From Roseibacillus persicicus (GTDB lineage: Bacteria; Verrucomicrobiota; Verrucomicrobiia; Verrucomicrobiales; Akkermansiaceae), in assembly GCF_014651675.1 (NCBI RefSeq), contig NZ_BMXI01000008.1, positions 62,001 to 126,000 on the forward strand: a DNA stretch of 64,000 nt, given 5' to 3'. The notes beneath the pieces are model-generated. The model made no database searches. It was not told the DNA's origin and saw only the letters and a list, made by a program, of their open reading frames with translations. Made by a program: the position numbers and the translations under genes. This document shows, in pieces, positions 1 through 64,000 of this stretch (positions are counted from its first letter, which is position 1; each line of letters opens with the position of its first letter).

Positions 1-614
1 GTCACTTTCTTTTCCTGCCCCAAGCGGTTGGCGCGTTCGTTGCGTGCCATCTCGTCCGCCTTGCGGGCAACATTGGCGCGCTCCTCGTCCATTTTCTCAT
101 TGATCATGCGCAGGTTGCTACCGTCTTTCTTCGCCAACATCGCGGTGTAGACGGCCTCGGCCAAAGTCGAAGAAAGTCGTGCGTCGCCCGGATAGGTAGC
201 GGCTTCGGGCAACAGCTTGAAGGCCTCGGCCAAGTTCGGACCCGACCCACGCTGACCAGTCAAACTCGCCAAGCGTTGCGGAGAAAGTAGGTCGAGAATC
301 TCATCGATATTCTCGCGATATTCCCTTGCGGCTTCGCCATCCTCGGCGGGTTCGTTCAGATACTTTTCAAAGCGCGCCTTGATCACCCGGCTATCACCCA
401 ACGGGATCGTCACGCCTGCGACGGTCACCGTCTCTGCCGAAGGATCGAGCAAAGGAACCTCCTGCCCAAATGGGGATTGGCTTTGATTCTGATTGTTGTT
501 GGATGCTGGGGCAGAATCCGTGGGAACCGCTGGAGCTGGCTGGGGCTTGGGTGGCGTATAGACCTGAGCCCCGAGAGGCAAAGCAAGGGCGGCAAAAAGA
601 CCGGAAAATTTCAT
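1..614 (-). CDS. Secreted hypothetical protein, C-terminus cut by window edge
   Basis: An open frame runs from an ATG at 614 down to the left edge without a stop (about 204 codons visible). The first residues (MKFSGLFAALALPLGAQ) form a short signal peptide. They are followed by a Pro/Ala/Asn/Gln-rich linker (about residues 18-50) and then a charged, helix-forming region rich in Glu, Arg and Ala near the cut end (ERANVARKADEMARNERANR). The protein is therefore probably exported, with a coiled-coil-like segment. I do not recognise a family. It is transcribed divergently from nothing nearby; the next gene upstream on the same strand ends at 671, so the two may be co-transcribed. Confidence 0.75.
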   Translation of the reverse strand, partial: MKFSGLFAALALPLGAQVYTPPKPQPAPAVPTDSAPASNNNQNQSQSPFGQEVPLLDPSAETVTVAGVTIPLGDSRVIKARFEKYLNEPAEDGEAAREYRENIDEILDLLSPQRLASLTGQRGSGPNLAEAFKLLPEAATYPGDARLSSTLAEAVYTAMLAKKDGSNLRMINEKMDEERANVARKADEMARNERANRLGQEKKV

Positions 615-670
615 CTTCCTGAAAGCTAACGCCTCCTCTCTCGCATCGCCAGTCTGAAAATAACCGACCT

Positions 671-1531
671 CTAGGTCCGAGTTTCCCAATCGACAGCAGT
701 AAGCCAATTCCGCAAAACCTCCCGATTCCCAGTCAAGTTGCCAGTCACCCGATAATTGGAGGCCTGCAACACCTTTGCTTGTTCCTGAGCCTCATCAACT
801 ACAGCCCACGGCCTGGCACCCGACGAATGGATGAAGCGAACCGTCCCGTCCTTACTCACGACCAGAAAGGCGACGTGATTGTCCAAACCCACAATCCGCA
901 CTCCCGCCCCGCGGGAAACCACTTCTTCCAGAAAATCCTGATAGGGAGTGGAGACCCGAATGTGCATCTCACTCCGAGGGAGAAAGGTCGCGATGATATT
1001 CTGAGAAGCCTGCTGAGCGAGACGAAAGCGCTCCACCCGGAAACCCGCATCCCGCAAAACCGTCGAGACAAAGTAGCCGCAGGCGATCGTCCCCTCACCC
1101 GGAGTTTCGGAAGTTCCATTGAAGTCCCACGGAGTCCCCAACCAGCATTGCATCAAGGCCGGCATCACACCTTCTAACAGCACCCGGGCTTCGTCTTCTA
1201 TCTTGCGGCGTTCCTCCTCATCTCCGGCAGCCGAATAGCGACTGGCCAGCCCCGCCCGTTGCTCCGCAAGCTCGGCAATCATTAGCCGATACTTCGCCGG
1301 GTCCGGCTCGGGAGACGGAGGCACACGTTCGACGAAGGGAAGCGGAATCCGTCCTTCCGGTAACTTGTCCCAGAGCAACCAAACTCCCCATGGAAGGAGA
1401 AAAAGGACCACAAAGAGGATGAAAGGTCGCGAATTCAAAATCTCGCCAACCCTACCCTCAACTTCAGGCAGGGTCCACCGGACTTGTCCAAACACGGCAA
1501 AATCTTGAAGAACAGTGGTCCGAATCGCCAT
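671..1531 (-). CDS. Membrane-anchored NlpC/P60-like cysteine peptidase candidate
   Basis: 286 aa from the ATG at 1531; a TTG five codons upstream is less likely. One membrane segment (about residues 35-55, FILFVVLFLLPWGVWLLW) is followed by a charged linker and a C-terminal domain. That domain has a Cys in a 'GTIACGYFVSTVL' context at the start of a helix, then 'DNHVAFLVV' and 'RFIHSS'. This Cys-His-polar order resembles NlpC/P60 or CHAP-type papain-fold peptidases and amidases that act on cell-wall peptides or related amides. The catalytic role is an inference from motif order; the family is divergent and could be inactive. It is divergent from the sulfatase gene, with about 180 bp between starts. 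Confidence 0.6.
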   Translation of the reverse strand: MAIRTTVLQDFAVFGQVRWTLPEVEGRVGEILNSRPFILFVVLFLLPWGVWLLWDKLPEGRIPLPFVERVPPSPEPDPAKYRLMIAELAEQRAGLASRYSAAGDEEERRKIEDEARVLLEGVMPALMQCWLGTPWDFNGTSETPGEGTIACGYFVSTVLRDAGFRVERFRLAQQASQNIIATFLPRSEMHIRVSTPYQDFLEEVVSRGAGVRIVGLDNHVAFLVVSKDGTVRFIHSSGARPWAVVDEAQEQAKVLQASNYRVTGNLTGNREVLRNWLTAVDWETRT

Positions 1532-1709
1532 TTTATAGAGCCCCAAGCTGGCGAGGGGGGAGAGGAATTTTCCTCCAGAAGCAGCCGCAGTGGAGCCTCA
1601 TTTCTCTTAATCCGGCTCTTTGAAAAACACTCCCCGCGACCCTCTCCTCCATTTCGCGCAAAATCCGGAACGCTTGTAATCTGGCGCAAATTTGTTCCGT
1701 TTCTTCCAC

Positions 1710-3125
1710 ATGAAATCCCTTTTCCTCCTCTTGGGGCTCGCGGTGACTTTGCCCGCCAAGCCCAACATTCTTTTCATCTTTGCCGATGACCAGGCTCACA
1801 GCTCCATTGCCGCTTTGGGGAATGAGGAAATTAAGACCCCCAACCTCGACCAACTCGTCCAGCAGGGCACGAGCTTCACCAACGCCTACAATATGGGTGC
1901 CTGGAATGGAGCCGTCTGCATCGCCTCGCGAACCATGATCCTGAGCGGGCGCTCCCTTTGGCACGCCGAAGCGCTGGACAACCCGGAAGGAGCCAAAAAT
2001 CTCATTGAAAGCGGAAAGACATGGCCCCAGCTGATGAAACAGGCGGGTTACCAAACCTACTTCACCGGCAAGTGGCACGCCAAGGCCCAGCCGGAGAAAA
2101 TCTTTGATGAAGTGCGAAACAAGCGCCCCGGCATGCCCAACCAGACCCCCGCCGGCTACAAACGCCCCCTCGCTGATGGCAGCGATACCTGGGACCCTGC
2201 GGATCCGAAGTTTGGAGGCTTTTGGAAAGGCGGAAAGCACTGGTCCGAGGTCGTGGCCGACGATGCCGAGCTTTACTTTCAGGAAGCCGCGAAAAAGGAC
2301 GAGCCCTTCTTCTTCTATCTCGCTTTCAACGCCCCCCACGACCCCAGACAGGCACCCCAAGAGTATCTCGACAAATATCCAGCGGACAAAATCAAGGTTC
2401 CGGTCAACTACCAGACGGAATATCCCCACATGGAGGCCATGAAATTGAAGGGGAAGAAAGACAGCCTCCTTCGTGATGAAAACCTCGCCCCCCTGCCCCG
2501 CACCGAGCTCGCGGTTCGGGTTCACCGCCGCGAATACTATGCCCTCATCACCCACATGGATGCCCAAATCGGTCGAATTCTCAAGGCCCTCGACGAGTCC
2601 GGCCAACGCGACAACACCATCATCATCTACTCCGCCGACCACGGCCTGGCCTGCGGAGAACACGGCTTGCTTGGGAAACAGAATCAGTATGAGCACAGCG
2701 TGAAGCCCCCCCTCATCCTCGTCGGCCCCGGCATTCCCGCCAACGAGCGTCGCGATGCTCTGGTCTACCTCCAGGATATCGTGCCCACGGCTTTGGAACT
2801 CGCCGAGATGCCCAAACCGGATTTTGTGGAGTTCGAGAGCCTCATGCCTTTGGCCAAGGAGGCTGGGAATGCTTCCGGGCGGAAAGCGGTCCTGGGTTCT
2901 TACATCAATTGCCAGCGCATGATTCGCGTCGGCGACTACAAGCTCATCGTCTATCCCGCGACCCAAACTCTCCGCCTCTTCAACCTCGCGAAAGACCCCC
3001 ACGAGATGAACGACCTCATCACCCAACCCGAGCAAAAAGAGCGCGCCGCCGATCTCTTGAAACAGCTGAAAGCATTGCTGAAAGAGCACGGGGATCCGTT
3101 GGATCTGAGTGGAGTGGAAATTTAG
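1710..3125 (+). CDS. Secreted type I sulfatase (arylsulfatase A family)
   Basis: 471 aa from the ATG at 1710. A short hydrophobic signal-like N-terminus (MKSLFLLLGLAVTLPA) is followed by the alkaline-phosphatase-superfamily start NILFIFADDQ, with metal-binding Asp26-Asp27. The formylglycine site reads C70-I-A-S-R74 ... G80-R81, the Cys-type motif activated by formylglycine-generating enzyme. Later come 'SADHG' with the metal Asp/His and 'GLLGKQNQYEHSVKPPLIL', typical of S1 sulfatases. It would remove sulfate esters from polysaccharides or other sulfated molecules outside the cytoplasm; the substrate cannot be read from the sequence. It stands alone, without an adjacent FGE or SusC/D gene, as is common in Verrucomicrobia and Planctomycetes. 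Confidence 0.93.
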   Translation: MKSLFLLLGLAVTLPAKPNILFIFADDQAHSSIAALGNEEIKTPNLDQLVQQGTSFTNAYNMGAWNGAVCIASRTMILSGRSLWHAEALDNPEGAKNLIESGKTWPQLMKQAGYQTYFTGKWHAKAQPEKIFDEVRNKRPGMPNQTPAGYKRPLADGSDTWDPADPKFGGFWKGGKHWSEVVADDAELYFQEAAKKDEPFFFYLAFNAPHDPRQAPQEYLDKYPADKIKVPVNYQTEYPHMEAMKLKGKKDSLLRDENLAPLPRTELAVRVHRREYYALITHMDAQIGRILKALDESGQRDNTIIIYSADHGLACGEHGLLGKQNQYEHSVKPPLILVGPGIPANERRDALVYLQDIVPTALELAEMPKPDFVEFESLMPLAKEAGNASGRKAVLGSYINCQRMIRVGDYKLIVYPATQTLRLFNLAKDPHEMNDLITQPEQKERAADLLKQLKALLKEHGDPLDLSGVEI

Positions 3126-3197
3126 GCGACGGAATTATCGAGAATGCTCTGGCCCTGCCGCCAAGGCACGGTCAAGCAGGGCAGAATAGAGCGAAAC

Positions 3198-3225
3198 TTG
3201 CCTTTGACCCATAAAACCATATAGT
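3198..3225 (+). promoter_or_regulatory. Putative vapBC promoter with direct-repeat operator
   Basis: TTGCCT (3198-3203), a 16-nt spacer and TATAGT (3220-3225) make a good sigma-70-type promoter. The predicted start of transcription falls at about 3232, next to the antitoxin ATG at 3233, so the mRNA may be leaderless. The 9-mer TGACCCATA occurs twice (3205-3213 and 3225-3233), exactly 20 bp apart (two helical turns). This fits an autorepressor site overlapping the promoter. The promoter call is inference; the repeats are directly visible. Confidence 0.45.
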
Positions 3226-3232
3226 GACCCAT

Positions 3233-3514
3233 ATGAAGACCACGCTTGATTTACCTGATGCTCTTCTTGTGGAGGCCAAAGCGGTAGCGGCCCGAAGGCG
3301 CACGACCCTGAAGGCCATGGTTGAACATGCCCTCCGCCGAGAGATTCAGTTTCAGGATGATCCCCTCAACAACTTGGATCCGGAAAAGTTTGAGCTCAAT
3401 GACCTTGGGCTTCCGGTTCTCACTAAGATGAAAGGGTTTCCTTCCGGCCAGACACTTCTGGACCACATTAAAGATGTAGAAGGCGAAGACGACATGAACC
3501 GGGCGTTTCTCTAG
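3233..3514 (+). CDS. vapB: VapB-type antitoxin
   Basis: 93 aa from the ATG at 3233; a GTG three codons earlier is the alternative. The N-terminus (MKTTLDLPDALLVEAK) is a ribbon-helix-helix DNA-binding start, followed by 'RRRTTLKAMVEHALRRE', typical of VapB antitoxins. The acidic C-terminal half would wrap the toxin and block its active site. It precedes the PIN-domain gene by 68 bp, the usual antitoxin-first order. Autoregulation through the TGACCCATA direct repeat upstream is likely but untested. Confidence 0.85.
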   Translation: MKTTLDLPDALLVEAKAVAARRRTTLKAMVEHALRREIQFQDDPLNNLDPEKFELNDLGLPVLTKMKGFPSGQTLLDHIKDVEGEDDMNRAFL

Positions 3515-3582
3515 AGCGCATCCTTTTTCGTCTATGCACGACGATCTCGTCAACTGAGCCACCCTCTTTAGGCTATCTACAA

Positions 3583-4008
3583 ATGATCACTCTCCTCGAT
3601 ACCAACGTCTTGATCGCCCTCGCCTACGAGCAAAATCCTTTTCATCTCAAAGCGAAGACACTTTTCAGAGGTCTATTCAAAACAGGCTGGGCGACCTGTC
3701 CATTGACCGAAAATGGGTTCGTGCGGATTTTAGGAAATCCCAACATCGAGAATGGGCCCGGTTCCACAAAAGCCTCGCGTGACCTATTGTTCGCCCTCTG
3801 CGCCGCCCCGGGACATCAGTTCTGGCCGGACTCTATTTCCCTATTGGACGAAGAACGGTTCCCTCAATTGGGCGGGGTCAAAGCCCTGACGGACCAGTAT
3901 CTCTTGGCTCTGGCAATAGAGAATCAAGGACGAATGGCGACCTTCGATAAGCGCATCGACGCCAGCCTCGTTCCCGGCGGCGCGCAGGCTTTGATGGTTC
4001 TCGCTTGA
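3583..4008 (+). CDS. vapC: VapC-type PIN-domain ribonuclease toxin
   Basis: 141 aa, near the family's usual 130-145. It starts with the PIN signature LLDTNVLIAL (Asp6), followed by a Glu in 'PLTENGFVRIL' (about residue 47) and the C-terminal acidic residues in 'LTDQYLLALAIE' (about residue 105) and 'ATFDKRID'. These form the Mg2+-binding quartet of VapC endoribonucleases, which typically cleave tRNA or rRNA. Paired with the upstream antitoxin, it forms a type II toxin-antitoxin module. All expected acidic residues are present, so it is probably active. The RNA target is unknown. Confidence 0.9.
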   Translation: MITLLDTNVLIALAYEQNPFHLKAKTLFRGLFKTGWATCPLTENGFVRILGNPNIENGPGSTKASRDLLFALCAAPGHQFWPDSISLLDEERFPQLGGVKALTDQYLLALAIENQGRMATFDKRIDASLVPGGAQALMVLA

Positions 4009-4120
4009 TAAGGATGGGGGATAGGCCCTCCCTCCAGACTGGGTTTGAGACCCCATTTTCTGCTGTTCCTTTAGATTTGCGAAAACGGCGTTTGGTCTCT
4101 AGGGTCCCCGCCCCTGCAAC

Positions 4121-6844
4121 ATGAGCGAGAATCCGGTCAACTATAAGGAAACGATCTGCCTACCGAAAACCACTTTCCCAATGAAGGGGAATTTGGTGAA
4201 CAAGGAACCCGAGCGGCTGCAAGGCTGGGAGGAAAGCAAGATCTACGATCGAATTCTGGCCAAGCGTCGCGAAAGTGGCGCCCCCCGCTTCGTGATGCAC
4301 GACGGTCCTCCCTTTGCCAACGGCGATGTCCACATGGGCACGGCGCTCAATAAGGTGCTGAAAGACTTTGTGGTGAAGTCGAAGTCGATGGCAGGTTTCG
4401 AGGTGCCTTTCGTGCCCGGTTGGGACTGCCATGGCCTGCCCATCGAGTTCAAGGTCATGCAGGATGCCCGCGACAAGGAGCCTGCGGAAATCCGCACTCT
4501 CTGCGAAGAATTTGCCCGCAAATGGATCGACATCCAGAAGGCCAGCTTCCGCCGTTTGGGCGTCTTTGGGGATTGGGAAAATCCTTATCTCACCATGGCC
4601 CCGAGCTACGAGGCCGATATTCTCCGGGTCTTTGCGAAGCTGGTGGAAAAAGACCGCGTCTACCTGAGCAAGAAGCCCGTGCAGTGGTCCTATGGTGCCC
4701 GCACCGCTCTGGCCGAGGCCGAGGTGGAGTATCAGGACAAGAAGAGCACCGCGGTCTACGTTCCCTTCACCCTCATCGGCGGCGATCTGTCGGGAACCTC
4801 GCTGGTCATCTGGACCACGACTCCCTGGACCTTGCCTGCCAACCTGGGAATCGCAGTCCACGAGCGCTTCATCTACGTGGTGGGAACTTTCGAGAAGGAT
4901 GGGGCCAGCAAGCAGCTCATCATCGCCCGCGATTTGCTCGATCAGTTTGCCGAAAAGACTGGCTGGAGACCCGCCGGTGACATGCGTGAGCTGTCGGGCA
5001 AAGACCTCGAAGGTCTCGAGGCCCAGCACCCCTTCCTCGACCGCACCTCCAAGGTCATCTTTGGTGGCTTCGTGACGGCGGAAACCGGAACCGGCGCGGT
5101 CCACATCGCACCGGGCCATGGCGCGGATGACTACGTGGCCGGCCTCGCGAACGGACTGGAAGTTCTCTCGCCTGTCGACGACGGCGGCCTCTTTACCGAA
5201 GAATGCGGCGTGCCCGAGTTGGTGGGTCAGCACGTCTTCAAGTGCAACGAGCGCATCGTGGAAATGCTTACCGAGCGCGACTCGCTGTTGGGCTCGGAAA
5301 CCTACGAGCACCAGTATCCTTTCTGTTGGCGTTCCAAGACCCCCATCATTTTCCGGGCGGTGGAACAATTTTTCATCTCGCTGGATGGCATTCGCGAAAA
5401 GGCGATGGAGGAGATCGACAAGGTCAACTGGCTGCCACACTGGGGCCGCAACCGTATCTACGGCACCGTGGAGGCGCGGCCGGACTGGTGCATCTCGCGC
5501 CAGCGGACCTGGGGCGTTCCCCTTCCTGTTTTCTTCGGCCCCGATGGCAACGCGCTGTTAGATGCCGAAACCGTGCGCAAGATCGCCGACATCGTCGCCG
5601 AAAAAGGCACCAACGTTTGGTTCGAAAAATCCGACGAAGAGTGGGTAGCCGATTTGGGTCTACCGGCTGGTTCGAAGAAAGCGACAGACACCCTCGACGT
5701 CTGGATCGACTCGGGTTCCAGTCACGTCGCAGTGATGGAAAAGAACCCGAACGTGGGAGTCCCCGCCGACCTTTACCTCGAGGCCACCGACCAGCACCGC
5801 GGTTGGTTCCAGAGCTCGCTCATGCTCAGCGTGGGCTATCGCGACGTCGCTCCTTACAAGACGGTCATGACCCACGGCTTCGTGGTCGATAAGGACACCG
5901 GTAAAAAGACTTCCAAGAGTGACGACAAGAAGAAAGGCAAGCCCACCGATGCCGCACACTTCTACAACAAGTATGGAGCAGATATCCTTCGTCTGTGGGT
6001 CAGCTCGGTCGACTGGCAGAACGAGGTGCCCTTCGGCGAAGACCTCTTCCAGCAAGTGGGCGATCCCTATCGTCGTCTGCGCAACACCTTCAAGATTCTC
6101 CTCGGCAACTTGGACGGCTTCGACCCGACCCAGCACACCGTGGCGCCGGAGGACATGACGGTCATCGACCGCTGGATCCTGGAGCGTCTCAACGTCATCG
6201 TCACCGAGTCCCTGAAAGCCTACGAGAACTTCGAGTTCCGCAAAGTCTTCTCCGCCGTCAATCAGTTCTGCGCTCATGACCTGAGCTCGCTCTACATCGA
6301 CATGACCAAGGACCGGCTCTACTGCGACGCGGAGGATGACGTCCGTCGTCGCGCCAGCCAGACCGCACTCTATCAAGTCTTCGACTCCCTCGTTCGCCTC
6401 CTCGCCCCCATCATTGCCTTCACTTCGGAGGAAGCCTGGGAGCATGCGGGCCGCGAGGGCAGCGTCCACGAACAACTCTTCCCCGAACCCGATGAGCGCT
6501 TCGGCAAAGGCGAGTCCACCGCCTTGGTGAACCGTCTGCTCGAAATCCGCGATCTGGTGCAGTCTGCCATCGAACCGCTGGTGCAGGCCAAGGAATTCAA
6601 GAAGAACAACGAGGCCAAAGTGGTCCTCACCGTTCCCGCGAATCACCCCTGCCTCTCCCTGTTAGAGGATCCGGTTTTCGTGAAAGAGTTTTTCATCGTA
6701 GCCGAAATGGAAATCGAACAAGGCGACGAACTCAAGGCCAGCGCCAGCAAGAGCGAGCACCCCATGTGTCCGCGCTGCCGTCGTTACGAACCAGCAGTCG
6801 ACGGGGCCGGCCTCTGCGAGCGCTGCCATTCGGTCACGAACTAA
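4121..6844 (+). CDS. ileS: Isoleucyl-tRNA synthetase
   Basis: 907 aa class I aminoacyl-tRNA synthetase that charges tRNA-Ile. The HIGH element reads H71-M-G-T (in NGDVHMGTALNK) and is followed by the family signature PGWDCHGLPIE. The CP1 editing domain contains 'TTTPWTLPAN' and 'GTGAVHIAPGHGADDY'. The KMSKS element is a variant, K596-T-S-K-S600, followed by an unusual Lys-rich stretch (DDKKKGKP). The anticodon-binding C-terminal region ends in a zinc finger, CPRC...CERC. The start is the ATG at 4121. The next gene, lspA, begins 35 bp after the stop; an ileS-lspA order is common in bacteria, so they are probably co-transcribed. Confidence 0.98.
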   Translation: MSENPVNYKETICLPKTTFPMKGNLVNKEPERLQGWEESKIYDRILAKRRESGAPRFVMHDGPPFANGDVHMGTALNKVLKDFVVKSKSMAGFEVPFVPGWDCHGLPIEFKVMQDARDKEPAEIRTLCEEFARKWIDIQKASFRRLGVFGDWENPYLTMAPSYEADILRVFAKLVEKDRVYLSKKPVQWSYGARTALAEAEVEYQDKKSTAVYVPFTLIGGDLSGTSLVIWTTTPWTLPANLGIAVHERFIYVVGTFEKDGASKQLIIARDLLDQFAEKTGWRPAGDMRELSGKDLEGLEAQHPFLDRTSKVIFGGFVTAETGTGAVHIAPGHGADDYVAGLANGLEVLSPVDDGGLFTEECGVPELVGQHVFKCNERIVEMLTERDSLLGSETYEHQYPFCWRSKTPIIFRAVEQFFISLDGIREKAMEEIDKVNWLPHWGRNRIYGTVEARPDWCISRQRTWGVPLPVFFGPDGNALLDAETVRKIADIVAEKGTNVWFEKSDEEWVADLGLPAGSKKATDTLDVWIDSGSSHVAVMEKNPNVGVPADLYLEATDQHRGWFQSSLMLSVGYRDVAPYKTVMTHGFVVDKDTGKKTSKSDDKKKGKPTDAAHFYNKYGADILRLWVSSVDWQNEVPFGEDLFQQVGDPYRRLRNTFKILLGNLDGFDPTQHTVAPEDMTVIDRWILERLNVIVTESLKAYENFEFRKVFSAVNQFCAHDLSSLYIDMTKDRLYCDAEDDVRRRASQTALYQVFDSLVRLLAPIIAFTSEEAWEHAGREGSVHEQLFPEPDERFGKGESTALVNRLLEIRDLVQSAIEPLVQAKEFKKNNEAKVVLTVPANHPCLSLLEDPVFVKEFFIVAEMEIEQGDELKASASKSEHPMCPRCRRYEPAVDGAGLCERCHSVTN

Positions 6845-6879
6845 ATCAACTTGTCTCGATTGCCCCTCTTCCGCTCGTC

Positions 6880-7500
6880 ATGTCCACCTCCTTCAAGCCA
6901 CTCGGCAAGCTGTTGCTGCTCATTTCCTTGCCGCTCTATGTAATCGATCAGATTACGAAGTGGTGGATTGTCTTTCGCTTCGAGGAGCCTCCCATCATCA
7001 GACAGCTGGACAAGAATGGCGAAGTCATCCTCGCCCCCTCTTTCGGGACTGCCGATCCGCCCATCGTGCTGATTGAGAACTTCTTCAACATCACCCGGGT
7101 TCACAATCAGGGCGTCGCCTTTGGCTTCGGTAATGGCAGCAGCTGGGCGCCGATTGTTTTTCTCCTCGTTCCTCTCATTGCGGTGACTCTCCTTCTGACT
7201 TTCTGGAAAAAAGGAGCCTTTGCCACCCCCATGATGAAGACCGCCTGCGTGCTCCTCTTTGCCGGAATCGCGGGCAACGTGACTGATCGGCTGTTCCAGG
7301 GATTTTGGCTGGATCGGGTCAAGGACGGCAGTTGGTGGGAGCGCTTTTCGGCGGGCTACGTGGTGGACTTTTTGGATATCACCATCCCCCTCGTCAACTA
7401 CCGCTGGCCCACCTTCAACGTCGCCGATTCCTGCATTTCGGTCGCTGCGGTTCTGCTGGTGATCTCGAGCTTCCGCGAGGAGGCGGCGAAGAAGAAGTAG
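6880..7500 (+). CDS. lspA: Lipoprotein signal peptidase (signal peptidase II)
   Basis: 206 aa from the ATG at 6880; the longer open frame overlaps ileS and is not needed. This inner-membrane aspartic protease cleaves the signal peptide of diacylglyceryl prolipoproteins. Conserved blocks are 'ITRVHNQGVAFG' (the FNxGAAFG motif), 'GNVTDR' with catalytic Asp136, 'VVDFLD', and 'PTFNVADS' with catalytic Asp183. Four hydrophobic segments fit the family. It is somewhat longer than the usual 160 aa because of a periplasmic insertion around residues 34-63. It follows ileS by 35 bp. Confidence 0.96.
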   Translation: MSTSFKPLGKLLLLISLPLYVIDQITKWWIVFRFEEPPIIRQLDKNGEVILAPSFGTADPPIVLIENFFNITRVHNQGVAFGFGNGSSWAPIVFLLVPLIAVTLLLTFWKKGAFATPMMKTACVLLFAGIAGNVTDRLFQGFWLDRVKDGSWWERFSAGYVVDFLDITIPLVNYRWPTFNVADSCISVAAVLLVISSFREEAAKKK

Positions 7501-7547
7501 GCCCGTACGGCGCGCACCTGATTTGACGACCATGGTTTAGTTGTTGG

Positions 7548-8090
7548 ATGGATGGGGTAGCGCAAAAGGACTCGAAACTCGCCATCGCTCTCATCTTCCT
7601 CCCCGCCACTCTCGCGGCATTGTTCGGGCTCACTTTTCTCATTCCTGGCGAGCTGAAGAGCAACTATCGCACCCGTTGGGGCAGCTGCCTCTGCGATCCA
7701 AACGGAAGCTATTATCACTTCCGGGACGGACACGTGGTGGCCTACAACCGCCATCATCAAGTCGCGTATCTAGAGGGTCGCTTTGACGAGAGTTCGAAGC
7801 ACTCCTACCGAGTTTACCGACAGAGTCACAACGTTCGGGATGAGGAGAACCTCGCCCTGATTGTGAAGCCCCGGCTTCTGGGTTGTTTCATCGAATACCC
7901 TGAAAGCGATTCTTCCGAATGGTGCTGGAATCTCAAGGACGAGCAGGAGGTCAACGAACTGATCAAAAAGCTGGAAGTCCACAGATACTTTCGCACGGAG
8001 GAAGGAGAGGAGCGGACCTACTACGACTCCGATTTCAAGGAGGTCCGGACTGAGTTCAAGCCTCATAAGAAAAGAAGGCAAACCCCGTGA
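7548..8090 (+). CDS. Hypothetical single-pass membrane protein
   Basis: 180 aa. One N-terminal membrane segment (about residues 12-32, IALIFLPATLAALFGLTFLIP) is followed by a soluble domain with repeated aromatic and charged residues (Tyr/His-rich around 55-80) and a basic tail (HKKRRQ). The domain 'RDGHVVAYNRHHQVAYLEGRF' suggests a small beta-rich fold. No family recognised. It lies 47 bp after lspA and 46 bp before the TPM-domain gene, so it is probably part of the same transcript. Confidence 0.65.
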   Translation: MDGVAQKDSKLAIALIFLPATLAALFGLTFLIPGELKSNYRTRWGSCLCDPNGSYYHFRDGHVVAYNRHHQVAYLEGRFDESSKHSYRVYRQSHNVRDEENLALIVKPRLLGCFIEYPESDSSEWCWNLKDEQEVNELIKKLEVHRYFRTEEGEERTYYDSDFKEVRTEFKPHKKRRQTP

Positions 8091-8136
8091 TTCCAGCGGC
8101 TGGCAGCCTTTCTGCTGGCTCTTTCGGGCTGACGCA

Positions 8137-8961
8137 ATGAAGCTGCAACAAGACGTGAGAACCGCCCTCCTCAAGCTTCTTTTCCCTCTGGCCCTTCTGA
8201 TTTTTCCGTTGGCGGCGCAGCAGGTGGGGCAAGAGGATCTCGCGACCGGACAGCAGTCGGAGCTCGGTGATGCTCCCGCTCACAAGCTGGTAGACTTCGG
8301 AGAGATCTTTAAAGATGAGCCTGATAAATTTCAGCGACTTTCCGACCGTTTTCAGGCCATCGAGGACAACTACGGCTTCTCTGTTTTCTTTGTGGCTTAT
8401 TCTGGAATCATTGGCAGTGGAGTCTCGGAAAAGGCCGAACTCTTTCGTGACCATTGGCTCGGGAGGGAACGGGAAGGCCTCGTTCTCGTTTGTGACACCG
8501 ACCTTAAGACAATGGCCTTTGCCCTGACCAAGGTCGATGGTCTGCCCAGGGAGCCTCGGGCGAAAGACTGGAAGCTTCCGGACTACGAGGCCATCGAAAC
8601 CATGCAGGAGTTCATCCAGCTGGAGTCCAAAAGTTCTTCCGAATCCGAATACCTCTACGAGCTGGGGGAAAAATTAGCCGAGAACTTGGAAACCCGTCTG
8701 GCCAGCCCGGAGGAACAACGCCCGAGCCTTCCCAAGACCCTCCTAGCCATCTTCGCACTGGTCGCGGCTTTCGTTTCTTGGCTCATCTGGTGGATTCAGC
8801 GCAAATCCTCACGAGGTGACGATACTGCGGCTGTCACATTTCCTATGATTCCAATCGAGAGCCGCTTGGGAGCCCGATACGGCGGGGGGCTGGTGGGCGA
8901 GATTTCCTATCGAAACGAGTCCTCAACTCAGGATCGGGCAGACGGGCGCCCTGAAATGTGA
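8137..8961 (+). CDS. TPM-domain (YgcG-like) membrane protein
   Basis: 274 aa with a signal-like N-terminus (about residues 10-28). The extracytoplasmic domain (about 45-190) contains 'DRFQAIEDNYGFSVFFVAY' and 'REGLVLVCDTDLKTMAFAL', the layout of TPM/repair_PSII domains. One C-terminal membrane helix lies at about 206-227 (LLAIFALVAAFVSWLIWWI). The tail 'RLGARYGGGLVGEIS' resembles the glycine-rich end seen after the last helix in YgcG-type proteins. TPM proteins have been linked to membrane-protein quality control and weak phosphatase activity. The assignment is by motif layout only. Confidence 0.6.
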   Translation: MKLQQDVRTALLKLLFPLALLIFPLAAQQVGQEDLATGQQSELGDAPAHKLVDFGEIFKDEPDKFQRLSDRFQAIEDNYGFSVFFVAYSGIIGSGVSEKAELFRDHWLGREREGLVLVCDTDLKTMAFALTKVDGLPREPRAKDWKLPDYEAIETMQEFIQLESKSSSESEYLYELGEKLAENLETRLASPEEQRPSLPKTLLAIFALVAAFVSWLIWWIQRKSSRGDDTAAVTFPMIPIESRLGARYGGGLVGEISYRNESSTQDRADGRPEM

Positions 8962-9029
8962 CACAACCGGAAAGTGTCATGGCGAATTAGAACTTGAGCC
9001 CATCGCTAGCTGTGGGACGTTAGTGGGGT

Positions 9030-10469
9030 ATGCTTCGATTTGTCGCGATTCTCCTGCTGGGCCTGTTTCAATCCTGTTTCGCCCAAACTTTTTCCCCCAG
9101 CCGCGAACAGCCTCCAGCTGTTCCCCGCGAATTCCGCGGTGCTTGGTCAGCCTGTGTCTACAACATTGACTGGCCCAGTCGAAAGGGGATGAGCGCCGGA
9201 AGCCAACAAGCCGAACTGCGGGCCATATTGAACCGGATGCAATCGCTCAATATGAACGCGATCATCTTCCAGGTGCGGCCCAATGCGGATGCGGTCTACA
9301 ATTCTTCTCTGGAGCCTTGGAGCTCTTGGATTAGTGGGACCATGGGACGCTCCCCCGGCTACGATCCTCTCAGCTTTTGCATCAGCGAGGCCCACGCCCG
9401 TGGAATCGAGGTTCACGCGTGGTTCAATCCCTTCCGCGCTCTGCCCAACAGCAGCATGCCAACCGCCCGCAATCACGTGACCCGCACCAACCCATCAGTG
9501 ATTCGCAAGTTCAAGTCCTACAGCTGGATGGACCCGGCTAGCAGCTGGACCCGCTCCCACGCCCTCAAGGTCATGATGGATGTGGTTCGTCGATATGACA
9601 TCGATGGCTTGCACATTGATGACTACTTCTACCCCTATCCCGACCTCAACAAGGACCTGACTCCCAAGCAAAAGTTCCCAGACGGAAAGACTCCCGCGCA
9701 ACGCCGGGCCTATGTTGATGGTTTCGTAAAAGACATGTATTCCGCCGTGAAACGGGAAAAGCCATGGGTCCGAGTGGGCATCAGTCCCTTCGGCATCTGG
9801 CGCCCTGGCGTTCCTTCAGGGACTACCGCGAAAATCGACGCCTATCGCCACCTCTCGGCAGACTCCCGCAAATGGCTGGCCAACGGCTGGTGTGATTACC
9901 TGAGCCCACAACTTTACTGGAGAATCAATAGCGAACAGAGTTTCACCCGTCTGCTCTCCTGGTGGCGCCAACAAGGCCAGCGCCCAGTCTGGCCTGGAGT
10001 CGCAACCTCACGAATCAATTCCAGCGAAGACCCCGGCAGACCTGCCAGCGAAATTGTCAACCAGCTCAACTTCACCCGGAAGGTCGGTCGCAATTGGGTG
10101 GGGCACGTCCACTGGAGCATGAAGTCACTGATGGAGAATCGGGGAGGCATCAACAGTGCCTTGCAGCGCAACTTCTATGCCGAGGCAGCGCTCGTTCCAC
10201 CCATGCCGTGGTTGAGCACCAAGGCACCACCCTCTCCCCGGGTGTCAGCCACCGGGACCTCGAGCGGGGTTCAGGTTCAGTGGAACCGGGTCAGCGGAGG
10301 AGCCAAGTATGCGGTGCAAGCCCGCTACGGAAAAACCTGGAGGTGTATCAAAGTGCTTTCCGGAGGAAGTTCGGGGGTCACGGTCCCAGCCGGGGCACAA
10401 GCAGTTGCAGTTACGGCAGTGGATCGCTTCGGAACGGCCAGTGCTCCCAGCGTGCTTTCCGCTCGGTAG
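9030..10469 (+). CDS. Secreted GHL10/YddW-type glycoside hydrolase
   Basis: 479 aa with an N-terminal signal peptide (MLRFVAILLLGLFQSCFA). The body matches the COG1649/GHL10 family: 'REFRGAWSACVYNIDWPS' at the start of the TIM barrel, 'MNAIIFQVRPNADAVY', 'HAWFNPFRALP', 'YDIDGLHIDDYFYPYP' and 'WVRVGISPFGIW'. The acidic pair in 'HIDDYFYPYP' is the likely active site. From about residue 395 a fibronectin-III-like C-terminal domain follows ('PPSPRVSATGTSSGVQVQWNRV'). Family members act on cell-wall or exopolysaccharide glycans; the substrate here is unknown. Confidence 0.88.
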   Translation: MLRFVAILLLGLFQSCFAQTFSPSREQPPAVPREFRGAWSACVYNIDWPSRKGMSAGSQQAELRAILNRMQSLNMNAIIFQVRPNADAVYNSSLEPWSSWISGTMGRSPGYDPLSFCISEAHARGIEVHAWFNPFRALPNSSMPTARNHVTRTNPSVIRKFKSYSWMDPASSWTRSHALKVMMDVVRRYDIDGLHIDDYFYPYPDLNKDLTPKQKFPDGKTPAQRRAYVDGFVKDMYSAVKREKPWVRVGISPFGIWRPGVPSGTTAKIDAYRHLSADSRKWLANGWCDYLSPQLYWRINSEQSFTRLLSWWRQQGQRPVWPGVATSRINSSEDPGRPASEIVNQLNFTRKVGRNWVGHVHWSMKSLMENRGGINSALQRNFYAEAALVPPMPWLSTKAPPSPRVSATGTSSGVQVQWNRVSGGAKYAVQARYGKTWRCIKVLSGGSSGVTVPAGAQAVAVTAVDRFGTASAPSVLSAR

Positions 10470-10637
10470 AGCTTGGGATTACGGAAAATTTAAAAATCTT
10501 GTTAATTTTTCTTAACTAATTTGGGTGAAAAAGTTATGGTTCCCTCGGTGGCAATTTTCTGCACACTCACCCTTGACCCATGCAAGCGTTTCCACTAAGG
10601 CGCTTGTTCCCCCAAACTACATCCTCCCCAACAATAC

Positions 10638-10811
10638 ATGAACGTCCGTCTCTTTCTTTCACTTTCTTCCGCCGTCCTCATGGGATGGATGACCGCTAGC
10701 TACTTCAGTGCTGTTCCTCTTGACGGATATCTCTCAGAAGAAACTGAAGCCGTCGAAAATACCGAGATGGCGTTCAATTCCGCTGACCAGTCCCTGGTTA
10801 GCGCGAAATAG
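10638..10811 (+). CDS. Small secreted or membrane-associated protein (57 aa)
   Basis: ATG at 10638 to TAG at 10811. The N-terminus MNVRLFLSLSSAVLMGWM looks like a signal peptide or membrane anchor, followed by an acidic stretch (LSEETEAVENTEM). It occupies an otherwise empty gap between the glycosidase and the CDGSH gene. A TTGACC box at about 10574 lies upstream, with a TAAGGC 17 nt later, a weak promoter candidate. No homology recognised. Coding status is uncertain, but the length, hydrophobic start and isolated position make a real small gene plausible. Confidence 0.4.
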   Translation: MNVRLFLSLSSAVLMGWMTASYFSAVPLDGYLSEETEAVENTEMAFNSADQSLVSAK

Positions 10812-10864
10812 CGCCTGCCGCTAAACGAACTTGAGCAAGGGCGCAGCAGTGCTACGGTTTCGCT

Positions 10865-11107
10865 ATGGAACCACCTAAGATCTGCGCGACCAAACCTTGC
10901 GTGCAAAAGATGGAGCCCGGTACCTATTGGTGGTGCTCCTGCGGACAGTCGTCGCATCAACCTTTCTGCGATGGAAGCCATCAGGGGACCAAAAGAGCCC
11001 CCGTCAAGATGGTGATCGAAGAAGAGCAAACCGTCGCGTGGTGTCTTTGCAAACATAGCAAAAATGCCCCCTTGTGCGACGGTTCCCATGCGAACCTGCA
11101 AACTTAG
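10865..11107 (+). CDS. Tandem CDGSH iron-sulfur protein
   Basis: 80 aa with two complete CDGSH-type [2Fe-2S] binding motifs. The first reads C-S-C-x8-PFCDGSH (about residues 20-34); the second reads C-L-C-x8-PLCDGSH (about 60-74). Each supplies the three-Cys, one-His ligand set. Tandem CDGSH proteins (mitoNEET/Miner2-related) bind two redox-active clusters and are thought to serve in electron or cluster transfer. No membrane helix is present, so it should be cytosolic. It appears monocistronic. Length and motif spacing fit bacterial double-CDGSH proteins. Confidence 0.9.
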   Translation: MEPPKICATKPCVQKMEPGTYWWCSCGQSSHQPFCDGSHQGTKRAPVKMVIEEEQTVAWCLCKHSKNAPLCDGSHANLQT

Positions 11108-11204
11108 TCCTTTCCTTTTTCCGTAATCGGAGGACTTTGCCTTGCCAACACGGCGGCGTTTCGCTTGAAACTGTCCCCCCGCTTTGCGGTCTCTCTTTCT
11201 ATTG

Positions 11205-12722
11205 ATGTCTGTAAATCTCAAATGCGCGGCCTGTGGCCATCAAGTTCCTTTCCAAGACGGAGATTTGACAACCGAGGCGATCTGCCCCGGCTGTGAGGTG
11301 CTCCTGCGTCGTCGCGGGGAAGGTGACCAGATGGCGATTCCAGTCAGCATGGCTCTGCCAGAGCAATTCGAGCCCGCAGACCTCGGTCGCGTGCCCAAGC
11401 ATTCGCAGGAGCTCATTCATCGCTACCAAAAGAGCGGCAACCTCCGGGCGGTAAAATCAGGTGACCCTCTCGCTGACAGCAACCTCGTTCTTGCTCAAGC
11501 AATCGAACGCTTGGCCCATGCCATCGAATCCGGCGGCGAAAGTCCTCTCATCCCTGAAAACCATGCCCCTGTGCCAGAGGAGGGAGGCCCCCAAGCCACT
11601 CACAACCCGGTAGCGCTCGCCGAAGCTAAAAACGGCATCCCCGTTCTTAGCGAAAAGGCTAGCAACGGGAAAACAACCAACGTGGACGAAAATGGTCGCG
11701 CTCTTCCGGTGGGAGCTCCTGTCTTGGTCCGACGGGAAGCGGCTGCGCAAGCCCATCGCTTTCAGCGGCAAACACAAGCTGCTACCGACATCAAGGGACC
11801 GCGCCAAACGGCAGTAGCCAAGTGGGTCGACAATCATCCCATCTTCATGATGATGAGCGGTCTGACTCTCCTCATAGCGCTCGTGGTCATGACCACTTTG
11901 CTCATGAATGGCTGGTTCTCCACCGACGATGAGAATCTCATTCCCACCTCCGCAATGGCAGGCGAGCAGTTGGCCAACGATCCGGACTTTAGCCACGCGG
12001 AAAAAGAAGCCCGCGGTTTTCTCAACGCCATCGCCTTAAACCCCGCGCGACCCTACATCTTCCGCGCAAATGCAATCGGACCCAAGCTCGACCGCTTCTA
12101 TGAGCCCATCCCCGACCCGGCCAACTATGAGCTGGAGCTCAAGGGGAGGCAGCGCACTGGAAACCGCGCCGTCTACTTCTACCACGTCACCAGCGGGGAC
12201 GCGACCCAGCCTCTCGTCGTCTTGCAGGAGGATTCGACCTTCAAAGTCTTCTGGGAATTCGGAGCCTGCGTGGGCGACATTTCTTGGAAATCGTTCGTCG
12301 AAGACGAGCCCAGCACACCGGTGCTCATGCGGGCGTTCTTGAGACCAGACGCCATTTACGATTCCGCTCACCCCGAGGAGGAGTGGAGCAGTTGGTTCGC
12401 GGAAGATTGGGATGGCAGCTATTCCGCTCGGGTTTTTGCCAAACGAGGTTCACCTGAAGACCGTCGACTACAGGCAGCATACCAAGAACATCCCGTTGTC
12501 CGCAGCGGCACCAATTGGGTGATGGCTCAGGTCCGCCTCAGCCACCTCGGAACCGCAGTGGATGGAATTCATGGAGCCTACGAAAGTGCGGAAGTAACAG
12601 AAGTCCCCCTCGGCTCTTGGCTGCCCGAAGAATTCGTGAGCGGAAACACATTCTATTCCGAAAAGGATCAGATGAAGGGCCCCACCAATGACCTGCAAGG
12701 CCTGCCAAAACGTCAATTCTAG
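11205..12722 (+). CDS. Zinc-ribbon single-pass membrane protein, unknown function
   Basis: 505 aa from the ATG at 11205; a TTG seven codons upstream is weaker. The N-terminus carries a zinc-ribbon-like Cys4 set (CAAC ... CPGC). A low-complexity middle leads to one membrane helix at about residues 215-237 (MMMSGLTLLIALVVMTTLL). A roughly 250-residue C-terminal domain lies on the other side of the membrane, with 'DGTYSARVF'-like beta strands and many Trp residues. This layout (cytoplasmic zinc ribbon, helix, extracytoplasmic domain) is frequent among Verrucomicrobia hypotheticals. No function can be assigned. It is followed by a convergent gene ending at 12772. Confidence 0.7.
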   Translation: MSVNLKCAACGHQVPFQDGDLTTEAICPGCEVLLRRRGEGDQMAIPVSMALPEQFEPADLGRVPKHSQELIHRYQKSGNLRAVKSGDPLADSNLVLAQAIERLAHAIESGGESPLIPENHAPVPEEGGPQATHNPVALAEAKNGIPVLSEKASNGKTTNVDENGRALPVGAPVLVRREAAAQAHRFQRQTQAATDIKGPRQTAVAKWVDNHPIFMMMSGLTLLIALVVMTTLLMNGWFSTDDENLIPTSAMAGEQLANDPDFSHAEKEARGFLNAIALNPARPYIFRANAIGPKLDRFYEPIPDPANYELELKGRQRTGNRAVYFYHVTSGDATQPLVVLQEDSTFKVFWEFGACVGDISWKSFVEDEPSTPVLMRAFLRPDAIYDSAHPEEEWSSWFAEDWDGSYSARVFAKRGSPEDRRLQAAYQEHPVVRSGTNWVMAQVRLSHLGTAVDGIHGAYESAEVTEVPLGSWLPEEFVSGNTFYSEKDQMKGPTNDLQGLPKRQF

Positions 12723-12771
12723 GGGAACGCTGACTTAGCAAAAAATCTGACCCGATAAGGAAACCGCAAAT

Positions 12772-14130
12772 TCAATGAGAACCCGGCGGTGGGGGTGAGG
12801 GCGTGGGCTCGACTCCGTGGGAGCGCATCACTTTCTCCAGGGCCTCCTCGGTGTATTGAATGGGGCGAAAGTTTCCGGGGCGAAATCCCTGCGCGATGAG
12901 CAAAGGCGTCCAGCCGTATTTGTTCTTCTGATTCCAAATCGCGATGTCGTGACCCTTCTCATCGAGAAAAGAGATCATCGCGGGCGAGCTTTTATAAGCG
13001 GCCCCGTGCATGGCGGTCTCGCCATTCTTATCGACATGATTGATGTCCGCGCCCAGCTCCAAGAGATAGGCCGCCATCGCCAACGCGTCCTCTTCCAATG
13101 ACTGTTCCTCACCCGGGGCCAAGACCCCCAAACCGACGGCGGTTAGAAATGGGGTGGTGTCTTGCACGTTCCGCAAAGTCGCATCGGCACCGAGCTCGAC
13201 TAACAATTTTGCCAGAAGCAAATCCCCCGACTGGGCGGCCATAAAGAAAGGAGTCATCCCCTGCCGATGCACACGCCCCCGGCCTCCTCCGCCCTTTTCG
13301 ACCCGCACATTGACATCGGCCCCAGCCACCACCAGCTCACGCACAAACTCGAGGGTTCCCATCCTGCCATCGATGACGGGGGTTGGGATTCCGTCCGCGC
13401 CATCGCCACGGACCGTTTTGCGCACCCAGCTGATCGCGTGCAGGGAGGCAAATCCGGATCGCTGATCATCAGGGTCGGCTCCTGCCTTCACCAAGTCCAA
13501 AGCGAGCTCCAGATGGCCATTCTTAATCGCGAGCATCAGGGGCGACGTCCCCGTTCGCATATTAGCTCCACCGCCTCGTTTGGGTTGATAGGCCTTGGTG
13601 ATGTCGGCTCCGTTTTCCAAGAAAACCGCAACCACCTCTCTTTGTCCGGCCCGGACCGCGAACATGAGAGCGTCAAATCCTGATGCCAAGGTGATATCGG
13701 AATCCGCTCCCTTCTCTAACAGCAGGCGCACCACTCCGGCATGCCCTTCCGAAGCCGCCCACATCAGAGCGGTCTGACCTCCCCGCGACAAGGCATCACA
13801 AGGAGACCCGCTTTCCAAAAGCAGTCTCACACAATCCCCATTGCCCGTACGAGCGGCAGTGGTGAGAACAGGTTCTCCCCCGGATCGAGAGGCCGCATCC
13901 GCGCCTTGCTCCAAGAGCATCTTCACCATGCGGGCGTTGCCGTTCTGACACGCCAGCCCGAGAGCGGTCACTCCCCGTTCGTTGGGTACGAGAAGGTCGA
14001 CATCTTGCTTCAGAAGGGCAGCCACCTTCACTTCATCGTCGTGATAAACCGCCTGCAAAAAATCAGCGAGAGTCCCGCCGAAGAGACAGGAAGAACCCGC
14101 AAACCACGCGGTAACGAGATGAGTCTTCAT
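12772..14130 (-). CDS. Secreted ankyrin-repeat protein
   Basis: 452 aa from the ATG at 14130; a TTG one codon upstream is also in frame. A signal peptide (MKTHLVTAWFAGSSCLFGGTLA) is followed by about 10 ankyrin repeats from residue 24 to about 435, for example 'GVTALGLACQNGNARMVKMLLEQGADAA' and 'GQTALMWAASEGHAGVVRLLLEKGADSD' style units. Ankyrin arrays bind protein partners; here in the periplasm. It follows the DUF1592/DUF1552 pair on the same strand by 6 bp, so the three are likely one operon, with the ankyrin protein as a possible scaffold. It ends in a Pro-rich tail. Confidence 0.88.
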   Translation of the reverse strand: MKTHLVTAWFAGSSCLFGGTLADFLQAVYHDDEVKVAALLKQDVDLLVPNERGVTALGLACQNGNARMVKMLLEQGADAASRSGGEPVLTTAARTGNGDCVRLLLESGSPCDALSRGGQTALMWAASEGHAGVVRLLLEKGADSDITLASGFDALMFAVRAGQREVVAVFLENGADITKAYQPKRGGGANMRTGTSPLMLAIKNGHLELALDLVKAGADPDDQRSGFASLHAISWVRKTVRGDGADGIPTPVIDGRMGTLEFVRELVVAGADVNVRVEKGGGGRGRVHRQGMTPFFMAAQSGDLLLAKLLVELGADATLRNVQDTTPFLTAVGLGVLAPGEEQSLEEDALAMAAYLLELGADINHVDKNGETAMHGAAYKSSPAMISFLDEKGHDIAIWNQKNKYGWTPLLIAQGFRPGNFRPIQYTEEALEKVMRSHGVEPTPSPPPPGSH

Positions 14131-14155
14131 CAACTACTAGATTCCTAGTGGTTCG
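14131..14155. repeat. Imperfect ACTAG palindrome at gene junction
   Basis: The arms AACTACTAG and CTAGTGGTT (9 bp, one G-T pair) surround ATTC. The element spans the stop codon of the DUF1552 gene and abuts the start of the ankyrin gene. The same core recurs at 32099 and 39030. Confidence 0.5.
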
Positions 14156-15480
14156 AACAAATCATCGACCTGTCCATTGCTATCTCCAAATTGCCCCAAG
14201 GCGACGCCGACTTTATCTAACAGAGTCAAGTGCAGGTTGGCCAAGGGCGTCGGGTTCTCGTAGCGAATGTGACGTCCGCCCTGCATGCCACCCGCCGCGC
14301 CACCCGCGACTACGATTGGGAGGTTGGTGTGGTCATGGAGATTCGGATCCCCCATGCCGCTGCCATAGAGCAGCAGGGAATGGTCGAGCAAGCTACCCGC
14401 CCCGTCTTCGGTCGCCGCGAGCTTTTGCAAGAACTCGGCAAAGAGAGAGACATGGAAGCGGTTGATGCGGGACATCTTTTCAATCTTTTCCGGGTCGTTG
14501 CCGTGATGAGAAAGAGGGTGATGCGGATCGGTCACGCCAGCTTCGGGATAGGTCCGATTGCTGGTCTCGCGCGCCAATTGGAAAGTCGAGACCCGCGTGA
14601 TGTCCCCTTGGAAAGCCAGCACCTGCAAATCGAACATAAGACGGGCATGATCCAGATATGACGCGGGCACGCCCATGGGGCGCTCGAAGTCCGGCACTGG
14701 ATTGTCTTTGCTCGCGGCTTCGGCCTTTTGAATCCGCTTTTCAACATCGCGCACCGCGTCGAGGTAGTCGCTCACCTTCGAACGATCCGCTCCACCTAAT
14801 TCGCGCTTCAGGCTCGCCATATCTTCTTTGACCCAATCCAAAAGAGACGAACGACGTTGGCGGGAAGCCTCGCGCTCTTCGGAAGTGCCGCCTTCGCCAA
14901 AGAGGCTTTCAAAAATCAAACGTGGATGAGCCTCGGCAGGAAGCGGGGTGGTCGGTGAGGACCAAGAAAGATTGTTCTGATAGACGCAAGCGTATCCGTT
15001 GTCGCATTGCCCGACGGTCTCCATGAGGTCCATGGACATTTCCAGTGAGGGTAGCAAAGTCCCCTGCCCGATTTGCTTGGCTGCAATCTGGTCGGCGGTC
15101 ACCCCGAGAAAGTAGTCCGAACTCTCGGTGCGTTTGGCACGGGCGGCAGAAAGAAAGGCCGCGTTCGAAGTCGCGTGGGTGCCGGGGTAGGCGGGCTGCA
15201 GCTCGAGATTGCTGATCACGCTGACTCGATCTTTCACCGACTCGAGAGGTTGTAGAATAGGCGACAATTGACCCAGGGCCCCCTCCCCCTCCGGCGTCCA
15301 GCGCTTGATGTCCGACCCCATGGGAATGAAGACATAGCCCAGTCGCTTGACGGGGTTCGCTGCCGTCCGGCTCATGGCGGTGGCGGCAGGAATCATGGCA
15401 TCCAGCAGCGGCAGGGCGACCGTCGCGCCCATGCCACGCAGCATGGTGCGGCGGGAGAGTGATTTTCTTGTGAGTATCAT
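14137..15480 (-). CDS. DUF1552 family secreted protein
   Basis: 447 aa. The N-terminus has a twin-arginine-like signal (S9-R-R-T-M-L-R, then GMGATVALPLLDAM). The body matches the DUF1552 family, which occurs almost only in Planctomycetes, Verrucomicrobia and Myxobacteria: 'YVFIPMGSDIKRWTPEGEG', 'GTHATSNAAFLSAA', 'LLDHSLLLYGSGMGDPNLHDHTNLPIVVAGGAAG'. The latter has the HxHTNLP layout seen in DUF1501-like, alkaline-phosphatase-related folds. Its start codon overlaps the stop of the upstream cytochrome gene by 4 nt (ATGA), indicating translational coupling. These pairs are usually adjacent, but their biochemical role is not established. Confidence 0.93.
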   Translation of the reverse strand: MILTRKSLSRRTMLRGMGATVALPLLDAMIPAATAMSRTAANPVKRLGYVFIPMGSDIKRWTPEGEGALGQLSPILQPLESVKDRVSVISNLELQPAYPGTHATSNAAFLSAARAKRTESSDYFLGVTADQIAAKQIGQGTLLPSLEMSMDLMETVGQCDNGYACVYQNNLSWSSPTTPLPAEAHPRLIFESLFGEGGTSEEREASRQRRSSLLDWVKEDMASLKRELGGADRSKVSDYLDAVRDVEKRIQKAEAASKDNPVPDFERPMGVPASYLDHARLMFDLQVLAFQGDITRVSTFQLARETSNRTYPEAGVTDPHHPLSHHGNDPEKIEKMSRINRFHVSLFAEFLQKLAATEDGAGSLLDHSLLLYGSGMGDPNLHDHTNLPIVVAGGAAGGMQGGRHIRYENPTPLANLHLTLLDKVGVALGQFGDSNGQVDDLFEPLGI

Positions 15481-17786
15481 CGGGTTTGGCTCATGGTGAA
15501 GGGTTGGCTCCGGACAATGCCGAGCACGAGTTCGGAGAAGAGGTAATCGTTGTCTGCCGCCCCACGAAGGATCTCGCGAACAGCGGGATGATCGCTGGCC
15601 TCGAGGCCACGACCCAACGCGTAAGTTAACAGCTTTTCGGTCAAAGCGCGAGCAAAGAGGTCAGGGCGCTCGGCGAGCCCGGCAATGAGAGGCTCCACCC
15701 CCTGGAAAGTCCGCCCATCCGGCAGCCCGCCCAGAGAATCCACCGGCACCGCTTCTTCGAAGGAACGCCATCGCCCGACGGCATCATAGTTCTCGAGAGC
15801 AAAGCCGATGGGATCCATCAGGTCGTGGCAGGTGGCGCAAGCGGGCTTCGCGCTGTGAGCGGCCAGCCTTTCCCGCATGGGCAACTTCGCCGAGACCACG
15901 CTGTCATCCAAGGCGGGGATATCCGGGGGAGGCGGTGGGGTGGGAGTTCCGAGAATCGTTTCCAAAACCCAGTTCCCCCGAATCACCGGCGAGGTCCGGT
16001 TGGCGTAGGACGACACCGCCAGAAAGCTCCCCTGCCGCAAGAGTCCTCCGCGCTGGCTGTCTTTCTCCAAAGGAACCCGCCAAAAGCGACTCCCGTAAAT
16101 CCCGGGGATGCCATAGTGAACCGCAAGGCGCTCATCGAGGAAGGTGAAGTCGGCAGTCAAAAGGTCGACCACCGGGCGATCTTCCCGCATCACGGTCTCG
16201 AAGAGCAACTCCGTCTCACGCCGAAACGATTGACGCAAGTTGTCATCGAAGTCCGGAAAGAGACGCAGGTCGGGAGCGATGGAATCGAGATTGCGCAGAT
16301 GCAACCACTGGTCTGCGAAATTGGTGACCAAAGAATCCGCCCGCCGATCCATGAGCATCCTCTGCGCTTCCCGAGTCAGAACTTCCGGCTGCGAAAGCTG
16401 ACCCGCGGCCGCCAAGTCCAACAACTGGTCATCGGGCAAGCTGCTCCACAGGAAAAAGGACAAGCGCGACGCGATGGCGAAGTCGTCCAGGGGGTAGACC
16501 GTCCCCGATGGCAGACCTTCGGGATCATCTTCCACGCGAAAGAGAAAACGGGGACTCACCAGCACGGCCGCAAGCGCCGCCTCCATGCCTGCCTGAAAAC
16601 CCTCGCCGCGCGCTTCCTCAAAGAACTCCAGCGGGCGCACCAGGTCCTCATCGTCGACCTCCCGGCGATAGGCCCGACGAACCAATGGACGTAAAATTTT
16701 CTCGGCCGCCGCACGTTCATCCTCGGGACTCAGCCCCGTCTCGGCCAAGACCCCGAACGGTTGCATCTCACTCCGCTCCATGGGTCCCACGATGGAAACC
16801 TGATAGAGCGCGGGCGATTGTCGGGGATGGCGGTGACGATTGTAGCTGGCGTCGTAGGGCTCGCGCTTGTTTTCCAAAAGCTTGGGCGGCTTTGCCACAA
16901 AGGTGACCCCCAACTCCGCCGGACCCGCTGGGACCTCGATGAGACACTTCAAGTTGGCATCCACTTGGGTAAAGTCCTTCCGTCCCTTGGGTCGGCTGAC
17001 CGGCATCAGGGACTTGCGCTCGCCATCGACGAGCACCTCGACCTCATGATCTTCGTAGAGTCCCTCCACCATTTCATCGCGGTCCCGCGTCAGGCGCAAC
17101 GAGACTTCATAAGTCCCCGCTACCGGAAAAGTATGCGGAAGCAAAACACCCCCGCGAGTGCCCAGGGGCAATCCCGGCACATGCTTTTCCTGTGTCCGAT
17201 CCGGAGGCAGGCGAAAGACCCGACCTTCAGGTGAGGCCGGCGCGTTCCCCACCGCGAGCCGACTGATTTTTTGCGCCGCTGTCAGATAGCGATTCAAGAG
17301 AGTCGGAGAGAGATTGCTCACCGTCACATTGTCGAAGCCATGGCTGGAATCGTCTTTCGGCAAAAGCTCACTGACATCGACCTCCAGCCCCAACAGGTCG
17401 CGCACCGCATTGCGGTATTCCGTCCGGGTCAGGCGTCGCAGGGTTTCCCCTCGCCCGACTTGGGGAGACTTCTTTGCCGCCCTGTCGAGCTGACCGCTCA
17501 AAGCCGCGACAATTGCTTGATACTCCTCGTCGTCCGGGCGCTCTTCATCGGGCGGTGGCATTTGCCGGGTATCGAGACGCAGCAGAGCCTTTTCCCAAAT
17601 GTCCGAGTGCCCAGTGAGCGGCCTTTCCAACAAAGCCTCCAGATCCAGCCCGCCCTTCTCAATGCCGCCTCCATGGCAATCGACGCAATAGAACTCCACC
17701 AAGTTCACCACCGCCTCAACAGGCGGCCCGGGCTCTTCCGCAGAGAGAAGGCCAGTCAGGATGAACGGGAAAAAGAAAGAACGCAC
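15477..17786 (-). CDS. DUF1587/1592/1588/1585 planctomycete-type cytochrome c protein
   Basis: 769 aa with a signal peptide (MRSFFFPFILTGLLS). A c-type heme site C34-V-D-C-H38 lies in the N-terminal PSCyt domain ('GGLDLEALLERP', 'DTRQMPPPDEERP'). It is followed by DUF1587 ('TRTEYRNAVRDLLGL'), DUF1595/1592 ('LFRVEDDP', 'LSFFLWSSLPDDQLLDLAA'), DUF1588 with a second CxxCH-like motif ('CATCHDLMDPIGFALENYD') and DUF1585 at the C-terminus. The domain order is the standard one for this PVC-specific family of exported heme proteins, presumed to be oxidoreductases. It is the first gene of the operon with DUF1552 and the ankyrin protein. Confidence 0.93.
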   Translation of the reverse strand: MRSFFFPFILTGLLSAEEPGPPVEAVVNLVEFYCVDCHGGGIEKGGLDLEALLERPLTGHSDIWEKALLRLDTRQMPPPDEERPDDEEYQAIVAALSGQLDRAAKKSPQVGRGETLRRLTRTEYRNAVRDLLGLEVDVSELLPKDDSSHGFDNVTVSNLSPTLLNRYLTAAQKISRLAVGNAPASPEGRVFRLPPDRTQEKHVPGLPLGTRGGVLLPHTFPVAGTYEVSLRLTRDRDEMVEGLYEDHEVEVLVDGERKSLMPVSRPKGRKDFTQVDANLKCLIEVPAGPAELGVTFVAKPPKLLENKREPYDASYNRHRHPRQSPALYQVSIVGPMERSEMQPFGVLAETGLSPEDERAAAEKILRPLVRRAYRREVDDEDLVRPLEFFEEARGEGFQAGMEAALAAVLVSPRFLFRVEDDPEGLPSGTVYPLDDFAIASRLSFFLWSSLPDDQLLDLAAAGQLSQPEVLTREAQRMLMDRRADSLVTNFADQWLHLRNLDSIAPDLRLFPDFDDNLRQSFRRETELLFETVMREDRPVVDLLTADFTFLDERLAVHYGIPGIYGSRFWRVPLEKDSQRGGLLRQGSFLAVSSYANRTSPVIRGNWVLETILGTPTPPPPPDIPALDDSVVSAKLPMRERLAAHSAKPACATCHDLMDPIGFALENYDAVGRWRSFEEAVPVDSLGGLPDGRTFQGVEPLIAGLAERPDLFARALTEKLLTYALGRGLEASDHPAVREILRGAADNDYLFSELVLGIVRSQPFTMSQTR

Positions 17787-17891
17787 GCAACCAAAGCTTA
17801 CCCGAGGCGCGCGCCATTTCTTTTAACAATTCTCCGCAAAAATTAAACTCGGCGAATTTGCGCGAAAGCAATTCAAGGTCTACCTCTTGCC

Positions 17892-18176
17892 ATGGCTTGG
17901 ATAACCTGCCCGTGCGAGCTTTGCGGATTGGAGGACCGCTGCAATGTGCACCATCTCATTCCGCGAAAGTGCCATTCCAAGAAGTGGTTCCGAAACTGCT
18001 ACTCCCGCGAAGAGATGAAGACCCGCCTCGCCCGGTTGTGTCACACCTGCCACCGCCAAGTCCACGACTTCATCCCGAACGAAATCGAGATGGGTAAGAA
18101 ATTCAACACCATCGACCTCCTCCTCACCCACCCCCAGGTTGCCAATTATGTCGCCTGGCGACGACGGCGGGGATGA
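17892..18176 (+). CDS. Small HNH-motif protein
   Basis: 94 aa with the arrangement C8-x2-C11, H20-H21 ('NVHHLIPRKCH'), C50-x2-C53 and H58 ('LCHTCHRQVHDF'). The two Cys pairs and the HH-L-I-P motif fit a zinc-stabilised HNH (beta-beta-alpha-metal) nuclease fold. It could be a nicking or DNA-binding enzyme; the small size fits a stand-alone HNH protein. Its stop lies 3 nt before the ATG of the following transglutaminase gene, so the two are probably translated together, although a functional link is not obvious. Confidence 0.75.
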   Translation: MAWITCPCELCGLEDRCNVHHLIPRKCHSKKWFRNCYSREEMKTRLARLCHTCHRQVHDFIPNEIEMGKKFNTIDLLLTHPQVANYVAWRRRRG

Positions 18177-18179
18177 GGA

Positions 18180-19082
18180 ATGACCGCCGCGAAGAATAAT
18201 TTTCGCGTTCCCAAAAAACTGAACGAGAATGGCCACGAAATGAGCTTTTTTATCTCCTCCGAACTTTCCTATCAGGTGGGTGCCCGCAGCACGATCCTGC
18301 TGAACATCCACGCCCTCGCCTCCGAGAGCCAAACTCTCGTTGATGAGAAATTCACCGTGACCGAAGGCTGCGACTGCGAGTTCTTCTACCTCGGCTTCGG
18401 GCAGAACCGCTTCGTTCGCATCGATACCCACGAGGTCAGCGACCTGCTGATCATCTACGAAGCCGAAGCCCGGACCAATCCCTCCTCGCTCCGAATTCAG
18501 AATATCAATGAAGTTCCCATTCTGGAGATGAGCCCGGATGCGCTGCCTTATCTCTTTCCCAGCCGCTATTGCGAATCCGACAAGCTCGGCAATGAGGCCC
18601 GCAACCTCTTCGGGCACATCAATCATCCTCTGGAGCAAGCGTCCCAGATTGCGGAGTGGATTTACCAGAACCTCAGCTACGAGATTGGGTCCAGCGACGC
18701 CTCGACCTCGGCCTTCGACACCTATCAGCAACGGGCCGGGGTTTGCCGCGATTTTGCCCACCTTGCGATTGCCTTCTGTCGTTCGCTTTCCATCCCCGCG
18801 CGCTACTTCACCGGCTACGCCTGCAATATGGTGCCGCCTGATTTCCACGCCTGCTTCGAGGTCTGCGTCGGCAATAACTGGTATCTCTTCGACGCCACCC
18901 GCCTGTCATCGCCCAACGGATTGGTCCGCATCTCCTCCGGTCGCGACGCTGCGGACAGCGCGGTGGCCACCATTTATGGAGATGTGACTTTGCAAAGTAG
19001 CAAGGTCAGCTGTACGTCCCCCGACTTCGTGGCGCCGACCAACGATGAGCTGGAAGGCAAAGCGATCCAGCTCGGAGCCTAA
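18180..19082 (+). CDS. Transglutaminase-like cysteine protease domain protein (TG1)
   Basis: 300 aa. The triad reads C189 ('RAGVCRDFAHLA'), H223 ('DFHACFEV') and D238 ('WYLFDAT'), typical of bacterial transglutaminase-like (COG1305) proteins, which hydrolyse or transfer amide bonds. The N-terminal half is the beta-rich transglutaminase N domain. The ATG at 18180 follows the HNH stop by 3 nt. An ATG at 18240 (MSFFISSELSYQVG) would match the usual N-terminus of the family better and may be the real start. It heads a dispersed cluster of ATP-grasp, alpha-E and other transglutaminase genes. No signal peptide, so cytoplasmic. Confidence 0.88.
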   Translation: MTAAKNNFRVPKKLNENGHEMSFFISSELSYQVGARSTILLNIHALASESQTLVDEKFTVTEGCDCEFFYLGFGQNRFVRIDTHEVSDLLIIYEAEARTNPSSLRIQNINEVPILEMSPDALPYLFPSRYCESDKLGNEARNLFGHINHPLEQASQIAEWIYQNLSYEIGSSDASTSAFDTYQQRAGVCRDFAHLAIAFCRSLSIPARYFTGYACNMVPPDFHACFEVCVGNNWYLFDATRLSSPNGLVRISSGRDAADSAVATIYGDVTLQSSKVSCTSPDFVAPTNDELEGKAIQLGA

Positions 19083-19105
19083 CGGATTCCTTCGTGCAAA
19101 AACAA

Positions 19106-20002
19106 ATGAGTTCTTCCCAACAACAACAACAGCAAAGCCAAGGACCCGGAGTCGTGAACGTGCTTCATCGCACGACCTATCGCTACAACTTCCCGGTCAC
19201 CTTCCAGACCCACCGCATGGTGCTGCGTCCCCGGGAAGGCCATGACCTCCAGATCCAGAGCCACGAACTCACCGTCTCGCCCAACGCCACTTTGGCCTGG
19301 ACGAAAGACGTCTTCGGCAACTCGGTGACCCACGCCTTCTTCGGCGACGAGCAAGCCAACGAGCTGATCATCGAGTCCAAGCTGCGCATGACCCGCCCGC
19401 CCATCAAGGCCCTCGACCCCAGCTACCCGCACGAGGATTCGACCTTTCCCGGCATCGTCTACGACCCCTTGGAGCAAGCGGCCCTGACCTGCTATCTGAT
19501 CCCGACCTATCCGGAAGAGGCCCAGCTCCTCAACCCCTGGCTCAACAAACTCCCCCAGGCACTCGATTTCACCGACTCCTACGCCTTCATTCTCGAGCTC
19601 ACCCAACACATCAATCGGGAGATCACCTATCGACGACGCGAGGAAAAAGGCACCCAGACGCCCGCCACCACTGTTTCCCTCGGCAGCGGTTCCTGCCGCG
19701 ACATGGCGACCCTAATGATGGAAACCCTGCGCCATCAGGGCATCGCGAGCCGGTTTGTGAGTGGTTATCTCGATTGCGATGCCACCCGCGCGGCGCAGGG
19801 CTCAACCCACGCTTGGCTGGAGGCCTACCTTCCCTTCCGCGGTTGGCTGGGCTTCGATCCCACGGCGGGACGGGCTTGCGATCACCGGCATTTCGTCATC
19901 GCCACCAGCCACCACCCGCGCGGAGTGATGCCGATTTCGGGAAAATTCTTTGGCGCCGGCAATGCCTACGTGGGGCAGACTGTGCAAGTGGAGTTCAGCT
20001 GA
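19106..20002 (+). CDS. Transglutaminase-like domain protein (TG2)
   Basis: 298 aa from the ATG at 19106; a GTG four codons earlier is less likely. A poly-Gln stretch (residues 5-12) precedes the transglutaminase N domain ('VLHRTTYRYNFPVTFQTHRMVLRPREG'). The catalytic triad is C197 ('GSGSCRDMATLMME'), H235 ('STHAWLEAYLP') and D251 ('WLGFDPTAG'). It lies 23 bp after TG1 and overlaps the end of tsaE (opposite strand) by 8 bp. The 'GSCRD ... THAW ... GFDPT' pattern is the form found next to alpha-E and circularly permuted ATP-grasp genes. Confidence 0.92.
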   Translation: MSSSQQQQQQSQGPGVVNVLHRTTYRYNFPVTFQTHRMVLRPREGHDLQIQSHELTVSPNATLAWTKDVFGNSVTHAFFGDEQANELIIESKLRMTRPPIKALDPSYPHEDSTFPGIVYDPLEQAALTCYLIPTYPEEAQLLNPWLNKLPQALDFTDSYAFILELTQHINREITYRRREEKGTQTPATTVSLGSGSCRDMATLMMETLRHQGIASRFVSGYLDCDATRAAQGSTHAWLEAYLPFRGWLGFDPTAGRACDHRHFVIATSHHPRGVMPISGKFFGAGNAYVGQTVQVEFS

Positions 20003-20423
20003 AAGGCCCGCTGGCCCGCTCGATTCGGCGGCCTTCCTTTTCCTCCGTAATTTTGAGCCAAATTGTTCCCACCGGAAAGATCGTCGGGAACAGGTCCGCC
20101 CATTCCGCGATCACGATGCCCTCTTCCTCCAAATAATCATCCCAACCCAGCCGCAAAACCTCGTCTTCGGTCTCCAAACGATAGAGATCGAAGTGAAAAA
20201 CCGGCAAGCGACCGCCCGCGTATTCCTGCAAAAGAGCAAAAGTCGGACTGGTCACCACTTCATCACTTCCCAAGCCGCGGAGCATCCCTTTGGTCCAATG
20301 GGTCTTGCCCATCCCGAGCCCTCCCACTAGAGCGAGCACGGTTCCAGCGGGTAAATCGTGTGCGAATTCGGCCCCTCTTTCGACGAGGGAATCGGCATTA
20401 GGGCAAAAAATTGGAAAATCCAT
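19995..20423 (-). CDS. tsaE: tRNA threonylcarbamoyladenosine biosynthesis ATPase TsaE
   Basis: 142 aa from the ATG at 20423; a TTG five codons upstream is in frame. The Walker A sequence is G-x4-GMGKTHWTKG ('LALVGGLGMGKT'). The family blocks 'VTSPTFALLQEY' and 'FHFDLYRLE' follow, then 'IVIAEWADLFP'. TsaE partners TsaB and TsaD in forming t6A37 in ANN-decoding tRNAs. It is convergent with TG2 (8-bp overlap) and divergent from rplU. Housekeeping gene, not functionally part of the surrounding transglutaminase locus. Confidence 0.95.
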   Translation of the reverse strand: MDFPIFCPNADSLVERGAEFAHDLPAGTVLALVGGLGMGKTHWTKGMLRGLGSDEVVTSPTFALLQEYAGGRLPVFHFDLYRLETEDEVLRLGWDDYLEEEGIVIAEWADLFPTIFPVGTIWLKITEEKEGRRIERASGPFS

Positions 20424-20498
20424 CTTCGTTTCTGTCAAAAAAACCTTGCTGCAAGTGGTCGGGTGTGGTGAATTCCCCGCCCGTCGCGAGACTAGACC

Positions 20499-20518
20499 GT
20501 TCGAACTGTGTGTCGAAC
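20499..20518 (+). promoter_or_regulatory. Leader hairpin upstream of rplU
   Basis: GTTCGA (20499-20504) and TCGAAC (20513-20518) pair around an 8-nt loop, 38 nt before the rplU start. It could be part of a ribosomal-protein leader, but it does not match a leader class that I can name. Confidence 0.3.
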
Positions 20519-20556
20519 CTTGCTCCGGGCAAACTCAATTTTTCAGAAAGAACATC

Positions 20557-20871
20557 ATGGCATACGCAGTGATCAAAACCGGAGGCAAGCAGTACCGTGT
20601 GGCTGCTGGTGACAAGATCGACGTCGAGAAGCTCGACCTCGAGGTAGATTCCGACACCACCTTTGACCAAGTGCTCATGGTGAACGACGGAAGCTCAATC
20701 CGCATCGGCAGCCCTGTCGTTGATGGAGCAACAGTAACCGCTAAAGTTCTCGACCAATTCCGCGGACCCAAGGGTGTTGCATTCAAATTCAAGCGCCGGA
20801 AAGGTTTCCACAAAACCAAAGGCTTCCGCCGCCACATGACTAAGCTGGAAATCACCAGCATCAACGGATAA
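20557..20871 (+). CDS. rplU: 50S ribosomal protein L21
   Basis: 104 aa from the ATG at 20557, the standard length for bL21. The N-terminus [19 protein letters not shown] is the family hallmark; the C-terminal '[21 protein letters not shown]' contacts 23S rRNA. The longer open frame upstream is an artefact; the ATG is preceded by the purine-rich CAGAAAGAAC. Followed 19 bp later by rpmA, the conserved L21-L27 pair. Confidence 0.99.
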
Positions 20872-20890
20872 TTTTTACCCCCTCAGACCA

Positions 20891-21157
20891 ATGGCACATA
20901 AGAAAGGACAAGGATCGGTTAAGAACGGACGCGACTCACGCAGCAAGCGTTTGGGCGTCAAGAAGTTCGGTGGCGAAGCAGTCATCGCCGGCAACATCAT
21001 CATCCGCCAGCGTGGCACCAAGTGGCACCCCGGTAAGAACATCGGCATGGGCAAGGACCACACCCTCTTCGCCCTCACCGACGGCAATGTTTACTTCGAC
21101 CGTGACGGCCGCCGCGTGAACGTTGCTTCCGACCAGGAAGCCGTTGTTGCGAGCTAA
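20891..21157 (+). CDS. rpmA: 50S ribosomal protein L27
   Basis: 88 aa bL27. It begins directly with [20 protein letters not shown], the mature-type N-terminus that reaches the peptidyl-transferase centre, with no Firmicutes-type cleavable extension. The '[20 protein letters not shown]' and '[11 protein letters not shown]' blocks are conserved. Co-transcribed with rplU; a hairpin with a T-tract terminator follows at 21182. Confidence 0.99.
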
Positions 21158-21181
21158 GCCCCGGCAAGATACTATTTTTCA

Positions 21182-21216
21182 AAGAGCGGCGTTCCCATTC
21201 GGGTCGCCGCTTTTTC
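21182..21216 (+). terminator. Intrinsic terminator after rpmA
   Basis: AGCGGCG (21185-21191) and CGCCGCT (21205-21211) form a GC-rich stem, extended by A-T pairs and followed by TTTTTC. It separates rplU-rpmA from trmL, whose start codon lies only 10 nt downstream. Confidence 0.85.
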
Positions 21217-21225
21217 TTGTCCACC

Positions 21226-21687
21226 ATGTTCCAGATCGTCCTCGTCGAACCCGAAATCCCACACAACGCCGGTGCTGCCGGACGTCTCGCGGTGGCGACC
21301 GGTTCCCAGCTTCATCTCGTCAAACCCCTGGGCTTTTCCATTGATGAAAAGGCGGTGCGTCGGGCGGGCCTTGATTACTGGAAGCACGTCGACCTCGTGG
21401 TCTGGGAAAGCTGGGACGAATTCCAAGCAGCGCATCCCAACGCGCGGCAGTGGTTTCTCAGCACCAAGGGAACCGGCAATTTGTGGGAGACGAGCTTCCA
21501 AGCCGGCGATCAACTCATCTTCGGAGCCGAAACCCGCGGACTCTCCGACGAGGTGCGCGCAGGAGTCGACCCCTCACAACTGATCCGGATTCCCATGGCC
21601 GAAGGCCCAATCCGATCGCTCAACCTCTCCACCAGCATCGGGATCGTCCTTTTCGAAGGCTGTCGGCAGGTCGGTGGGTTCAAGTAA
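21226..21687 (+). CDS. trmL: tRNA (cytidine(34)-2'-O)-methyltransferase TrmL
   Basis: 153 aa from the ATG at 21226 (a TTG three codons earlier is unlikely). This SPOUT-class methyltransferase modifies the wobble ribose of tRNA-Leu. Diagnostic blocks are 'FQIVLVEPEIPHNAGAAGR', 'KPLGFSIDEKAVRRAGLDYW', 'LIFGAETRGLS' and the knot-forming 'IRIPMAEGPIRSLNLSTSIGIVLFE'. Full family length. Its start sits right behind the rpmA terminator, so it may rely on read-through or a promoter overlapping the hairpin. Confidence 0.96.
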   Translation: MFQIVLVEPEIPHNAGAAGRLAVATGSQLHLVKPLGFSIDEKAVRRAGLDYWKHVDLVVWESWDEFQAAHPNARQWFLSTKGTGNLWETSFQAGDQLIFGAETRGLSDEVRAGVDPSQLIRIPMAEGPIRSLNLSTSIGIVLFEGCRQVGGFK

Positions 21688-21716
21688 GCCGCTTCTGAAA
21701 AGTAAGAAAGCGCTAA

Positions 21717-22388
21717 TTACAAGTCCCCCTCGCGGACTTCACCGTCGACGTTGGTCTGGAAGTAATGACCAGTCTCCACGTGCAGCCCGGTCAACCAACC
21801 ACCCCGCCCGGGATCGGTGTCGATACAGACGGCGTGTCCGATATTGAGCGGAACATGGGATTTCTGCGCGGTGTGTCCGCAGATCATGACTTTGCCCGAG
21901 CAATGAGGTTTGGGCGGCCCATAGAACGGGTGGTTGAACTTTTGATGCACCAGGGTGTAGGGCAGCTGCTCGTTGACCGGGACTTCCGCCTCCAGATAGG
22001 CGTGGACGAAGATGTGAGTATCGGTTTCGACGTAGGGCTTGTTGCGCAAAAGAAATTGCCAGTGCTCCTCGGGAACATCGTCCATCCCATTGGGTCCGTA
22101 GGAATCCAGGGTCTCTTGCCCACCCCAGACATCGACCCAATGCGCGTGATCGGTCTTGTCGATGCGCGAGAGGACGAACTTTTCCTCATGGTTGCCGCAG
22201 AGGCAGTCGATGCGGAACTTTTGACTTTGCTCGATGAGAAAGTCGATCACCCCTTTCGAGTCCGGTCCGCGATCCACATAGTCGCCCAAGAAAATGATGT
22301 GATCCTCAGGCTGGGGATCGAGGGTCTTCCAAAGAGTCAGCAGAGGGTCGAGGCAGCCGTGAATATCGCTAATGGCAAGTGTTCTCAT
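21717..22388 (-). CDS. Calcineurin-type metallophosphoesterase (Ser/Thr phosphatase or Ap4A-hydrolase-like)
   Basis: 223 aa. Metal-binding motifs are D8-x-H10 ('ISDIHGCLDP'), 'GDYVDRGPDSKG' (about 36-47), 'GNHEE' (about 71-75) and a late 'CGHTAQ'. This is the PPP/ApaH-like arrangement used by bacterial protein phosphatases (PrpA/PrpE-like) and diadenosine tetraphosphatases. The substrate is unclear. It lies next to the alpha-E gene on the same strand (66 bp gap), within the transglutaminase/ATP-grasp cluster, so a role in removing or controlling a modification is possible but speculative. Confidence 0.88.
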   Translation of the reverse strand: MRTLAISDIHGCLDPLLTLWKTLDPQPEDHIIFLGDYVDRGPDSKGVIDFLIEQSQKFRIDCLCGNHEEKFVLSRIDKTDHAHWVDVWGGQETLDSYGPNGMDDVPEEHWQFLLRNKPYVETDTHIFVHAYLEAEVPVNEQLPYTLVHQKFNHPFYGPPKPHCSGKVMICGHTAQKSHVPLNIGHAVCIDTDPGRGGWLTGLHVETGHYFQTNVDGEVREGDL

Positions 22389-22454
22389 CGTTTCGACGAG
22401 ATTCTTACCGCTCAGGAGAGGCTGTAAAGTATCGGTTGCCCCAATGGCAAAGTT

Positions 22455-23480
22455 CTAGCTCTGCGATTGCGTTTGAGTCGCGACGACGGGTTCCGGCTCC
22501 TCCTCTTCCTCCGGCTCGTCGTCTTCGACAACGGGGTCGGCGGGATAGGAATAGGCCTGATGAACTCCTTCGTTGATCGCGATCAGGCTTTGCTGAACTC
22601 CATCGAGGAATTCGTGCAAGTCCCCTTCGATCTCGCCCGAAAACGCGCCCAAATCGAGCTCGGCCAAGAATCGCCCGCAATTCCGCTCGCCCTCGTTGTT
22701 GAAAACACCCAAGGCCGAACCGGAAAGCTCGTGCAGGACATTGTTCACCTCTCTCACGCAATAACGGATGGAGGGCGGGAAGACTGGATTGTAGACTAAA
22801 GTTTGATTCAAGCGCGGCCAATCGGCTTCCACATTGCCAAAACCACGTTGCGATCCCGCTCCGCAGCCGCGCATAATGCAAAGCCAGACATAGGGCTCAA
22901 AGGCATGCCCCTCGTCATCGTCCTTGCCAGGCATGAAAGTCTTCAGGTCGAGCAAGCGCGAGGTCTGGTCGGCCCGCTCCAACATCGTTCCCAAACGAAG
23001 GAAGCACCACGCTTCTTCGCGCGGCATCATCTCTTCAATCAAGCCGCGCAGCTGCAGACAACCCTGCCGCACGCGGGCTCCATAGACCGCCGGATTGAGG
23101 GTTGCGGAAGAGTTCGACTGATCCTTGCACCAGAGATAGAGCTCGTTGAGCACTTCCCACAACTCGGAAGAAAGCTGCTCGCGCGCGCCCCGGGCATTCT
23201 CCCGGGCAAAGGTGAGAGCGCGGAACACCGAGCCCGCATTTTCTCCATCAACCAACAGGAAGCGGTGAAAGTCCTCCTTGCTCTCCAACTGCTCGATATC
23301 CTCTTCCCCGTATCCATAGGAACGCAGGATGGGTTTCCAGAACAAGTCGGCGGAACATAATTTGGGATGGCTATAATCCAAAGCCAGCTGATCGGCGACT
23401 TCAACGATTCGGGCGAGACTCTTGGCTCGCTCGACATAACGCGACAGCCACATCAGGGATTCGGCAACTCGGGACAACAT
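22455..23480 (-). CDS. Alpha-E domain protein (DUF403)
   Basis: 341 aa from the ATG at 23480 (MLSRVAESLMWLSRYVERAK), the canonical start of the alpha-E family; the longer frame is not needed. The protein is all-helical through about residue 310, then ends in an acidic Glu/Asp/Pro tail (DPVVEDDEPEEEEE) and Gln/Ser residues. Alpha-E proteins occur next to circularly permuted ATP-grasp enzymes and transglutaminases; comparative genomics proposes a role in peptide synthesis or tagging, but no activity has been shown. The gene follows the ATP-grasp gene on the same strand by 25 bp, the usual two-gene unit. Confidence 0.95.
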   Translation of the reverse strand: MLSRVAESLMWLSRYVERAKSLARIVEVADQLALDYSHPKLCSADLFWKPILRSYGYGEEDIEQLESKEDFHRFLLVDGENAGSVFRALTFARENARGAREQLSSELWEVLNELYLWCKDQSNSSATLNPAVYGARVRQGCLQLRGLIEEMMPREEAWCFLRLGTMLERADQTSRLLDLKTFMPGKDDDEGHAFEPYVWLCIMRGCGAGSQRGFGNVEADWPRLNQTLVYNPVFPPSIRYCVREVNNVLHELSGSALGVFNNEGERNCGRFLAELDLGAFSGEIEGDLHEFLDGVQQSLIAINEGVHQAYSYPADPVVEDDEPEEEEEPEPVVATQTQSQS

Positions 23481-23505
23481 AATGTAAAAGCGTTTGGAAA
23501 AAGGA

Positions 23506-24936
23506 TTAGTAGAGGACCCAAGTGTCTTTGCTGCCACCACCTTGGGAGGAGTTGACTACGATGGAGCCCTCGTTGAGAGCCACCCGAGTCAATCCACCAG
23601 GAACCACCCGAGTCTCTTCACCCGCTAATATATAGGGACGCAGGTCGATATGCCGAGGGGAAATCTGATCGTCGCAGAAGGTCGGATGGGTAGAAAGGGA
23701 AATCATGGGCTGGGCCACATAGTTGCGGGGTGATTCCTTAATCTTGCCGCGGAAGTCTTCAATCTCCTTCTTCGTCGACTTGGGTCCCACCAGCATGCCA
23801 TAGCCACCGGACTCGTTGGCCGCCTTGACCACCAACTGATCGAGGTTTTCCATAATATGGCTCATCTCCTTTTCTTCCGAAGCGAGATAAGTCTCCACAT
23901 TGGGAAGGATAGGCTCTTCATCGAGATAATATTTGATGAAGTCCGGCACATACTTGTAGACCACCTTGTCGTCAGCCACCCCAGTGCCAACGGTATTGGC
24001 AAGAGCCACATTCCCGGCGCGATAGGCACGCATGAGACCCGGAACGCCTAACAGCGAATCCTTGCGAAAGACTTCGGGGTCGAGGAAGTCGTCATCAATG
24101 CGCCGATAAATCACATCCACCCGCTCGAGGCCTCGGGTAGTTTTCATGTAGACCACTTCATTTTGCACGACGAGGTCGCGCCCTTCCACAATCTGAATCC
24201 CCATCCGGCTGGCGAGAAAGGAGTGCTCGAAGTAAGCCGAGTTATAGACCCCGGGAGTCAGCAACACACAAACTGGCTCGTGATTGTCCGGCTGGCTGAG
24301 GCCTTCAAGGACTTCTAACAACCAGTCGCTGTAGACATCGACCGGACGCACTCCCATCTCTTGGAAAAGGGAGGGGTAGACCTTCTTCATCGCGGCCCGG
24401 TTCTCTAACAAATAACTTACACCGGACGGACAGCGGCAATTATCTTCCAGCACGAGGTAACCGTTCTTCTCATCCCGAATGAGGTCTGTGCCGCAGATCT
24501 GGACATAGCTGTCATTGGGCACCTTGACGCCCCGCAATTCGTCCCGGTAGTGGGCGGCGGTGTAGACGGTTTCCTTCGGGATGATCTTGTCCTTGATCAC
24601 CTTTTGATCGGAATAAATGTCTTTGAGAAAAAGATTCAGAGCCTCGATCCGTTGAATCAGGCCCTTTTCCAAAAGCGCCCATTCATCGCCGGGAATCACC
24701 CTCGGGACCGGGTCAAAGGGGAAGATGCGCTCGGTCCCCTCGTCGTCGTTGTAGACGGTGAAAGTAACGCCCTGCTTGAGAAAGGAGAGGCTCAGGGTTC
24801 TTTGAATGGATTGAAATTCCTCCGGAGTGACGTCTCCCAATCGTTCCACCACCGCCTGATAATGGGCTCGAAATTCCCCCGATTTTTTAAAGGCTTCATC
24901 AAAGGCTTCAGCGGGTTGGTAGTTGTCAAAGAGCAT
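23506..24936 (-). CDS. Circularly permuted type 2 ATP-grasp protein (DUF404/DUF407)
   Basis: 476 aa from the ATG at 24936 (MLFDNYQPAEAFDEAF), the characteristic start; an upstream extension to 25008 would run into the divergent promoter region. Motifs include 'CGTDLIRDEKNGYLVLEDNCRCPSGVSYLLENR' split around residues 143-180, 'VVKAANESGGYGMLVGP' (about 367) and 'LTRVALNEGSIVVNSSQGGGSKDTWVL' at the C-terminus. The family is predicted to ligate a carboxylate to an amine using ATP. Paired with the downstream alpha-E gene and divergent from the DUF2126 gene across about 130 bp. Confidence 0.96.
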   Translation of the reverse strand: MLFDNYQPAEAFDEAFKKSGEFRAHYQAVVERLGDVTPEEFQSIQRTLSLSFLKQGVTFTVYNDDEGTERIFPFDPVPRVIPGDEWALLEKGLIQRIEALNLFLKDIYSDQKVIKDKIIPKETVYTAAHYRDELRGVKVPNDSYVQICGTDLIRDEKNGYLVLEDNCRCPSGVSYLLENRAAMKKVYPSLFQEMGVRPVDVYSDWLLEVLEGLSQPDNHEPVCVLLTPGVYNSAYFEHSFLASRMGIQIVEGRDLVVQNEVVYMKTTRGLERVDVIYRRIDDDFLDPEVFRKDSLLGVPGLMRAYRAGNVALANTVGTGVADDKVVYKYVPDFIKYYLDEEPILPNVETYLASEEKEMSHIMENLDQLVVKAANESGGYGMLVGPKSTKKEIEDFRGKIKESPRNYVAQPMISLSTHPTFCDDQISPRHIDLRPYILAGEETRVVPGGLTRVALNEGSIVVNSSQGGGSKDTWVLY

Positions 24937-25066
24937 ATCTGTGGTAACGGAGGTGGCGTTCACGCAAGTTTGTCTAGATTTCGAATTCTTACAAGAGTTG
25001 GCCCTCAATAAGCTAACAAAACATTGCGGTTCACTCTCTTACCCTCCTTTTAGCAACTTTCAGGCC

Positions 25067-28000
25067 ATGTCGATTCAATGTTCGCTCCACCACAAGACCA
25101 GCTATCACTATGAGCGCCCTGTTAAGCTTGGCCCGCAGGTCGTTCGCTTGCGCCCTGCGCCCCACTCGCGTACCGCGGTCACGGCCTACTCGCTCAAGAT
25201 CTCGCCCGAAACTCATTTCCTGAATTGGCAGCAGGATACCCAGGGTAACTTCCTTGCCCGGCTGGTCTTTCCCGAGCCCGTCAAGTCGCTCGAGATCGAG
25301 GTCAACCTGATTGCCGACCTTTCCCCCATCAACCCCTTCGACTTCTTCGTCGACAAGGAGGCCGAGACCTACCCCTTCGAATATCCCGAGGAGTTGCGTG
25401 ACGAGTTGCGCCCCTTCCTCGCCATTGATGCCAAGGACGCCCGCAGTGACGAGCTGATTGCCTTCCAAGAGACGCTCAAGCTCCGCGAGGACATGGGCAT
25501 CAACGAATTCATGGTCACCGTCAACCAGGCGGTGAGCGAGACGGTGGGCTACACCATTCGTCTGGAGCCCGGCGTGCAAACCCCACAGGAGACTTTGCTC
25601 AAGCGCAAAGGGTCCTGCCGGGACTCGGCCTGGTTGCTCATCAACTTGATGCGTCGGCTGGGAATCGCCGCGCGTTTTTGCTCCGGCTATCTCATCCAGC
25701 TCAAGGCCGACCAAAAGCCCGTCGATGGCGGCGCGGAAGGCCCGGCGGAAGACTTTACCGATCTGCACGCTTGGACGGAAATCTACCTCCCGGGCGCAGG
25801 TTGGGTCGGGCTCGATCCCACTTCCGGTCTTCTCGCTGGCGAGGGCCACATTCCTCTTTGCGCCACCGCCCACTATCGCGATGCCGCTCCCTTAACCGGT
25901 AGCCTGTTAGAAGCCGATGAGATCGAGACCGAGTTCGATTTCGACATGAAGGTCGACCGCGTGGCGGAAACCCCACGTGTCACTCTCCCCTACGACAAGG
26001 ATCAGGAAGCAGCGATTGAGAAGCTGGGGCATGAGCTCGACAAGCGGCTCAAGAAGCAAGACATGCGGCTGACCATGGGAGGCGAACCGACCTTTGTCTC
26101 CGCCAACGAAATGGAGACCCCCGAGTGGAACACCGACGCCCTTGGGCCGACGAAGGAAGCCTATGGCGAAACCCTTCTGCGCAAACTCTACGACAAATTT
26201 TCTCCCGGTGGATTCCTCCACCACGGCCAGGGCAAATGGTATCCCGGCGAACCCCTTCCCCGCTGGGCCTTTACTTCCTACTGGCGTAAAGATGGCCAGG
26301 CGATCTGGACCGACCCTTCCCTCTTTGGCCGCCCCGACAAGGACTACGGCCACGACCACAAGACCTCGGAAGCCTTCACCCGCCTGCTGGCGAAAAATCT
26401 GGGCTTGAGTGACAAATACGCCCGCGCCGCCTTCGAGGACATCTACTACTATCTTTGGAAAGAACGCCGTCTCCCCGTCAACGTCACGGTCGAGGACTCC
26501 CGTCTGGACGACAAGTTGGAGCGCGAGACCATTGCACGCATCTTTGAACAAGGGCTGGGCACTCCGGTGGGACACATCCTGCCATTGACGCACGATCCGG
26601 ATGGCAAGGACTGGCTCACCGGACCTTGGCTGTTAGGCGGCGAAGAAGTGTTCCTTCACCCCGGGAATCACCCCATGGGCTACCGGCTTCCTCTGGATGG
26701 GCTGCCTTGGGCTAAGCGCGAGGACCATCCCAACCTCGAGCCCATCGACCCTTCCATTCCCCGTCCCGCCATGGAAGGCGAGCGCCTCTTGCCCGCATCC
26801 ATGCGCCAGCAAGCAGCTTCTCTGCGTTTGCCTGCAGCGACTGGTTCGGAGCGACGCGGTCTTTCCAGCGAGGAAATTCTGGAACGCCAGCGCGAAGCCG
26901 CTTTGCGAGAGCCCGAGACCGGCAAGTCCGCCAAGGATCAGGTGCGCACCGGTCTTTGTGTGGAACCCCGTGACGGTCGCTTGCATGTCTTTTTCCCACC
27001 CATTCCCGAGACCGAGGCTTACCTCGAGCTCGTTGGCGCGATGGAGGAAACCGCCAAGGAAATGGGCACCCCGATCCGCATCGAGGGTTACAAGCCGCCC
27101 TCCGATCCCCGCCTCAATTCGTTCTCGGTCACCCCGGACCCCGGCGTTCTCGAGATCAACATCCACCCGTCGAAGAGTTGGGATGGCATCGTGGAAAACA
27201 CGCGCGTGCTCTACGACGAGGCTCGCAAGTGCGGTCTCGGCACCGAAAAGTTCATGCAAGACGGTCGCCACTCCGGCACCGGAGGCGGCAACCACATCGT
27301 GGTGGGCGGCGAGACTCCCCTCGACTCCCCCTTCCTGCGCAGGCCTGACCTGTTGCAGTCGGTGGTGACCTACTTCAACAATCACCCCTCCCTCTCCTAC
27401 CTTTTCTCCGGTCTCTTCATTGGGCCCACTTCCCAAGCTCCACGCTTGGACGAAGCGCGGCACGAGGCCATTTACGAATTGGAGACGGCCTTCACTTCTT
27501 TGCCGAAAGGCGACACCACCTTGGACAACTGCCAATGGTTGATCGACCGCGTGATGCGCAATCACATTACCGACCTCACCGGCAACACCCACCGCTCCGA
27601 GATCTGCATCGACAAGCTCTTTGGCCCTGGGCCAACGGGTCGCTTGGGACTGGTGGAATTCCGGGGCTTCGAGATGCCACCCCATCCCGAGATGTCGCTC
27701 TCGCAGCAACTGCTCATTCGCGGTTTGCTCTCCCGCTTCTGGGACGAACCTTATGACGCCAAGCTGGTGCGCTGGGGCTCTTCCATCCACGACAAGTGGC
27801 TCCTGCCTCATTTCCTGAAAGACGACCTCGACGAAGTGGTGGGCGACTTGCGCGCTCATGGTCTCGCTTTCGAGCCGGACTGGTATGATCCTCACCTCGA
27901 ATTCCGCTTCCCTCTCATCGGCGAGCACCAGGAGCGCAATATCGATATCGAGATTCGCCAAGCCGCCGAGCCTTGGAACGTGCTTGGCGAAGAGTCCTCC

Positions 28001-28450
28001 TCCAGCGGCACCGCCCGCTACGTGGACTCCTCGGTTGAGCGGGTTCAGGTGAAAGTCTCCAACCTCACCGAGTCGCGCCACATGATCACCTGCAACGGCA
28101 TCCCCGTTCCGCTCCATCCCACCGGACGCAAGGGCGAATTCGTGGCGGGAGTTCGCTTCCGCGCGTGGGCACCGTTCTCGGCCATGCACCCGGCCAAGCC
28201 CATCAACTCGCCCCTGACCTTTGACCTCGTCGACACTTGGAATCAAAAATCGCTGGGAGCTTGTCAGTATCACGTCGTCCATCCCGGTGGCCGCAGCTAC
28301 GACGACTTCCCATTGAACGGTATGGTGGCGGAGTCCCGTCGCCGCTCCCGTTTCTTCAACATGGGCAAGACCGCTGGAAAGCTGAATCCGCAGATTCCCG
28401 CCCCCAATCCGGACTATCCCCTCACCCTCGATTTGCAGCGCTTTTCCTAA
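25067..28450 (+). CDS. Transglutaminase-DUF2126 fusion (amidoligase-like) protein
   Basis: 1127 aa from the ATG at 25067. The N-terminal transglutaminase module (residues 1-285) has the triad C184 ('[12 protein letters not shown]'), H234 ('[12 protein letters not shown]') and D250 ('WVGLDPTSG'). From about residue 335 DUF2126 begins ('[11 protein letters not shown]', '[20 protein letters not shown]') and runs to the C-terminus, including '[14 protein letters not shown]' and '[13 protein letters not shown]', the GS/GCS-like amidoligase features reported for this family. A single protein could thus both ligate and cut or transfer peptide bonds. The open frame extends 48 codons upstream, but those residues overlap the divergent promoter region and do not look like the family. 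Confidence 0.95.
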   Translation: [1127 protein letters not shown]

Positions 28451-28554
28451 CGGTGAGAGCTTCGACAAGTCTAAGGTTGAGGCTCTCCGATGATAGCTGA
28501 GCTGAAGAAAAATCGTATCGAATCAGGGCTCGAAAAGGCTGCCTTTCTTCTCGC

Positions 28555-31185
28555 ATGGAAACTCCCCGCCATCCAGACTCCGCGACCGGCAAGCCTAACC
28601 GCCCCGAATCGAAATCCATGCCTCCTTCGCAAAGCCAGACCCTTGGTTCCATGAGCCAAAGTCAGACCTCCCCCACTCCCGGCGGAGGTGACGGCCTTTT
28701 TGCCAATTACAAAGGCTTGGAGGGCAGCTTCGACGAGTTTCTCGATCCCGATGGCAGCCCACGGCCCACTTGGCAGGACTTCTCGGAACGACTACGTGGA
28801 TTGGGTAAAGACGGCCTCGGACTTTCCTGGCGACGCGGTGAGGAATTGCTCCGCGAAAACGGAATTTCCTACAACCTTCTCGGCGACCAAAGTCAGAACA
28901 AGCGCCCCTGGAACCTCGACCCCATTCCCGCCCTCATGTCGGAGAGCGAATGGACCTCACTTTCTGCCAGTCTGGTGGAAAGAGCTCACCTCTGGAACCA
29001 GATTCTCAAAGACTGCTACGGGCCCCGCACCCTGCTCAACGAGGGTTTGCTTCCGCCGGCCCTGCTCTACTCGCAGCCGAATTTCAATCGCTTCCTTCCT
29101 CCCGTCAATGGAGGCGGCAACATCCTCACCTCCTATGCCGTCGATGTCGCCCGTTCGGCCGATGGCACCTGGACCGTAGTCGCCGATCGAACCGAAGCAC
29201 CCAATGGCGCCGGCTTCGCCCTCGAGAACCGCATCATCCTCGCCAACGTCTTTCCCGAGACCACTCACAAGCTGCACCTCATCAGGCAGGCCGCTTACTT
29301 CCAATCTCTGCGTGCCACCCTTTTCGCCCATGCCCCCGGCGGCAATGACGAGCCCAAGGTGGTCATGCTCTCACCCGGACCGGCCGACCGCACCTACTTC
29401 GAAGACGCCTATCTCGCCCGCTACCTCGGCATCACCCTGGCGGTGGGTGAAGAGCTCACCGTTCGAAACGACCGGGTGTACTTAAAAACCGTTTCTGGTC
29501 TCCAACGCGTCCACGTCATCTATCGACGGGTTCACGAGACCGTGATCGATCCGCTGGAAGTGCCCACCAATTCCCAACAAGGGGTTCCCGGCCTGATGGG
29601 GGCCATTCGTTCGGGCACCGTCTCGGTGATCAATCCGCCCGGAACAGGAATCGCCGAGTCTCCGGCTCTGCTTCCCTTCCTCCCCGCCATCTCGCAGCGA
29701 CTCTTTGGAAAAGACCTGAGCATCCCTTCCATCGAAACCATTTGGGGCGGTCAGGAAGAGAACCTGTTAGAGTCTCTCCCGGGTCAATCCGCATTATTGA
29801 AGGAGGCTTTCGGTCTTCGACTTCGTCCACCTGTCCAGCTCGACACCCTACCGGTGATTCAACGGGAATCACTCGTGGCACGCGTCAACGCCAGCCCTTC
29901 GTCCTACGTCGTGCAGCAGCAGATGAATTTCTCGCACGGCCCCGTCTGGACCGGATCGCAACTGGAGTCCCGCCCCCTGGCCTACCGCTTCTTCCTTTTT
30001 GCCAAAGGCGACAGCTACCAGGTCATGCCCGGGGCGCTCGTTCGTTGTGCCTCCTCGACGGAAGCTCTTCCCGGTCTTTCCTTGGATCACGATTCAGGCT
30101 CCAAAGACCTTTGGATTCTGGGTGAGAAAGAGAATCCCGACGAACTCCAGACCAATCAGCCCGCCCGCCTCTCCATCCGGCGATCCACCGGGGCTCTGTC
30201 CTCCCGCTCGGCGGACAATCTCTTTTGGATCGGCCGCTACTCCGAGCGCACTGAGTTTGCCACCAGAGTCTTGTTAGAGATCGTGCTCGCGATGACCGAC
30301 GACAAGACCTCGGAGTTGACTCCTCTGCTCGCCACCCTGCGAAGCTTTGGATACCTCACCGGTGCCCAGATCAAGGCGCTGGCGGACTCACCCTCCCGGC
30401 AGGAGATCCTCAATCTTCTGCGTCCCGTATTTTTCGAATCCGCGAGCAAAGAGAGCACGGGAGATTCCATCCCCGCCAACGTGGGCAACCTCTTCCGGCT
30501 GGCTTCCCTTTCCCGCGATCGCCTTTCCAACGAATCCTGGCGCATCATTCGGGCCCACGGAGATCTGGTCAGCTCCTCCCCTCCGCACACTCTCCTCTCG
30601 ATGCGTCCGATTTTGCAAAAGGCCTTGCTCAATCACTCGGCCTTCAACGGCACCTGTCGCGAGAACATCACCCGCAATCAAGGTTGGCTCTTCCTCAATA
30701 TCGGACGACGGGTGGAGCGGATTCATTGGTTGCTCACTCTGATCAACAACCTGATGGAGGCTGACCCGGAACTGAGCCCAAGCTCTCTCGAGACCGCGCT
30801 CTCCATCAACGACACCACCCTCACCTACCGCTTCCGCTACCGAGGCTCGCCCCAACCTTTGCCTGCATTGGACTTGATTCTGTTCGACCCAGCCAATCCC
30901 CGCTCGCTAGCTTTCCAACTGAAGGAACTGGATCGCGACCTCCGCAATTTGCCGAAGGAAGATCAGGCCTCGCAAAGTGAGGTCCCACGTTTCGCCCATC
31001 GCATTGTTCTCCGGGCGATGAACTATCTGGAGACGGAATTGCTTTCGACCGACGACGAGACCTCCGAAGCAGCTGAGTTGGCCAAGTTGAGAGTCTTTCT
31101 CACCGACTTGCAGGACAAGATGCCCCGCTTCACCGAGAAGCTGGGGTGGGAATTTTTCACCCACGTCGAGTTCACGAATTCCTAA
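28555..31185 (+). CDS. ATP-grasp/alpha-E fusion protein
   Basis: 876 aa. After a disordered Ser/Pro/Gln-rich leader (about residues 1-42), a circularly permuted ATP-grasp module runs to about 535 ('GLFANYKGLEGSFDEFLDPDG', 'VVMLSPGPADRTYFEDAYLARYLGI', 'LKTVSGLQRVHVIYRRVHETVIDP'). An alpha-E module follows from about 545 to the end ('LSSRSADNLFWIGRYSERTEFATRVLLE'). It is the fused equivalent of the separate pair at 22455-24936 but clearly divergent in sequence. The usual strong 'LEDN'-type region is altered ('VVADRTEAPNGAGFALENRI'), so the ATP-grasp may have changed substrate. It lies 104 bp after the DUF2126 gene and 15 bp before the last transglutaminase gene. ATGs at 28621 and 28651 are alternative starts. 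Confidence 0.93.
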   Translation: METPRHPDSATGKPNRPESKSMPPSQSQTLGSMSQSQTSPTPGGGDGLFANYKGLEGSFDEFLDPDGSPRPTWQDFSERLRGLGKDGLGLSWRRGEELLRENGISYNLLGDQSQNKRPWNLDPIPALMSESEWTSLSASLVERAHLWNQILKDCYGPRTLLNEGLLPPALLYSQPNFNRFLPPVNGGGNILTSYAVDVARSADGTWTVVADRTEAPNGAGFALENRIILANVFPETTHKLHLIRQAAYFQSLRATLFAHAPGGNDEPKVVMLSPGPADRTYFEDAYLARYLGITLAVGEELTVRNDRVYLKTVSGLQRVHVIYRRVHETVIDPLEVPTNSQQGVPGLMGAIRSGTVSVINPPGTGIAESPALLPFLPAISQRLFGKDLSIPSIETIWGGQEENLLESLPGQSALLKEAFGLRLRPPVQLDTLPVIQRESLVARVNASPSSYVVQQQMNFSHGPVWTGSQLESRPLAYRFFLFAKGDSYQVMPGALVRCASSTEALPGLSLDHDSGSKDLWILGEKENPDELQTNQPARLSIRRSTGALSSRSADNLFWIGRYSERTEFATRVLLEIVLAMTDDKTSELTPLLATLRSFGYLTGAQIKALADSPSRQEILNLLRPVFFESASKESTGDSIPANVGNLFRLASLSRDRLSNESWRIIRAHGDLVSSSPPHTLLSMRPILQKALLNHSAFNGTCRENITRNQGWLFLNIGRRVERIHWLLTLINNLMEADPELSPSSLETALSINDTTLTYRFRYRGSPQPLPALDLILFDPANPRSLAFQLKELDRDLRNLPKEDQASQSEVPRFAHRIVLRAMNYLETELLSTDDETSEAAELAKLRVFLTDLQDKMPRFTEKLGWEFFTHVEFTNS

Positions 31186-31200
31186 TCTCTCCCCCACCGC

Positions 31201-32076
31201 GTGCGCTACCGAATCCATCATCAGACCGTCTACAAATATGAGAGTTCCGTCTCCTACTCTCATCACGTGGCGCGCCTGCGTCCCAGCGTCACCCCCCGTC
31301 AGACGCAGGGTAGCTTCGAGCTGAAAGTCACTCCCGCGCCCGACAGCCTATCGCATTCCATCGACTACTTCGGCAATGCCTGCAGCTACTTCGGGCTCAC
31401 CACCCCGCACAAAAAGCTGGTGATTGATTCCTACAGTCAAGTCACGGTCAAACCCCAGCAGTCCATCGACTTGGACCTCTCCATGCCATGGGAAATGGTG
31501 CGCGACATCCTCCGCACCTCGCACTTGGCACCAGACTTGGCCGCCGCCGAGTTCACTTTTGCCTCCCCGCTCTGTCCCTATATGCCGGAGCTCGCGGATT
31601 ATGCGCGCCAGTCTTTCCAGAAGGACGTGCCCATTCTGCAAGCGAGCAAGGACCTCACTTCGCGCATCTTCAAAGACTTTAAATTCGATCCCAAGGTCAC
31701 CACCGTGGCGACCCCGGTTTCAGAAGTCTTCGAAAAGCGGGCGGGAGTTTGTCAGGATTTCTCACACTTCCAGATCTCGTGCCTGCGCTCGCTCGGTTTA
31801 GCTGCAGCGTATGTCTCGGGTTATCTCCGCACCGAACCGCCTCCGGGTAAAGAAAGGCTCATCGGTGCCGATGCCTCCCACGCCTGGGTCTCGATCTATG
31901 CCCCGCAGATCGGGTGGACGGGATTTGACGCCACCAACAACGTCCTCCCCGGCCAAGACCATATTCATGTCGCCAAGGGTCGCGACTATCTCGACATCTC
32001 CCCTGTTCGCGGAACGGTCTTCGGCGGTGGCACCCAGACACTCAATATCGGAGTGACTGTCAGCGAGGACGAGTAG
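31201..32076 (+). CDS. Transglutaminase-like domain protein (TG3)
   Basis: 291 aa with a GTG start at 31201, chosen because the family N-terminus MRYRIHHQTVYKYESSVSYSHH follows directly. The triad is C184 ('KRAGVCQDFSHFQIS'), H227 ('ASHAWVSIYAP') and D243 ('WTGFDATNN'). It begins 15 nt after the stop of the ATP-grasp/alpha-E fusion, indicating one operon with DUF2126 and the fusion. Fourth transglutaminase domain of the locus. Cytoplasmic. Confidence 0.94.
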   Translation: MRYRIHHQTVYKYESSVSYSHHVARLRPSVTPRQTQGSFELKVTPAPDSLSHSIDYFGNACSYFGLTTPHKKLVIDSYSQVTVKPQQSIDLDLSMPWEMVRDILRTSHLAPDLAAAEFTFASPLCPYMPELADYARQSFQKDVPILQASKDLTSRIFKDFKFDPKVTTVATPVSEVFEKRAGVCQDFSHFQISCLRSLGLAAAYVSGYLRTEPPPGKERLIGADASHAWVSIYAPQIGWTGFDATNNVLPGQDHIHVAKGRDYLDISPVRGTVFGGGTQTLNIGVTVSEDE

Positions 32077-32098
32077 GGCAAGCCCCACCCATCCCCGC

Positions 32099-32114
32099 TA
32101 CTAGAAATCTAGTA
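32099..32114. repeat. ACTAG palindrome between convergent genes
   Basis: TACTAGA-AA-TCTAGTA, a perfect 7-bp inverted repeat between the convergent ends of TG3 and tyrS. Same core as at 14131 and 39030. Confidence 0.6.
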
Positions 32115-32126
32115 ATCCCACCGCGG

Positions 32127-33311
32127 TCAGGAAATCTTGACCGAATGCTTCTTGGAAAGGCGCAGGATATCCCCCGCCGTCAGCTCGAGGGTCGCGTTCG
32201 GGTCGATGAGCTTTTCTCCGTTCAACTGCACCGCTCCGGGCAGGATGGATTGCTTCTTCAACTCGCCGTTCGACTTTTTCAAATTGAAGGCTGCTTGATA
32301 CGCGAAGGAAGCGACCTGCAAGACCGTGCCATCAGCGGGAAAATCTGCCAAAGCCACCTCAACCGCGCCTGCGGAATCATCCCGTTGCGAAAAGCGCGCT
32401 TCCCAAGTCGCACGCGCCTCGGTGGCGGCAGCTTCGTCGTGGTAGCGGGCGGTCAACTTGTGGGCGAGTTGCTTCTTGGCCTCCATGGGATGCAAAGTCT
32501 CGTCGCGGCTTTCGCCTAACAGAAGCTGGTAGTAGCGATCCATGAGCTCGTCCGAGGTGGACATCAGCTTGCCAAACATTTCGTTGGGCTCTTCGGAGAC
32601 CCCGACGTAGTTCTGGTAACTTTTGGACATCTTCTTCACCCCATCAAGACCTTCCAACAAGGGCATGGTCATCACAATCTGAGGCAACTGGCCTTCTTCC
32701 TTTTGCAAATCACGACCGACCAGGATGTTGAAGAGCTGATCGGAGCCTCCAATCTCGACATCGGCACGAACCTCGACCGAATCCCAGCCCTGCACGATGG
32801 GGTACTGGATCTCGTGGAGACGAACTTCCTGTCCACTATCGATGCGATTGCGAAAATCCTCGCGCTGAAGCATCTGCTGCATAGTGACGCGGGAATTGAG
32901 GCGGAGGACATCCTCGAAGGTCATTTTGCGGAACCAATCCCCGTTGTAGACGATCTCAGTCTTTTCCTCATCGAGAACCTTGAAAGCCTGGCTGGTGTAG
33001 GTCTCGGCATTGATGAGAACCTCTTCGCGGGAAAGTGGTGGACGAGTCGCGGAACGCCCGGAGGGGTCCCCAATGGTCGCGGTGAAGTCTCCGATAATCA
33101 AAACCGCCTGATGACCAAGGGCTTGAAACTGGCGAAGCTTCTCCAAAACCACGGTATGACCGAGGTGCAGGTCAGGCGAAGTGGGGTCGACCCCCAATTT
33201 GACGCGCAAGGGGCGGCCCTCTTTGGCGCAAAGCTTGAGACGGTCGGAAAGCTCTTTTTCAGAGAGGACTTGGGCCGTGCCGGCCATCAGGGTGCTGAGT
33301 TGGTCGCTCAT
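32127..33311 (-). CDS. tyrS: Tyrosyl-tRNA synthetase
   Basis: 394 aa from the ATG at 33311 (MSDQLSTLMAGTAQVLSEKE); ATGs further upstream give extensions unlike the family. Class I synthetase charging tRNA-Tyr. HIGH appears as H49-L-G-H52, KMSKS as K227-M-S-K-S231, with 'IGGSDQLFNILVGRDLQ' between them. The C-terminal S4 RNA-binding domain (about 330-394) ends 'TAGDILRLSKKHSVKIS'. This is the shorter TyrRS type common outside gamma-proteobacteria. Convergent with TG3. Confidence 0.98.
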   Translation of the reverse strand: MSDQLSTLMAGTAQVLSEKELSDRLKLCAKEGRPLRVKLGVDPTSPDLHLGHTVVLEKLRQFQALGHQAVLIIGDFTATIGDPSGRSATRPPLSREEVLINAETYTSQAFKVLDEEKTEIVYNGDWFRKMTFEDVLRLNSRVTMQQMLQREDFRNRIDSGQEVRLHEIQYPIVQGWDSVEVRADVEIGGSDQLFNILVGRDLQKEEGQLPQIVMTMPLLEGLDGVKKMSKSYQNYVGVSEEPNEMFGKLMSTSDELMDRYYQLLLGESRDETLHPMEAKKQLAHKLTARYHDEAAATEARATWEARFSQRDDSAGAVEVALADFPADGTVLQVASFAYQAAFNLKKSNGELKKQSILPGAVQLNGEKLIDPNATLELTAGDILRLSKKHSVKIS

Positions 33312-33613
33312 GTTCGGGGTGTTTGTAAACATGGGAGGGCGGATGAGGCACGTTTTCTTTTTACCAGCTGAGCTCGGATCACGGGCTTTTGCAGCAAGCG
33401 GCGTCGCTTTCTCCGCTGAATCGTGCTTTTCGATAATTCCCAGGAATGCGAAGAGTCCACGCAAGCAACTTCAGATTAGTCAGTTAAGACACCTTTTGCG
33501 TCCAGACGGAAGTCAAATCGATCGTCAACTGTCTGCCCTTTCTATAGATTTGAGGGTAGGGGAGTTGGATTTTGTTTTGAAAGTCCGCTGGACGGGGAAC
33601 AGTTTATGAAGGG

Positions 33614-34222
33614 ATGGACAATCCTTACGAATCCCCCCAGCCAGAACTTGGCGGTGTGTCGGTCATTGAGCCTGCTCCGATCAAAGTCTTCGGTATTCTT
33701 CATCTTGTTTTTGGAGGGATCGGAATTTTTGGAGTTCTCATGTCGGGTGGCCAATTGCTATTCAGGGAAGCCATGATGAAAGCATCCTCTGCCGGCGATC
33801 CTACCATGGCGGAGATTCAGAGGCGGCTTTATGAGTCGACGTTCATGACGACGATCATCGGACTTGCGATTACCTTGGTCGTTACCGTGATGATCATGCG
33901 AGCGGGTTTGAAGTTGGTGAAGAAGAAAAGGGACGCCGTCAGCGCTTCGACCCTCTACTCATACGTTTCCATCGGAGCAAAAATTCTGACCATCATTTTG
34001 ACGATGACGATGACTCTTCCAGCCATGAATGCCGTCTTCGACGAACTGGCCTCAAAGGGGCCGGGTAGTAGTCAAGCTGCTACCATGCTTTCAACGATGA
34101 AGGTTACAATGGCACTTTCCGGAATCGGAACGCCCTTGTTGATGTCTATCTATCCGGTGCTATGTCTGGTGCTGTTGAAAAAGAAACCCGTTCAATCCTA
34201 TTTGGAACAATACGGAAAATAA
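33614..34222 (+). CDS. Four-helix membrane protein, unknown
   Basis: 202 aa. After a soluble MDNPYESPQPE-type start (a motif common in Verrucomicrobia/Planctomycetes small membrane proteins) come four hydrophobic segments, at about residues 23-47, 75-98, 115-140 and 160-190. No catalytic motif. It ends 71 bp before tRNA-His. Confidence 0.75.
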   Translation: MDNPYESPQPELGGVSVIEPAPIKVFGILHLVFGGIGIFGVLMSGGQLLFREAMMKASSAGDPTMAEIQRRLYESTFMTTIIGLAITLVVTVMIMRAGLKLVKKKRDAVSASTLYSYVSIGAKILTIILTMTMTLPAMNAVFDELASKGPGSSQAATMLSTMKVTMALSGIGTPLLMSIYPVLCLVLLKKKPVQSYLEQYGK

Positions 34223-34293
34223 GTTTCACTCCGGATAATTTTCGACTTGATAATACCGGGCAGGGGAGTAAGAACCCCTCCCGCTATTAAGTT

Positions 34294-34370
34294 GGTGGCC
34301 GTAGCTCAGTTGGTAGAGCCCCTGATTGTGATTCAGGTTGTCGCGGGTTCGAGTCCCGTCGGTCGCCCCA
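34294..34370 (+). tRNA. tRNA-His (anticodon GTG)
   Basis: Acceptor arms GTGGCCG and CGGTCGC pair (with G-T wobbles). The D arm is GCTC...GAGC, the anticodon stem CCTGA/TCAGG holds the loop TTGTGAT with anticodon GTG, and the T arm contains GGTTCGAGTCC. An extra G at 34294 faces C at 34367, the G-1:C73 pair that identifies tRNA-His and is here encoded in the DNA. The 3' CCA (34368-34370) is also encoded. Confidence 0.97.
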
Positions 34371-34383
34371 TCTCTTTTTCGTT

Positions 34384-35109
34384 GTGACTGTTGAAAATGA
34401 AAGCGCAGTCCAAAGTTCAATGAGTTCGATTGAGGAAAAGGTTTCCTATCGATTCGATGATCCGGTCTTGCTTCAAACCGCGCTGACGCATCCGAGTATT
34501 GTCGCTGAAAGCAAGGAAGAACTCGTTGACAATCAACGACTTGAGTATCTCGGTGATGCTGTTTTACAATTGGCTGTTACGGAAGAGCTGTTTCTGCGCT
34601 TTCCGAATGAAGGGGAAGGTCCGCTCACGAAATGGCGAGCGCGCCTCGTTTCCAAGCCTGCGCTAGCAGAGTATGGAATGAAGCTGAATCTGGGCAGCGC
34701 GATCCTGATCGGAAAAGGGGAGGAAGCGAACGGGGGACGCACCCGGGCCTCGAGCTTGGCTGACTGCATCGAGGCCTTGTTGGGAGCGATCTATTTGGAT
34801 GGGGGATTTTCCGCTGCCAAAGAGGTTGCACTCAATCTGGTTGCCGATGCCCTAGAGGAGGTCACAAAGAGCAGCGATACCGGCAATCCCAAGGGCGAGC
34901 TTCAGGAAGTATTGCAGGCAATCCAACCCACCAGTCCGGTATACGAGATTCTCTCCGCCTCCGGCCCCGATCACGACAAGGTCTTTGTTGCCTCAGTAAA
35001 GTGGCAAGACGTCTTGCTCGGGAGGGGTGAAGGCGCGAGTAAGAAGACAGCTGAAGTCGCCGCCGCAGCCAACGCCCTCGAAAGAGGCAAGTGGCGGGAA
35101 ATGGCATGA
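34384..35109 (+). CDS. rnc: Ribonuclease III
   Basis: 241 aa from a GTG at 34384; an ATG at 34420 (MSSIEEKVSYRF) is the alternative. It cleaves double-stranded RNA in rRNA processing and mRNA decay. The signature N50-QRLEYLGDA is followed by the second catalytic site 'SLADCIEALLGAIYLDGG' (D127, E130). The dsRNA-binding domain occupies the C-terminal third ('GNPKGELQEVLQ', 'GRGEGASKKTAEVAAAANAL'). It starts 14 nt after tRNA-His and overlaps the next gene by 4 nt (ATGA). Confidence 0.97.
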   Translation: MTVENESAVQSSMSSIEEKVSYRFDDPVLLQTALTHPSIVAESKEELVDNQRLEYLGDAVLQLAVTEELFLRFPNEGEGPLTKWRARLVSKPALAEYGMKLNLGSAILIGKGEEANGGRTRASSLADCIEALLGAIYLDGGFSAAKEVALNLVADALEEVTKSSDTGNPKGELQEVLQAIQPTSPVYEILSASGPDHDKVFVASVKWQDVLLGRGEGASKKTAEVAAAANALERGKWREMA

Positions 35110-35648
35110 GCTCTCTTTGCCCATTTCTTCCACCTGCTGACCGAGTCTGGCGCGCGCGGGATATGAGAGCTTTCCGCGAACGACGGGACTCTCAATTCTA
35201 TCTTTCGGCGCTGTCCTATGCCCAGTCCCTTCTCGGAGAAGGGAAGCCTGCTCAGGCTCTTCTCCAGATCAACAAGTCCTTTATGGCCGAGCTTGAAACC
35301 GAAGATGTTTTAGTAACATGGCCACCTGCCTACCAGGCTGTCGTCTGGATTATCGAGCGCTATCGGGGTGATAGGGAGTGCTTTCTTGGAAATCCCGTGC
35401 GCCATTATCAGCATTTGGCCACTCGGATGAGCGGTCCGCGGGGTGGCATACGCACCCTGCGAGCTTGGGCATGTTTCTATCTCGCAGAGACTTTTGCTCC
35501 TGAGTACGAACGGGACCTCGAGCAACTTCAGAAGGAAAAGCTCACCATCCCATCCTTTCAATCGGTCCTCTCCGCGATTGACCGTTTCGGCTGGGACGGT
35601 GAAGGTAATGTTCTACGTGGAACTTTTTCTTCTCTTCGTGATCGTTGA
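35106..35648 (+). CDS. Hypothetical protein coupled to rnc
   Basis: 180 aa from the ATG at 35106, which overlaps the rnc stop by 4 nt, so translation is likely coupled. Predominantly helical with 'SYAQSLLGEGKPAQALLQINKSFM' resembling one TPR-like helix pair, and many Trp/Arg residues. No family recognised by name. A parS-like palindrome lies in its last codons (35609-35624). Confidence 0.7.
   Translation: MSSLCPFLPPADRVWRARDMRAFRERRDSQFYLSALSYAQSLLGEGKPAQALLQINKSFMAELETEDVLVTWPPAYQAVVWIIERYRGDRECFLGNPVRHYQHLATRMSGPRGGIRTLRAWACFYLAETFAPEYERDLEQLQKEKLTIPSFQSVLSAIDRFGWDGEGNVLRGTFSSLRDR
35609..35624. promoter_or_regulatory. parS-like site 1
   Basis: TGTTCTACGTGGAACT, differing from the best site in the window (39007) at one position. 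It lies in the 3' end of the rnc-coupled gene. Confidence 0.5.
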
Positions 35649-35731
35649 GCTTCTCACACAAAGAGGAAAATCGATTTGCGGAGCTTAAGGCAATCCACTA
35701 GGGCTTTTTCTGGCGACAACAGCCGTCTCAA

Positions 35732-37009
35732 ATGAAACTACCTTCTCTCTTTGCGTCTACCCTACTTCTTTTTGAATCCGTCCAAGCTAGCGAACACCTT
35801 TGGCAGGACCCCTATGTGGGATCCGAGCCTGGGGTTCTTTATCTCCCGGACTCGAATGCAGTCTACTGGCGATATGGCTGGTCCCGAGAAGCGGGTGATC
35901 AAAAAGGAATCCGAATTACGGGCCAGTTTCCTTCCACCCGATACTTCAGCTACAACATCTATAACGACCAAACAAAGACCTCTCTCGGAGCGATAACGGA
36001 CTTCGAACTCGTTGCTGACGATGAAGCAACAAATCCCTTCAAAGCTGGAGTCAAACCCGAGGGACAGAGCTACACCCTAACCGTCTTGCCCAAAGGAACC
36101 CCGACGAAGGACAAGAATGTCCTCTACTTCCCAGATGATCTCACCGAGGTCTCGATCTTTCTTCGCCATTATGTCCCTGAGGAAGGAATCGAAGGTGGAG
36201 TGGCCCTTCCTTCAATCAGCGTCTTGGATCCAAGCCAAACCGAACCGATTGAAGCCGCACCTAGCAATGAGATTCCAGCCTTGAGCAAAGCCGAAGCCCA
36301 GAAATACCTCATCCCGCTCTTTAAGAAGTGGGCCTTGAGCTTCGAGGAGAATCCTGAGGCCGTTCTTGCTCAGCTTCACAAGCGGGACCGAACCCAGCCT
36401 CTCAACCTGAAGGAGATCATTGCGAAGCAGGTTGTCTCCAAAGCGTTCACCCATTTTCGTCCCGGAAAGACCGTTGAATCGTTTAACTTCCAGACGAGCG
36501 GGACCTACCCCAACCGGGACAACGCTTATCTCACAATGCCGGTCGTTCGGAACGAAGGGGAAGTCCTTGCGGTCAGGTTTCTGGCTCCCAAAGGAGCCAG
36601 TCAGCCCTCCGACTTTGGCGCGGCTGAAGTTCGATACTTTTCACTCTGTCAGGGTGACGAGGAGACCTACACCCACGGCACCGTGATGGATACCAAGATG
36701 GAGGTGAGCGAGGACGGCTACATCTACTTTCTTATAGGCGACAATGAGGAAGCTGTGATGAGCAAAGCAAAGGAATGGGGAGTGAATTTCATGCCTTGGG
36801 AGGCAGGGGACCGGGCGCTTTTCGTTTTCCGCCATATGCTTCCAAGCAAGACCTTCGAGAATGGATTCAATCGAGTCCCCGTATTCACCTACGACCTGTC
36901 GACGGAGGAGCAGTTTGCAAGCAAGACCATCGGGAACTTTGCTCCACGTGGAAAGCTACTCTCCAAAGACGAGCTGCTGAAGGCTGAGCAGTTCCCTGCG
37001 TTTGAATAG
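35732..37009 (+). CDS. Secreted hypothetical protein
   Basis: 425 aa with a signal peptide (MKLPSLFASTLLLFESVQAS). The mature part has beta-rich blocks such as 'NAVYWRYGWSREAGDQKGIRITGQFPSTRYFSYNIYND' (split), 'VSIFLRHYVPEEG' and, late, 'ALFVFRHMLPS'. Two similar halves each contain an 'FLRHYVP'/'VFRHMLPS' element, so it may be an internal duplication. Function unknown. Monocistronic by position. Confidence 0.75.
   Translation: MKLPSLFASTLLLFESVQASEHLWQDPYVGSEPGVLYLPDSNAVYWRYGWSREAGDQKGIRITGQFPSTRYFSYNIYNDQTKTSLGAITDFELVADDEATNPFKAGVKPEGQSYTLTVLPKGTPTKDKNVLYFPDDLTEVSIFLRHYVPEEGIEGGVALPSISVLDPSQTEPIEAAPSNEIPALSKAEAQKYLIPLFKKWALSFEENPEAVLAQLHKRDRTQPLNLKEIIAKQVVSKAFTHFRPGKTVESFNFQTSGTYPNRDNAYLTMPVVRNEGEVLAVRFLAPKGASQPSDFGAAEVRYFSLCQGDEETYTHGTVMDTKMEVSEDGYIYFLIGDNEEAVMSKAKEWGVNFMPWEAGDRALFVFRHMLPSKTFENGFNRVPVFTYDLSTEEQFASKTIGNFAPRGKLLSKDELLKAEQFPAFE
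36940..36955. promoter_or_regulatory. Degenerate parS-like site
   Basis: TGCTCCACGTGGAAAG keeps the central TCCACGTGGAA but has three outer mismatches. Listed because it lies inside the parS-like cluster. Confidence 0.2.
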
Positions 37010-37047
37010 AGTTGGCCCCCCTCAATCGAGCTGGCCGCGGGTTTCTC

Positions 37048-38922
37048 CTAGAGACCTGTCGCCAGCTCTCTTTTTTTCAGCCAAATGGATAAGACCGCGA
37101 CATCTGCCGGAGTGATTCCGGCGATTCGGCCCGCTTGTCCGAGAGTGGTTGGTCGGATCTCGGAGAAACGCTGGCGGGCCTCCATCTTCAAACCACTGAT
37201 GGCGTGATAGTCCAAGTCACCGGGAAGGGGAGCATTCTCCTGCTTGGCCATCCGCTCGATCTGCAGAGCCTGACGCTGAATGTGGCCGGCGTATTTGAAA
37301 TCGCTCTCAAGGATGCCCCAATGTTCCATGTGGAACTTTGACCGCATCTCCTCGGGGAGGTCCTGCCACTGGCTTTCGTTGCGCCGGAACCAAGCTTCCA
37401 ACTTCCCACCGTCATAGGCCGTTTCTCTGATATACTTTGCTCCTTCGGAAAGAGCAGCCCGCTTTTCCTCGAATCTCTTCCATCGGTCATCCGGAATCAG
37501 TCCCGCCTCGCGCGCCTGAGGGGTGATTCGCTGATCGGCGGTGTCCTGACGAAGAAGGAGACGGTGTTCGGCCCGACTGGTGAAGAGTCGGTATGGCTCT
37601 GTGCAGCCTTTGGTCACCAGGTCGTCGATCATCACCCCAATGTAGGCTTGGTCTCGTCCGAGGATAAACGGGTCTTTCCCTTGAATCTTGAGCGCTGCAT
37701 TAGTACCGGCCATCAGACCCTGTGCCGCGGCTTCCTCGTATCCTGAAGTGCCGTTAATCTGACCCGCAAAGTAGAGACCGGATACGGCCTTGGTCTCCAA
37801 GGTCGGGTAAAGCTGGGTGGGAGGACAGTAGTCATACTCCACCGCATAACCGGCACGGATGATCTCAGCATTCTCGAGTCCCTCAATCGAACGGATGAAA
37901 TCCAACTGCACTGAGTAGGGGAGAGAGGTTGAAACGCCGTTGATATAGAACTCCCGCGTGTGGCGACCCTCGGGTTCGAGAAAAACCTGATGGCGCTCTT
38001 TGTCAGCGAACTTGACGACCTTGTCTTCAATCGAAGGGCAATACCGCGGGCCAACACCCTCAATCATTCCCCCATACATCGCCGAGAGGTGAAGATTGTC
38101 GCGGATATGATCATGTGTCTGCGAATTCGTCCAAGTGATCCAACATGGCAACTGTTCCACATGGAACATTCCTTCCTCCGAATAATGATTCAGGCTGAAA
38201 AGGTCATCACCTCCCTTTTCCAACTCCTCGGGATGATAGGAAAAGAGGGAAGGAGGATTGTCACCATCCTGGCGCTCACATTTGGAAAAATCAATCGACC
38301 GTCCATTCAGACGACAAGGAGTTCCGGTCTTGAAACGCTCGACCTGAAACCCGAGCTCTTTCAATGAATCACTTACTGTGGAAACGGCATCGCCAGTTCG
38401 ACCTCCTTTTTCGGTCTGCTTGCCAACGTGCATCAGGCCACGCATGAAAGTGCCTGCGGAGAGAATCACCGCTTTCGTATCCAAGCGAAGACCCATGTTC
38501 GTTTCGAGACCGACGACAGCATCATTCTCTACAATCAGCCGCGTCACGTTGCCTTGATGGAGATCCAGATTCGGCGTGGACTCGACGATATTCTTAATGC
38601 GGAATTGGTAAGCCTTTTTATCACATTGGGCCCGGGGGGCTCTCACGCTTGGCCCCTTCCCACTATTCAACATCCGCCATTGTATTGCGGTCGCGTCCGT
38701 GTTCTGGGCCATGATGCCCCCCAGAGCATCAATCTCCCGAACGACGTGCCCCTTGGCCAATCCACCGATCGCCGGATTGCAACTCATCTGCCCGATGGTA
38801 TCGAGATTCTGAGTCAGAAGCGCGACCTGACAACCCATGCGGGCGGCCGCGAGCGCAGCTTCCACTCCGGCATGACCGGCTCCAATGACAATCACATGAT
38901 AAGGCTTGGGATAGGTGAACAT
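37048..38922 (-). CDS. mnmG: tRNA uridine-5-carboxymethylaminomethyl modification enzyme MnmG
   Basis: 624 aa from the ATG at 38922 ([19 protein letters not shown]); the longer frame runs over a parS-like site and is unlikely. This FAD enzyme, with MnmE, adds carboxymethylaminomethyl to wobble U34. The dinucleotide-binding GAGHAG lies at about 14-19. '[26 protein letters not shown]' (about 46) and '[14 protein letters not shown]' (about 275) are conserved, and the C-terminal helical GIDANT domain contains '[11 protein letters not shown]'. Two parS-like palindromes lie in the coding sequence and encode 'MFHVEQ' and 'FHMEH'. No rsmG, parA or parB is adjacent. Confidence 0.98.
37322..37337. promoter_or_regulatory. 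parS-like site 2 inside mnmG
   Basis: TGTTCCATGTGGAACT; outer arms match the 39007 site, with CATGTG at the core. Encodes FHMEH on the mnmG strand. Confidence 0.5.
38153..38168. promoter_or_regulatory. parS-like site 3 inside mnmG
   Basis: TGTTCCACATGGAACA; full 16-bp palindrome apart from the core (CACATG instead of CACGTG). Encodes MFHVEQ on the mnmG strand. Confidence 0.6.
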
Positions 38923-39006
38923 TTCTGGGCGGGACCATAGCGGGATTTCCCGAATAATCAAAAACACAAAAACCAATCTCACCGACCAAACCCGCAAGCC
39001 GTGAAA

Positions 39007-39022
39007 TGTTCCACGTGGAACT
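39007..39022. promoter_or_regulatory. parS-like site 4 upstream of mnmG
   Basis: TGTTCCACGTGGAACT contains the perfect 14-bp palindrome GTTCCACGTGGAAC, identical to the core of Pseudomonas parS sites. It lies in the divergent region between mnmG and the 39097 gene. Confidence 0.75.
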
Positions 39023-39029
39023 TCTCGAG

Positions 39030-39055
39030 CCAACTACTAGATTTCTAGTAGTTGG
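39030..39055. repeat. Perfect 12-bp inverted repeat
   Basis: CCAACTACTAGA-TT-TCTAGTAGTTGG, 8 bp from the parS-like site and in a divergent promoter region, so not a terminator by position. Longest member of the ACTAG palindrome family seen in the window. Confidence 0.75.
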
Positions 39056-39096
39056 TTTTCGATTGGAAAATTCACTAACTCTGATAAGAGAATCAC

Positions 39097-39651
39097 ATGT
39101 CCTCAGGCGCTCGTCCCACTCTCCTCCTCGGCTTCATCGTCGCACTGCTCGTCTTCCGGCAGATTGCGGCCAGCTTTGAGATCTATCACTTTCAGCCCTA
39201 CATCGCTCTCTTCTTTGGACTCGCCGCGATCAAGAGCTCTCGCTGGCTCCTTGTCCCTGCCCTAGGCTATCTGGCCTCGTCCATTCTCGCTGCGGGCTCT
39301 CTCCAGCCATGGATGCTCTCTGTGCTCTTTGCCTTTGCTCTAGTCGTCCTATTGGGTAAATGCTTTTCACAGCGCTCAAGCGCCCCGGCCTTGCTGGGTG
39401 GCTCGCTTGCCGGGGCCGGAGTGTTTTACTTCGTCACCAACACAATCAGTTGGCTGACCATTCCCCAATACAGCAAAACTTTCGCAGGATTCACCCAAGC
39501 ACTTTGGAGCGGATTGCCCGGCCTTCCTCCGACTTGGACCTTCTTCCGGAACGATGCGATTGCCACGGTTCTCTTTATGGGAATCATTATAGTGCTAAAT
39601 CGCATGAAGTTTAGCAGTTCCGCCTCCGATGCTGTGCCCGCCACTAGCTAA
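39097..39651 (+). CDS. Multi-pass membrane protein (DUF6580-like)
   Basis: 184 aa with five or six hydrophobic segments (about 7-25, 33-52, 55-75, 78-97, 105-125, 148-168). 'FQPYIALFFGLAAI' and 'YFVTNTISWLT' match the DUF6580 layout, a small integral membrane family resembling the S components of ECF vitamin transporters. Substrate unknown. Its stop codon is part of the 39649-39673 hairpin. Confidence 0.7.
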   Translation: MSSGARPTLLLGFIVALLVFRQIAASFEIYHFQPYIALFFGLAAIKSSRWLLVPALGYLASSILAAGSLQPWMLSVLFAFALVVLLGKCFSQRSSAPALLGGSLAGAGVFYFVTNTISWLTIPQYSKTFAGFTQALWSGLPGLPPTWTFFRNDAIATVLFMGIIIVLNRMKFSSSASDAVPATS

Positions 39652-39673
39652 CCCGCTTTCTGTAAGCGGGTTA
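39649..39673. terminator. Hairpin at end of the DUF6580-like gene
   Basis: TAACCCGCTT and AAGCGGGTTA (10-bp perfect stem, 5-nt loop) starting with the stop codon. No T-tract follows, so it may only stabilise the mRNA end. The rest of the interval to 39806 shows nothing recognisable. Confidence 0.5.
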
Positions 39674-39806
39674 AAATGCTTTCCAAAAGTTATCAATGCG
39701 GAGAACTCTGCTAACTGATCTGCAACTGACGAAATAAGCCAACCTTCTGCCCAAACCAAACTCGGCTTGCGCGAAGGACGGGAAGCAGGTATGGCCATGT
39801 CGTCTC

Positions 39807-40892
39807 ATGATCGCATCACCTGAACCGAACGTCGACGGACTCGACTTCTCCGATTCTCCCATCAATAAGTCTCTCTCAAACTCTGAGAAGATAGAGCTCT
39901 ATCGCACCATGATGCGTATACGTCGCTTCGAGACGGTATCCCTCAAGTTCTACAATGCCGGCAAGATGGGTGGCTTCCTTCACCTTTACACCGGACAAGA
40001 AAGCATCGCCACTTCTTGCGCCTCGTTGATGGGTGACCATGACCACATGATCACCGCCTACCGTTGTCACGGACACGCTCTCTCGGTCGGCATGGGCATG
40101 AAGGAATGCATGGCCGAACTTTATGGAAAAGTCACCGGATGCTCCCAAGGTAAAGGCGGCTCGATGCACTTCTTTGCTCCAGATAAAAACTACTGGGGTG
40201 GACACGGAATCGTCGGCGGCCAAATCCCTCTCGGCATCGGTCTCGCCTATGGCGTGAAGTATAATGAGAACGTCGGATGCTCTCTCTCCTTCATGGGGGA
40301 CGGCGCGGTCAACCAAGGCTCGGTCCACGAGTCCATGAACATCGCCGCACTCTTCGAACTCCCCGCCGTAATCATCATCGAGAACAACGGCTACTCGATG
40401 GGAACTTCCCAGAAGCGTTCCTCCGCTTTCCGCGATTGCCTCGCCCAGCGCGCCGAGTCCTACGACATGGCTTGGGACCTCATCAATGGCGAAGACATCT
40501 ACGAGCTTCGCGCCAAGTTGCACATCGCGATGGAGCGCGCACGCAAAGAGTCTCTGCCCACCGTTTTGGAAATCCAGACCTACCGCTGGTATGGCCACAG
40601 TGTCGCCGACGCCAACGCCAAGAAGTATCGCTCCCCCGAGGAAATCCAAAAATACAAGGACGAGCACGACCCCATTATTCTCTGGGAGAAGAAGCTCATC
40701 GCGGAGGGAGTCTTCACTGCCGAGGACGCCAAGCAAATCGGGAAAGAGGCCATGGCCGAAGCAACCGAAGCTGCGGAGTTTGCTGAAAGCTCGCCGCCAC
40801 CGACCCTCGAAGACATCAGCAAGCATGTCTATTGGGAGACCGACAATGAAACCGAAGCCTCCCAAATCGGCCGCCATTTCTTCAACGACTAA
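39807..40892 (+). CDS. pdhA: Pyruvate dehydrogenase E1 component, alpha subunit
   Basis: 361 aa thiamine-diphosphate enzyme subunit that decarboxylates pyruvate in the pyruvate dehydrogenase complex. 'MRIRRFETVSLKFYNAGKMGGFLHLYTGQE' (split at about 30-58) is the E1-alpha start. The ThDP/Mg motif is 'GDGAVNQGSVHESMN...ENNGYSMGT' (about 164-205). 'TYRWYGHSVADA' resembles the phosphorylation-loop region of E1-alpha. Followed after 53 bp by pdhB. No E2 or E3 gene is present in the window after pdhB. Confidence 0.95.
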   Translation: MIASPEPNVDGLDFSDSPINKSLSNSEKIELYRTMMRIRRFETVSLKFYNAGKMGGFLHLYTGQESIATSCASLMGDHDHMITAYRCHGHALSVGMGMKECMAELYGKVTGCSQGKGGSMHFFAPDKNYWGGHGIVGGQIPLGIGLAYGVKYNENVGCSLSFMGDGAVNQGSVHESMNIAALFELPAVIIIENNGYSMGTSQKRSSAFRDCLAQRAESYDMAWDLINGEDIYELRAKLHIAMERARKESLPTVLEIQTYRWYGHSVADANAKKYRSPEEIQKYKDEHDPIILWEKKLIAEGVFTAEDAKQIGKEAMAEATEAAEFAESSPPPTLEDISKHVYWETDNETEASQIGRHFFND

Positions 40893-40945
40893 TTCCGCGA
40901 AGACGAACAACTCTTTCCACCTAAATTATACCTTTCCAAAATCTC

Positions 40946-41929
40946 ATGCGCGAAATCGAATACCGTGACGCCCTCAACGAAGCCTTTGACGAAGAACTCG
41001 AACGCGATTCAAGCGTCGTTCTGATGGGCGAAGAAGTGGCGCAATACAACGGCGCCTATAAAGTGACCAAAGGTCTCTGGGAAAAATGGGGCGACAAGCG
41101 AGTCGTCGACACTCCCATCTCCGAAGCCGGCTTCATCGGCATGGGCATCGGCGCCTCCATGCTCGGCGTCCGCCCCGTGATGGAACTCATGTTCTGGTCC
41201 TTCCACTCCGTAGCCTTCGACCAACTCGTCAACAACGCGGCTTGCGTCCGCTATATGTCCGGCGGTCTCATCAACTGCCCAATCGTGATGCGGGGACCCG
41301 CTAACGGCGGAACCAATGTCGGCGCGACCCACTCCCATTGTCCCGAAGGACTCTTCGCCGCTTTCCCAGGATTGAAGGTAGTCGTCCCAGCGACTCCCGC
41401 CGATGCCAAGGGACTCATGAAGTCTGCCATCCGCGATAACGACCCCGTCTATGTGATGGAGAACACCCTTCTTTATGGAAACAAAGGTCACGTGCCGGAT
41501 CCATCCGAAGGCGACTTCACCATCCCGCTTGGAAAAGCCGATATCAAGCGCGAGGGCAGCGACATCTCCCTCATCGCCCACGGCCGCAGTGTCCTCCACG
41601 CTCTCGAAGCGGCGGAAACCTTGCAGAAAGAGCACGGTATCTCAGCCGAAGTCCTCGACCTCCGCAGCATCCGTCCCCTCGATCAGGAAGCCATCATCAA
41701 GTCAGTGATGAAGACCAATCGCGCGGTTCTCGTCGACGAGTCCAAGCCCTTCAATGGGGTCTCTTCCCAGATTGCAACGCTCATTCAGGAGCATGCGTTC
41801 GACTATCTCGATGCACCCGTGAAGCGCGTCTGCACCATCGATGCCCCCGCGATTTACTCGCCGCACATCGAGAACGAGCAACTTCCCAACCCACGTCGGG
41901 TGGTGGAAAAAGTCCTCGAGATCGCGTAG
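40946..41929 (+). CDS. pdhB: Pyruvate dehydrogenase E1 component, beta subunit
   Basis: 327 aa, the usual length of E1-beta. Typical blocks are 'MREIEYRDALNEAFDEELERD', 'VVLMGEEVAQYNGAYKVTKGLW', 'DTPISEAGFIGMGIGASM' and the C-terminal transketolase domain with 'EVLDLRSIRPLDQEAIIKSV'. It forms the alpha2beta2 E1 with the upstream gene. A strong terminator follows at 41953. Confidence 0.96.
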   Translation: MREIEYRDALNEAFDEELERDSSVVLMGEEVAQYNGAYKVTKGLWEKWGDKRVVDTPISEAGFIGMGIGASMLGVRPVMELMFWSFHSVAFDQLVNNAACVRYMSGGLINCPIVMRGPANGGTNVGATHSHCPEGLFAAFPGLKVVVPATPADAKGLMKSAIRDNDPVYVMENTLLYGNKGHVPDPSEGDFTIPLGKADIKREGSDISLIAHGRSVLHALEAAETLQKEHGISAEVLDLRSIRPLDQEAIIKSVMKTNRAVLVDESKPFNGVSSQIATLIQEHAFDYLDAPVKRVCTIDAPAIYSPHIENEQLPNPRRVVEKVLEIA

Positions 41930-41952
41930 GGCAAGAGCCTCATACTTTTTTC

Positions 41953-42004
41953 GACCCCAACCGTTTTCCGCCTGCACGGCGAAAGCGCTTGGGGTCTTTT
42001 CTTT
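41953..42004 (+). terminator. Intrinsic terminator after pdhAB
   Basis: GACCCCAA (41953-41960) pairs with TTGGGGTC (41989-41996), followed by TTTTCTTT. The loop is long (28 nt) and holds a smaller CCGCC...GGCG stem. Confidence 0.8.
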
Positions 42005-42096
42005 CCAATCTCAGCTTTGGCAAACGACCCAAAGACCATACCCGAGGATGAAAATGCTCTTGTCAAATTCCCTATCATAGCGGTTTCTCCCTCTCA

Positions 42097-42555
42097 GTGA
42101 AAGAAGACCCCAACCCCCAAGAGAAGCCTGCGGCTAAAGGCCCGCCAGCCCGAAAACATCGGGCACCACTCTCATGGCCTTGGGCTCTCGCTATTTTTCT
42201 GGGCTTGCTTTTCCTGCCTGTTTGGGTGGCGATCGAACTGAGTCAAAAGATCGATTGGCGCTTCCTTGCCACCTATGCCGCCCTCATCTCTGGCCTCACC
42301 TTCGCCTTTTATTTCTCCGACAAGCGAAAGGCAAAGACAGACGGATGGCGAATTCCGGAAAGCACACTCCATCTCATGGAGTTCCTTGCAGGCTGGCCGG
42401 CGGCACTTCTCGCGCAACGCTTCCTCCGCCACAAAACCAAGAAAGCCTCCTACCAGCTCATCTTCTGGAGCATCATCTGCCTTCACCAGCTACTCGCCTT
42501 CGAGGTGGTCACCAACTGGTTGATCTCGCGGAACTTGATCGGGCTATTTCGTTAG
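42097..42555 (+). CDS. DUF1294 family membrane protein
   Basis: 152 aa with a GTG start at 42097. A charged N-terminal tail is followed by two membrane helices (about 28-47 and 55-73). The DUF1294 signature is then visible: 'FYFSDKRKAKTDGWRIPESTLHLMEFLAGWPAALLAQRFLRHKTKKASYQ' read in pieces at about 72-120, and a final helix. Function of DUF1294 is unknown. Convergent with the next minus-strand gene, 6 bp apart. Confidence 0.88.
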   Translation: MKEDPNPQEKPAAKGPPARKHRAPLSWPWALAIFLGLLFLPVWVAIELSQKIDWRFLATYAALISGLTFAFYFSDKRKAKTDGWRIPESTLHLMEFLAGWPAALLAQRFLRHKTKKASYQLIFWSIICLHQLLAFEVVTNWLISRNLIGLFR

Positions 42556-42561
42556 CCCTTT

Positions 42562-43077
42562 CTATTCGATTAGAGAATCCGCCTTCTTGCGAGCCTCGTC
42601 CGAGGCCTTTTCGCCCGTGAAGACGCCGATAATCTCGGACTTTCCCTTCTTCAGCGCAACCACGACCAACCGTGAGTGGGACTTCTCATGATTCTCAAGA
42701 TCCTGAACCCACAGGCGATAAATAATAGCGAAAGGAGTGAAGACATTGCCCTTCAAAGTCCCACGCCATTCCACCACGTCGTTGGATTTAAAGGGGAAGC
42801 TCCCATTCGCCTTGTCCATTGTCTCGCGATAGAGGTCACTCGTCGTTTCACCATACCGGACATCCAACCAACTGCGCGCGTCACCGCTCCGATGCAGAAG
42901 TTCATAGCCACCGTAGCCTGGACATAAATGTTCGAAGTGGTCGATATCCGGGTCTTCCTCGAGTTCGGAATCCCGAATCACCGCCACCGACTTCAATTCG
43001 GTAGTCGAATAAAATGAGGTCGGCTTCTCACCCAACAGCTGGCTGACCAATAGGAGTAAAAGTAAGCACACTTTCAT
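42562..43077 (-). CDS. Secreted hypothetical protein
   Basis: 171 aa from the ATG at 43077, chosen because MKVCLLLLLLVSQLLG is a clear signal peptide; the longer frame adds a non-secretory extension. The mature protein is mixed alpha/beta with 'LCPGYGGYELLHRSGDARSWLDVRYG' and ends in a helical 'EKASDEARKKADSLIE'. No family recognised. Confidence 0.75.
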   Translation of the reverse strand: MKVCLLLLLLVSQLLGEKPTSFYSTTELKSVAVIRDSELEEDPDIDHFEHLCPGYGGYELLHRSGDARSWLDVRYGETTSDLYRETMDKANGSFPFKSNDVVEWRGTLKGNVFTPFAIIYRLWVQDLENHEKSHSRLVVVALKKGKSEIIGVFTGEKASDEARKKADSLIE

Positions 43078-43199
43078 ACCCACGAATCCATGCCTCATTT
43101 GCCGAACGACAGCAAGAAGCAGATGCACCGATCCCGGAGTTCCAAAATTCAAAAGAGCTTCTCATCGAAAACAAACGCCCATTCGACTAAGAAAGGGGA

Positions 43200-43457
43200 A
43201 TGGAAATCCTCGCTCTCATCCCAGCCATTGCCGCTTCCATTTTCGCTGGTCGTTTTCTCTTTCGATTCTTCTTTGAGGATCAAGAGGACTTCAGTGAATG
43301 CCTCCGCTTCTCGCTCACCCCCGACCTTATCTCTCTCTTCAAAGGCCAACTCTTTGAGGACTTGGCGCGCTCGACCAAATTTGGACTCTATCTCCTCATG
43401 ACCTTTCTTCCCGGACTCTTCACCTATCTCTTATTCGCCGGTCATCTCAGCAACTAA
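43200..43457 (+). CDS. Small two-helix membrane protein
   Basis: 85 aa: helix 1 at about 4-25 (ALIPAIAASIFAGRFLFRFFF), an acidic linker (EDQEDFSE), and helix 2 at about 62-82 (FGLYLLMTFLPGLFTYLLFAG). Unknown function; too short to assign. Confidence 0.55.
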   Translation: MEILALIPAIAASIFAGRFLFRFFFEDQEDFSECLRFSLTPDLISLFKGQLFEDLARSTKFGLYLLMTFLPGLFTYLLFAGHLSN

Positions 43458-43542
43458 GGCAAACCGACACGCCCCATCCGTGCCGATAAAAACTTTCCCG
43501 TTTACCAGACAGATTTCTAATGTAATTTTCTGCAACCTCACC

Positions 43543-45345
43543 ATGAAGATCCTTCTACCTTTTCTTATTTTCAGCACCTACCTGGTCTCAACCTCCTCGG
43601 CCGAAACCAAGATCAAGAAGACCTCATCGGGATGGCAAATGACCGTCGATGCAAAGCCCTTTTACATCAAAGGCTTCACCTGGTCCCACACTCCTGTAGG
43701 AAAAAAGTATGACTACAACCTCTTCGCCGAGAGCGAAGAAATTATCAAGGCTGCCCTCGAGCGCGACCTAAGCCTCATTCAGGCCGCGGGCGGAAACACC
43801 CTCCGACACGTCTACCCGGCCAAATGGATGAAGTTCATTCACGAGAACTACGGGCTCCACTTCATCGCCAACGATTATTGCGGCCGATACGGTCTCACTA
43901 TCGATGGGGAATTCCTGCCTCAAACCAATTACTCCGATCCCAAGACCCGGGAACACATCAAGCAGACCTGGCGTGACCTCGTGATCACAAACCGCGAGGT
44001 GCCCGGCCTGCTCGCCTATGCCCTCGGAAACGAAAACAACTACGGGCTCGAATGGGTTTCGCAAGCGGTGGAAAATCTCCCCGAGGGAGAACGCCAATCA
44101 GCAAAAGCCCGCTATCTCTACTCGCTTTTCAACGAAATCGCCTTGGAAGTGAAAAAGCTCGACCCCAAGCATCCCGTGGGAATCGTCAACGGTGACCTCC
44201 AGTATCTGGACCTGATTGTCGAACTCTGCCCCGACATCGATTTCCTCGGAGTGAATGCCTATCGAGGAAAGGACTTCTCGGACCTATTCGAACAGGTGAA
44301 AACGAAATTGGGTAAACCAGTCATTCTCATGGAGACCGGTTGCGACGCCTACCACGCGGTGGAAAAGAAGGAGGACGAGCTCTCTCAGGCCCGCATGGTT
44401 CATGACAACTGGGTCGACCTCTACCGGCACACTTCTAACAACGGCGGAAGCGGCAACTGTCTCGGAGGGCTTCACTTCCAATGGGCAGACGAATGGTGGA
44501 AGACGGGTCAGGAATACGAGCTATCCAAACACAATACCAGCGGAAGCTGGCACCACGCGCGATACACTCACGATGCTGCCGCAGACCAGAACATGAATGA
44601 AGAATGGTTCGGCGTCTGCGCCATCAGTCCCAAGACTCACAATGGAGTCCACCTGATCCGGCCCCGCGCGGCCTACTTCGCCCTAACAAACCTCTGGAAG
44701 AAAAGTCCTTACGCTCTCAATCCGAAAGAAATCGAGAAGCTTGTCTTCCAATCCGAAGCTGTCTCCGAACAATCCCATGATAGCAAACTGAAATTCGAAA
44801 CCTTACAATCCAATGCTAAGCAAAGTTTTCAGCCCCCGTCCAAAGTCAGTCTTCCTGCCTATGTCTATCAGGAGGGTGGGGGAGAGATGCTCTGGAGCCC
44901 ATCGGGCCTAATGCCGGAAAAAAACTTTCTCAGTATCGACCCTAAATCTTTAGTTAAACCTCATCGCGGTGAACACTGTCTGGAAGTCCAATACAACTCC
45001 GGCGGTGATTGGTCGGGTCTTCAATGGCAGCATCCTGCTGGAGATTGGGAAAACAACAATCCGGGTGGTTACGACCTAACTGAAGCAAAGACCTTGAGCC
45101 TCTGGGCGCGTGGTCAGAAGGGCGGCGAACAAGTCACCCTCAATATGGGAGGGGCCCTAACCGGCAGATATCCCAACACGACTCAAGCCGACTTCGGTTC
45201 CATCAATCTAACAACCGAATGGAAGCAATTCACTTTCTCTCTGGACGGAAAAGACCTCCGTCGCATTAAAAACCCTCTGACGCTCGTCTTCAAAGGAAGC
45301 GGATTTCCCTATCGCGTCTTCCTAGATGACATCAAATTTGAGTAA
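43543..45345 (+). CDS. Secreted TIM-barrel glycoside hydrolase (GH2/GH72-like) with C-terminal carbohydrate-binding domain
   Basis: 600 aa from the ATG at 43543 with a signal peptide (MKILLPFLIFSTYLVSTSSA). The catalytic barrel spans about 25-410: 'KPFYIKGFTWSHTPVG', 'LIQAAGGNTLRHVYP', the acid/base Glu in 'LLAYALGNENNYG' and the nucleophile Glu in 'VILMETGCDAYH'. This Asn-Glu/Glu layout is that of clan GH-A enzymes such as GH2 or GH72. The last 150 residues are beta-rich ('GFPYRVFLDDIKF'), like a galactose-binding/CBM fold. It probably acts on a beta-glycan outside the cytoplasm; the specificity is open. Confidence 0.85.
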   Translation: MKILLPFLIFSTYLVSTSSAETKIKKTSSGWQMTVDAKPFYIKGFTWSHTPVGKKYDYNLFAESEEIIKAALERDLSLIQAAGGNTLRHVYPAKWMKFIHENYGLHFIANDYCGRYGLTIDGEFLPQTNYSDPKTREHIKQTWRDLVITNREVPGLLAYALGNENNYGLEWVSQAVENLPEGERQSAKARYLYSLFNEIALEVKKLDPKHPVGIVNGDLQYLDLIVELCPDIDFLGVNAYRGKDFSDLFEQVKTKLGKPVILMETGCDAYHAVEKKEDELSQARMVHDNWVDLYRHTSNNGGSGNCLGGLHFQWADEWWKTGQEYELSKHNTSGSWHHARYTHDAAADQNMNEEWFGVCAISPKTHNGVHLIRPRAAYFALTNLWKKSPYALNPKEIEKLVFQSEAVSEQSHDSKLKFETLQSNAKQSFQPPSKVSLPAYVYQEGGGEMLWSPSGLMPEKNFLSIDPKSLVKPHRGEHCLEVQYNSGGDWSGLQWQHPAGDWENNNPGGYDLTEAKTLSLWARGQKGGEQVTLNMGGALTGRYPNTTQADFGSINLTTEWKQFTFSLDGKDLRRIKNPLTLVFKGSGFPYRVFLDDIKFE

Positions 45346-45355
45346 AAGGATCCCT

Positions 45356-45622
45356 ATGGACATCAAGAGCCCTTGCCTCCTCAAACTCAAAGGTCCGCTC
45401 TTTCTCATACTGGGATCGATTGCAGCAGCGATTCTTCTTCTCGAGTCGCCAAACCTTCAAACCCTCGCCCTTCTCCTAATCGTAATTTGGTCCTTTTCCC
45501 GATTCTATTATTTCGCCTTCTACGTTCTGCATCACTACGCCGATCCAGAATTCAAATACTCAGGCTTGTTGGACCTGACGCGCTACCTTGTTGGGAAAAG
45601 AAAGAATACGAGAACACGTTAG
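45356..45622 (+). CDS. Small two-helix membrane protein
   Basis: 88 aa from the ATG at 45356, 10 bp after the glycosidase stop. Two hydrophobic segments (about 14-31 and 36-56) precede 'HHYADPEFKYSGLLDLTRYLVGKRK'. The position suggests co-transcription with the glycosidase. Unknown function. Overlaps the end of nuoC by 4 nt (convergent). Confidence 0.65.
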   Translation: MDIKSPCLLKLKGPLFLILGSIAAAILLLESPNLQTLALLLIVIWSFSRFYYFAFYVLHHYADPEFKYSGLLDLTRYLVGKRKNTRTR

Positions 45623-46191
45623 CTCTCGCCCTTCGCGCGTGGTTCGCTGGAGACACGATCACCACCGGGGCTGGTGACGAAAGGGCCACCTTCCATTGGG
45701 GCCACTCCAGTAGCGGCGACATCCGGCATGTCGGTTGGCTTGCCGGCGAGTGGAAATTCTTTCCGCAGGGGGAAGTAGGGATAGCCCTCCCACATCAGGA
45801 TGCGACGCATATCCGGGTGACCATCAAAGGTGATGCCCATCATGTCGTAGACCTCACGCTCGTGCCAGTTGGCGCTTTTCCAAATATTCACCGCAGTCGG
45901 CACGCTGCCGCCTTCCTCCACCTTGGAGCGCACGCGAAGGTGCTTGGAATCATCGACGTTCGCCAACTCGTAAACCATCTCGAAGCGAGGCTCCTCTTGG
46001 TCGTGGTCGATGCTAGAGACATCGATCAGAAAGTCATAGCCCAGTGCGAACGCCTCTTTGAGAGCAGCTTCTAGAGAAGCCAACTCGACTACAACAGTAG
46101 TTTCGTTGCGAAATTCAACCGTCTCAAGGAGGGCCGTACCCAGCTTCTCACGGAGAGAATCAACGTCAGCGGAAATCAGTTCGGAATTCAT
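45619..46191 (-). CDS. nuoC: NADH-quinone oxidoreductase subunit C
   Basis: 190 aa, the 30-kDa complex I subunit of the peripheral arm. The signature '[38 protein letters not shown]' appears (in pieces) at about 112-150. Its ATG overlaps the nuoB stop by 4 nt. It is not fused to NuoD, and no nuoD follows; the downstream neighbour is on the other strand. Confidence 0.96.
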
Positions 46192-46733
46192 GCTTCGACA
46201 GTTTTTTCTTCTTTGCTCTGATTGAAGATGGACTCGCCCTCAATCTTTTTCTGCAAGCGCATCAGGCCTTCCAAAAGAGCTTCGGGCCGGGGCGGGCAAC
46301 CGGAGATGTAGACATCGACCGGGATAAGATTGTCGATTCCCTGGAGCACGGCATAGCTGCGATACATTCCGCCAGAAGAAGCACAGGCCCCCATCGCGAT
46401 GCACCACTTGGGCTCAGGCATCTGATCCCAGATTCGCTTCACCGCTAGCGCCATTTTGTAAGTCACGGTTCCCGAGACAATCATCACATCAGATTGACGC
46501 GGCGAAAAGCGCATCACCTCCGCACCGAAACGGGAGATGTCGTAACGGGAAGCACCCGTCGCCATCAGCTCAATCGCACAGCAGGCGAGACCCATGGGCA
46601 TCGGCCACAGGGAGTTCTTGCGCATCCAATTGACGGCAGAATCCACGCGGGTAAAGATGATGTTGCCCTCGATCTTGGAATCGTAGGCGGCATGCGCTTC
46701 GGCAGAATCTCCGGAAGTTTCGCTAGTGACCAT
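46188..46733 (-). CDS. nuoB: NADH-quinone oxidoreductase subunit B
   Basis: 181 aa from the ATG at 46733; a GTG at 46769 in the same frame is the alternative. It holds the terminal [4Fe-4S] cluster N2: '[14 protein letters not shown]' gives the paired Cys, '[11 protein letters not shown]' the third and '[14 protein letters not shown]' the fourth. Coupled to nuoC. No nuoA lies upstream, so this is a two-gene complex I fragment separated from the remaining nuo genes. Confidence 0.97.
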
Positions 46734-46775
46734 AACTGCGGGCACTTTACCGCCCCGGAAGGGACTCACAAGCCC

Positions 46776-46801
46776 GACTTTGTGAAATTTTTCACAAAGT
46801 C
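46776..46801. promoter_or_regulatory. Perfect 11-bp inverted repeat upstream of nuoB
   Basis: GACTTTGTGAA-ATTT-TTCACAAAGTC, 7 bp before the upstream GTG and 43 bp before the ATG of nuoB. No gene ends here, so an operator or 5'-UTR structure is more likely than a terminator. The interval 46802-47032 holds no gene that I can support. Confidence 0.55.
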
Positions 46802-47032
46802 TCCGCTTTTCTCTCCGTCAATCCTTGGCGGTTTCGCGCTCTGCTCCCATTTTTCCCCACATTCTGCAAGGAGCCCGCTTGCATTTCGAACGATCCGGGC
46901 CGCCGAAAAATGGGCAAAAGAACGCAGCTACAAGGCTCAGGGCTCTTTCCAGGTGCTGGCACAGTGCGAGCGACTCTTTCCCTGTCCCCCGGGGAGCAAG
47001 CCCGGAACTGAACTCCAACCCAACCAATATTT

Positions 47033-47479
47033 ATGAAAACAACAGAAATGAAGGAAGAATGCATCGACGTCTGCAACGGTCTCCTGCGAAGCGAAATCTC
47101 AGCCGTCGAGACCTACGAAAAAGCACTGGAGAAATTCGATGAGGTCTCCGAAGTCACCCTTCTGACCGAGATGCGCAAAAGCCACCAGCAGAGCGTGCAA
47201 CGCCTCAAGGCCAACGTGGTCTCCATGGGCGGCACCCCGTCCACCGACTCGGGGGCATGGGGAGCTTTTGCAAAAACCGTCCAGTCGGCCGCCGGACTCT
47301 TCGGCGAGAACGCGGCCATTACCGCCCTCATCCAGGGCGAAGAGCACGGAATCAACGACTACGAGTCCGCCTTGGAAAACGACGACGTGATGCCGGAGTG
47401 CAAAGAAATGATTCGCAACGAATTGCTACCGCGCGCCCAAACCAACAAAAGGACCCTCGAGTCCCTCCGCGATAGCTAG
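47033..47479 (+). CDS. PA2169/DUF2383 four-helix-bundle protein
   Basis: 148 aa, all-helical, with 'CNGLLRSEISAVETYEKALEKF' and 'LIQGEEHGINDYESALEND', the paired Glu-containing helices of the DUF2383 (PA2169) ferritin-like family. These may bind metal through Glu/His residues and are often linked with stress. Monocistronic; the terminator at 47505 follows. Confidence 0.88.
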   Translation: MKTTEMKEECIDVCNGLLRSEISAVETYEKALEKFDEVSEVTLLTEMRKSHQQSVQRLKANVVSMGGTPSTDSGAWGAFAKTVQSAAGLFGENAAITALIQGEEHGINDYESALENDDVMPECKEMIRNELLPRAQTNKRTLESLRDS

Positions 47480-47504
47480 TGCGAAAGACTCTAACCGTAT
47501 CGAG

Positions 47505-47532
47505 AAAGCCGACCCCTCGGGGTTGGCTTTTT
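47505..47532 (+). terminator. Intrinsic terminator
   Basis: AAAGCCGACCCC and GGGGTTGGCTTT pair (one G-T) around a 2-nt TC turn, followed by TT. It ends the DUF2383 transcript; convergent SLC13 gene ends at 47559. Confidence 0.85.
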
Positions 47533-47558
47533 CGTACCTGGCCCCCGAGAAATTCTCC

Positions 47559-49334
47559 CTAAAACGGCCAAAAAACCGGAATGAAAATCACCGCCGTAAT
47601 CCAGAGCACCACATTCAAGGGCAGGCCCACTTTGACAAAATCCATGAAACGATAGCCCCCGGCGGTGAAGACATAGGTATTGGTCTGATAACCAATCGGG
47701 GTCGCGAAGCTCGCACTGGCCCCGAACATGATGGCGACCACAAAGGGCCGCGGATCCACTCCCATCCCGGCCGCAATCGAGATCGCAAGCGGCGTCATCA
47801 AGATGGCGACCGCGTTATTTGTAATGGTCTCGGTCAGGGTGGTAGCCAACAGATAGATCACCGCAAGGACTGCAATCGGACCGAAGGGACTCAACCAGGC
47901 CGCAGTCGACTCCGCCACGAGCCTCGCCGCCCCGGTATTTTCCATCGCTTGGCCGAGTCCTAACATTCCGAAGATAATAAAAAGAATGGGCCATTCCACA
48001 CTGTCGTAGGCCTCGCGAGGATCAACACAACCCAAGACCATTGCCGCCACCGCCCCCACGATCGCCACCGACAGAATAGGCACCCCAAAGGCAGCAAGAA
48101 TTACCACCGCCGCCACAATCGCAACAGCCAGTGGAGCCTTGTGCTGGCGAAAGGGCCTTTCGACCTCGCTATTGAGAAAGATGAGGTCCTCTTGCAAAGC
48201 CTGGAACCGCTCCAAGTTCGCCGCGGGAGCCTCGATGAGCAAGGCGTCGCCAAAGTTCAGAGTCATCTGCCCCAGCTCTTCTTCCCCAAGGTTCACCCCC
48301 TTGCGATGCAATGCCACCACCACCACCGCGTGCTGCTGAAGCAGGTGCAAGTCAGCAAGCTTCTTGCCAGCAAAGTTCGAGCGCGGCCCAATCATGGCCT
48401 CCGCAATTTTGACCCGACCGCCCTTTGCCGGATCACTGCCTTTCTCGAAACTCAAACCTCCCGACTCCGCAATCTGCGAGACTCCGCGCGAACTCGCCTT
48501 CAGCACGATGGTATCGCCCGCCATCAGGACCTCCTCACCCAGCGCGGCAGTATCGACCCGCTGCCCGGCACGCACCAGATAGAAGAGGCGGAAGGCCTTG
48601 TTCTTCCAAAGGTCCGTTTCCGCCAGAGCCTTTCCAATCAGAGGAGACTTGGCCGTCACTTTCGCGGTCGAAAGAAAGTCCCGCGCATCACCAGCCGGTA
48701 GCAAGGTCGCGAGCGTTGGGCGATCCGGCAGCAACCGCCGCCCCACCGTGAAGAGATATAGGGTGCCGATGATGGCGTAGATGAGACCCAATGGTGCAAT
48801 CTCGAAGATCGAAAACGGCTTCATCCCGCTTTCCGCCGCCACTCCGGAAACCAAAATGTTCGTCGAAGTTCCGAAGAGCGTAATCGTGCCTCCCAATATC
48901 GCAAAAAACGAGAGTGGCATCAGTAGCCGCGAGGCCTTCACCTCACTGGATCTCGCAAAGCCAATCACGATGGGGAGAAACACCACCACCAGCGGGGTGT
49001 TATTGATACAAGCCGATAGAGGCAATACAATGAGGGCCAGGATCACCAGCGCGCGCAGCTCGCTCTTGCCCGCCAGTCTCTGGAACACCTGCGCCAACCA
49101 ATTGATGATTCCCGTGCGAGTCAGCGAAGCACTCAGAATGAACATCGCCCCAATCGTCAATGGCGCACTGTTCTGAAAAACCGCCGCCACATCCTTGGCG
49201 CTCAACATCTGGCAAATGATGCAAAGGGCAAACGCAGCCAGCGAAACCAAGTCCGGCGACAACCACTCCTTTACAAAGAAAAGAAAAGTTAGCCCCAGAA
49301 TGATAAAGACCGCGATTAACTGAAGAGACTCCAT
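47559..49334 (-). CDS. SLC13-type anion permease with TrkA-C regulatory domains
   Basis: 591 aa. N- and C-terminal membrane halves (about 1-190 and 395-591) are separated by two RCK/TrkA-C-like domains ('SPLIGKALAETDLWKNKAFRLFYLVRAGQ', 'NFAGKKLADLHLLQQHAVVVVALHRKG'). Hairpin signatures 'CINNTPLVVVFLPIV' and 'TLTETITNNAVAILMTPLAISIA' carry the SNT motif of divalent-anion:Na+ symporters. Sulfate or dicarboxylates are likely substrates. Long form with RCK domains as in bacterial sulfate permease-like members. Divergent from rph. Confidence 0.92.
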   Translation of the reverse strand: MESLQLIAVFIILGLTFLFFVKEWLSPDLVSLAAFALCIICQMLSAKDVAAVFQNSAPLTIGAMFILSASLTRTGIINWLAQVFQRLAGKSELRALVILALIVLPLSACINNTPLVVVFLPIVIGFARSSEVKASRLLMPLSFFAILGGTITLFGTSTNILVSGVAAESGMKPFSIFEIAPLGLIYAIIGTLYLFTVGRRLLPDRPTLATLLPAGDARDFLSTAKVTAKSPLIGKALAETDLWKNKAFRLFYLVRAGQRVDTAALGEEVLMAGDTIVLKASSRGVSQIAESGGLSFEKGSDPAKGGRVKIAEAMIGPRSNFAGKKLADLHLLQQHAVVVVALHRKGVNLGEEELGQMTLNFGDALLIEAPAANLERFQALQEDLIFLNSEVERPFRQHKAPLAVAIVAAVVILAAFGVPILSVAIVGAVAAMVLGCVDPREAYDSVEWPILFIIFGMLGLGQAMENTGAARLVAESTAAWLSPFGPIAVLAVIYLLATTLTETITNNAVAILMTPLAISIAAGMGVDPRPFVVAIMFGASASFATPIGYQTNTYVFTAGGYRFMDFVKVGLPLNVVLWITAVIFIPVFWPF

Positions 49335-49477
49335 GTGCCGACCTGATGCTAGAACCCTTCCCGCCCGCTGTCGCTAGCATTCAATCGCACGGCGCATTTT
49401 TGTGCCGCTTTGGATTCGCCGGGATTGATGTGCCATTTTTCTGGCCAGTAGGACGACTTTCGGGAACAACCCTCTGC

Positions 49478-50257
49478 ATGAACCGACCTGATGGACGCCA
49501 GAATGACGAGATGCGCGAATTGACCTTCACCCCCAACGTGGCCCCCCACGCCTCTGGGTCCGTGCTGGTTTCCTTTGGCAACACCCGCGTCATCTGCGCC
49601 GCCACCATCGAGGAATCCGTTCCCGGCTGGATGCGTTATCAAAAGGTCGAAGGTGGCTGGCTCACTGCCGAGTATTCCATGCTCCCATACTCCACCCACG
49701 ACCGGAAGCGCCGCGACATCTCCAGTGGCAAGCTCGATGGCCGATCCTCGGAGATTCAACGTCTCATTGGCCGTTCCCTGCGTGCCGTGGTTGATTTGAA
49801 AAAGCTCGGCTCCCGCACCATCTGGCTCGACTGCGACGTCCTGCAAGCCGACGGCGGCACGCGCACCGCTTCCATCACCGGAGGCTGCGTCGCGATCTCC
49901 ATCGCCATCAACAAGCTCATGTCCGCGGGCAAGCTCAACGACTTTCCGATGAAGAGTCTCATCGCCGCCATTTCCTGCGGGGTGTATGAAGACGAAGTGG
50001 TGCTCGACCTCAATTACCCCGAGGACAAAGCCGCTACCGTCGACTCCAATCTCGTGATGACCGAGAACCTCTCCTTCGTCGAAATGCAGATGTCCGGCGA
50101 AGAAGCGACCTTCACAGACGAGCAAATGGCGCAGATGATCGCCTTGGGCAAAAAAGGGGTGAGCGAAATCGTCGTCAAACAGCGTGAAGCGATCCTCGCT
50201 GCCGACAAAGCCGGACCAGCGGATCTGCAAGACCTCGCTGCGGCTTTCGGGCGGTAG
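49478..50257 (+). CDS. rph: Ribonuclease PH
   Basis: 259 aa from the ATG at 49478 (MNRPDGRQNDEMRELTFTPNVAPHASGSVLV). Phosphorolytic 3'-5' exoribonuclease that trims tRNA 3' ends. Conserved 'GNTRVICAATIEESVPGWMR', 'WLTAEYSMLPYSTHDRKRRD', 'RSSEIQRLIGRSLRAVVDL' and 'ISCGVYEDEVVLDLNYPED'. Slightly longer than the usual 238-245 at the C-terminus. The longer frame to 49346 has no family match. A dispersed repeat copy begins right after the stop. Confidence 0.97.
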   Translation: MNRPDGRQNDEMRELTFTPNVAPHASGSVLVSFGNTRVICAATIEESVPGWMRYQKVEGGWLTAEYSMLPYSTHDRKRRDISSGKLDGRSSEIQRLIGRSLRAVVDLKKLGSRTIWLDCDVLQADGGTRTASITGGCVAISIAINKLMSAGKLNDFPMKSLIAAISCGVYEDEVVLDLNYPEDKAATVDSNLVMTENLSFVEMQMSGEEATFTDEQMAQMIALGKKGVSEIVVKQREAILAADKAGPADLQDLAAAFGR

Positions 50258-50258
50258 G

Positions 50259-50431
50259 TTTTTTTGACGCAGAGGCGCGGAGGCGCAGAGAGGGTCGCGG
50301 AGGACGGGGCGTTGGTTTTTTCTGTTTTGGTTTTGGGACCAGGATGGATGGGATGGATGGGATTCAGAAATGGGCCAATGAGCCCGCTTTCAGACGGAGC
50401 GCGGGACTTTAGACCGCCCCAGAGCATCGTC
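50259..50431. repeat. Dispersed repeat copy 1 (left flank of defence island)
   Basis: About 173 bp from a T-run through GACGCAGAGGCGCGGAGGCG to AGAGCATCGTC, containing the tandem GGATGGATGGGATGGATGGG tract. It is nearly identical to the first part of copies 2 and 3 at 60.5-61.1 kb, in the same orientation. Confidence 0.85.
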
Positions 50432-50478
50432 CTGTGCCGACGACATTTGGATGCCGGCGTTCAGACAAACTGAGCGAC

Positions 50479-53400
50479 CTACCCCGCCTTGTTGTAGATA
50501 GACTCTCCTTCGTCCGGATATTTCTCAAGAACGTGTTGAAAAAGCATCCCGCACTTTTGCTCAAAGAGCTCGGCCGTGTATTTTTCAGGAAGACCGGCAT
50601 CGAGCATCTTCTCAATTTCAATCCGAACGGCAGCACGGGTGGTGCGCTTGTTGCGCCAGGCTAGCACTAGCAACTCCGTTTTGAGCTTCCCAAGGAGCTC
50701 CTTGCACACCTTTTTGATCGCCGCTGCTTCGCTTGGGTCCAATTCAGGGCCGGGACGAGTAAGGATGTCGAAGATGGCAAGCTGCTCTTCATTCACGTTT
50801 TCGCGTACATGCCGCTGCTCTTCTTCATTGAGGTCTTGGGACAGGTTCACCAATTCTTCAAAGAGCTGCTCGATGCTAAGGGCTCCGCTGTTGTATTGCT
50901 CGACCATCTTTTGGAAGCGGTCGAGGAAGTCGTAGCGACTGGCATTCAGTCGAATCATCTTGTCGAGCTTCCGCTCAATCAAGGCGCGGAGTTTTTGGGC
51001 TTCCGTGTTCTTGGTTTTGCTCTTCGCAAACTTCTTTTCCAAGACCCCAAAGTCAATGTTGCTAAGATCTACCACGGCGGCCTTCGCTCCCGCCACGACA
51101 GGAGAATCGGCCACAATACTCTCGTCAAGAACCTGAGAGATATCTGCCATCACCGCTGAAATATCGACCGGATCCCCCTGCGCTCGAATCGCCTTTGCCA
51201 GTTGATCAAGGACCTGACAAAGCGGAGCAAGAGTCGGAATAATGGGGTCCGGCATCACCGCCTTGTAGAGCCGCTGAATATCACGGTCATGTGCGAGGAA
51301 CTCATCCTTAACGGGGTCGGTGCGCAAAAGCTGGTTCACAGCGGGGACAAAGTGTGCGACCGAATCGCGCACCAGGGCTTCCAAGTCGACATTTTGTTTC
51401 CGGCAAAAGTCTCGCCCTTGCACCAAAGCTATCCGTAGCGCTTCGATCAACTCCGTCTTGTCCTTCACCGGCAGTTCGCCGCCGCCGCTACCTGAACCGT
51501 AAATGGCGAGCGCCTTTTCCAATTCAGCAAAGACATTGGCGTAGTCCACGATAAGCCCATTCACCTTTTCGCCATGGACCCGATTGGCTCGGGCGATGGT
51601 TTGCATCAAGGTGTGTCCTCGCATCGGCTTATCGAGATAAAGAGTCGAACAACTCGGGGCATCAAATCCGGTGAGCCACATCGCGCAGACGAAGACGAGA
51701 CGGAACTGGTCATCTGGATCCTTGAACTTGGTTTCCAAGTCTTCCTTCACCATCCGTTCGCGGTGGGGGAGAATGTCGAAGCCCTTGTCCTTCATTTCCG
51801 CAATCTCGTTCTGTCCCGAAGAGACCACCACCGCCATGTCGGTCTCTTGCAGATTGCGTAGGCGCTCGTTGAGTTGCCGGTGTTCGGGAAGCAGGGGACT
51901 TAGCGCCGCCATTCGAGTGATGACCCGCTCTTTCTCGGCCTCCCACTGCTCCCTCACTTTCTCGAACATCTTCAAGGTGGTTAGCTTGTCGATGGAGACC
52001 ACCATGGCCTTGCCTTGATAGCCGCGATTGAGGAAGTGGTGCACGATATCCTTCGCCACCGCATCCAGCCGTTCTTCGCGCGTGATGAGGTGATAGCGTT
52101 GGCCGAGAACCTTCTTCAGCTTCTCCTCCTGCTCGTCATCGAGCGCGGCTTCGTCGATGACCTGATAGATTTCCTCGTTCAGCTCGGGGTTGGTGATCTC
52201 CAACTCAGGGGTACGATTCTCATAGTAGAGCGGGACCGTGGCGCCGTCTTCCACACTTTGCTTGAAGTCGTAGATGCTCACGTAGTCGCCAAAGACTTCA
52301 CGCGTTCTCTCCTCGCCAGCAATCAGCGGCGTTCCAGTGAAGGCCACGAACTTCGCATTCGGCAAAGCGGTGCGCATGTTCATTGCCAGGGTGTCGTATT
52401 GACTGCGATGGGCCTCGTCGGTCAGTACGATGATGTCGTCGCGCTCGCTCAGCACCGGATGCAGCGTCCCTGGATCGGTGCGGAACTTGTGAATGAGGGT
52501 GAAGACATAGCGATGGTCTTCGCCGAGCAGCTTGCGCAAGTGGGTCGCACTCGTAGCCTGACACAGCTCACTCGCGGCTCCACAGGTGGAAAAGGTGCGG
52601 TAGATTTGGGTGTCCAGTTCTGTTCGGTCCGTGATGACCACAAAGGTCCAGTTCCCTGCCAGCTTGCGAAAGACCTTCTCGGCAAAGAAGACCATGGAGT
52701 AGCTCTTGCCGCTACCTTGTGTGTGCCAAAAGACCCCCACGCGACCATCCTCCGTGGTGCGGAGTGCTTCCACGGCTCGATTAACCCCAAGGAATTGGTG
52801 GTTGCGCGCCACCAACTTCCCGACTGCGCCCTTGTTCTCGGAAAAGCGAGTAAAGTTTTCCACCAAATCTAACAAGCGCGATTTCTCACACGTTCCCCGC
52901 AGCAAAGTCTTGAGCGAAATGTCGGGCACTTCTTCTTCCTCGGCCACTTTCTTCCAGTCTCCGAAGTGCTCCCACTCCGCCGTGAGGCTGCCGATCTTGC
53001 TTTGCACCCCATTGGAGACCAGCAGAAAGCCGTTGTAGTGAAAGAGCTGCGGAATGGCCCCCTTGTAGTCTGCCAGATTCTTGTCAAAGGCCTCCCGCAC
53101 ATTCACTCCCGGCTTCTTGAACTCAATCAGCACCAGCGGGAGCCCGTTCACAAAGCCAATCAAATCCGGTCGCCGCGTGTAGAGGTCACCGCTGATCCAG
53201 AACTGCGACACCAAGAGAAATTCATTCGCCGCCGCCTCGTCCCAATCAAAGACGCGCACCACCTCCATCCGTTGGCCACCCACCTCGCGGTCGGGGATAG
53301 TCACCTTCACGCCTCCACGCAGCAGCTTATCGATCTCGCGATTGCCTTCTACCAAACTCAGCGCCGAGCGGTCCCGCGTCAGTTCCTCCACCGCCGCATC

Positions 53401-53613
53401 CAGCGCCTCGGCGGGCAACTCTGGATTGAGCTTCTCCAGCACCGGCCGCAACCGCGCTACCAAGACCACCTCCCGCTTCGCCTCGCGTGCCAGACTACTC
53501 TTCCCCGAAGCCCACTCCCCAAACGCATTCACCGCCTCCCACCCCAACTCGTCCGCCATCAACTGAATGGCAGGCTGTTCGACGAGATGGTCTTCGGTGT
53601 AGGCGGACGACAT
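50479..53613 (-). CDS. hsdR: Type I restriction enzyme, R subunit
   Basis: 1044 aa, normal HsdR length. The nuclease core has P149-D150 and E164-F-K166 ('VLIEFKK'). The SF2 translocase has Walker A H297-TQGSGKS304 and DEAH at 399-402, with 'FVAFTGTPL' as motif III. Late helicase motif 'MWLTGFDAPSCSTLYLDKPMRGHTLMQTIARANR' is read in parts. The C-terminal HsdM-binding domain has coiled-coil character. It cuts DNA after translocation when the HsdS site is unmethylated. Unusually, four foreign genes separate it from hsdS; it has its own intergenic region with a palindromic array. Confidence 0.97.
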   Translation of the reverse strand: MSSAYTEDHLVEQPAIQLMADELGWEAVNAFGEWASGKSSLAREAKREVVLVARLRPVLEKLNPELPAEALDAAVEELTRDRSALSLVEGNREIDKLLRGGVKVTIPDREVGGQRMEVVRVFDWDEAAANEFLLVSQFWISGDLYTRRPDLIGFVNGLPLVLIEFKKPGVNVREAFDKNLADYKGAIPQLFHYNGFLLVSNGVQSKIGSLTAEWEHFGDWKKVAEEEEVPDISLKTLLRGTCEKSRLLDLVENFTRFSENKGAVGKLVARNHQFLGVNRAVEALRTTEDGRVGVFWHTQGSGKSYSMVFFAEKVFRKLAGNWTFVVITDRTELDTQIYRTFSTCGAASELCQATSATHLRKLLGEDHRYVFTLIHKFRTDPGTLHPVLSERDDIIVLTDEAHRSQYDTLAMNMRTALPNAKFVAFTGTPLIAGEERTREVFGDYVSIYDFKQSVEDGATVPLYYENRTPELEITNPELNEEIYQVIDEAALDDEQEEKLKKVLGQRYHLITREERLDAVAKDIVHHFLNRGYQGKAMVVSIDKLTTLKMFEKVREQWEAEKERVITRMAALSPLLPEHRQLNERLRNLQETDMAVVVSSGQNEIAEMKDKGFDILPHRERMVKEDLETKFKDPDDQFRLVFVCAMWLTGFDAPSCSTLYLDKPMRGHTLMQTIARANRVHGEKVNGLIVDYANVFAELEKALAIYGSGSGGGELPVKDKTELIEALRIALVQGRDFCRKQNVDLEALVRDSVAHFVPAVNQLLRTDPVKDEFLAHDRDIQRLYKAVMPDPIIPTLAPLCQVLDQLAKAIRAQGDPVDISAVMADISQVLDESIVADSPVVAGAKAAVVDLSNIDFGVLEKKFAKSKTKNTEAQKLRALIERKLDKMIRLNASRYDFLDRFQKMVEQYNSGALSIEQLFEELVNLSQDLNEEEQRHVRENVNEEQLAIFDILTRPGPELDPSEAAAIKKVCKELLGKLKTELLVLAWRNKRTTRAAVRIEIEKMLDAGLPEKYTAELFEQKCGMLFQHVLEKYPDEGESIYNKAG

Positions 53614-53618
53614 AGATT

Positions 53619-53677
53619 GTTTTCACGTTTTATCCTATTTTCACGGTGCCGTGAAACACCACTTTTTCGTGAAAAAG
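53619..53677. promoter_or_regulatory. Palindromic TTTCACG operator array upstream of hsdR
   Basis: Three elements in 59 bp: a half-site TTTTCACG at 53620, the palindrome TTTCACGG-TG-CCGTGAAA (53639-53656) and CTTTTTC-GT-GAAAAAG (53662-53677). They fill the gap between hsdR and the preceding gene. The region is probably a repressor-controlled promoter; the regulator is not obvious in the window. Confidence 0.55.
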
Positions 53678-53682
53678 AACGC

Positions 53683-54600
53683 CTAGGAAACCTCTGATAA
53701 CCCTTTCAGGATGTAGGTCGTGCGCTTTCGGCCGTTACGGAATAGGACTGTAGTTTCCTCGAAGACGGCTTTGCACTGACGATCAAAGAACTCTCGATTG
53801 AGGTTCGCAACTTGTTCTGCTGATAGCTCGTCATCGATCTTCCCCGAGATTTTGTGAGCATCGTCAGTCATGAAGTCGAAGCGCCAAGACTCGAGAAGGA
53901 CCCCTTTAAAAATGCCTGTTTTCTCAACAGTCTCCGGGTTTGAGATGGTTGAATTAACCCGCTCGAAGGCTTCACTCGCCTGAATTGGATTCATCGTGCA
54001 GCGATAGTCTCCGCTCTCCAATCGGAGGCCCGCTTTTCCTCTAGCAACCACTTCTAGAAAAGAGCGGAGATTTTGAATTACCCGTGGTGCAGTATCATTC
54101 AATTCCGCAGCAAAGTCTTCATCGCTTTCTGCGGCCGATTCAACCAAACGCGAAACATGAGAAAGGGTATCAGCAAGTTGGTCTTCCTCAAAGATTTCAT
54201 CATTCTCGGCCTTGCTCAGTTCGAGACCGAAGGAGCCGCGTGGAAGGCCCGTCAGCAAGAGGCGAGAGTCAGCTTCACCAACCCGTCGCCCTCTGGAGCC
54301 TACCACTCCGTGATAACGGTCCGCATAATCTGCCATCACCATGCTTTGGAAGGGCTCCAAAACTCGCCCCGCAAAGGAAGCGTCAATTCCTTGCGATCCT
54401 TGCACTGGCTCACCCGAGAAAAAGAGAATGGTGCGGGCTTCCTTTCCGCCCAAAGGGATGGACTCGATCTGGGCCTTGAGCTCCTCTTCCCGTTCCGCGA
54501 AAGCTCCGGCCATCAGCGGGTGACCACCAGACAGCGCTTGCATTCGTCGCGTATCGACGAGCAAGGCGTTGAGCTTTTCGCGCTGGGTCCGTGAGGTCAT
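53683..54600 (-). CDS. Unrecognised 305-aa partner of the NTase-fold gene
   Basis: 305 aa, no signal peptide or membrane helix. An N-terminal helical segment (1-50, 'EKLNALLVDTRRMQALSGG') is followed by 'TILFFSGEPVQGSQGIDASFAGRVLEPFQSMV' in parts (about 58-90), an acidic helical stretch (130-170), and a C-terminal mixed domain ending 'FRNGRKRTTYILKGLSEV'. None of the usual HEPN Rx4-6H motif is visible. It begins 3 nt after the stop of the nucleotidyltransferase-like gene, so the two are surely co-expressed. I do not recognise the family; as NTase partners are often toxins or effectors, that is a reasonable hypothesis only. Confidence 0.8.
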   Translation of the reverse strand: MTSRTQREKLNALLVDTRRMQALSGGHPLMAGAFAEREEELKAQIESIPLGGKEARTILFFSGEPVQGSQGIDASFAGRVLEPFQSMVMADYADRYHGVVGSRGRRVGEADSRLLLTGLPRGSFGLELSKAENDEIFEEDQLADTLSHVSRLVESAAESDEDFAAELNDTAPRVIQNLRSFLEVVARGKAGLRLESGDYRCTMNPIQASEAFERVNSTISNPETVEKTGIFKGVLLESWRFDFMTDDAHKISGKIDDELSAEQVANLNREFFDRQCKAVFEETTVLFRNGRKRTTYILKGLSEVS

Positions 54601-54603
54601 TTC

Positions 54604-55155
54604 CTAGAGTTGCTGAAGTTTCTGAGCTGCCAAACTATCGTCCGAATCGGTATCGAGGTCAATTCTGAGCATTCCTTTCCAGACTCCTTGCCGATTGTGC
54701 GAAAAGAGCTGGGCCCAATAGCGAGACATCTCGACGGTGTTTGCGGGCTGGAAGCTGGCGTCCAAGGGGTAATGGTCCACCAAGTAATTTGCCTTGGAGA
54801 GCTGTGGGCTCCCGAATTCCGGAAACCGCTGAGCCAACCCTTGCTGAAAGGCGAGGTCATAGCCCCAATAGATCGTCACCAGATCCAAGTCATTGGGAGC
54901 CCGGCCTTCTTGAGTCTCGATATCTTCCAGAAAGCTTCCATCGAGCCACTGAAATCCCTGACGAAGTCCCTCGGTTCTCAGTCGTTCCCGGAACTTGAGA
55001 AAGCCATCTAGAATAGCCTTCCGTTCCGGGCTGGTGGCAAATTTGTCCACGAGCTCGACCGTGCTGCAGGGATACGGCGATAGATCCGAAAACTGAACCG
55101 GACTTCCCAGATGAGGCGGGAGAACGAGGTTGTGATCAAAGTCAGGAATAGCCAT
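54604..55155 (-). CDS. DUF6932-like nucleotidyltransferase-fold protein
   Basis: 183 aa. The DNA-polymerase-beta-type core is visible: D72-G-S-F75, then 14 residues later N88-D89-L-D91 ('APNDLDLVTIYW'), and a third acidic candidate at D127 or D132 ('VDHYPLDAS'). This is the GS...DxD pattern of minimal NTases, in the form 'GSFxED...RxPNDxDxVT' seen in DUF6932 proteins. It should transfer a nucleotide to a protein or RNA, as MntA-type antitoxins do. It lies directly upstream of the 305-aa gene (3-nt gap) and 73 bp after the HNH gene, inside the type I restriction operon. Confidence 0.8.
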   Translation of the reverse strand: MAIPDFDHNLVLPPHLGSPVQFSDLSPYPCSTVELVDKFATSPERKAILDGFLKFRERLRTEGLRQGFQWLDGSFLEDIETQEGRAPNDLDLVTIYWGYDLAFQQGLAQRFPEFGSPQLSKANYLVDHYPLDASFQPANTVEMSRYWAQLFSHNRQGVWKGMLRIDLDTDSDDSLAAQKLQQL

Positions 55156-55228
55156 GTTTCAAGTGCTTAAGAAAACTTATCTATTTTTATAGTCGGTTGA
55201 AAGACTGAACATTCGGCCCTTCAGCTTT

Positions 55229-56077
55229 TTAATCGGGGATGTTTTCAAAGCCACCAGCGCAGAACCAAGAGTCTGTGGCTGCGGTATCGTATAAGACTGC
55301 TTGCCACGAATTAGGCCTCGTGATTCGCAATGAGCGCGCTCTTCCCTCCAAGTCTTGCCTGACAGCGTCACTACCCCCAACTTCAAACAGTTCCTTAAAG
55401 AGCGGCTTTTGACCCACTAACTCTCCGGCAGCGTGATCAGAATATAATTGGCTCAGAGCTAGAGTCTTAAAATGGTAATTAGCTCTCTCGAACTTCGCTG
55501 CATCCCAATCGTGGGGTCTCTGGACATCGAATAACACCCCTACAGGATCACTTTGCACCATCTCTGCTCTTAGCCAAAAACCATCATCGAAGTCGTCATA
55601 GTAGGGGTGGAAGGTCTCAGTTTCACGGGAATTCGGATAGACTGCGCGCTTGTTGAAGTTGCAGTCCTTGCAGGACGGAACAAGATTTAAGGGGGTTACA
55701 ACAAGAGAGGAATGCCGAGATTCAGGCAGATAGTGATCTAACGTAGACGCATCTCGCTGCCCACATAGTGGACATCTCCGCTGAGGAGAAGATATCAATA
55801 TTTTATCGTATACAGAGCGCCCCGGCGCTCCACTCTTAGCCATTCGATTGGTATAAACCTTAAGAATCTCTTTCTTTGAAACTCCTTCAATGTCTTCTGA
55901 CGCCGATATCAGGTGCAATTTTCCTAGGGTTGCTTCGGCGTCGTATTCATCTGAAGCTCTCTCAACCGAGTCTTTTAGAGCTGACAATTTCCTCTTCAAG
56001 GCAACATTTCGAACTTTGCTAATACAAAGCTCGTAGGTCGTCCCAGCATCATGAGTGGGTTTAGGAAGACTCCTCAT
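55229..56077 (-). CDS. HNH endonuclease of ATPase/HNH pair (PtuB-like)
   Basis: 282 aa. The HNH core is C102-P-L-C105, D114-H115 ('TLDHYLPES'), N131 and C136-K-D-C139-N, a zinc-stabilised HNH nuclease. A helical N-terminal half (1-95) and a C-terminal domain of unknown fold surround it. Its start overlaps the end of the upstream ATPase gene by 17 bp, which implies coupled synthesis. The ATPase + HNH combination is the architecture of Septu (PtuA/PtuB) anti-phage systems. Base composition is visibly more AT-rich than in the flanking core genes, consistent with acquisition. Confidence 0.85.
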   Translation of the reverse strand: MRSLPKPTHDAGTTYELCISKVRNVALKRKLSALKDSVERASDEYDAEATLGKLHLISASEDIEGVSKKEILKVYTNRMAKSGAPGRSVYDKILISSPQRRCPLCGQRDASTLDHYLPESRHSSLVVTPLNLVPSCKDCNFNKRAVYPNSRETETFHPYYDDFDDGFWLRAEMVQSDPVGVLFDVQRPHDWDAAKFERANYHFKTLALSQLYSDHAAGELVGQKPLFKELFEVGGSDAVRQDLEGRARSLRITRPNSWQAVLYDTAATDSWFCAGGFENIPD

Positions 56078-57623
56078 TCTCAGCCTCCTTTCTTAAGAAC
56101 ATCACACGCAGAATGGCTCTAGCTTCGGCGCCAAGAGCCCCACCGAACTTTCGCACTGCCTGTTGATAGGATGATGAATCTCGAGCTGCTTCTCGAAGCA
56201 ATCGGTGGAAGCCCGCATCCGTCACCTCAAAACCGAAGACCTCCCTCGTCAGTATTCCTACGTTTTCTCCAAAGGTTTGGCATTCTAGCCTTTCTGCTTT
56301 GGCGGCGTGTCCTGAACGTTGGAGTTTCCAAACGCAATCTTGTGGGACTTCCTGAAGAACTACGGGTGAATGCGTCGCTATTATCGCTACTCCATTCCGA
56401 TCCGTGAGGAGATTCGAAAGCGCACGAATAAATGCAGACAAAAGAGGTGGGTGAAGATGTCCTTCCGGTTCATCGAGTAAAACTAAGGTCATCTCTTCCA
56501 CGGATTCAACTAGTCGAGTAATAGACAAGAGAACAATCTGATGTCCCGAACTTAGTTTTTTGAAGACCGCCTTAGCCTCCTCTTGATGTTCTTTTCTTGT
56601 AAGTTTCCCAATAAAACCTGTGATGCTGGCTGTTGCAAAAATAGGATCGCTCTCGAGTGTAATTAAAGCTGAGCGCCATCTGTTTGCTCTTGATCCAATT
56701 GAACATTCGATTGCGCTATTTACGAACTCGGTTGCCAAGCTTGCGGGGCTCTTCGTGCCAAGAGATTTGCCATCAATTTTTCTGATTCGTCGCAAACCTA
56801 TATATGAGAACTCCACCTCACCATTTTTTTCAAGCTCGTCAGGGGCCAAAGCAAAACCGTCAAAGGCGCTAAAGCAAACTGAAACCAGATTTGAGAAGGG
56901 AGCGTCGGTTCGCGAAGCGCGAGATAGCAGAGTTGCGAACTGCCCAGAACGCGCGGCAATGGAACGCTTTGCGACCAATGACTTAGTCATCAAGTTTAGC
57001 GTGTGTGTCTTGCCAACGCCATTGCGTCCAATGATCACGTGAATATTTGATGGTGGAGATGACTCTGGTTCCACTTCAAACGTCATCTTGACTTCAGCAC
57101 TTCCATGAGCCTCTCTCTTCGGTGCCGTGTAGCTAAAATTGAATTTGGTTAGACGGGCTCCTCCTTGGGTAATACGATGAAACTGCCCTTCGATTTCTGT
57201 TCTGCTGACGGAACGAAGAAGCGAAACTTTTGTTACTCGTTCCTTGGCGGCTCGTTGCCAAAGAGTAAGGTCAGCGGCGACATCATTCATTGAGGAAAGG
57301 AATGATTTTCGAAAGGATTCACCTATTTTGTTTAGGTTGTCATAGTACTCGTCGTCTTGCCCCAGCGAAAAGTAGAGCTCTTCAAGAGCAGCGAAGTTTG
57401 CAGGAATATCAGGTCGGCTCAGACTACCCATCTGGAACTTGCCAATTTTTACTGAGCCTATCCGTTGTCTCTCCTCCAGCTCATCATAAAAGTAGGCTGT
57501 ATACATTGTATTGAAGGTGAACCAGTCGTCCCAGCCGTGCTCAACGAGAACAACAAGGTTAGGAGCCGCCTCGATGTCGCTGAAGCTTTCTACTACTTTG
57601 AACTGTAATTCTTGGGCGGGCAT
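56061..57623 (-). CDS. SMC/ABC-type AAA ATPase (PtuA-like)
   Basis: 520 aa. Walker A is G199-RNGVGKT206 ('VIIGRNGVGKTHTL'), the ABC-like signature LSSGHQ lies at 357-362, Walker B 'LVLLDEPEGHLHPP' at 380-393, and the switch His in 'ATHSPVVLQEV' at 418. This is the OLD/RecF-SMC type of AAA_15/AAA_21 ATPase used by many defence systems. A roughly 190-residue N-terminal region precedes Walker A, unusual for PtuA, where the P-loop sits near the start. Partner of the overlapping HNH gene. First of the four genes inserted behind hsdS (15-bp gap). Confidence 0.88.
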   Translation of the reverse strand: MPAQELQFKVVESFSDIEAAPNLVVLVEHGWDDWFTFNTMYTAYFYDELEERQRIGSVKIGKFQMGSLSRPDIPANFAALEELYFSLGQDDEYYDNLNKIGESFRKSFLSSMNDVAADLTLWQRAAKERVTKVSLLRSVSRTEIEGQFHRITQGGARLTKFNFSYTAPKREAHGSAEVKMTFEVEPESSPPSNIHVIIGRNGVGKTHTLNLMTKSLVAKRSIAARSGQFATLLSRASRTDAPFSNLVSVCFSAFDGFALAPDELEKNGEVEFSYIGLRRIRKIDGKSLGTKSPASLATEFVNSAIECSIGSRANRWRSALITLESDPIFATASITGFIGKLTRKEHQEEAKAVFKKLSSGHQIVLLSITRLVESVEEMTLVLLDEPEGHLHPPLLSAFIRALSNLLTDRNGVAIIATHSPVVLQEVPQDCVWKLQRSGHAAKAERLECQTFGENVGILTREVFGFEVTDAGFHRLLREAARDSSSYQQAVRKFGGALGAEARAILRVMFLRKEAENEESS

Positions 57624-57638
57624 ATCACCAGATGGGAT

Positions 57639-58835
57639 CTATTTAATGCCTTGACGAGGGCTTAGGAGTTTCGGGAGAAGGAGGTCGCGGGTTTGGCGGA
57701 GGGTTTGGTTGCGGCGTTCAAGAGAATAGACTGAGCGAACAATTTTTTCCGCAAAGACTCCGAACGCGCTACAAATTTCAGTGGGAGGAACTAGAAGGTT
57801 TTTTGCGATGAATTCAGGCCAGTGGCCTTTGTAGTCGTTAAATTCGATCAAGTCCTTTGTGGCCCAGTGCAGCCAATAGAGGTTTCGTGCCAAATCAGGC
57901 GCTGAACGAAAAGGGAGAACGTTTTGAATTGCCGAAAAGGGATACTGAATAATCCGCTGGTAGCAGGTGTGGTTAGCGAAGACGATCACAGGATTGTCCT
58001 CGGTGGCAACAAAACCAGGTTCATCGTTGTGATAGCCAATGATTCCAGATTTTCCTTGGTCGAGAACAGGGATAGCCCCCGTCTCATCGACTGTTTTCTG
58101 ACTGTATTTCTTTCCTGCTGGGAATCTTTTTAGCGCATCTTCGACCGTCTTCACCTCCCACCCGTCTGGAATCGGGCCGAGGGGGGAGTTGGTGAGGGTG
58201 AGTTTGGGGGGGAGGCCGGCTTGGGTGAGGACTTCGGGGGGGATGCGGAAGTGGACGAACCACTCGCGGTAGAGGGATTGCGCCATCTCCTCCAGAATCC
58301 GGATGCGCCGCAGGTTGTTCTCAATCAGTTCGTCGTAGGCCGAGAGGATGCCTGCGATTCGGCGTTGGGTGGGGAGGTCTGCGTGATATTGAATCTGATG
58401 AACGCGTAACTGGCCTAGCCCGAGAAAGGGCTGAGCAGATCCAGTCTTCGTCCCTTTCGCGAGAGCTTGAAACTGTGGGCTTACAACAAGGTAGTAGAGG
58501 TAACGTCCATCAATCTTCTTTGGGTCCGGCTTAAAGAGAGCAACATTTTTGATGCTGAACTCACGTTTCGTGCGCACAAGTGCGGCCTCGCCCAACGAAG
58601 CTCCAATGTGGGCAAAAAGTGTATCGAACTGCTCAGGCTTTGATCGTGCGATGACCTTCCTGTGGTCGGGCTCGGAAATCTGATCGCAAGTTTCAAAGTC
58701 GATCGTTCCTCCTACAATCTCCTTCGCTTTAACTAGCGGAAATCCTTCTTCCACCCTTTTGGGCGTATCGTGTGTTCCATCAGTTACTAAGGAGCAAACA
58801 TCAGCGAGGGCGGTAGTAGTGAGTCTATTTTTCAT
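57639..58835 (-). CDS. hsdS: Type I restriction enzyme, specificity subunit
   Basis: 398 aa with two target-recognition domains: TRD1 about 5-165 ('[31 protein letters not shown]') and TRD2 about 210-365 ('[23 protein letters not shown]'). They are separated by the helical spacer '[39 protein letters not shown]' and followed by a second helix at the end. TRD regions are more AT-rich than the spacer, as expected for exchanged cassettes. It directs methylation and cleavage to a bipartite site that cannot be predicted from sequence. Overlaps hsdM by 4 nt. Confidence 0.96.
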
Positions 58836-60442
58836 ACCGTCTCCAAAATTTCTAACACGTTCTCTGCAATCTTTTCCTCCAACTCCCGCGCTTCGCCGTT
58901 CAGGACTTCGAGCTCGTCGTTGAGTGCAACGAATTGTTCTTTGAAGTCTTGGTCGCTGAGTTCTTCGCCTTTGGCGACGCCGACGTAGCGGCCGGGGTTG
59001 AGGGACCAGCCTTGCGCTTCGATTTCGGCGCGGGTGGCGGCTTTGCAGAGGCCGGGGATGTCTTTGAATTGTGAATTTTGACGAGTGAGTGGTGAATTGT
59101 CGGAGGGGTCTCCGAAGACTTCGCGGAATTTGGGTTCGGAGCCGTGGTGGAATTCGAGGTCTTGGCCGCGATAGAGGCGGACGACGTTGGCGAGGAATTC
59201 GTTTTGGGCGGGGGTGAAGTCGCGGTGGGCGCGGTCGAGTTGGCGGAAGACGTGGCGGGCGTCGAGGAAGAGGACGGTGTCTTCGCGCGGGGTGCCGGTT
59301 TTTCCTTTGTCCAAGAACCAGAGGGTGCAGGGCAGGGTGACGGTGAAGAAGAAGTTGGATCCGATGCTAACCATGACGTCGACGTGGCCGCTGCGGATGA
59401 GCTTTTCGCGGATGTCTTGCTCGGAGGCGCGGGCGTCGGCGGCGGAATTGGCCATGACGAATCCGGCCCGGCCCCGGGGACTGAGCGCGGAGTGGAAGTG
59501 CTGAACCCAGAGGTAGTTGCCATTGTCGGTGCGCGGCAGGCCAAGGGGATAGCGCGGGTCGTCGGCGAGGCGTTCTTTATCGATCTTGCTGACGTTGAAG
59601 GGTGGGTTGGCGAGCACGAAGTCGAAGCGCCCCACGGAGTCGTGGAGGTCTTCGTAGTAGGTATTGCCCTGCCGGATGTCGCCACTGAGCCCGTGCACCG
59701 CGAGGTTGAGGCGGGCGAGGCGGCTGGTGTCGGTGACGCGCTCTTGGCCGTGGACCGAGATTTCGGCAGTGGGGTTCTGGTGATGCTCAGCAACGAAGCG
59801 AGCGGATTGAACGAACATGCCGCCGGACCCACAAGCGGGGTCGTAGATGCGGCCATGGTAGGGTTCGAGAATATCGACGATGAGGCGGACGATGGAAGTG
59901 GGGGTGTAGAACTCGCCGCCCTTTTGTCCCTCGGACATCGCGAACTTGCCAAGGAAGTATTCGTAGATGAGCCCGAAGGTGTCGCCTTCCTGATCCATGG
60001 GGATGGAGGCCATGACCTTGAGGAGTTCAGCGAGGGTGCGGTTCTCGAGGATTTGGAAGGTCTTGGGTAGAACGTCGGCAAGGTCGGGGTTTTCCTTTTC
60101 CACCGCCCGCATGGCCTCGTTGACCGCTTTGCCCAGTGCGGAGCCTTCGGGGAGTTGGAGGAGATGGGGAAAGCGGGCTTCCTCGGGTAGATAGAGCACG
60201 CCCTTGGCATGGTAGTCGGTGGGGCCAATCTTGCGGCGGGAGCCGGGCTTGGGCTGAATCTCCTCGGCGACGGCAGCGAAGCGGGTCTCGGCATAGCGCA
60301 AGAAGATGAGGCCGAGGACAATGGGGGAGAATTCGGAGGGCTTGAGGGCGGCATTGGCCCAGAGGCTATTGGCAGCGTCCCAAAGGGTTTTTTCGAGCTC
60401 GGCGTGGGAGTCGTCGGCAGTCGCGGGTTCGGTCCAGTGCAT
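58832..60442 (-). CDS. hsdM: Type I restriction enzyme, methyltransferase subunit
   Basis: 536 aa N6-adenine methyltransferase. The helical HsdM N domain occupies about 15-150. SAM-binding motif I is [10 protein letters not shown] at 201-210 and the catalytic motif IV is N279-PPF282. '[27 protein letters not shown]' (about 166) is the usual pre-motif-I region. The C-terminal tail is a Glu-rich helix that contacts HsdS. It is the first gene of the island operon (hsdM-hsdS-ATPase-HNH-NTase-305aa-hsdR). Confidence 0.97.
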
Positions 60443-60505
60443 CTGGCGAGAGAATTAGCAGGGATGGACGAGGGAGGGAAGGGAAGGGTTTTGGAGGCGG
60501 GTCAG

Positions 60506-60779
60506 TTTTTTTCGACGCAGAGGCGCGGAGGCGCAGAGAGGGTCGCGGAGGACGGGGCTTTGGTTTTTTCTGTTTTGGTTTTGGGACCAGAATGGATGGG
60601 ATGGATGGGATTCAGAAAAGGACCTATGAGCTCGTTTCCAGACGAAGCGCGGAACTTCAGTCCGCCCCAGAGCATCGTCGGGTCCGGTTTTGTTTGGACG
60701 GGGACATTGAGACTCCGGGGCTGGGCTCAGGGACAGGAATGTCCCTGCTCCGTCGACACGCAAGTCTTCGGATTTTTTG
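60506..60779. repeat. Dispersed repeat copy 2 (right flank of island)
   Basis: About 274 bp, GACGCAGAGGCGCGGAGGCG through CTTCGGATTTTTT, including the GGATGGATGGGATGG tract and the hairpin CAGGGACA-GGAA-TGTCCCTG (60728-60747). Tandem with copy 3 at a 293-bp period. No gene lies between hsdM (60442) and argH (61139). Confidence 0.9.
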
Positions 60780-60795
60780 GCGCAGCTAGCCGGGA

Positions 60796-61071
60796 GTTTT
60801 TTCTTCGACGCAGAGGCGCGGAGGCTCAGAGAGGGCCGCGGAGGACGGGGCTTTGGTTTTCTCTGTTTTGGTTTTGGGACCAGAATGGATGGGATGGATG
60901 GGATTCAGAAAAGGACCTATGAGCCCACTTCCAGACGGAGCGCGGAACTTCAGTCCGCCCCAGAGCATCGTCGGGTCCGGTTTTGTTTCGACGGGGCTTT
61001 GAGACTCCAAGGCTGGGCTCAGGGACAGGAATGTCCCTGCTCCGTCGACACGCGAGTCTTCGGATTTTTTG
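60796..61071. repeat. Dispersed repeat copy 3 (right flank of island)
   Basis: About 275 bp and nearly identical to copy 2, with the hairpin at 61020-61039. The remaining 61072-61138 shows nothing recognisable. Confidence 0.9.
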
Positions 61072-61138
61072 AGCTCAGAAGAGAGCAGTTCTGGAGCGGC
61101 TGAAGCCCGTGCTCCGTTCTGGGTGGGGACTTGCTTTT

Positions 61139-62494
61139 TTAGCCGATGGCAGCGTGCCAGCGTTCGATCTCAGCTTTGACGTTGTCCGGGCTGGGGGCGC
61201 CGGGGTTGGTGCGGGCGCGGAGGGCGGTGGCGAGGTCGAAGACGGCGTTGGCCTCGGGTTTGTAGGCGGGGTCGATCTTGGTGAGGTCGAGTTGATCGAG
61301 GGGAGTGTTGGTGGCGATGGATTCCGCGACGGCCCGACCGACGAGGTCGTGGGCCTGGCGGAAGGGGACTCCTTCGCGCACCAGCCAGTCTGCCAAATCG
61401 GTGGCAAGCAACATGGGGTCGGCGGCGGCCTTGGCGCAGTTGCCGGTGTGAATGGTCATCGCTTCGACCATCTCGGCATTGACCTTGAGGGTGAGGACGA
61501 TGGTGTCGATGGAATCGAAGAGGGGCTCTTTGTCTTCCTGCAAGTCGCGGTTGTAGGTGAGGGGGAGTCCTTTGACTGCGGTGAGGAGGGCCATAAGATT
61601 TCCGTAAAGGCGGCCGGTCTTGCCCCGGGTGATCTCGGAGACGTCGGGATTCTTTTTCTGCGGCATCAGGGACGAGCCGGTGGTGTGGGCGTCGGAGAGG
61701 GTGACGAAGTGGAACTCGGCCGAGGACCAAAGGATGAGATCCTCGGAGAGACGCGAAAGGTGCGCTCCGATGAGGGAAAGATTGAAGAGGATTTCCGCCA
61801 GGTAGTCCCGGTCGGAGATTGCATCCATCGAATTGTTCGTGACGTCGTCGAAGCCGAGTTCGTCGGCAATGGCCTTGCGATCGAGATTGATGGTGGAACC
61901 TGCCAGAGCGCCGGAGCCGAGGGGGCTGACGTTGAGACGCTTGCGGGTGTCGGCCAAGCGGCTGATGTCGCGGGAAAGCATTTCGACATAGGCCAGAAGG
62001 TGGTGACCGACGGTGACGGGTTGACCGCGCTGAAGATGGGTGTAGCCGGGGATGGGGTCTTCGGCGTGTTTCTTCGCTTGGCTGAGAAGGGCTTTCTGAA
62101 GCTGCACCACAAGGCGGGTGATCTCGTCGATTTCTTCGCGGCAATACAGGCGCGTATCTGTGGCAACCTGGTCATTGCGGGAGCGGGCAGTGTGGAGCTT
62201 CGCTCCGGTGGGGCCGATGTCGGCGGTGAGGGCAGACTCGATGTTGAGGTGGATGTCCTCCAGCTCGGTGGAGAATTCGAACTCGCCCTTTTCGATGCGT
62301 TCTTGAATGGCTTTGAGCCCAGCCTCGATTTTCTCGAACTCTTCCTGCGTCAGGATGCCCGCTTTCACCTGAGCGCGGGCATGAGCGATGGAGCCCCGGA
62401 TGTCGTGTTTATAGAGGCGCCAATCGAAGGAGATGGATTCTCCGAATTGTTGAACGAGATCAGCGGTTTTTTGAGCGAAGCGGCCTTTCCACAT
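61139..62494 (-). CDS. argH: Argininosuccinate lyase
   Basis: 451 aa from the ATG at 62494. Last step of arginine synthesis: argininosuccinate to arginine and fumarate. Family blocks: 'MWKGRFAQKTADLVQQFGESI', 'DIHLNIESALTADIG', 'KLHTARSRNDQVATDTRLY', 'PGYTHLQRGQPVTVGHHLL' and the catalytic loop 'TTGSSLMPQKKNPDVSE' (about 270). Monocistronic by position. Downstream it abuts the right repeats of the defence island. Confidence 0.98.
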   Translation of the reverse strand: MWKGRFAQKTADLVQQFGESISFDWRLYKHDIRGSIAHARAQVKAGILTQEEFEKIEAGLKAIQERIEKGEFEFSTELEDIHLNIESALTADIGPTGAKLHTARSRNDQVATDTRLYCREEIDEITRLVVQLQKALLSQAKKHAEDPIPGYTHLQRGQPVTVGHHLLAYVEMLSRDISRLADTRKRLNVSPLGSGALAGSTINLDRKAIADELGFDDVTNNSMDAISDRDYLAEILFNLSLIGAHLSRLSEDLILWSSAEFHFVTLSDAHTTGSSLMPQKKNPDVSEITRGKTGRLYGNLMALLTAVKGLPLTYNRDLQEDKEPLFDSIDTIVLTLKVNAEMVEAMTIHTGNCAKAAADPMLLATDLADWLVREGVPFRQAHDLVGRAVAESIATNTPLDQLDLTKIDPAYKPEANAVFDLATALRARTNPGAPSPDNVKAEIERWHAAIG

Positions 62495-62541
62495 AAGTGG
62501 GGAAGGATTAGCGCCTCGGACCGGAAAGGGAAATGGTATTC

Positions 62542-62775
62542 TTACCCGCTTTGCGGTTCGTGGTAATAAACGGCGATAAAGACGGTAGCGGGCTCGGCGA
62601 AAATTTGATGTCCGTTAAAAATAGAGACCACCTCTAGAGTGGGGTTGGCGTGTAACCACTCTTGCGACTGCCGATGGACGCTATCAACCTGCTCCGTGAC
62701 CAAAAAGTGGGGCGCGAAGCGAATTCCGCCCGAGGAGCGAGCACAGAAGATTCGATGAGCTATCGGCCTTGGCAA
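62542..62775 (-). CDS. Small hypothetical protein
   Basis: 77 aa with a TTG start; an internal TTG (about residue 25) may be the real start. The second half, 'QEWLHANPTLEVVSIFNGHQ' followed by 'ATVFIAVYYHEPQ', looks like a real alpha-beta fold of a short protein, whereas the N-terminus does not. Placed between argH and the AraC-type gene. Low confidence. Confidence 0.4.
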   Translation of the reverse strand: MPRPIAHRIFCARSSGGIRFAPHFLVTEQVDSVHRQSQEWLHANPTLEVVSIFNGHQIFAEPATVFIAVYYHEPQSG

Positions 62776-62808
62776 CGGAGAACGAGCAGCCAGGAAGCGG
62801 ACTCAGTC

Positions 62809-63210
62809 CTAGCCGAAGGAGAATCCGGGGTCCATGCAGCGGGCCTGCTCGGTTTTCGTCCATGCGGTGATAGTCATTCCGTAGAACAATTTCACTTCAC
62901 GGGCGAGGTGGGTGTAGTGCGAAAACCCGAGGAGAGAGACAATTTGATCAGCCCCATAACCCATTCTTAGATAGCGTTGAGCTAAAATAATGCGATGTGT
63001 TCTGAAATATTCTTTCGGCCCAGAACCGGTAGCTTTTTTGATCGCATTCTCCAATTCTTGCACCTGCGCGCCGATCGCGGAGGCGACTGCAGCGACCTTA
63101 AATTGATTTTGTTCAGCTAAAGTCATGATGTCCTGACCGTCGTCAGTCAGCAAACGATGACCCTCGCGAACTAATTTGAGAGAAGCTCTTTTACCTTTTT
63201 TTTCCGCCAT
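62809..63210 (-). CDS. Small AraC-type DNA-binding regulator
   Basis: 133 aa that consist mainly of an AraC-type double helix-turn-helix: 'FKVAAVASAIGAQVQELENAIKKATGSGPKEYFRTHRIILAQRYL' (first half, in pieces) and 'GADQIVSLLGFSHYTHLAREVKLFYGMTITAW' (second half). No ligand or sensor domain is attached; a Lys-rich N-terminus precedes. It would bind DNA as a stand-alone regulator. Divergent from the partial gene at 63499 across an AT-rich region that carries a palindrome at 63287, a possible site for it. Confidence 0.75.
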   Translation of the reverse strand: MAEKKGKRASLKLVREGHRLLTDDGQDIMTLAEQNQFKVAAVASAIGAQVQELENAIKKATGSGPKEYFRTHRIILAQRYLRMGYGADQIVSLLGFSHYTHLAREVKLFYGMTITAWTKTEQARCMDPGFSFG

Positions 63211-63286
63211 TTGAACTGAAAATGCCTTAAACCACGGGGTTTGTCTACTAAATAATAAGGAAAATCTTACTTCAAATATTACTAGA

Positions 63287-63303
63287 AATAAGTGACTTAT
63301 TTA
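63287..63303. promoter_or_regulatory. Palindrome in AT-rich divergent intergenic region
   Basis: AAATAAG-TGA-CTTATTT in the 288-bp gap between the AraC-type gene and the partial gene. The gap is markedly AT-rich; I see no gene in it. Operator candidate. Confidence 0.4.
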
Positions 63304-63498
63304 AAATAAAAGCGCGGACAGGGTCCCAAAATCCGAAATATTTTGAACTTTTCAGCTCGTGGAGTTTCGAATCAAACATACGTGAGCATTCAGAGAAGTT
63401 GGAGTTTAAGGCCAAAATAATAGTCGAGAACCGAAACTTGTCAGATGTTCCGCCGTTTTTCTGAAATCCGGCAAAGTCCCACATATCCACATTTAGAC

Positions 63499-64000
63499 AT
63501 GTCCACAGACTCACTAGAAAAAAAGCTATCATCGGGTGTCATCAGTTTCCTCACCAGCCGGGGTCAAAGGGTTAAAGCACGAGTCCGGGACCTTCGGGCG
63601 GACTCGCTGGCCTTCGAGCTCTTGAGCGCGGAGAACATCCTGCAGATGTCCGAGGTTCTCCGAGAGGTTGAAATCAAGGTCGGAGAACGCCTGGCCTATC
63701 AGGGCGAGTTGACCGTGACCGGTATCGTGCCCCTTGGTGTAATGGTTGTTTGCGATGCTCGCTTGTCGGGCAACTGGCTCCTCGACAGCTTTGCCACCGA
63801 TGACTTCCTGGCCAATATTGAGGAGAACCTCGAGAATCACACCGTCGAGTGGGCCCGAGACCACGAGATTCGTCCGGTCTTCCGGGCCATGGTGGGCGAT
63901 TTGGAGACCTACCTCACGGGATTGGAAACTTGGTGCGAACAGGTCGAATGTGGAGGCTTGGCCAATCGCAGCGACCGGGAGGCCCGGGAAGAACAAATCC
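63499..64000 (+). CDS. Hypothetical protein, C-terminus cut by window edge
   Basis: An open frame from the ATG at 63499 to the right edge (167 codons, no stop). It starts MSTDSLEKKLSSGVISFLTSR; a beta-rich stretch 'AYQGELTVTGIVPLGVMVVCDARLSG' (about 80-105) resembles the strand pattern of PilZ-type domains, and helical segments with many Glu/Trp follow. The PilZ likeness is weak. It could be the N-terminal part of a larger regulatory or methyltransferase protein. Divergent from the AraC-type gene. Confidence 0.65.
   Translation, partial: MSTDSLEKKLSSGVISFLTSRGQRVKARVRDLRADSLAFELLSAENILQMSEVLREVEIKVGERLAYQGELTVTGIVPLGVMVVCDARLSGNWLLDSFATDDFLANIEENLENHTVEWARDHEIRPVFRAMVGDLETYLTGLETWCEQVECGGLANRSDREAREEQI

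What the first reader, a model, noticed from the sequence alone, without database searches (positions are those of the whole stretch)
55229..57623. Septu-like ATPase/HNH pair with an unusual 190-residue N-terminal region on the ATPase
ATPase with Walker A at 199-206, LSSG signature, Walker B and switch His, plus an overlapping HNH nuclease gene, matches the PtuA/PtuB plan. Usual PtuA proteins have the P-loop near the N-terminus; the extension here could be a sensor or assembly domain, making this a variant.
Basis: partly seen in the sequence, partly recalled or inferred. Interest (0 to 1): 0.68.

Follow-up and report, generated by a model that had tools for sequence, protein, structure and literature searches.

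The report
Bacterial relative of lambda Ea59/Ea31 pair
Two overlapping genes inside a restriction-modification operon encode an ATPase and an HNH-type nuclease that are relatives of the little-studied Ea59 and Ea31 proteins of phage lambda, so this is probably a two-part anti-phage nuclease of an already catalogued family, and the "unusual" front part of the ATPase is normal for that family.

Summary
In detail: a 520-aa ABC-type ATPase (Walker A 199-206, LSSGH, Walker B, switch His) overlaps by 17 nt an intact 282-aa HNH gene. The reading is half right. The pair resembles Septu PtuA/PtuB but belongs to a different, known family: phage lambda Ea59/Ea31 (Ea59 39% identity over residues 6-513), catalogued by PADLOC as candidate PDC-M01. 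The N-terminal extension is real (about 155-160 residues; 160-198 already belong to the ATPase core) but not unusual: nearly all sampled members have it, and an HNH partner follows in 79 of 80 genome loci (the other ends at a contig edge). Septu PtuA starts where the extension ends, and a tree of the ATPase core separates the two (100/98). Folded alone, the extension gives a confident model (pLDDT 94) with no significant match among solved structures: the main open point. Here the pair is a low-GC cassette between hsdS and hsdR; a Sulfurimonas operon carries Hachiman plus the same pair there. A 1994 paper title reports an ea59-like phage-resistance gene in Streptomyces lividans. Most likely an ATP-gated two-subunit anti-phage nuclease; nothing was tested at the bench. 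New member of a known kind.

The parts
56061..57623 (-). Ea59-type ABC ATPase, 520 aa
   Evidence: 39% identity over residues 6-513 to lambda Ea59; PADLOC PDC-M01A 7.9e-198; AF2 model pLDDT 92, pTM 0.89
57159..57623 (-). N-terminal domain, residues 1-155 (five strands then five helices), absent from Septu PtuA
   Evidence: folds alone with pLDDT 93.9, pTM 0.89; W31 D33 S86 G88 Y94 D114 R137 invariant in 77 sequences; no PDB fold match at E 0.001, best VIA Z 3.2
57006..57029 (-). Walker A GRNGVGKT, residues 199-206
   Evidence: N201 G204 K205 invariant in 78 sequences
56463..56486 (-). Walker B LVLLDEPE, residues 380-387
   Evidence: D384 E385 P386 E387 invariant in 78 sequences
55229..56077 (-). 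Ea31-type HNH endonuclease, 282 aa, overlaps the ATPase gene by 17 nt
   Evidence: PADLOC PDC-M01B 2.7e-99; phmmer to lambda Ea31 1e-28; C102 C105 D114 H115 C136 C139 invariant in 73 sequences
58832..60442 (-). hsdM, type I DNA methyltransferase (context: first gene of the operon)
57639..58835 (-). hsdS, type I specificity subunit (context)
50479..53613 (-). hsdR, type I restriction subunit (context: last gene of the operon)
   Evidence: TIGR00348 1.5e-148, over cut-off

Best explanation
The pair is a bacterial Ea59/Ea31-family (PDC-M01) module: a two-subunit, ATP-controlled nuclease that most likely protects the cell from phages. Shown by sequence and model: the ATPase is an intact ABC-type ATPase with an added N-terminal domain, coupled to an intact HNH nuclease gene; both are relatives of lambda Ea59 and Ea31 along their length; the two genes are the conserved unit. 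Inferred: the ATPase forms ATP-bound dimers or larger assemblies as PtuA does, holds the HNH subunit, and uses nucleotide state plus a phage cue, perhaps read by the N-terminal domain, to switch the HNH nuclease on; the HNH cuts nucleic acid, more likely DNA (as cited for the lambda enzyme) than tRNA (as reported for some PtuAB). The cassette sits in the hsd operon because that is a slot for defence genes and shares its transcript; it is not a part of the type I enzyme.
For: Relation to lambda Ea59/Ea31, and lambda's pair hits the same PADLOC models (3.9e-201 and 5.8e-113). HNH partner follows the ATPase in 79 of 80 genome loci. Catalytic motifs invariant in 78 ATPases and 73 HNH proteins. Nearest solved folds of the ATPase are Septu and retron PtuA (Foldseek E from 4.9e-9; the first 18 VIA rows, Z 14.3-16.9), a two-component defence nuclease in which Walker and HNH mutations abolish immunity (PMC13096335, passages). 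Defence genes beside it: type I RM here, pAgo in G046, HamA/HamB in L057. Literature: title of Zhou et al. 1994, S. lividans phage-resistance gene similar to the lambda ea59 endonuclease gene; lambda endonuclease of Benchimol et al. 1982 cited as single-stranded-DNA-dependent; ea59 labelled ATP-dependent endonuclease in a 2023 table. No third gene recurs: largest cluster of upstream neighbours 3 of 41, no cluster among 29 downstream.
Against: No anti-phage or nuclease test of this pair exists. The 1982 and 1994 papers were not held; only titles, one citing sentence that does not name Ea59, and one table label were seen, and nothing seen says that the activity needs Ea31. In the lambda protein interaction map (PMC3224144, passages) Ea59 has only one interaction and Ea31 is not mentioned, so no Ea59-Ea31 contact is supported there. 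Neighbours were scanned for defence genes in only 5 loci; 3 of them (L014, L021, L027, one gene each) gave nothing. VIA Z of the weakest PtuA rows is tied with other ABC ATPases (from Z 14.2). The HNH protein and the complex were not modelled. lambda itself carries the pair, so a role in phage biology remains possible.
Confidence: 0.6

Rival explanations
1. It is a true Septu (PtuAB) system whose PtuA has simply gained an N-terminal domain.
For: A PADLOC model labelled PtuA (PDLC00282) matches residues 9-517 at 2.8e-183; PtuA structures are the nearest folds; in a Bacillus cereus survey 41 loci were called both Septu and PDC-M01 in the PADLOC data (PMC11811056, passages); the HNH core resembles PtuB (hhalign E 3.9e-9 over 82 columns).
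Against: That PtuA model is itself Ea59-type: lambda Ea59 scores 610.8 bits on it. Ordinary PtuA (P-loop at residue 30-55, about 430 aa, about 220-aa PtuB) forms a separate group; tree split 100/98. Far below the cut-off of NCBIfam NF041760 PtuA (48.4 of 500 bits; that model is the retron Ec78 form).
Confidence: 0.2
2. It is an accessory nuclease of the type I restriction system, working with HsdM/S/R.
For: It lies between hsdS and hsdR in one gene string; type I genes lie within 10 kb in 6 of 80 genome loci (two of them by hsdM alone), with 4-nt overlaps in L057 (HNH/hsdR) and L084 (hsdR/ATPase).
Against: 74 of 80 loci show no type I gene by this test (the window's proteins as single queries and flanks cut at contig ends, so some can be missed); the 5 kb of lambda that I fetched has none; GC3 0.44-0.46 against 0.78 for hsdM and 0.70 for hsdR marks it as a later insertion; L057 carries Hachiman in the same slot.
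Confidence: 0.08
3. The pair cleaves host tRNA and stops growth, as reported for retron Eco7 PtuAB and Septu EcB88, rather than cutting DNA.
For: Two PtuAB relatives act on tRNA-Tyr (PMC11555353, PMC13096335; passages and abstract starts).
Against: [quoted passage not shown] PtuAB of another Septu is reported to target nicked DNA.
Confidence: 0.25
4. It is a phage-derived gene pair with a role in phage DNA metabolism, kept here by chance and not defensive.
For: lambda and related phages carry it; lambda ea59 and ea31 are scored non-essential, and no function beyond endonuclease was stated in the passages I read.
Against: Spread over chromosomes of several bacterial phyla, beside defence genes in the loci named above; the title of the 1994 S. 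lividans paper.
Confidence: 0.12

Closest known systems
Phage lambda Ea59 / Ea31 (NC_001416 25396-26973 and 24509-25399)
   Same: ATPase related from end to end (39% identity, N-terminal domain included), HNH partner directly downstream with overlapping genes (4 nt in lambda, 17 nt here), same PADLOC families.
   Different: Host: a bacterial type I RM operon instead of a phage; HNH only 26% identical to Ea31.
PADLOC PDC-M01 (PDC-M01A/PDC-M01B)
   Same: Best models for both proteins, end to end (7.9e-198; 2.7e-99).
   Different: No difference seen in these scans; PDC-M01 is listed as a candidate system.
Septu PtuA/PtuB (and retron Ec78/Ec83 PtuAB)
   Same: ABC ATPase plus downstream HNH; PtuA is the nearest solved fold for residues about 157-520; HNH cores related.
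   Different: Septu PtuA lacks the 155-residue N-terminal domain and has its P-loop near residue 30-55; PtuB is about 220 aa in the viral loci examined; separate branch of the ATPase tree.
S. lividans phage-resistance gene of Zhou et al. 1994
   Same: Described in its title as a phage-resistance gene similar to the lambda ea59 endonuclease gene.
   Different: Only the title was seen; its sequence was not compared.

Membership tests
lambda Ea59/Ea31 family (PDC-M01) | ATPase alignable end to end with lambda Ea59, N-terminal domain included | tested here: met
   39% over 6-513; A1 alignment; N-terminal 155 aa alone hits PDC-M01A 4.1e-44
lambda Ea59/Ea31 family (PDC-M01) | Ea31-type HNH gene directly downstream | tested here: met
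   PDC-M01B 2.7e-99 over residues 1-279; 17-nt overlap
lambda Ea59/Ea31 family (PDC-M01) | Intact Walker A, LSSG, Walker B, switch His and HNH residues | tested here: met
lambda Ea59/Ea31 family (PDC-M01) | ATP-linked endonuclease / phage resistance | not testable with these tools
   bench assay needed; literature seen as titles, a citing sentence and a table label
Septu (PtuAB) | ABC ATPase followed by an HNH nuclease gene | tested here: met
Septu (PtuAB) | PtuA of ordinary length with the P-loop near the N-terminus | tested here: not met
   P-loop at 199 here; 30-55 in 14 of the 15 non-Ea59 loci of the viral set (the 15th is a fragment), four of which were checked as PtuA by PADLOC; Walker A lysine is K43 in Septu EcB88 PtuA
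Septu (PtuAB) | ATPase core grouping with PtuA | tested here: not met
   39 Ea59-type rows split from 10 short PtuA-type rows (4 checked in PADLOC) and 4 other rows at 100/98; one PtuA group sampled, retron PtuA not included, long branches present
Septu (PtuAB) | PtuB-family HNH | tested here: inconclusive
   best 25 of 49 PADLOC matches are all PDC-M01B, the other 24 were not shown; only the HNH core aligns with seven PtuB, E 3.9e-9
Septu (PtuAB) | PADLOC PtuA model match | tested here: inconclusive
   PDLC00282 2.8e-183, but lambda Ea59 scores 610.8 bits on the same model
Type I restriction-modification subunit | Constant association with hsd genes | tested here: not met
   hsd genes within 10 kb in 6 of 80 loci by phmmer with the window's proteins

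The most novel reading that the evidence does not exclude
Ea59/Ea31 is a class of ABC-ATPase/HNH phage-defence nuclease distinct from Septu, defined by a conserved N-terminal domain that serves as the infection sensor or assembly platform and has no solved structural relative; phage lambda carries one as a weapon against competing phages, which would give a function to two long-orphan lambda genes.
Probability: 0.33. Interest if true: 0.65.

Novelty: new member of a known kind. Interest (0 to 1): 0.4.

Why it matters
It ties a catalogued defence candidate (PDC-M01), some loci of which are also called Septu, to two lambda genes whose purpose was not stated in anything I read, and shows that the two-gene unit with its extra domain is a coherent family of its own. 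That gives a simple test in laboratory E. coli: the lambda pair, or the pair found in 90 of 5426 E. coli genomes. The insertion of the pair, and of Hachiman in one relative, between hsdS and hsdR fits the idea that type I operons act as slots for defence cassettes.

Tried and rejected
Rejected: that the extension is a peculiarity of this protein; that all 190 residues are extra (from about 160 they belong to the core); that the pair is plain Septu; that it depends on the type I system; that a third gene belongs to the unit (which looked only at the longest co-directional frame of 100 aa or more within 250 nt on each side).

Led nowhere: single-protein scan of viral contigs (nothing confirmed); PDB sequence search with the N-terminal profile (seven weak, apparently unrelated sequences, best E 0.0096 over 28 positions); Pfam scan of 77 N-terminal domains (none for the window, no family in more than 2 of 77 at E 0.1); PDB, VIA and BFVD fold searches of the N-terminal domain (best PDB E 0.19; best VIA Z 3.2, rmsd 3.2, 70 residues, in a Legionella deamidase-type protein; best BFVD E 8e-3 on a 57-residue protein). 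These absences do not show a new fold. The first tree used wrong open frames for L014, L102 and L144 and was discarded; the second also drops L177 and L182, and lacks loci for which the script found no suitable frame (L067, L006-L010, L012). The hsdR density check (52 of 96 genomes drawn from the window's phylum over the cut-off) uses other genomes than the 80 loci, so no enrichment near the pair is claimed from it.

Full report
Observation. The window holds, on the minus strand, one gene string hsdM (58832-60442), hsdS (57639-58835), ATPase (56061-57623), HNH (55229-56077), a DUF6932 gene (54604-55155), a 305-aa gene (53683-54600) and hsdR (50479-53613). Gaps in that order are -4, 15, -17, 73, 3 and 69 nt.

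What it is. The ATPase matches PADLOC PDC-M01A end to end (7.9e-198; residues 7-515 on 2-508 of 510), and the HNH protein matches PDC-M01B end to end (2.7e-99; residues 1-279 on 1-280 of 282). A tblastn search of 50,697 phage records found 25 at E up to 1e-5; most of the 20 listed are lambda or its derivatives, with 39% identity over residues 6-513. In lambda the match is Ea59, and the next gene, overlapping by 4 nt, is Ea31, annotated HNH endonuclease. The window's HNH protein is 26% identical to Ea31 in a ten-row alignment, with the cysteines and the D-H and N residues shared; phmmer E 1e-28. Run through PADLOC, lambda Ea59 and Ea31 hit the same families (PDC-M01A 3.9e-201 by the same model, PDC-M01B 5.8e-113 by a sister model). 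The plasmid collection holds 64 records of 72,556 with a relative at E up to 1e-20, 59 of them with at least 80% of the query in one place. Among the window's genome and 57 related ones, only one other (G046) has a match over most of the length; 15 of 58 have any match at E 0.001. The family is patchy, as defence genes are.

Is the N-terminal region unusual? No. In the 69 of 80 whose P-loop fits a strict motif its median position is residue 196 (the extremes, 30 and 335, are a short frame and an over-long start). In 77 N-terminal sequences W31, D33, S86, G88, Y94, D114 and R137 are invariant. An Ea31-type HNH gene follows the ATPase in 79 of 80 loci: 75 directly by script, L051, L066 and L098 on inspection because the script chose an upstream start, and L070 with the HNH frame broken in two; L062 ends 135 nt after the ATPase. 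L089, counted among the 75, holds only 81 residues of the HNH gene before its contig ends.

Difference from Septu. An alignment-based scan of viral contigs returned 80 loci. By script, 65 (L103-L167) are Ea59-type: 62 of 65 have the HNH gene adjacent and the ATPase frame of the other 3 runs to the end of the stretch; the N-terminal profile is found in 58 of 65, weakly (5e-6) in five of these (L163-L167); of the 7 misses 4 are ATPase fragments and 3 (L158, L161, L162) are a divergent subgroup with a long N-terminal part of their own. The other 15 (L168-L182) have the P-loop at 30-55 in 14 (the fifteenth is a fragment), no N-terminal match in 15 of 15, and an HNH gene found by the Ea31 profile in 7 of 15. 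Four of the 15 were checked in PADLOC and are PtuA, and the three partners tested are PtuB. The N-terminal profile was not found in any open frame without the ATPase in those 80 loci. A tree of the ATPase core alone (53 rows, 397 columns) puts the 39 Ea59-type rows on one side of a 100/98 branch, against ten short PtuA-type and four other ATPases; long branches meet on the other side, only one PtuA group is sampled and no retron PtuA is in it. Profile comparison of the Ea59-type ATPase with seven PtuA aligns only the Walker B/switch stretch (columns 381-477, E 6.7e-16), the N-terminal part alone gives nothing, and the HNH proteins share only the HNH core with PtuB (E 3.9e-9 over 82 columns).

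Structure. AlphaFold2 with 78 sequences gave pLDDT 92 and pTM 0.89. Foldseek ranks retron and Septu PtuA first (E from 4.9e-9; TM-scores of those rows 0.24-0.45, with high rmsd over long alignments). In VIA-align the first 18 of 50 rows are PtuA (Z 14.3-16.9), led by 8ee4_F (Z 16.9, rmsd 3.6, 248 aligned, model 161-472); 8eea_C has Z 16.4, rmsd 6.3, 297 aligned, model 160-519 on chain 1-460; retron PtuAs begin at model residue 147-158. The first other ABC protein is at Z 14.2, so the weakest PtuA rows are tied with the general ABC fold. The Septu protein thus begins where the extension ends. Residues 1-155 alone fold with pLDDT 93.9 and pTM 0.89 as five strands followed by five helices. No PDB match reaches E 0.001 (best 0.19), VIA's best is Z 3.2, and BFVD's best is E 8e-3 on a 57-residue protein. 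This is a domain without a relative found by these searches, not proof of a new fold.

Setting. GC at third positions is 0.44 (ATPase) and 0.46 (HNH) against 0.78 (hsdM), 0.70 (hsdR), 0.56 (hsdS), 0.60 (DUF6932) and 0.55 (305-aa gene), as for a cassette brought in later. Type I genes, sought with the window's own proteins at E 1e-8, lie within 10 kb in 6 of 80 genome loci: L027 and L094 (hsdM alone), L057, L064, L078, L084. L057 (Sulfurimonas) has hsdM, another gene, hsdS (weak, 9e-8), HamA and HamB of Hachiman, the pair, then hsdR, with the HNH gene and hsdR overlapping by 4 nt. In G046, a genome of the same order, the pair follows a pAgo gene. Neighbours were scanned in PADLOC for five loci only; L014, L021 and L027 (one gene each) gave no match. 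No third gene recurs: of 41 upstream co-directional neighbours the largest cluster has 3 members, and the 29 downstream ones form no cluster. In the tree, lambda Ea59 is sister to L084 of Alcanivorax, which directly follows an hsdR gene (100/97). Pairs like L016 are in 90 of 5426 complete E. coli genomes. Lambda's own ea59-ea31 DNA matches in 91 of 5426, at 80% coverage or more in 68; some of the 12 hosts listed are laboratory strains.

How it likely works. By analogy with PtuAB, where Walker and HNH mutations abolish immunity (PMC13096335, passages), the ATPase probably forms nucleotide-bound dimers or larger assemblies that hold and gate the HNH nuclease. The N-terminal domain, which Septu lacks, is the best candidate for sensing or assembly; that is inference. 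The target is open: PtuAB of retron Eco7 depletes tRNA-Tyr, retron Eco4 from the same group likely does not target tRNA, and PtuAB of a Septu is reported to act on nicked DNA (PMC11555353, passages). [quoted passage not shown] that sentence does not name Ea59, and the link rests on the label ATP-dependent endonuclease for ea59 in a table (PMC10695390, passage), on the words "ea59 endonuclease gene" in the 1994 title, and on my recall. I lean to DNA. [quoted passage not shown] 1994), seen only in the reference list of PMC2653506. The lambda interaction map (PMC3224144, passages) gives Ea59 one interaction and does not mention Ea31, so it lends no support to a complex.

What is in print. PDC-M01 occurs in 2 papers of the library; in one, read in passages, 41 loci were called both Septu and PDC-M01 in the PADLOC data (PMC11811056). 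My searches for ea59/ea31 listed no title or abstract start that links lambda Ea59/Ea31 to PDC-M01 or Septu; one search listed 30 of 53 papers and one search listed 20 of 32, the library lacks most subscription papers, and I read passages only, so this is a statement about those listings alone.

Verdict. A new member of a known kind: a bacterial Ea59/Ea31 (PDC-M01) pair lodged in a type I RM operon. It works like Septu in plan but should not be filed as Septu. The open items of interest are the N-terminal domain and the untested idea that lambda carries the same module for phage-phage competition.

Noticed in passing
window 53683-55155: Between the HNH gene and hsdR lie a DUF6932 gene (PADLOC PDC-M63A 2.1e-13) and a 305-aa gene (PDC-M63B only 0.035; phrog_18731 3.8e-28): apparently a second embedded two-gene cassette of unknown function.
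   Followed up: partly
L057 2369-15377: Sulfurimonas type I operon carries Hachiman HamA/HamB and the Ea59/Ea31 pair between hsdS and hsdR: two defence cassettes in the same slot as in the window.
   Followed up: partly
L183 8770-13638: In genome G046 the pair directly follows a pAgo gene (PDLC02384, 1324 bits), in a likely defence island.
   Followed up: no
L158, L161-L167: A divergent Ea59-type subgroup with the P-loop near residue 225 and an N-terminal part that barely matches the family profile or not at all; L158 and L162, the two scanned, fit PADLOC PDC-M01A PDLC04242 best.
   Followed up: partly
L070 11454-13735: HNH gene split into two frames about 1.1 kb apart, apparently by an insertion, next to an intact ATPase gene.
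   Followed up: no
L081, L083, L090: A conserved gene of about 1630 aa lies within 4 nt of the ATPase start in three Alphaproteobacteria-type genomes.
   Followed up: no
hits H82-H84 (two DE3-type E. coli strains and strain LB19b): The match keeps only the first 870 nt of lambda ea59, about 290 residues: the N-terminal domain and Walker A but no Walker B and no ea31 in that place.
   Followed up: no
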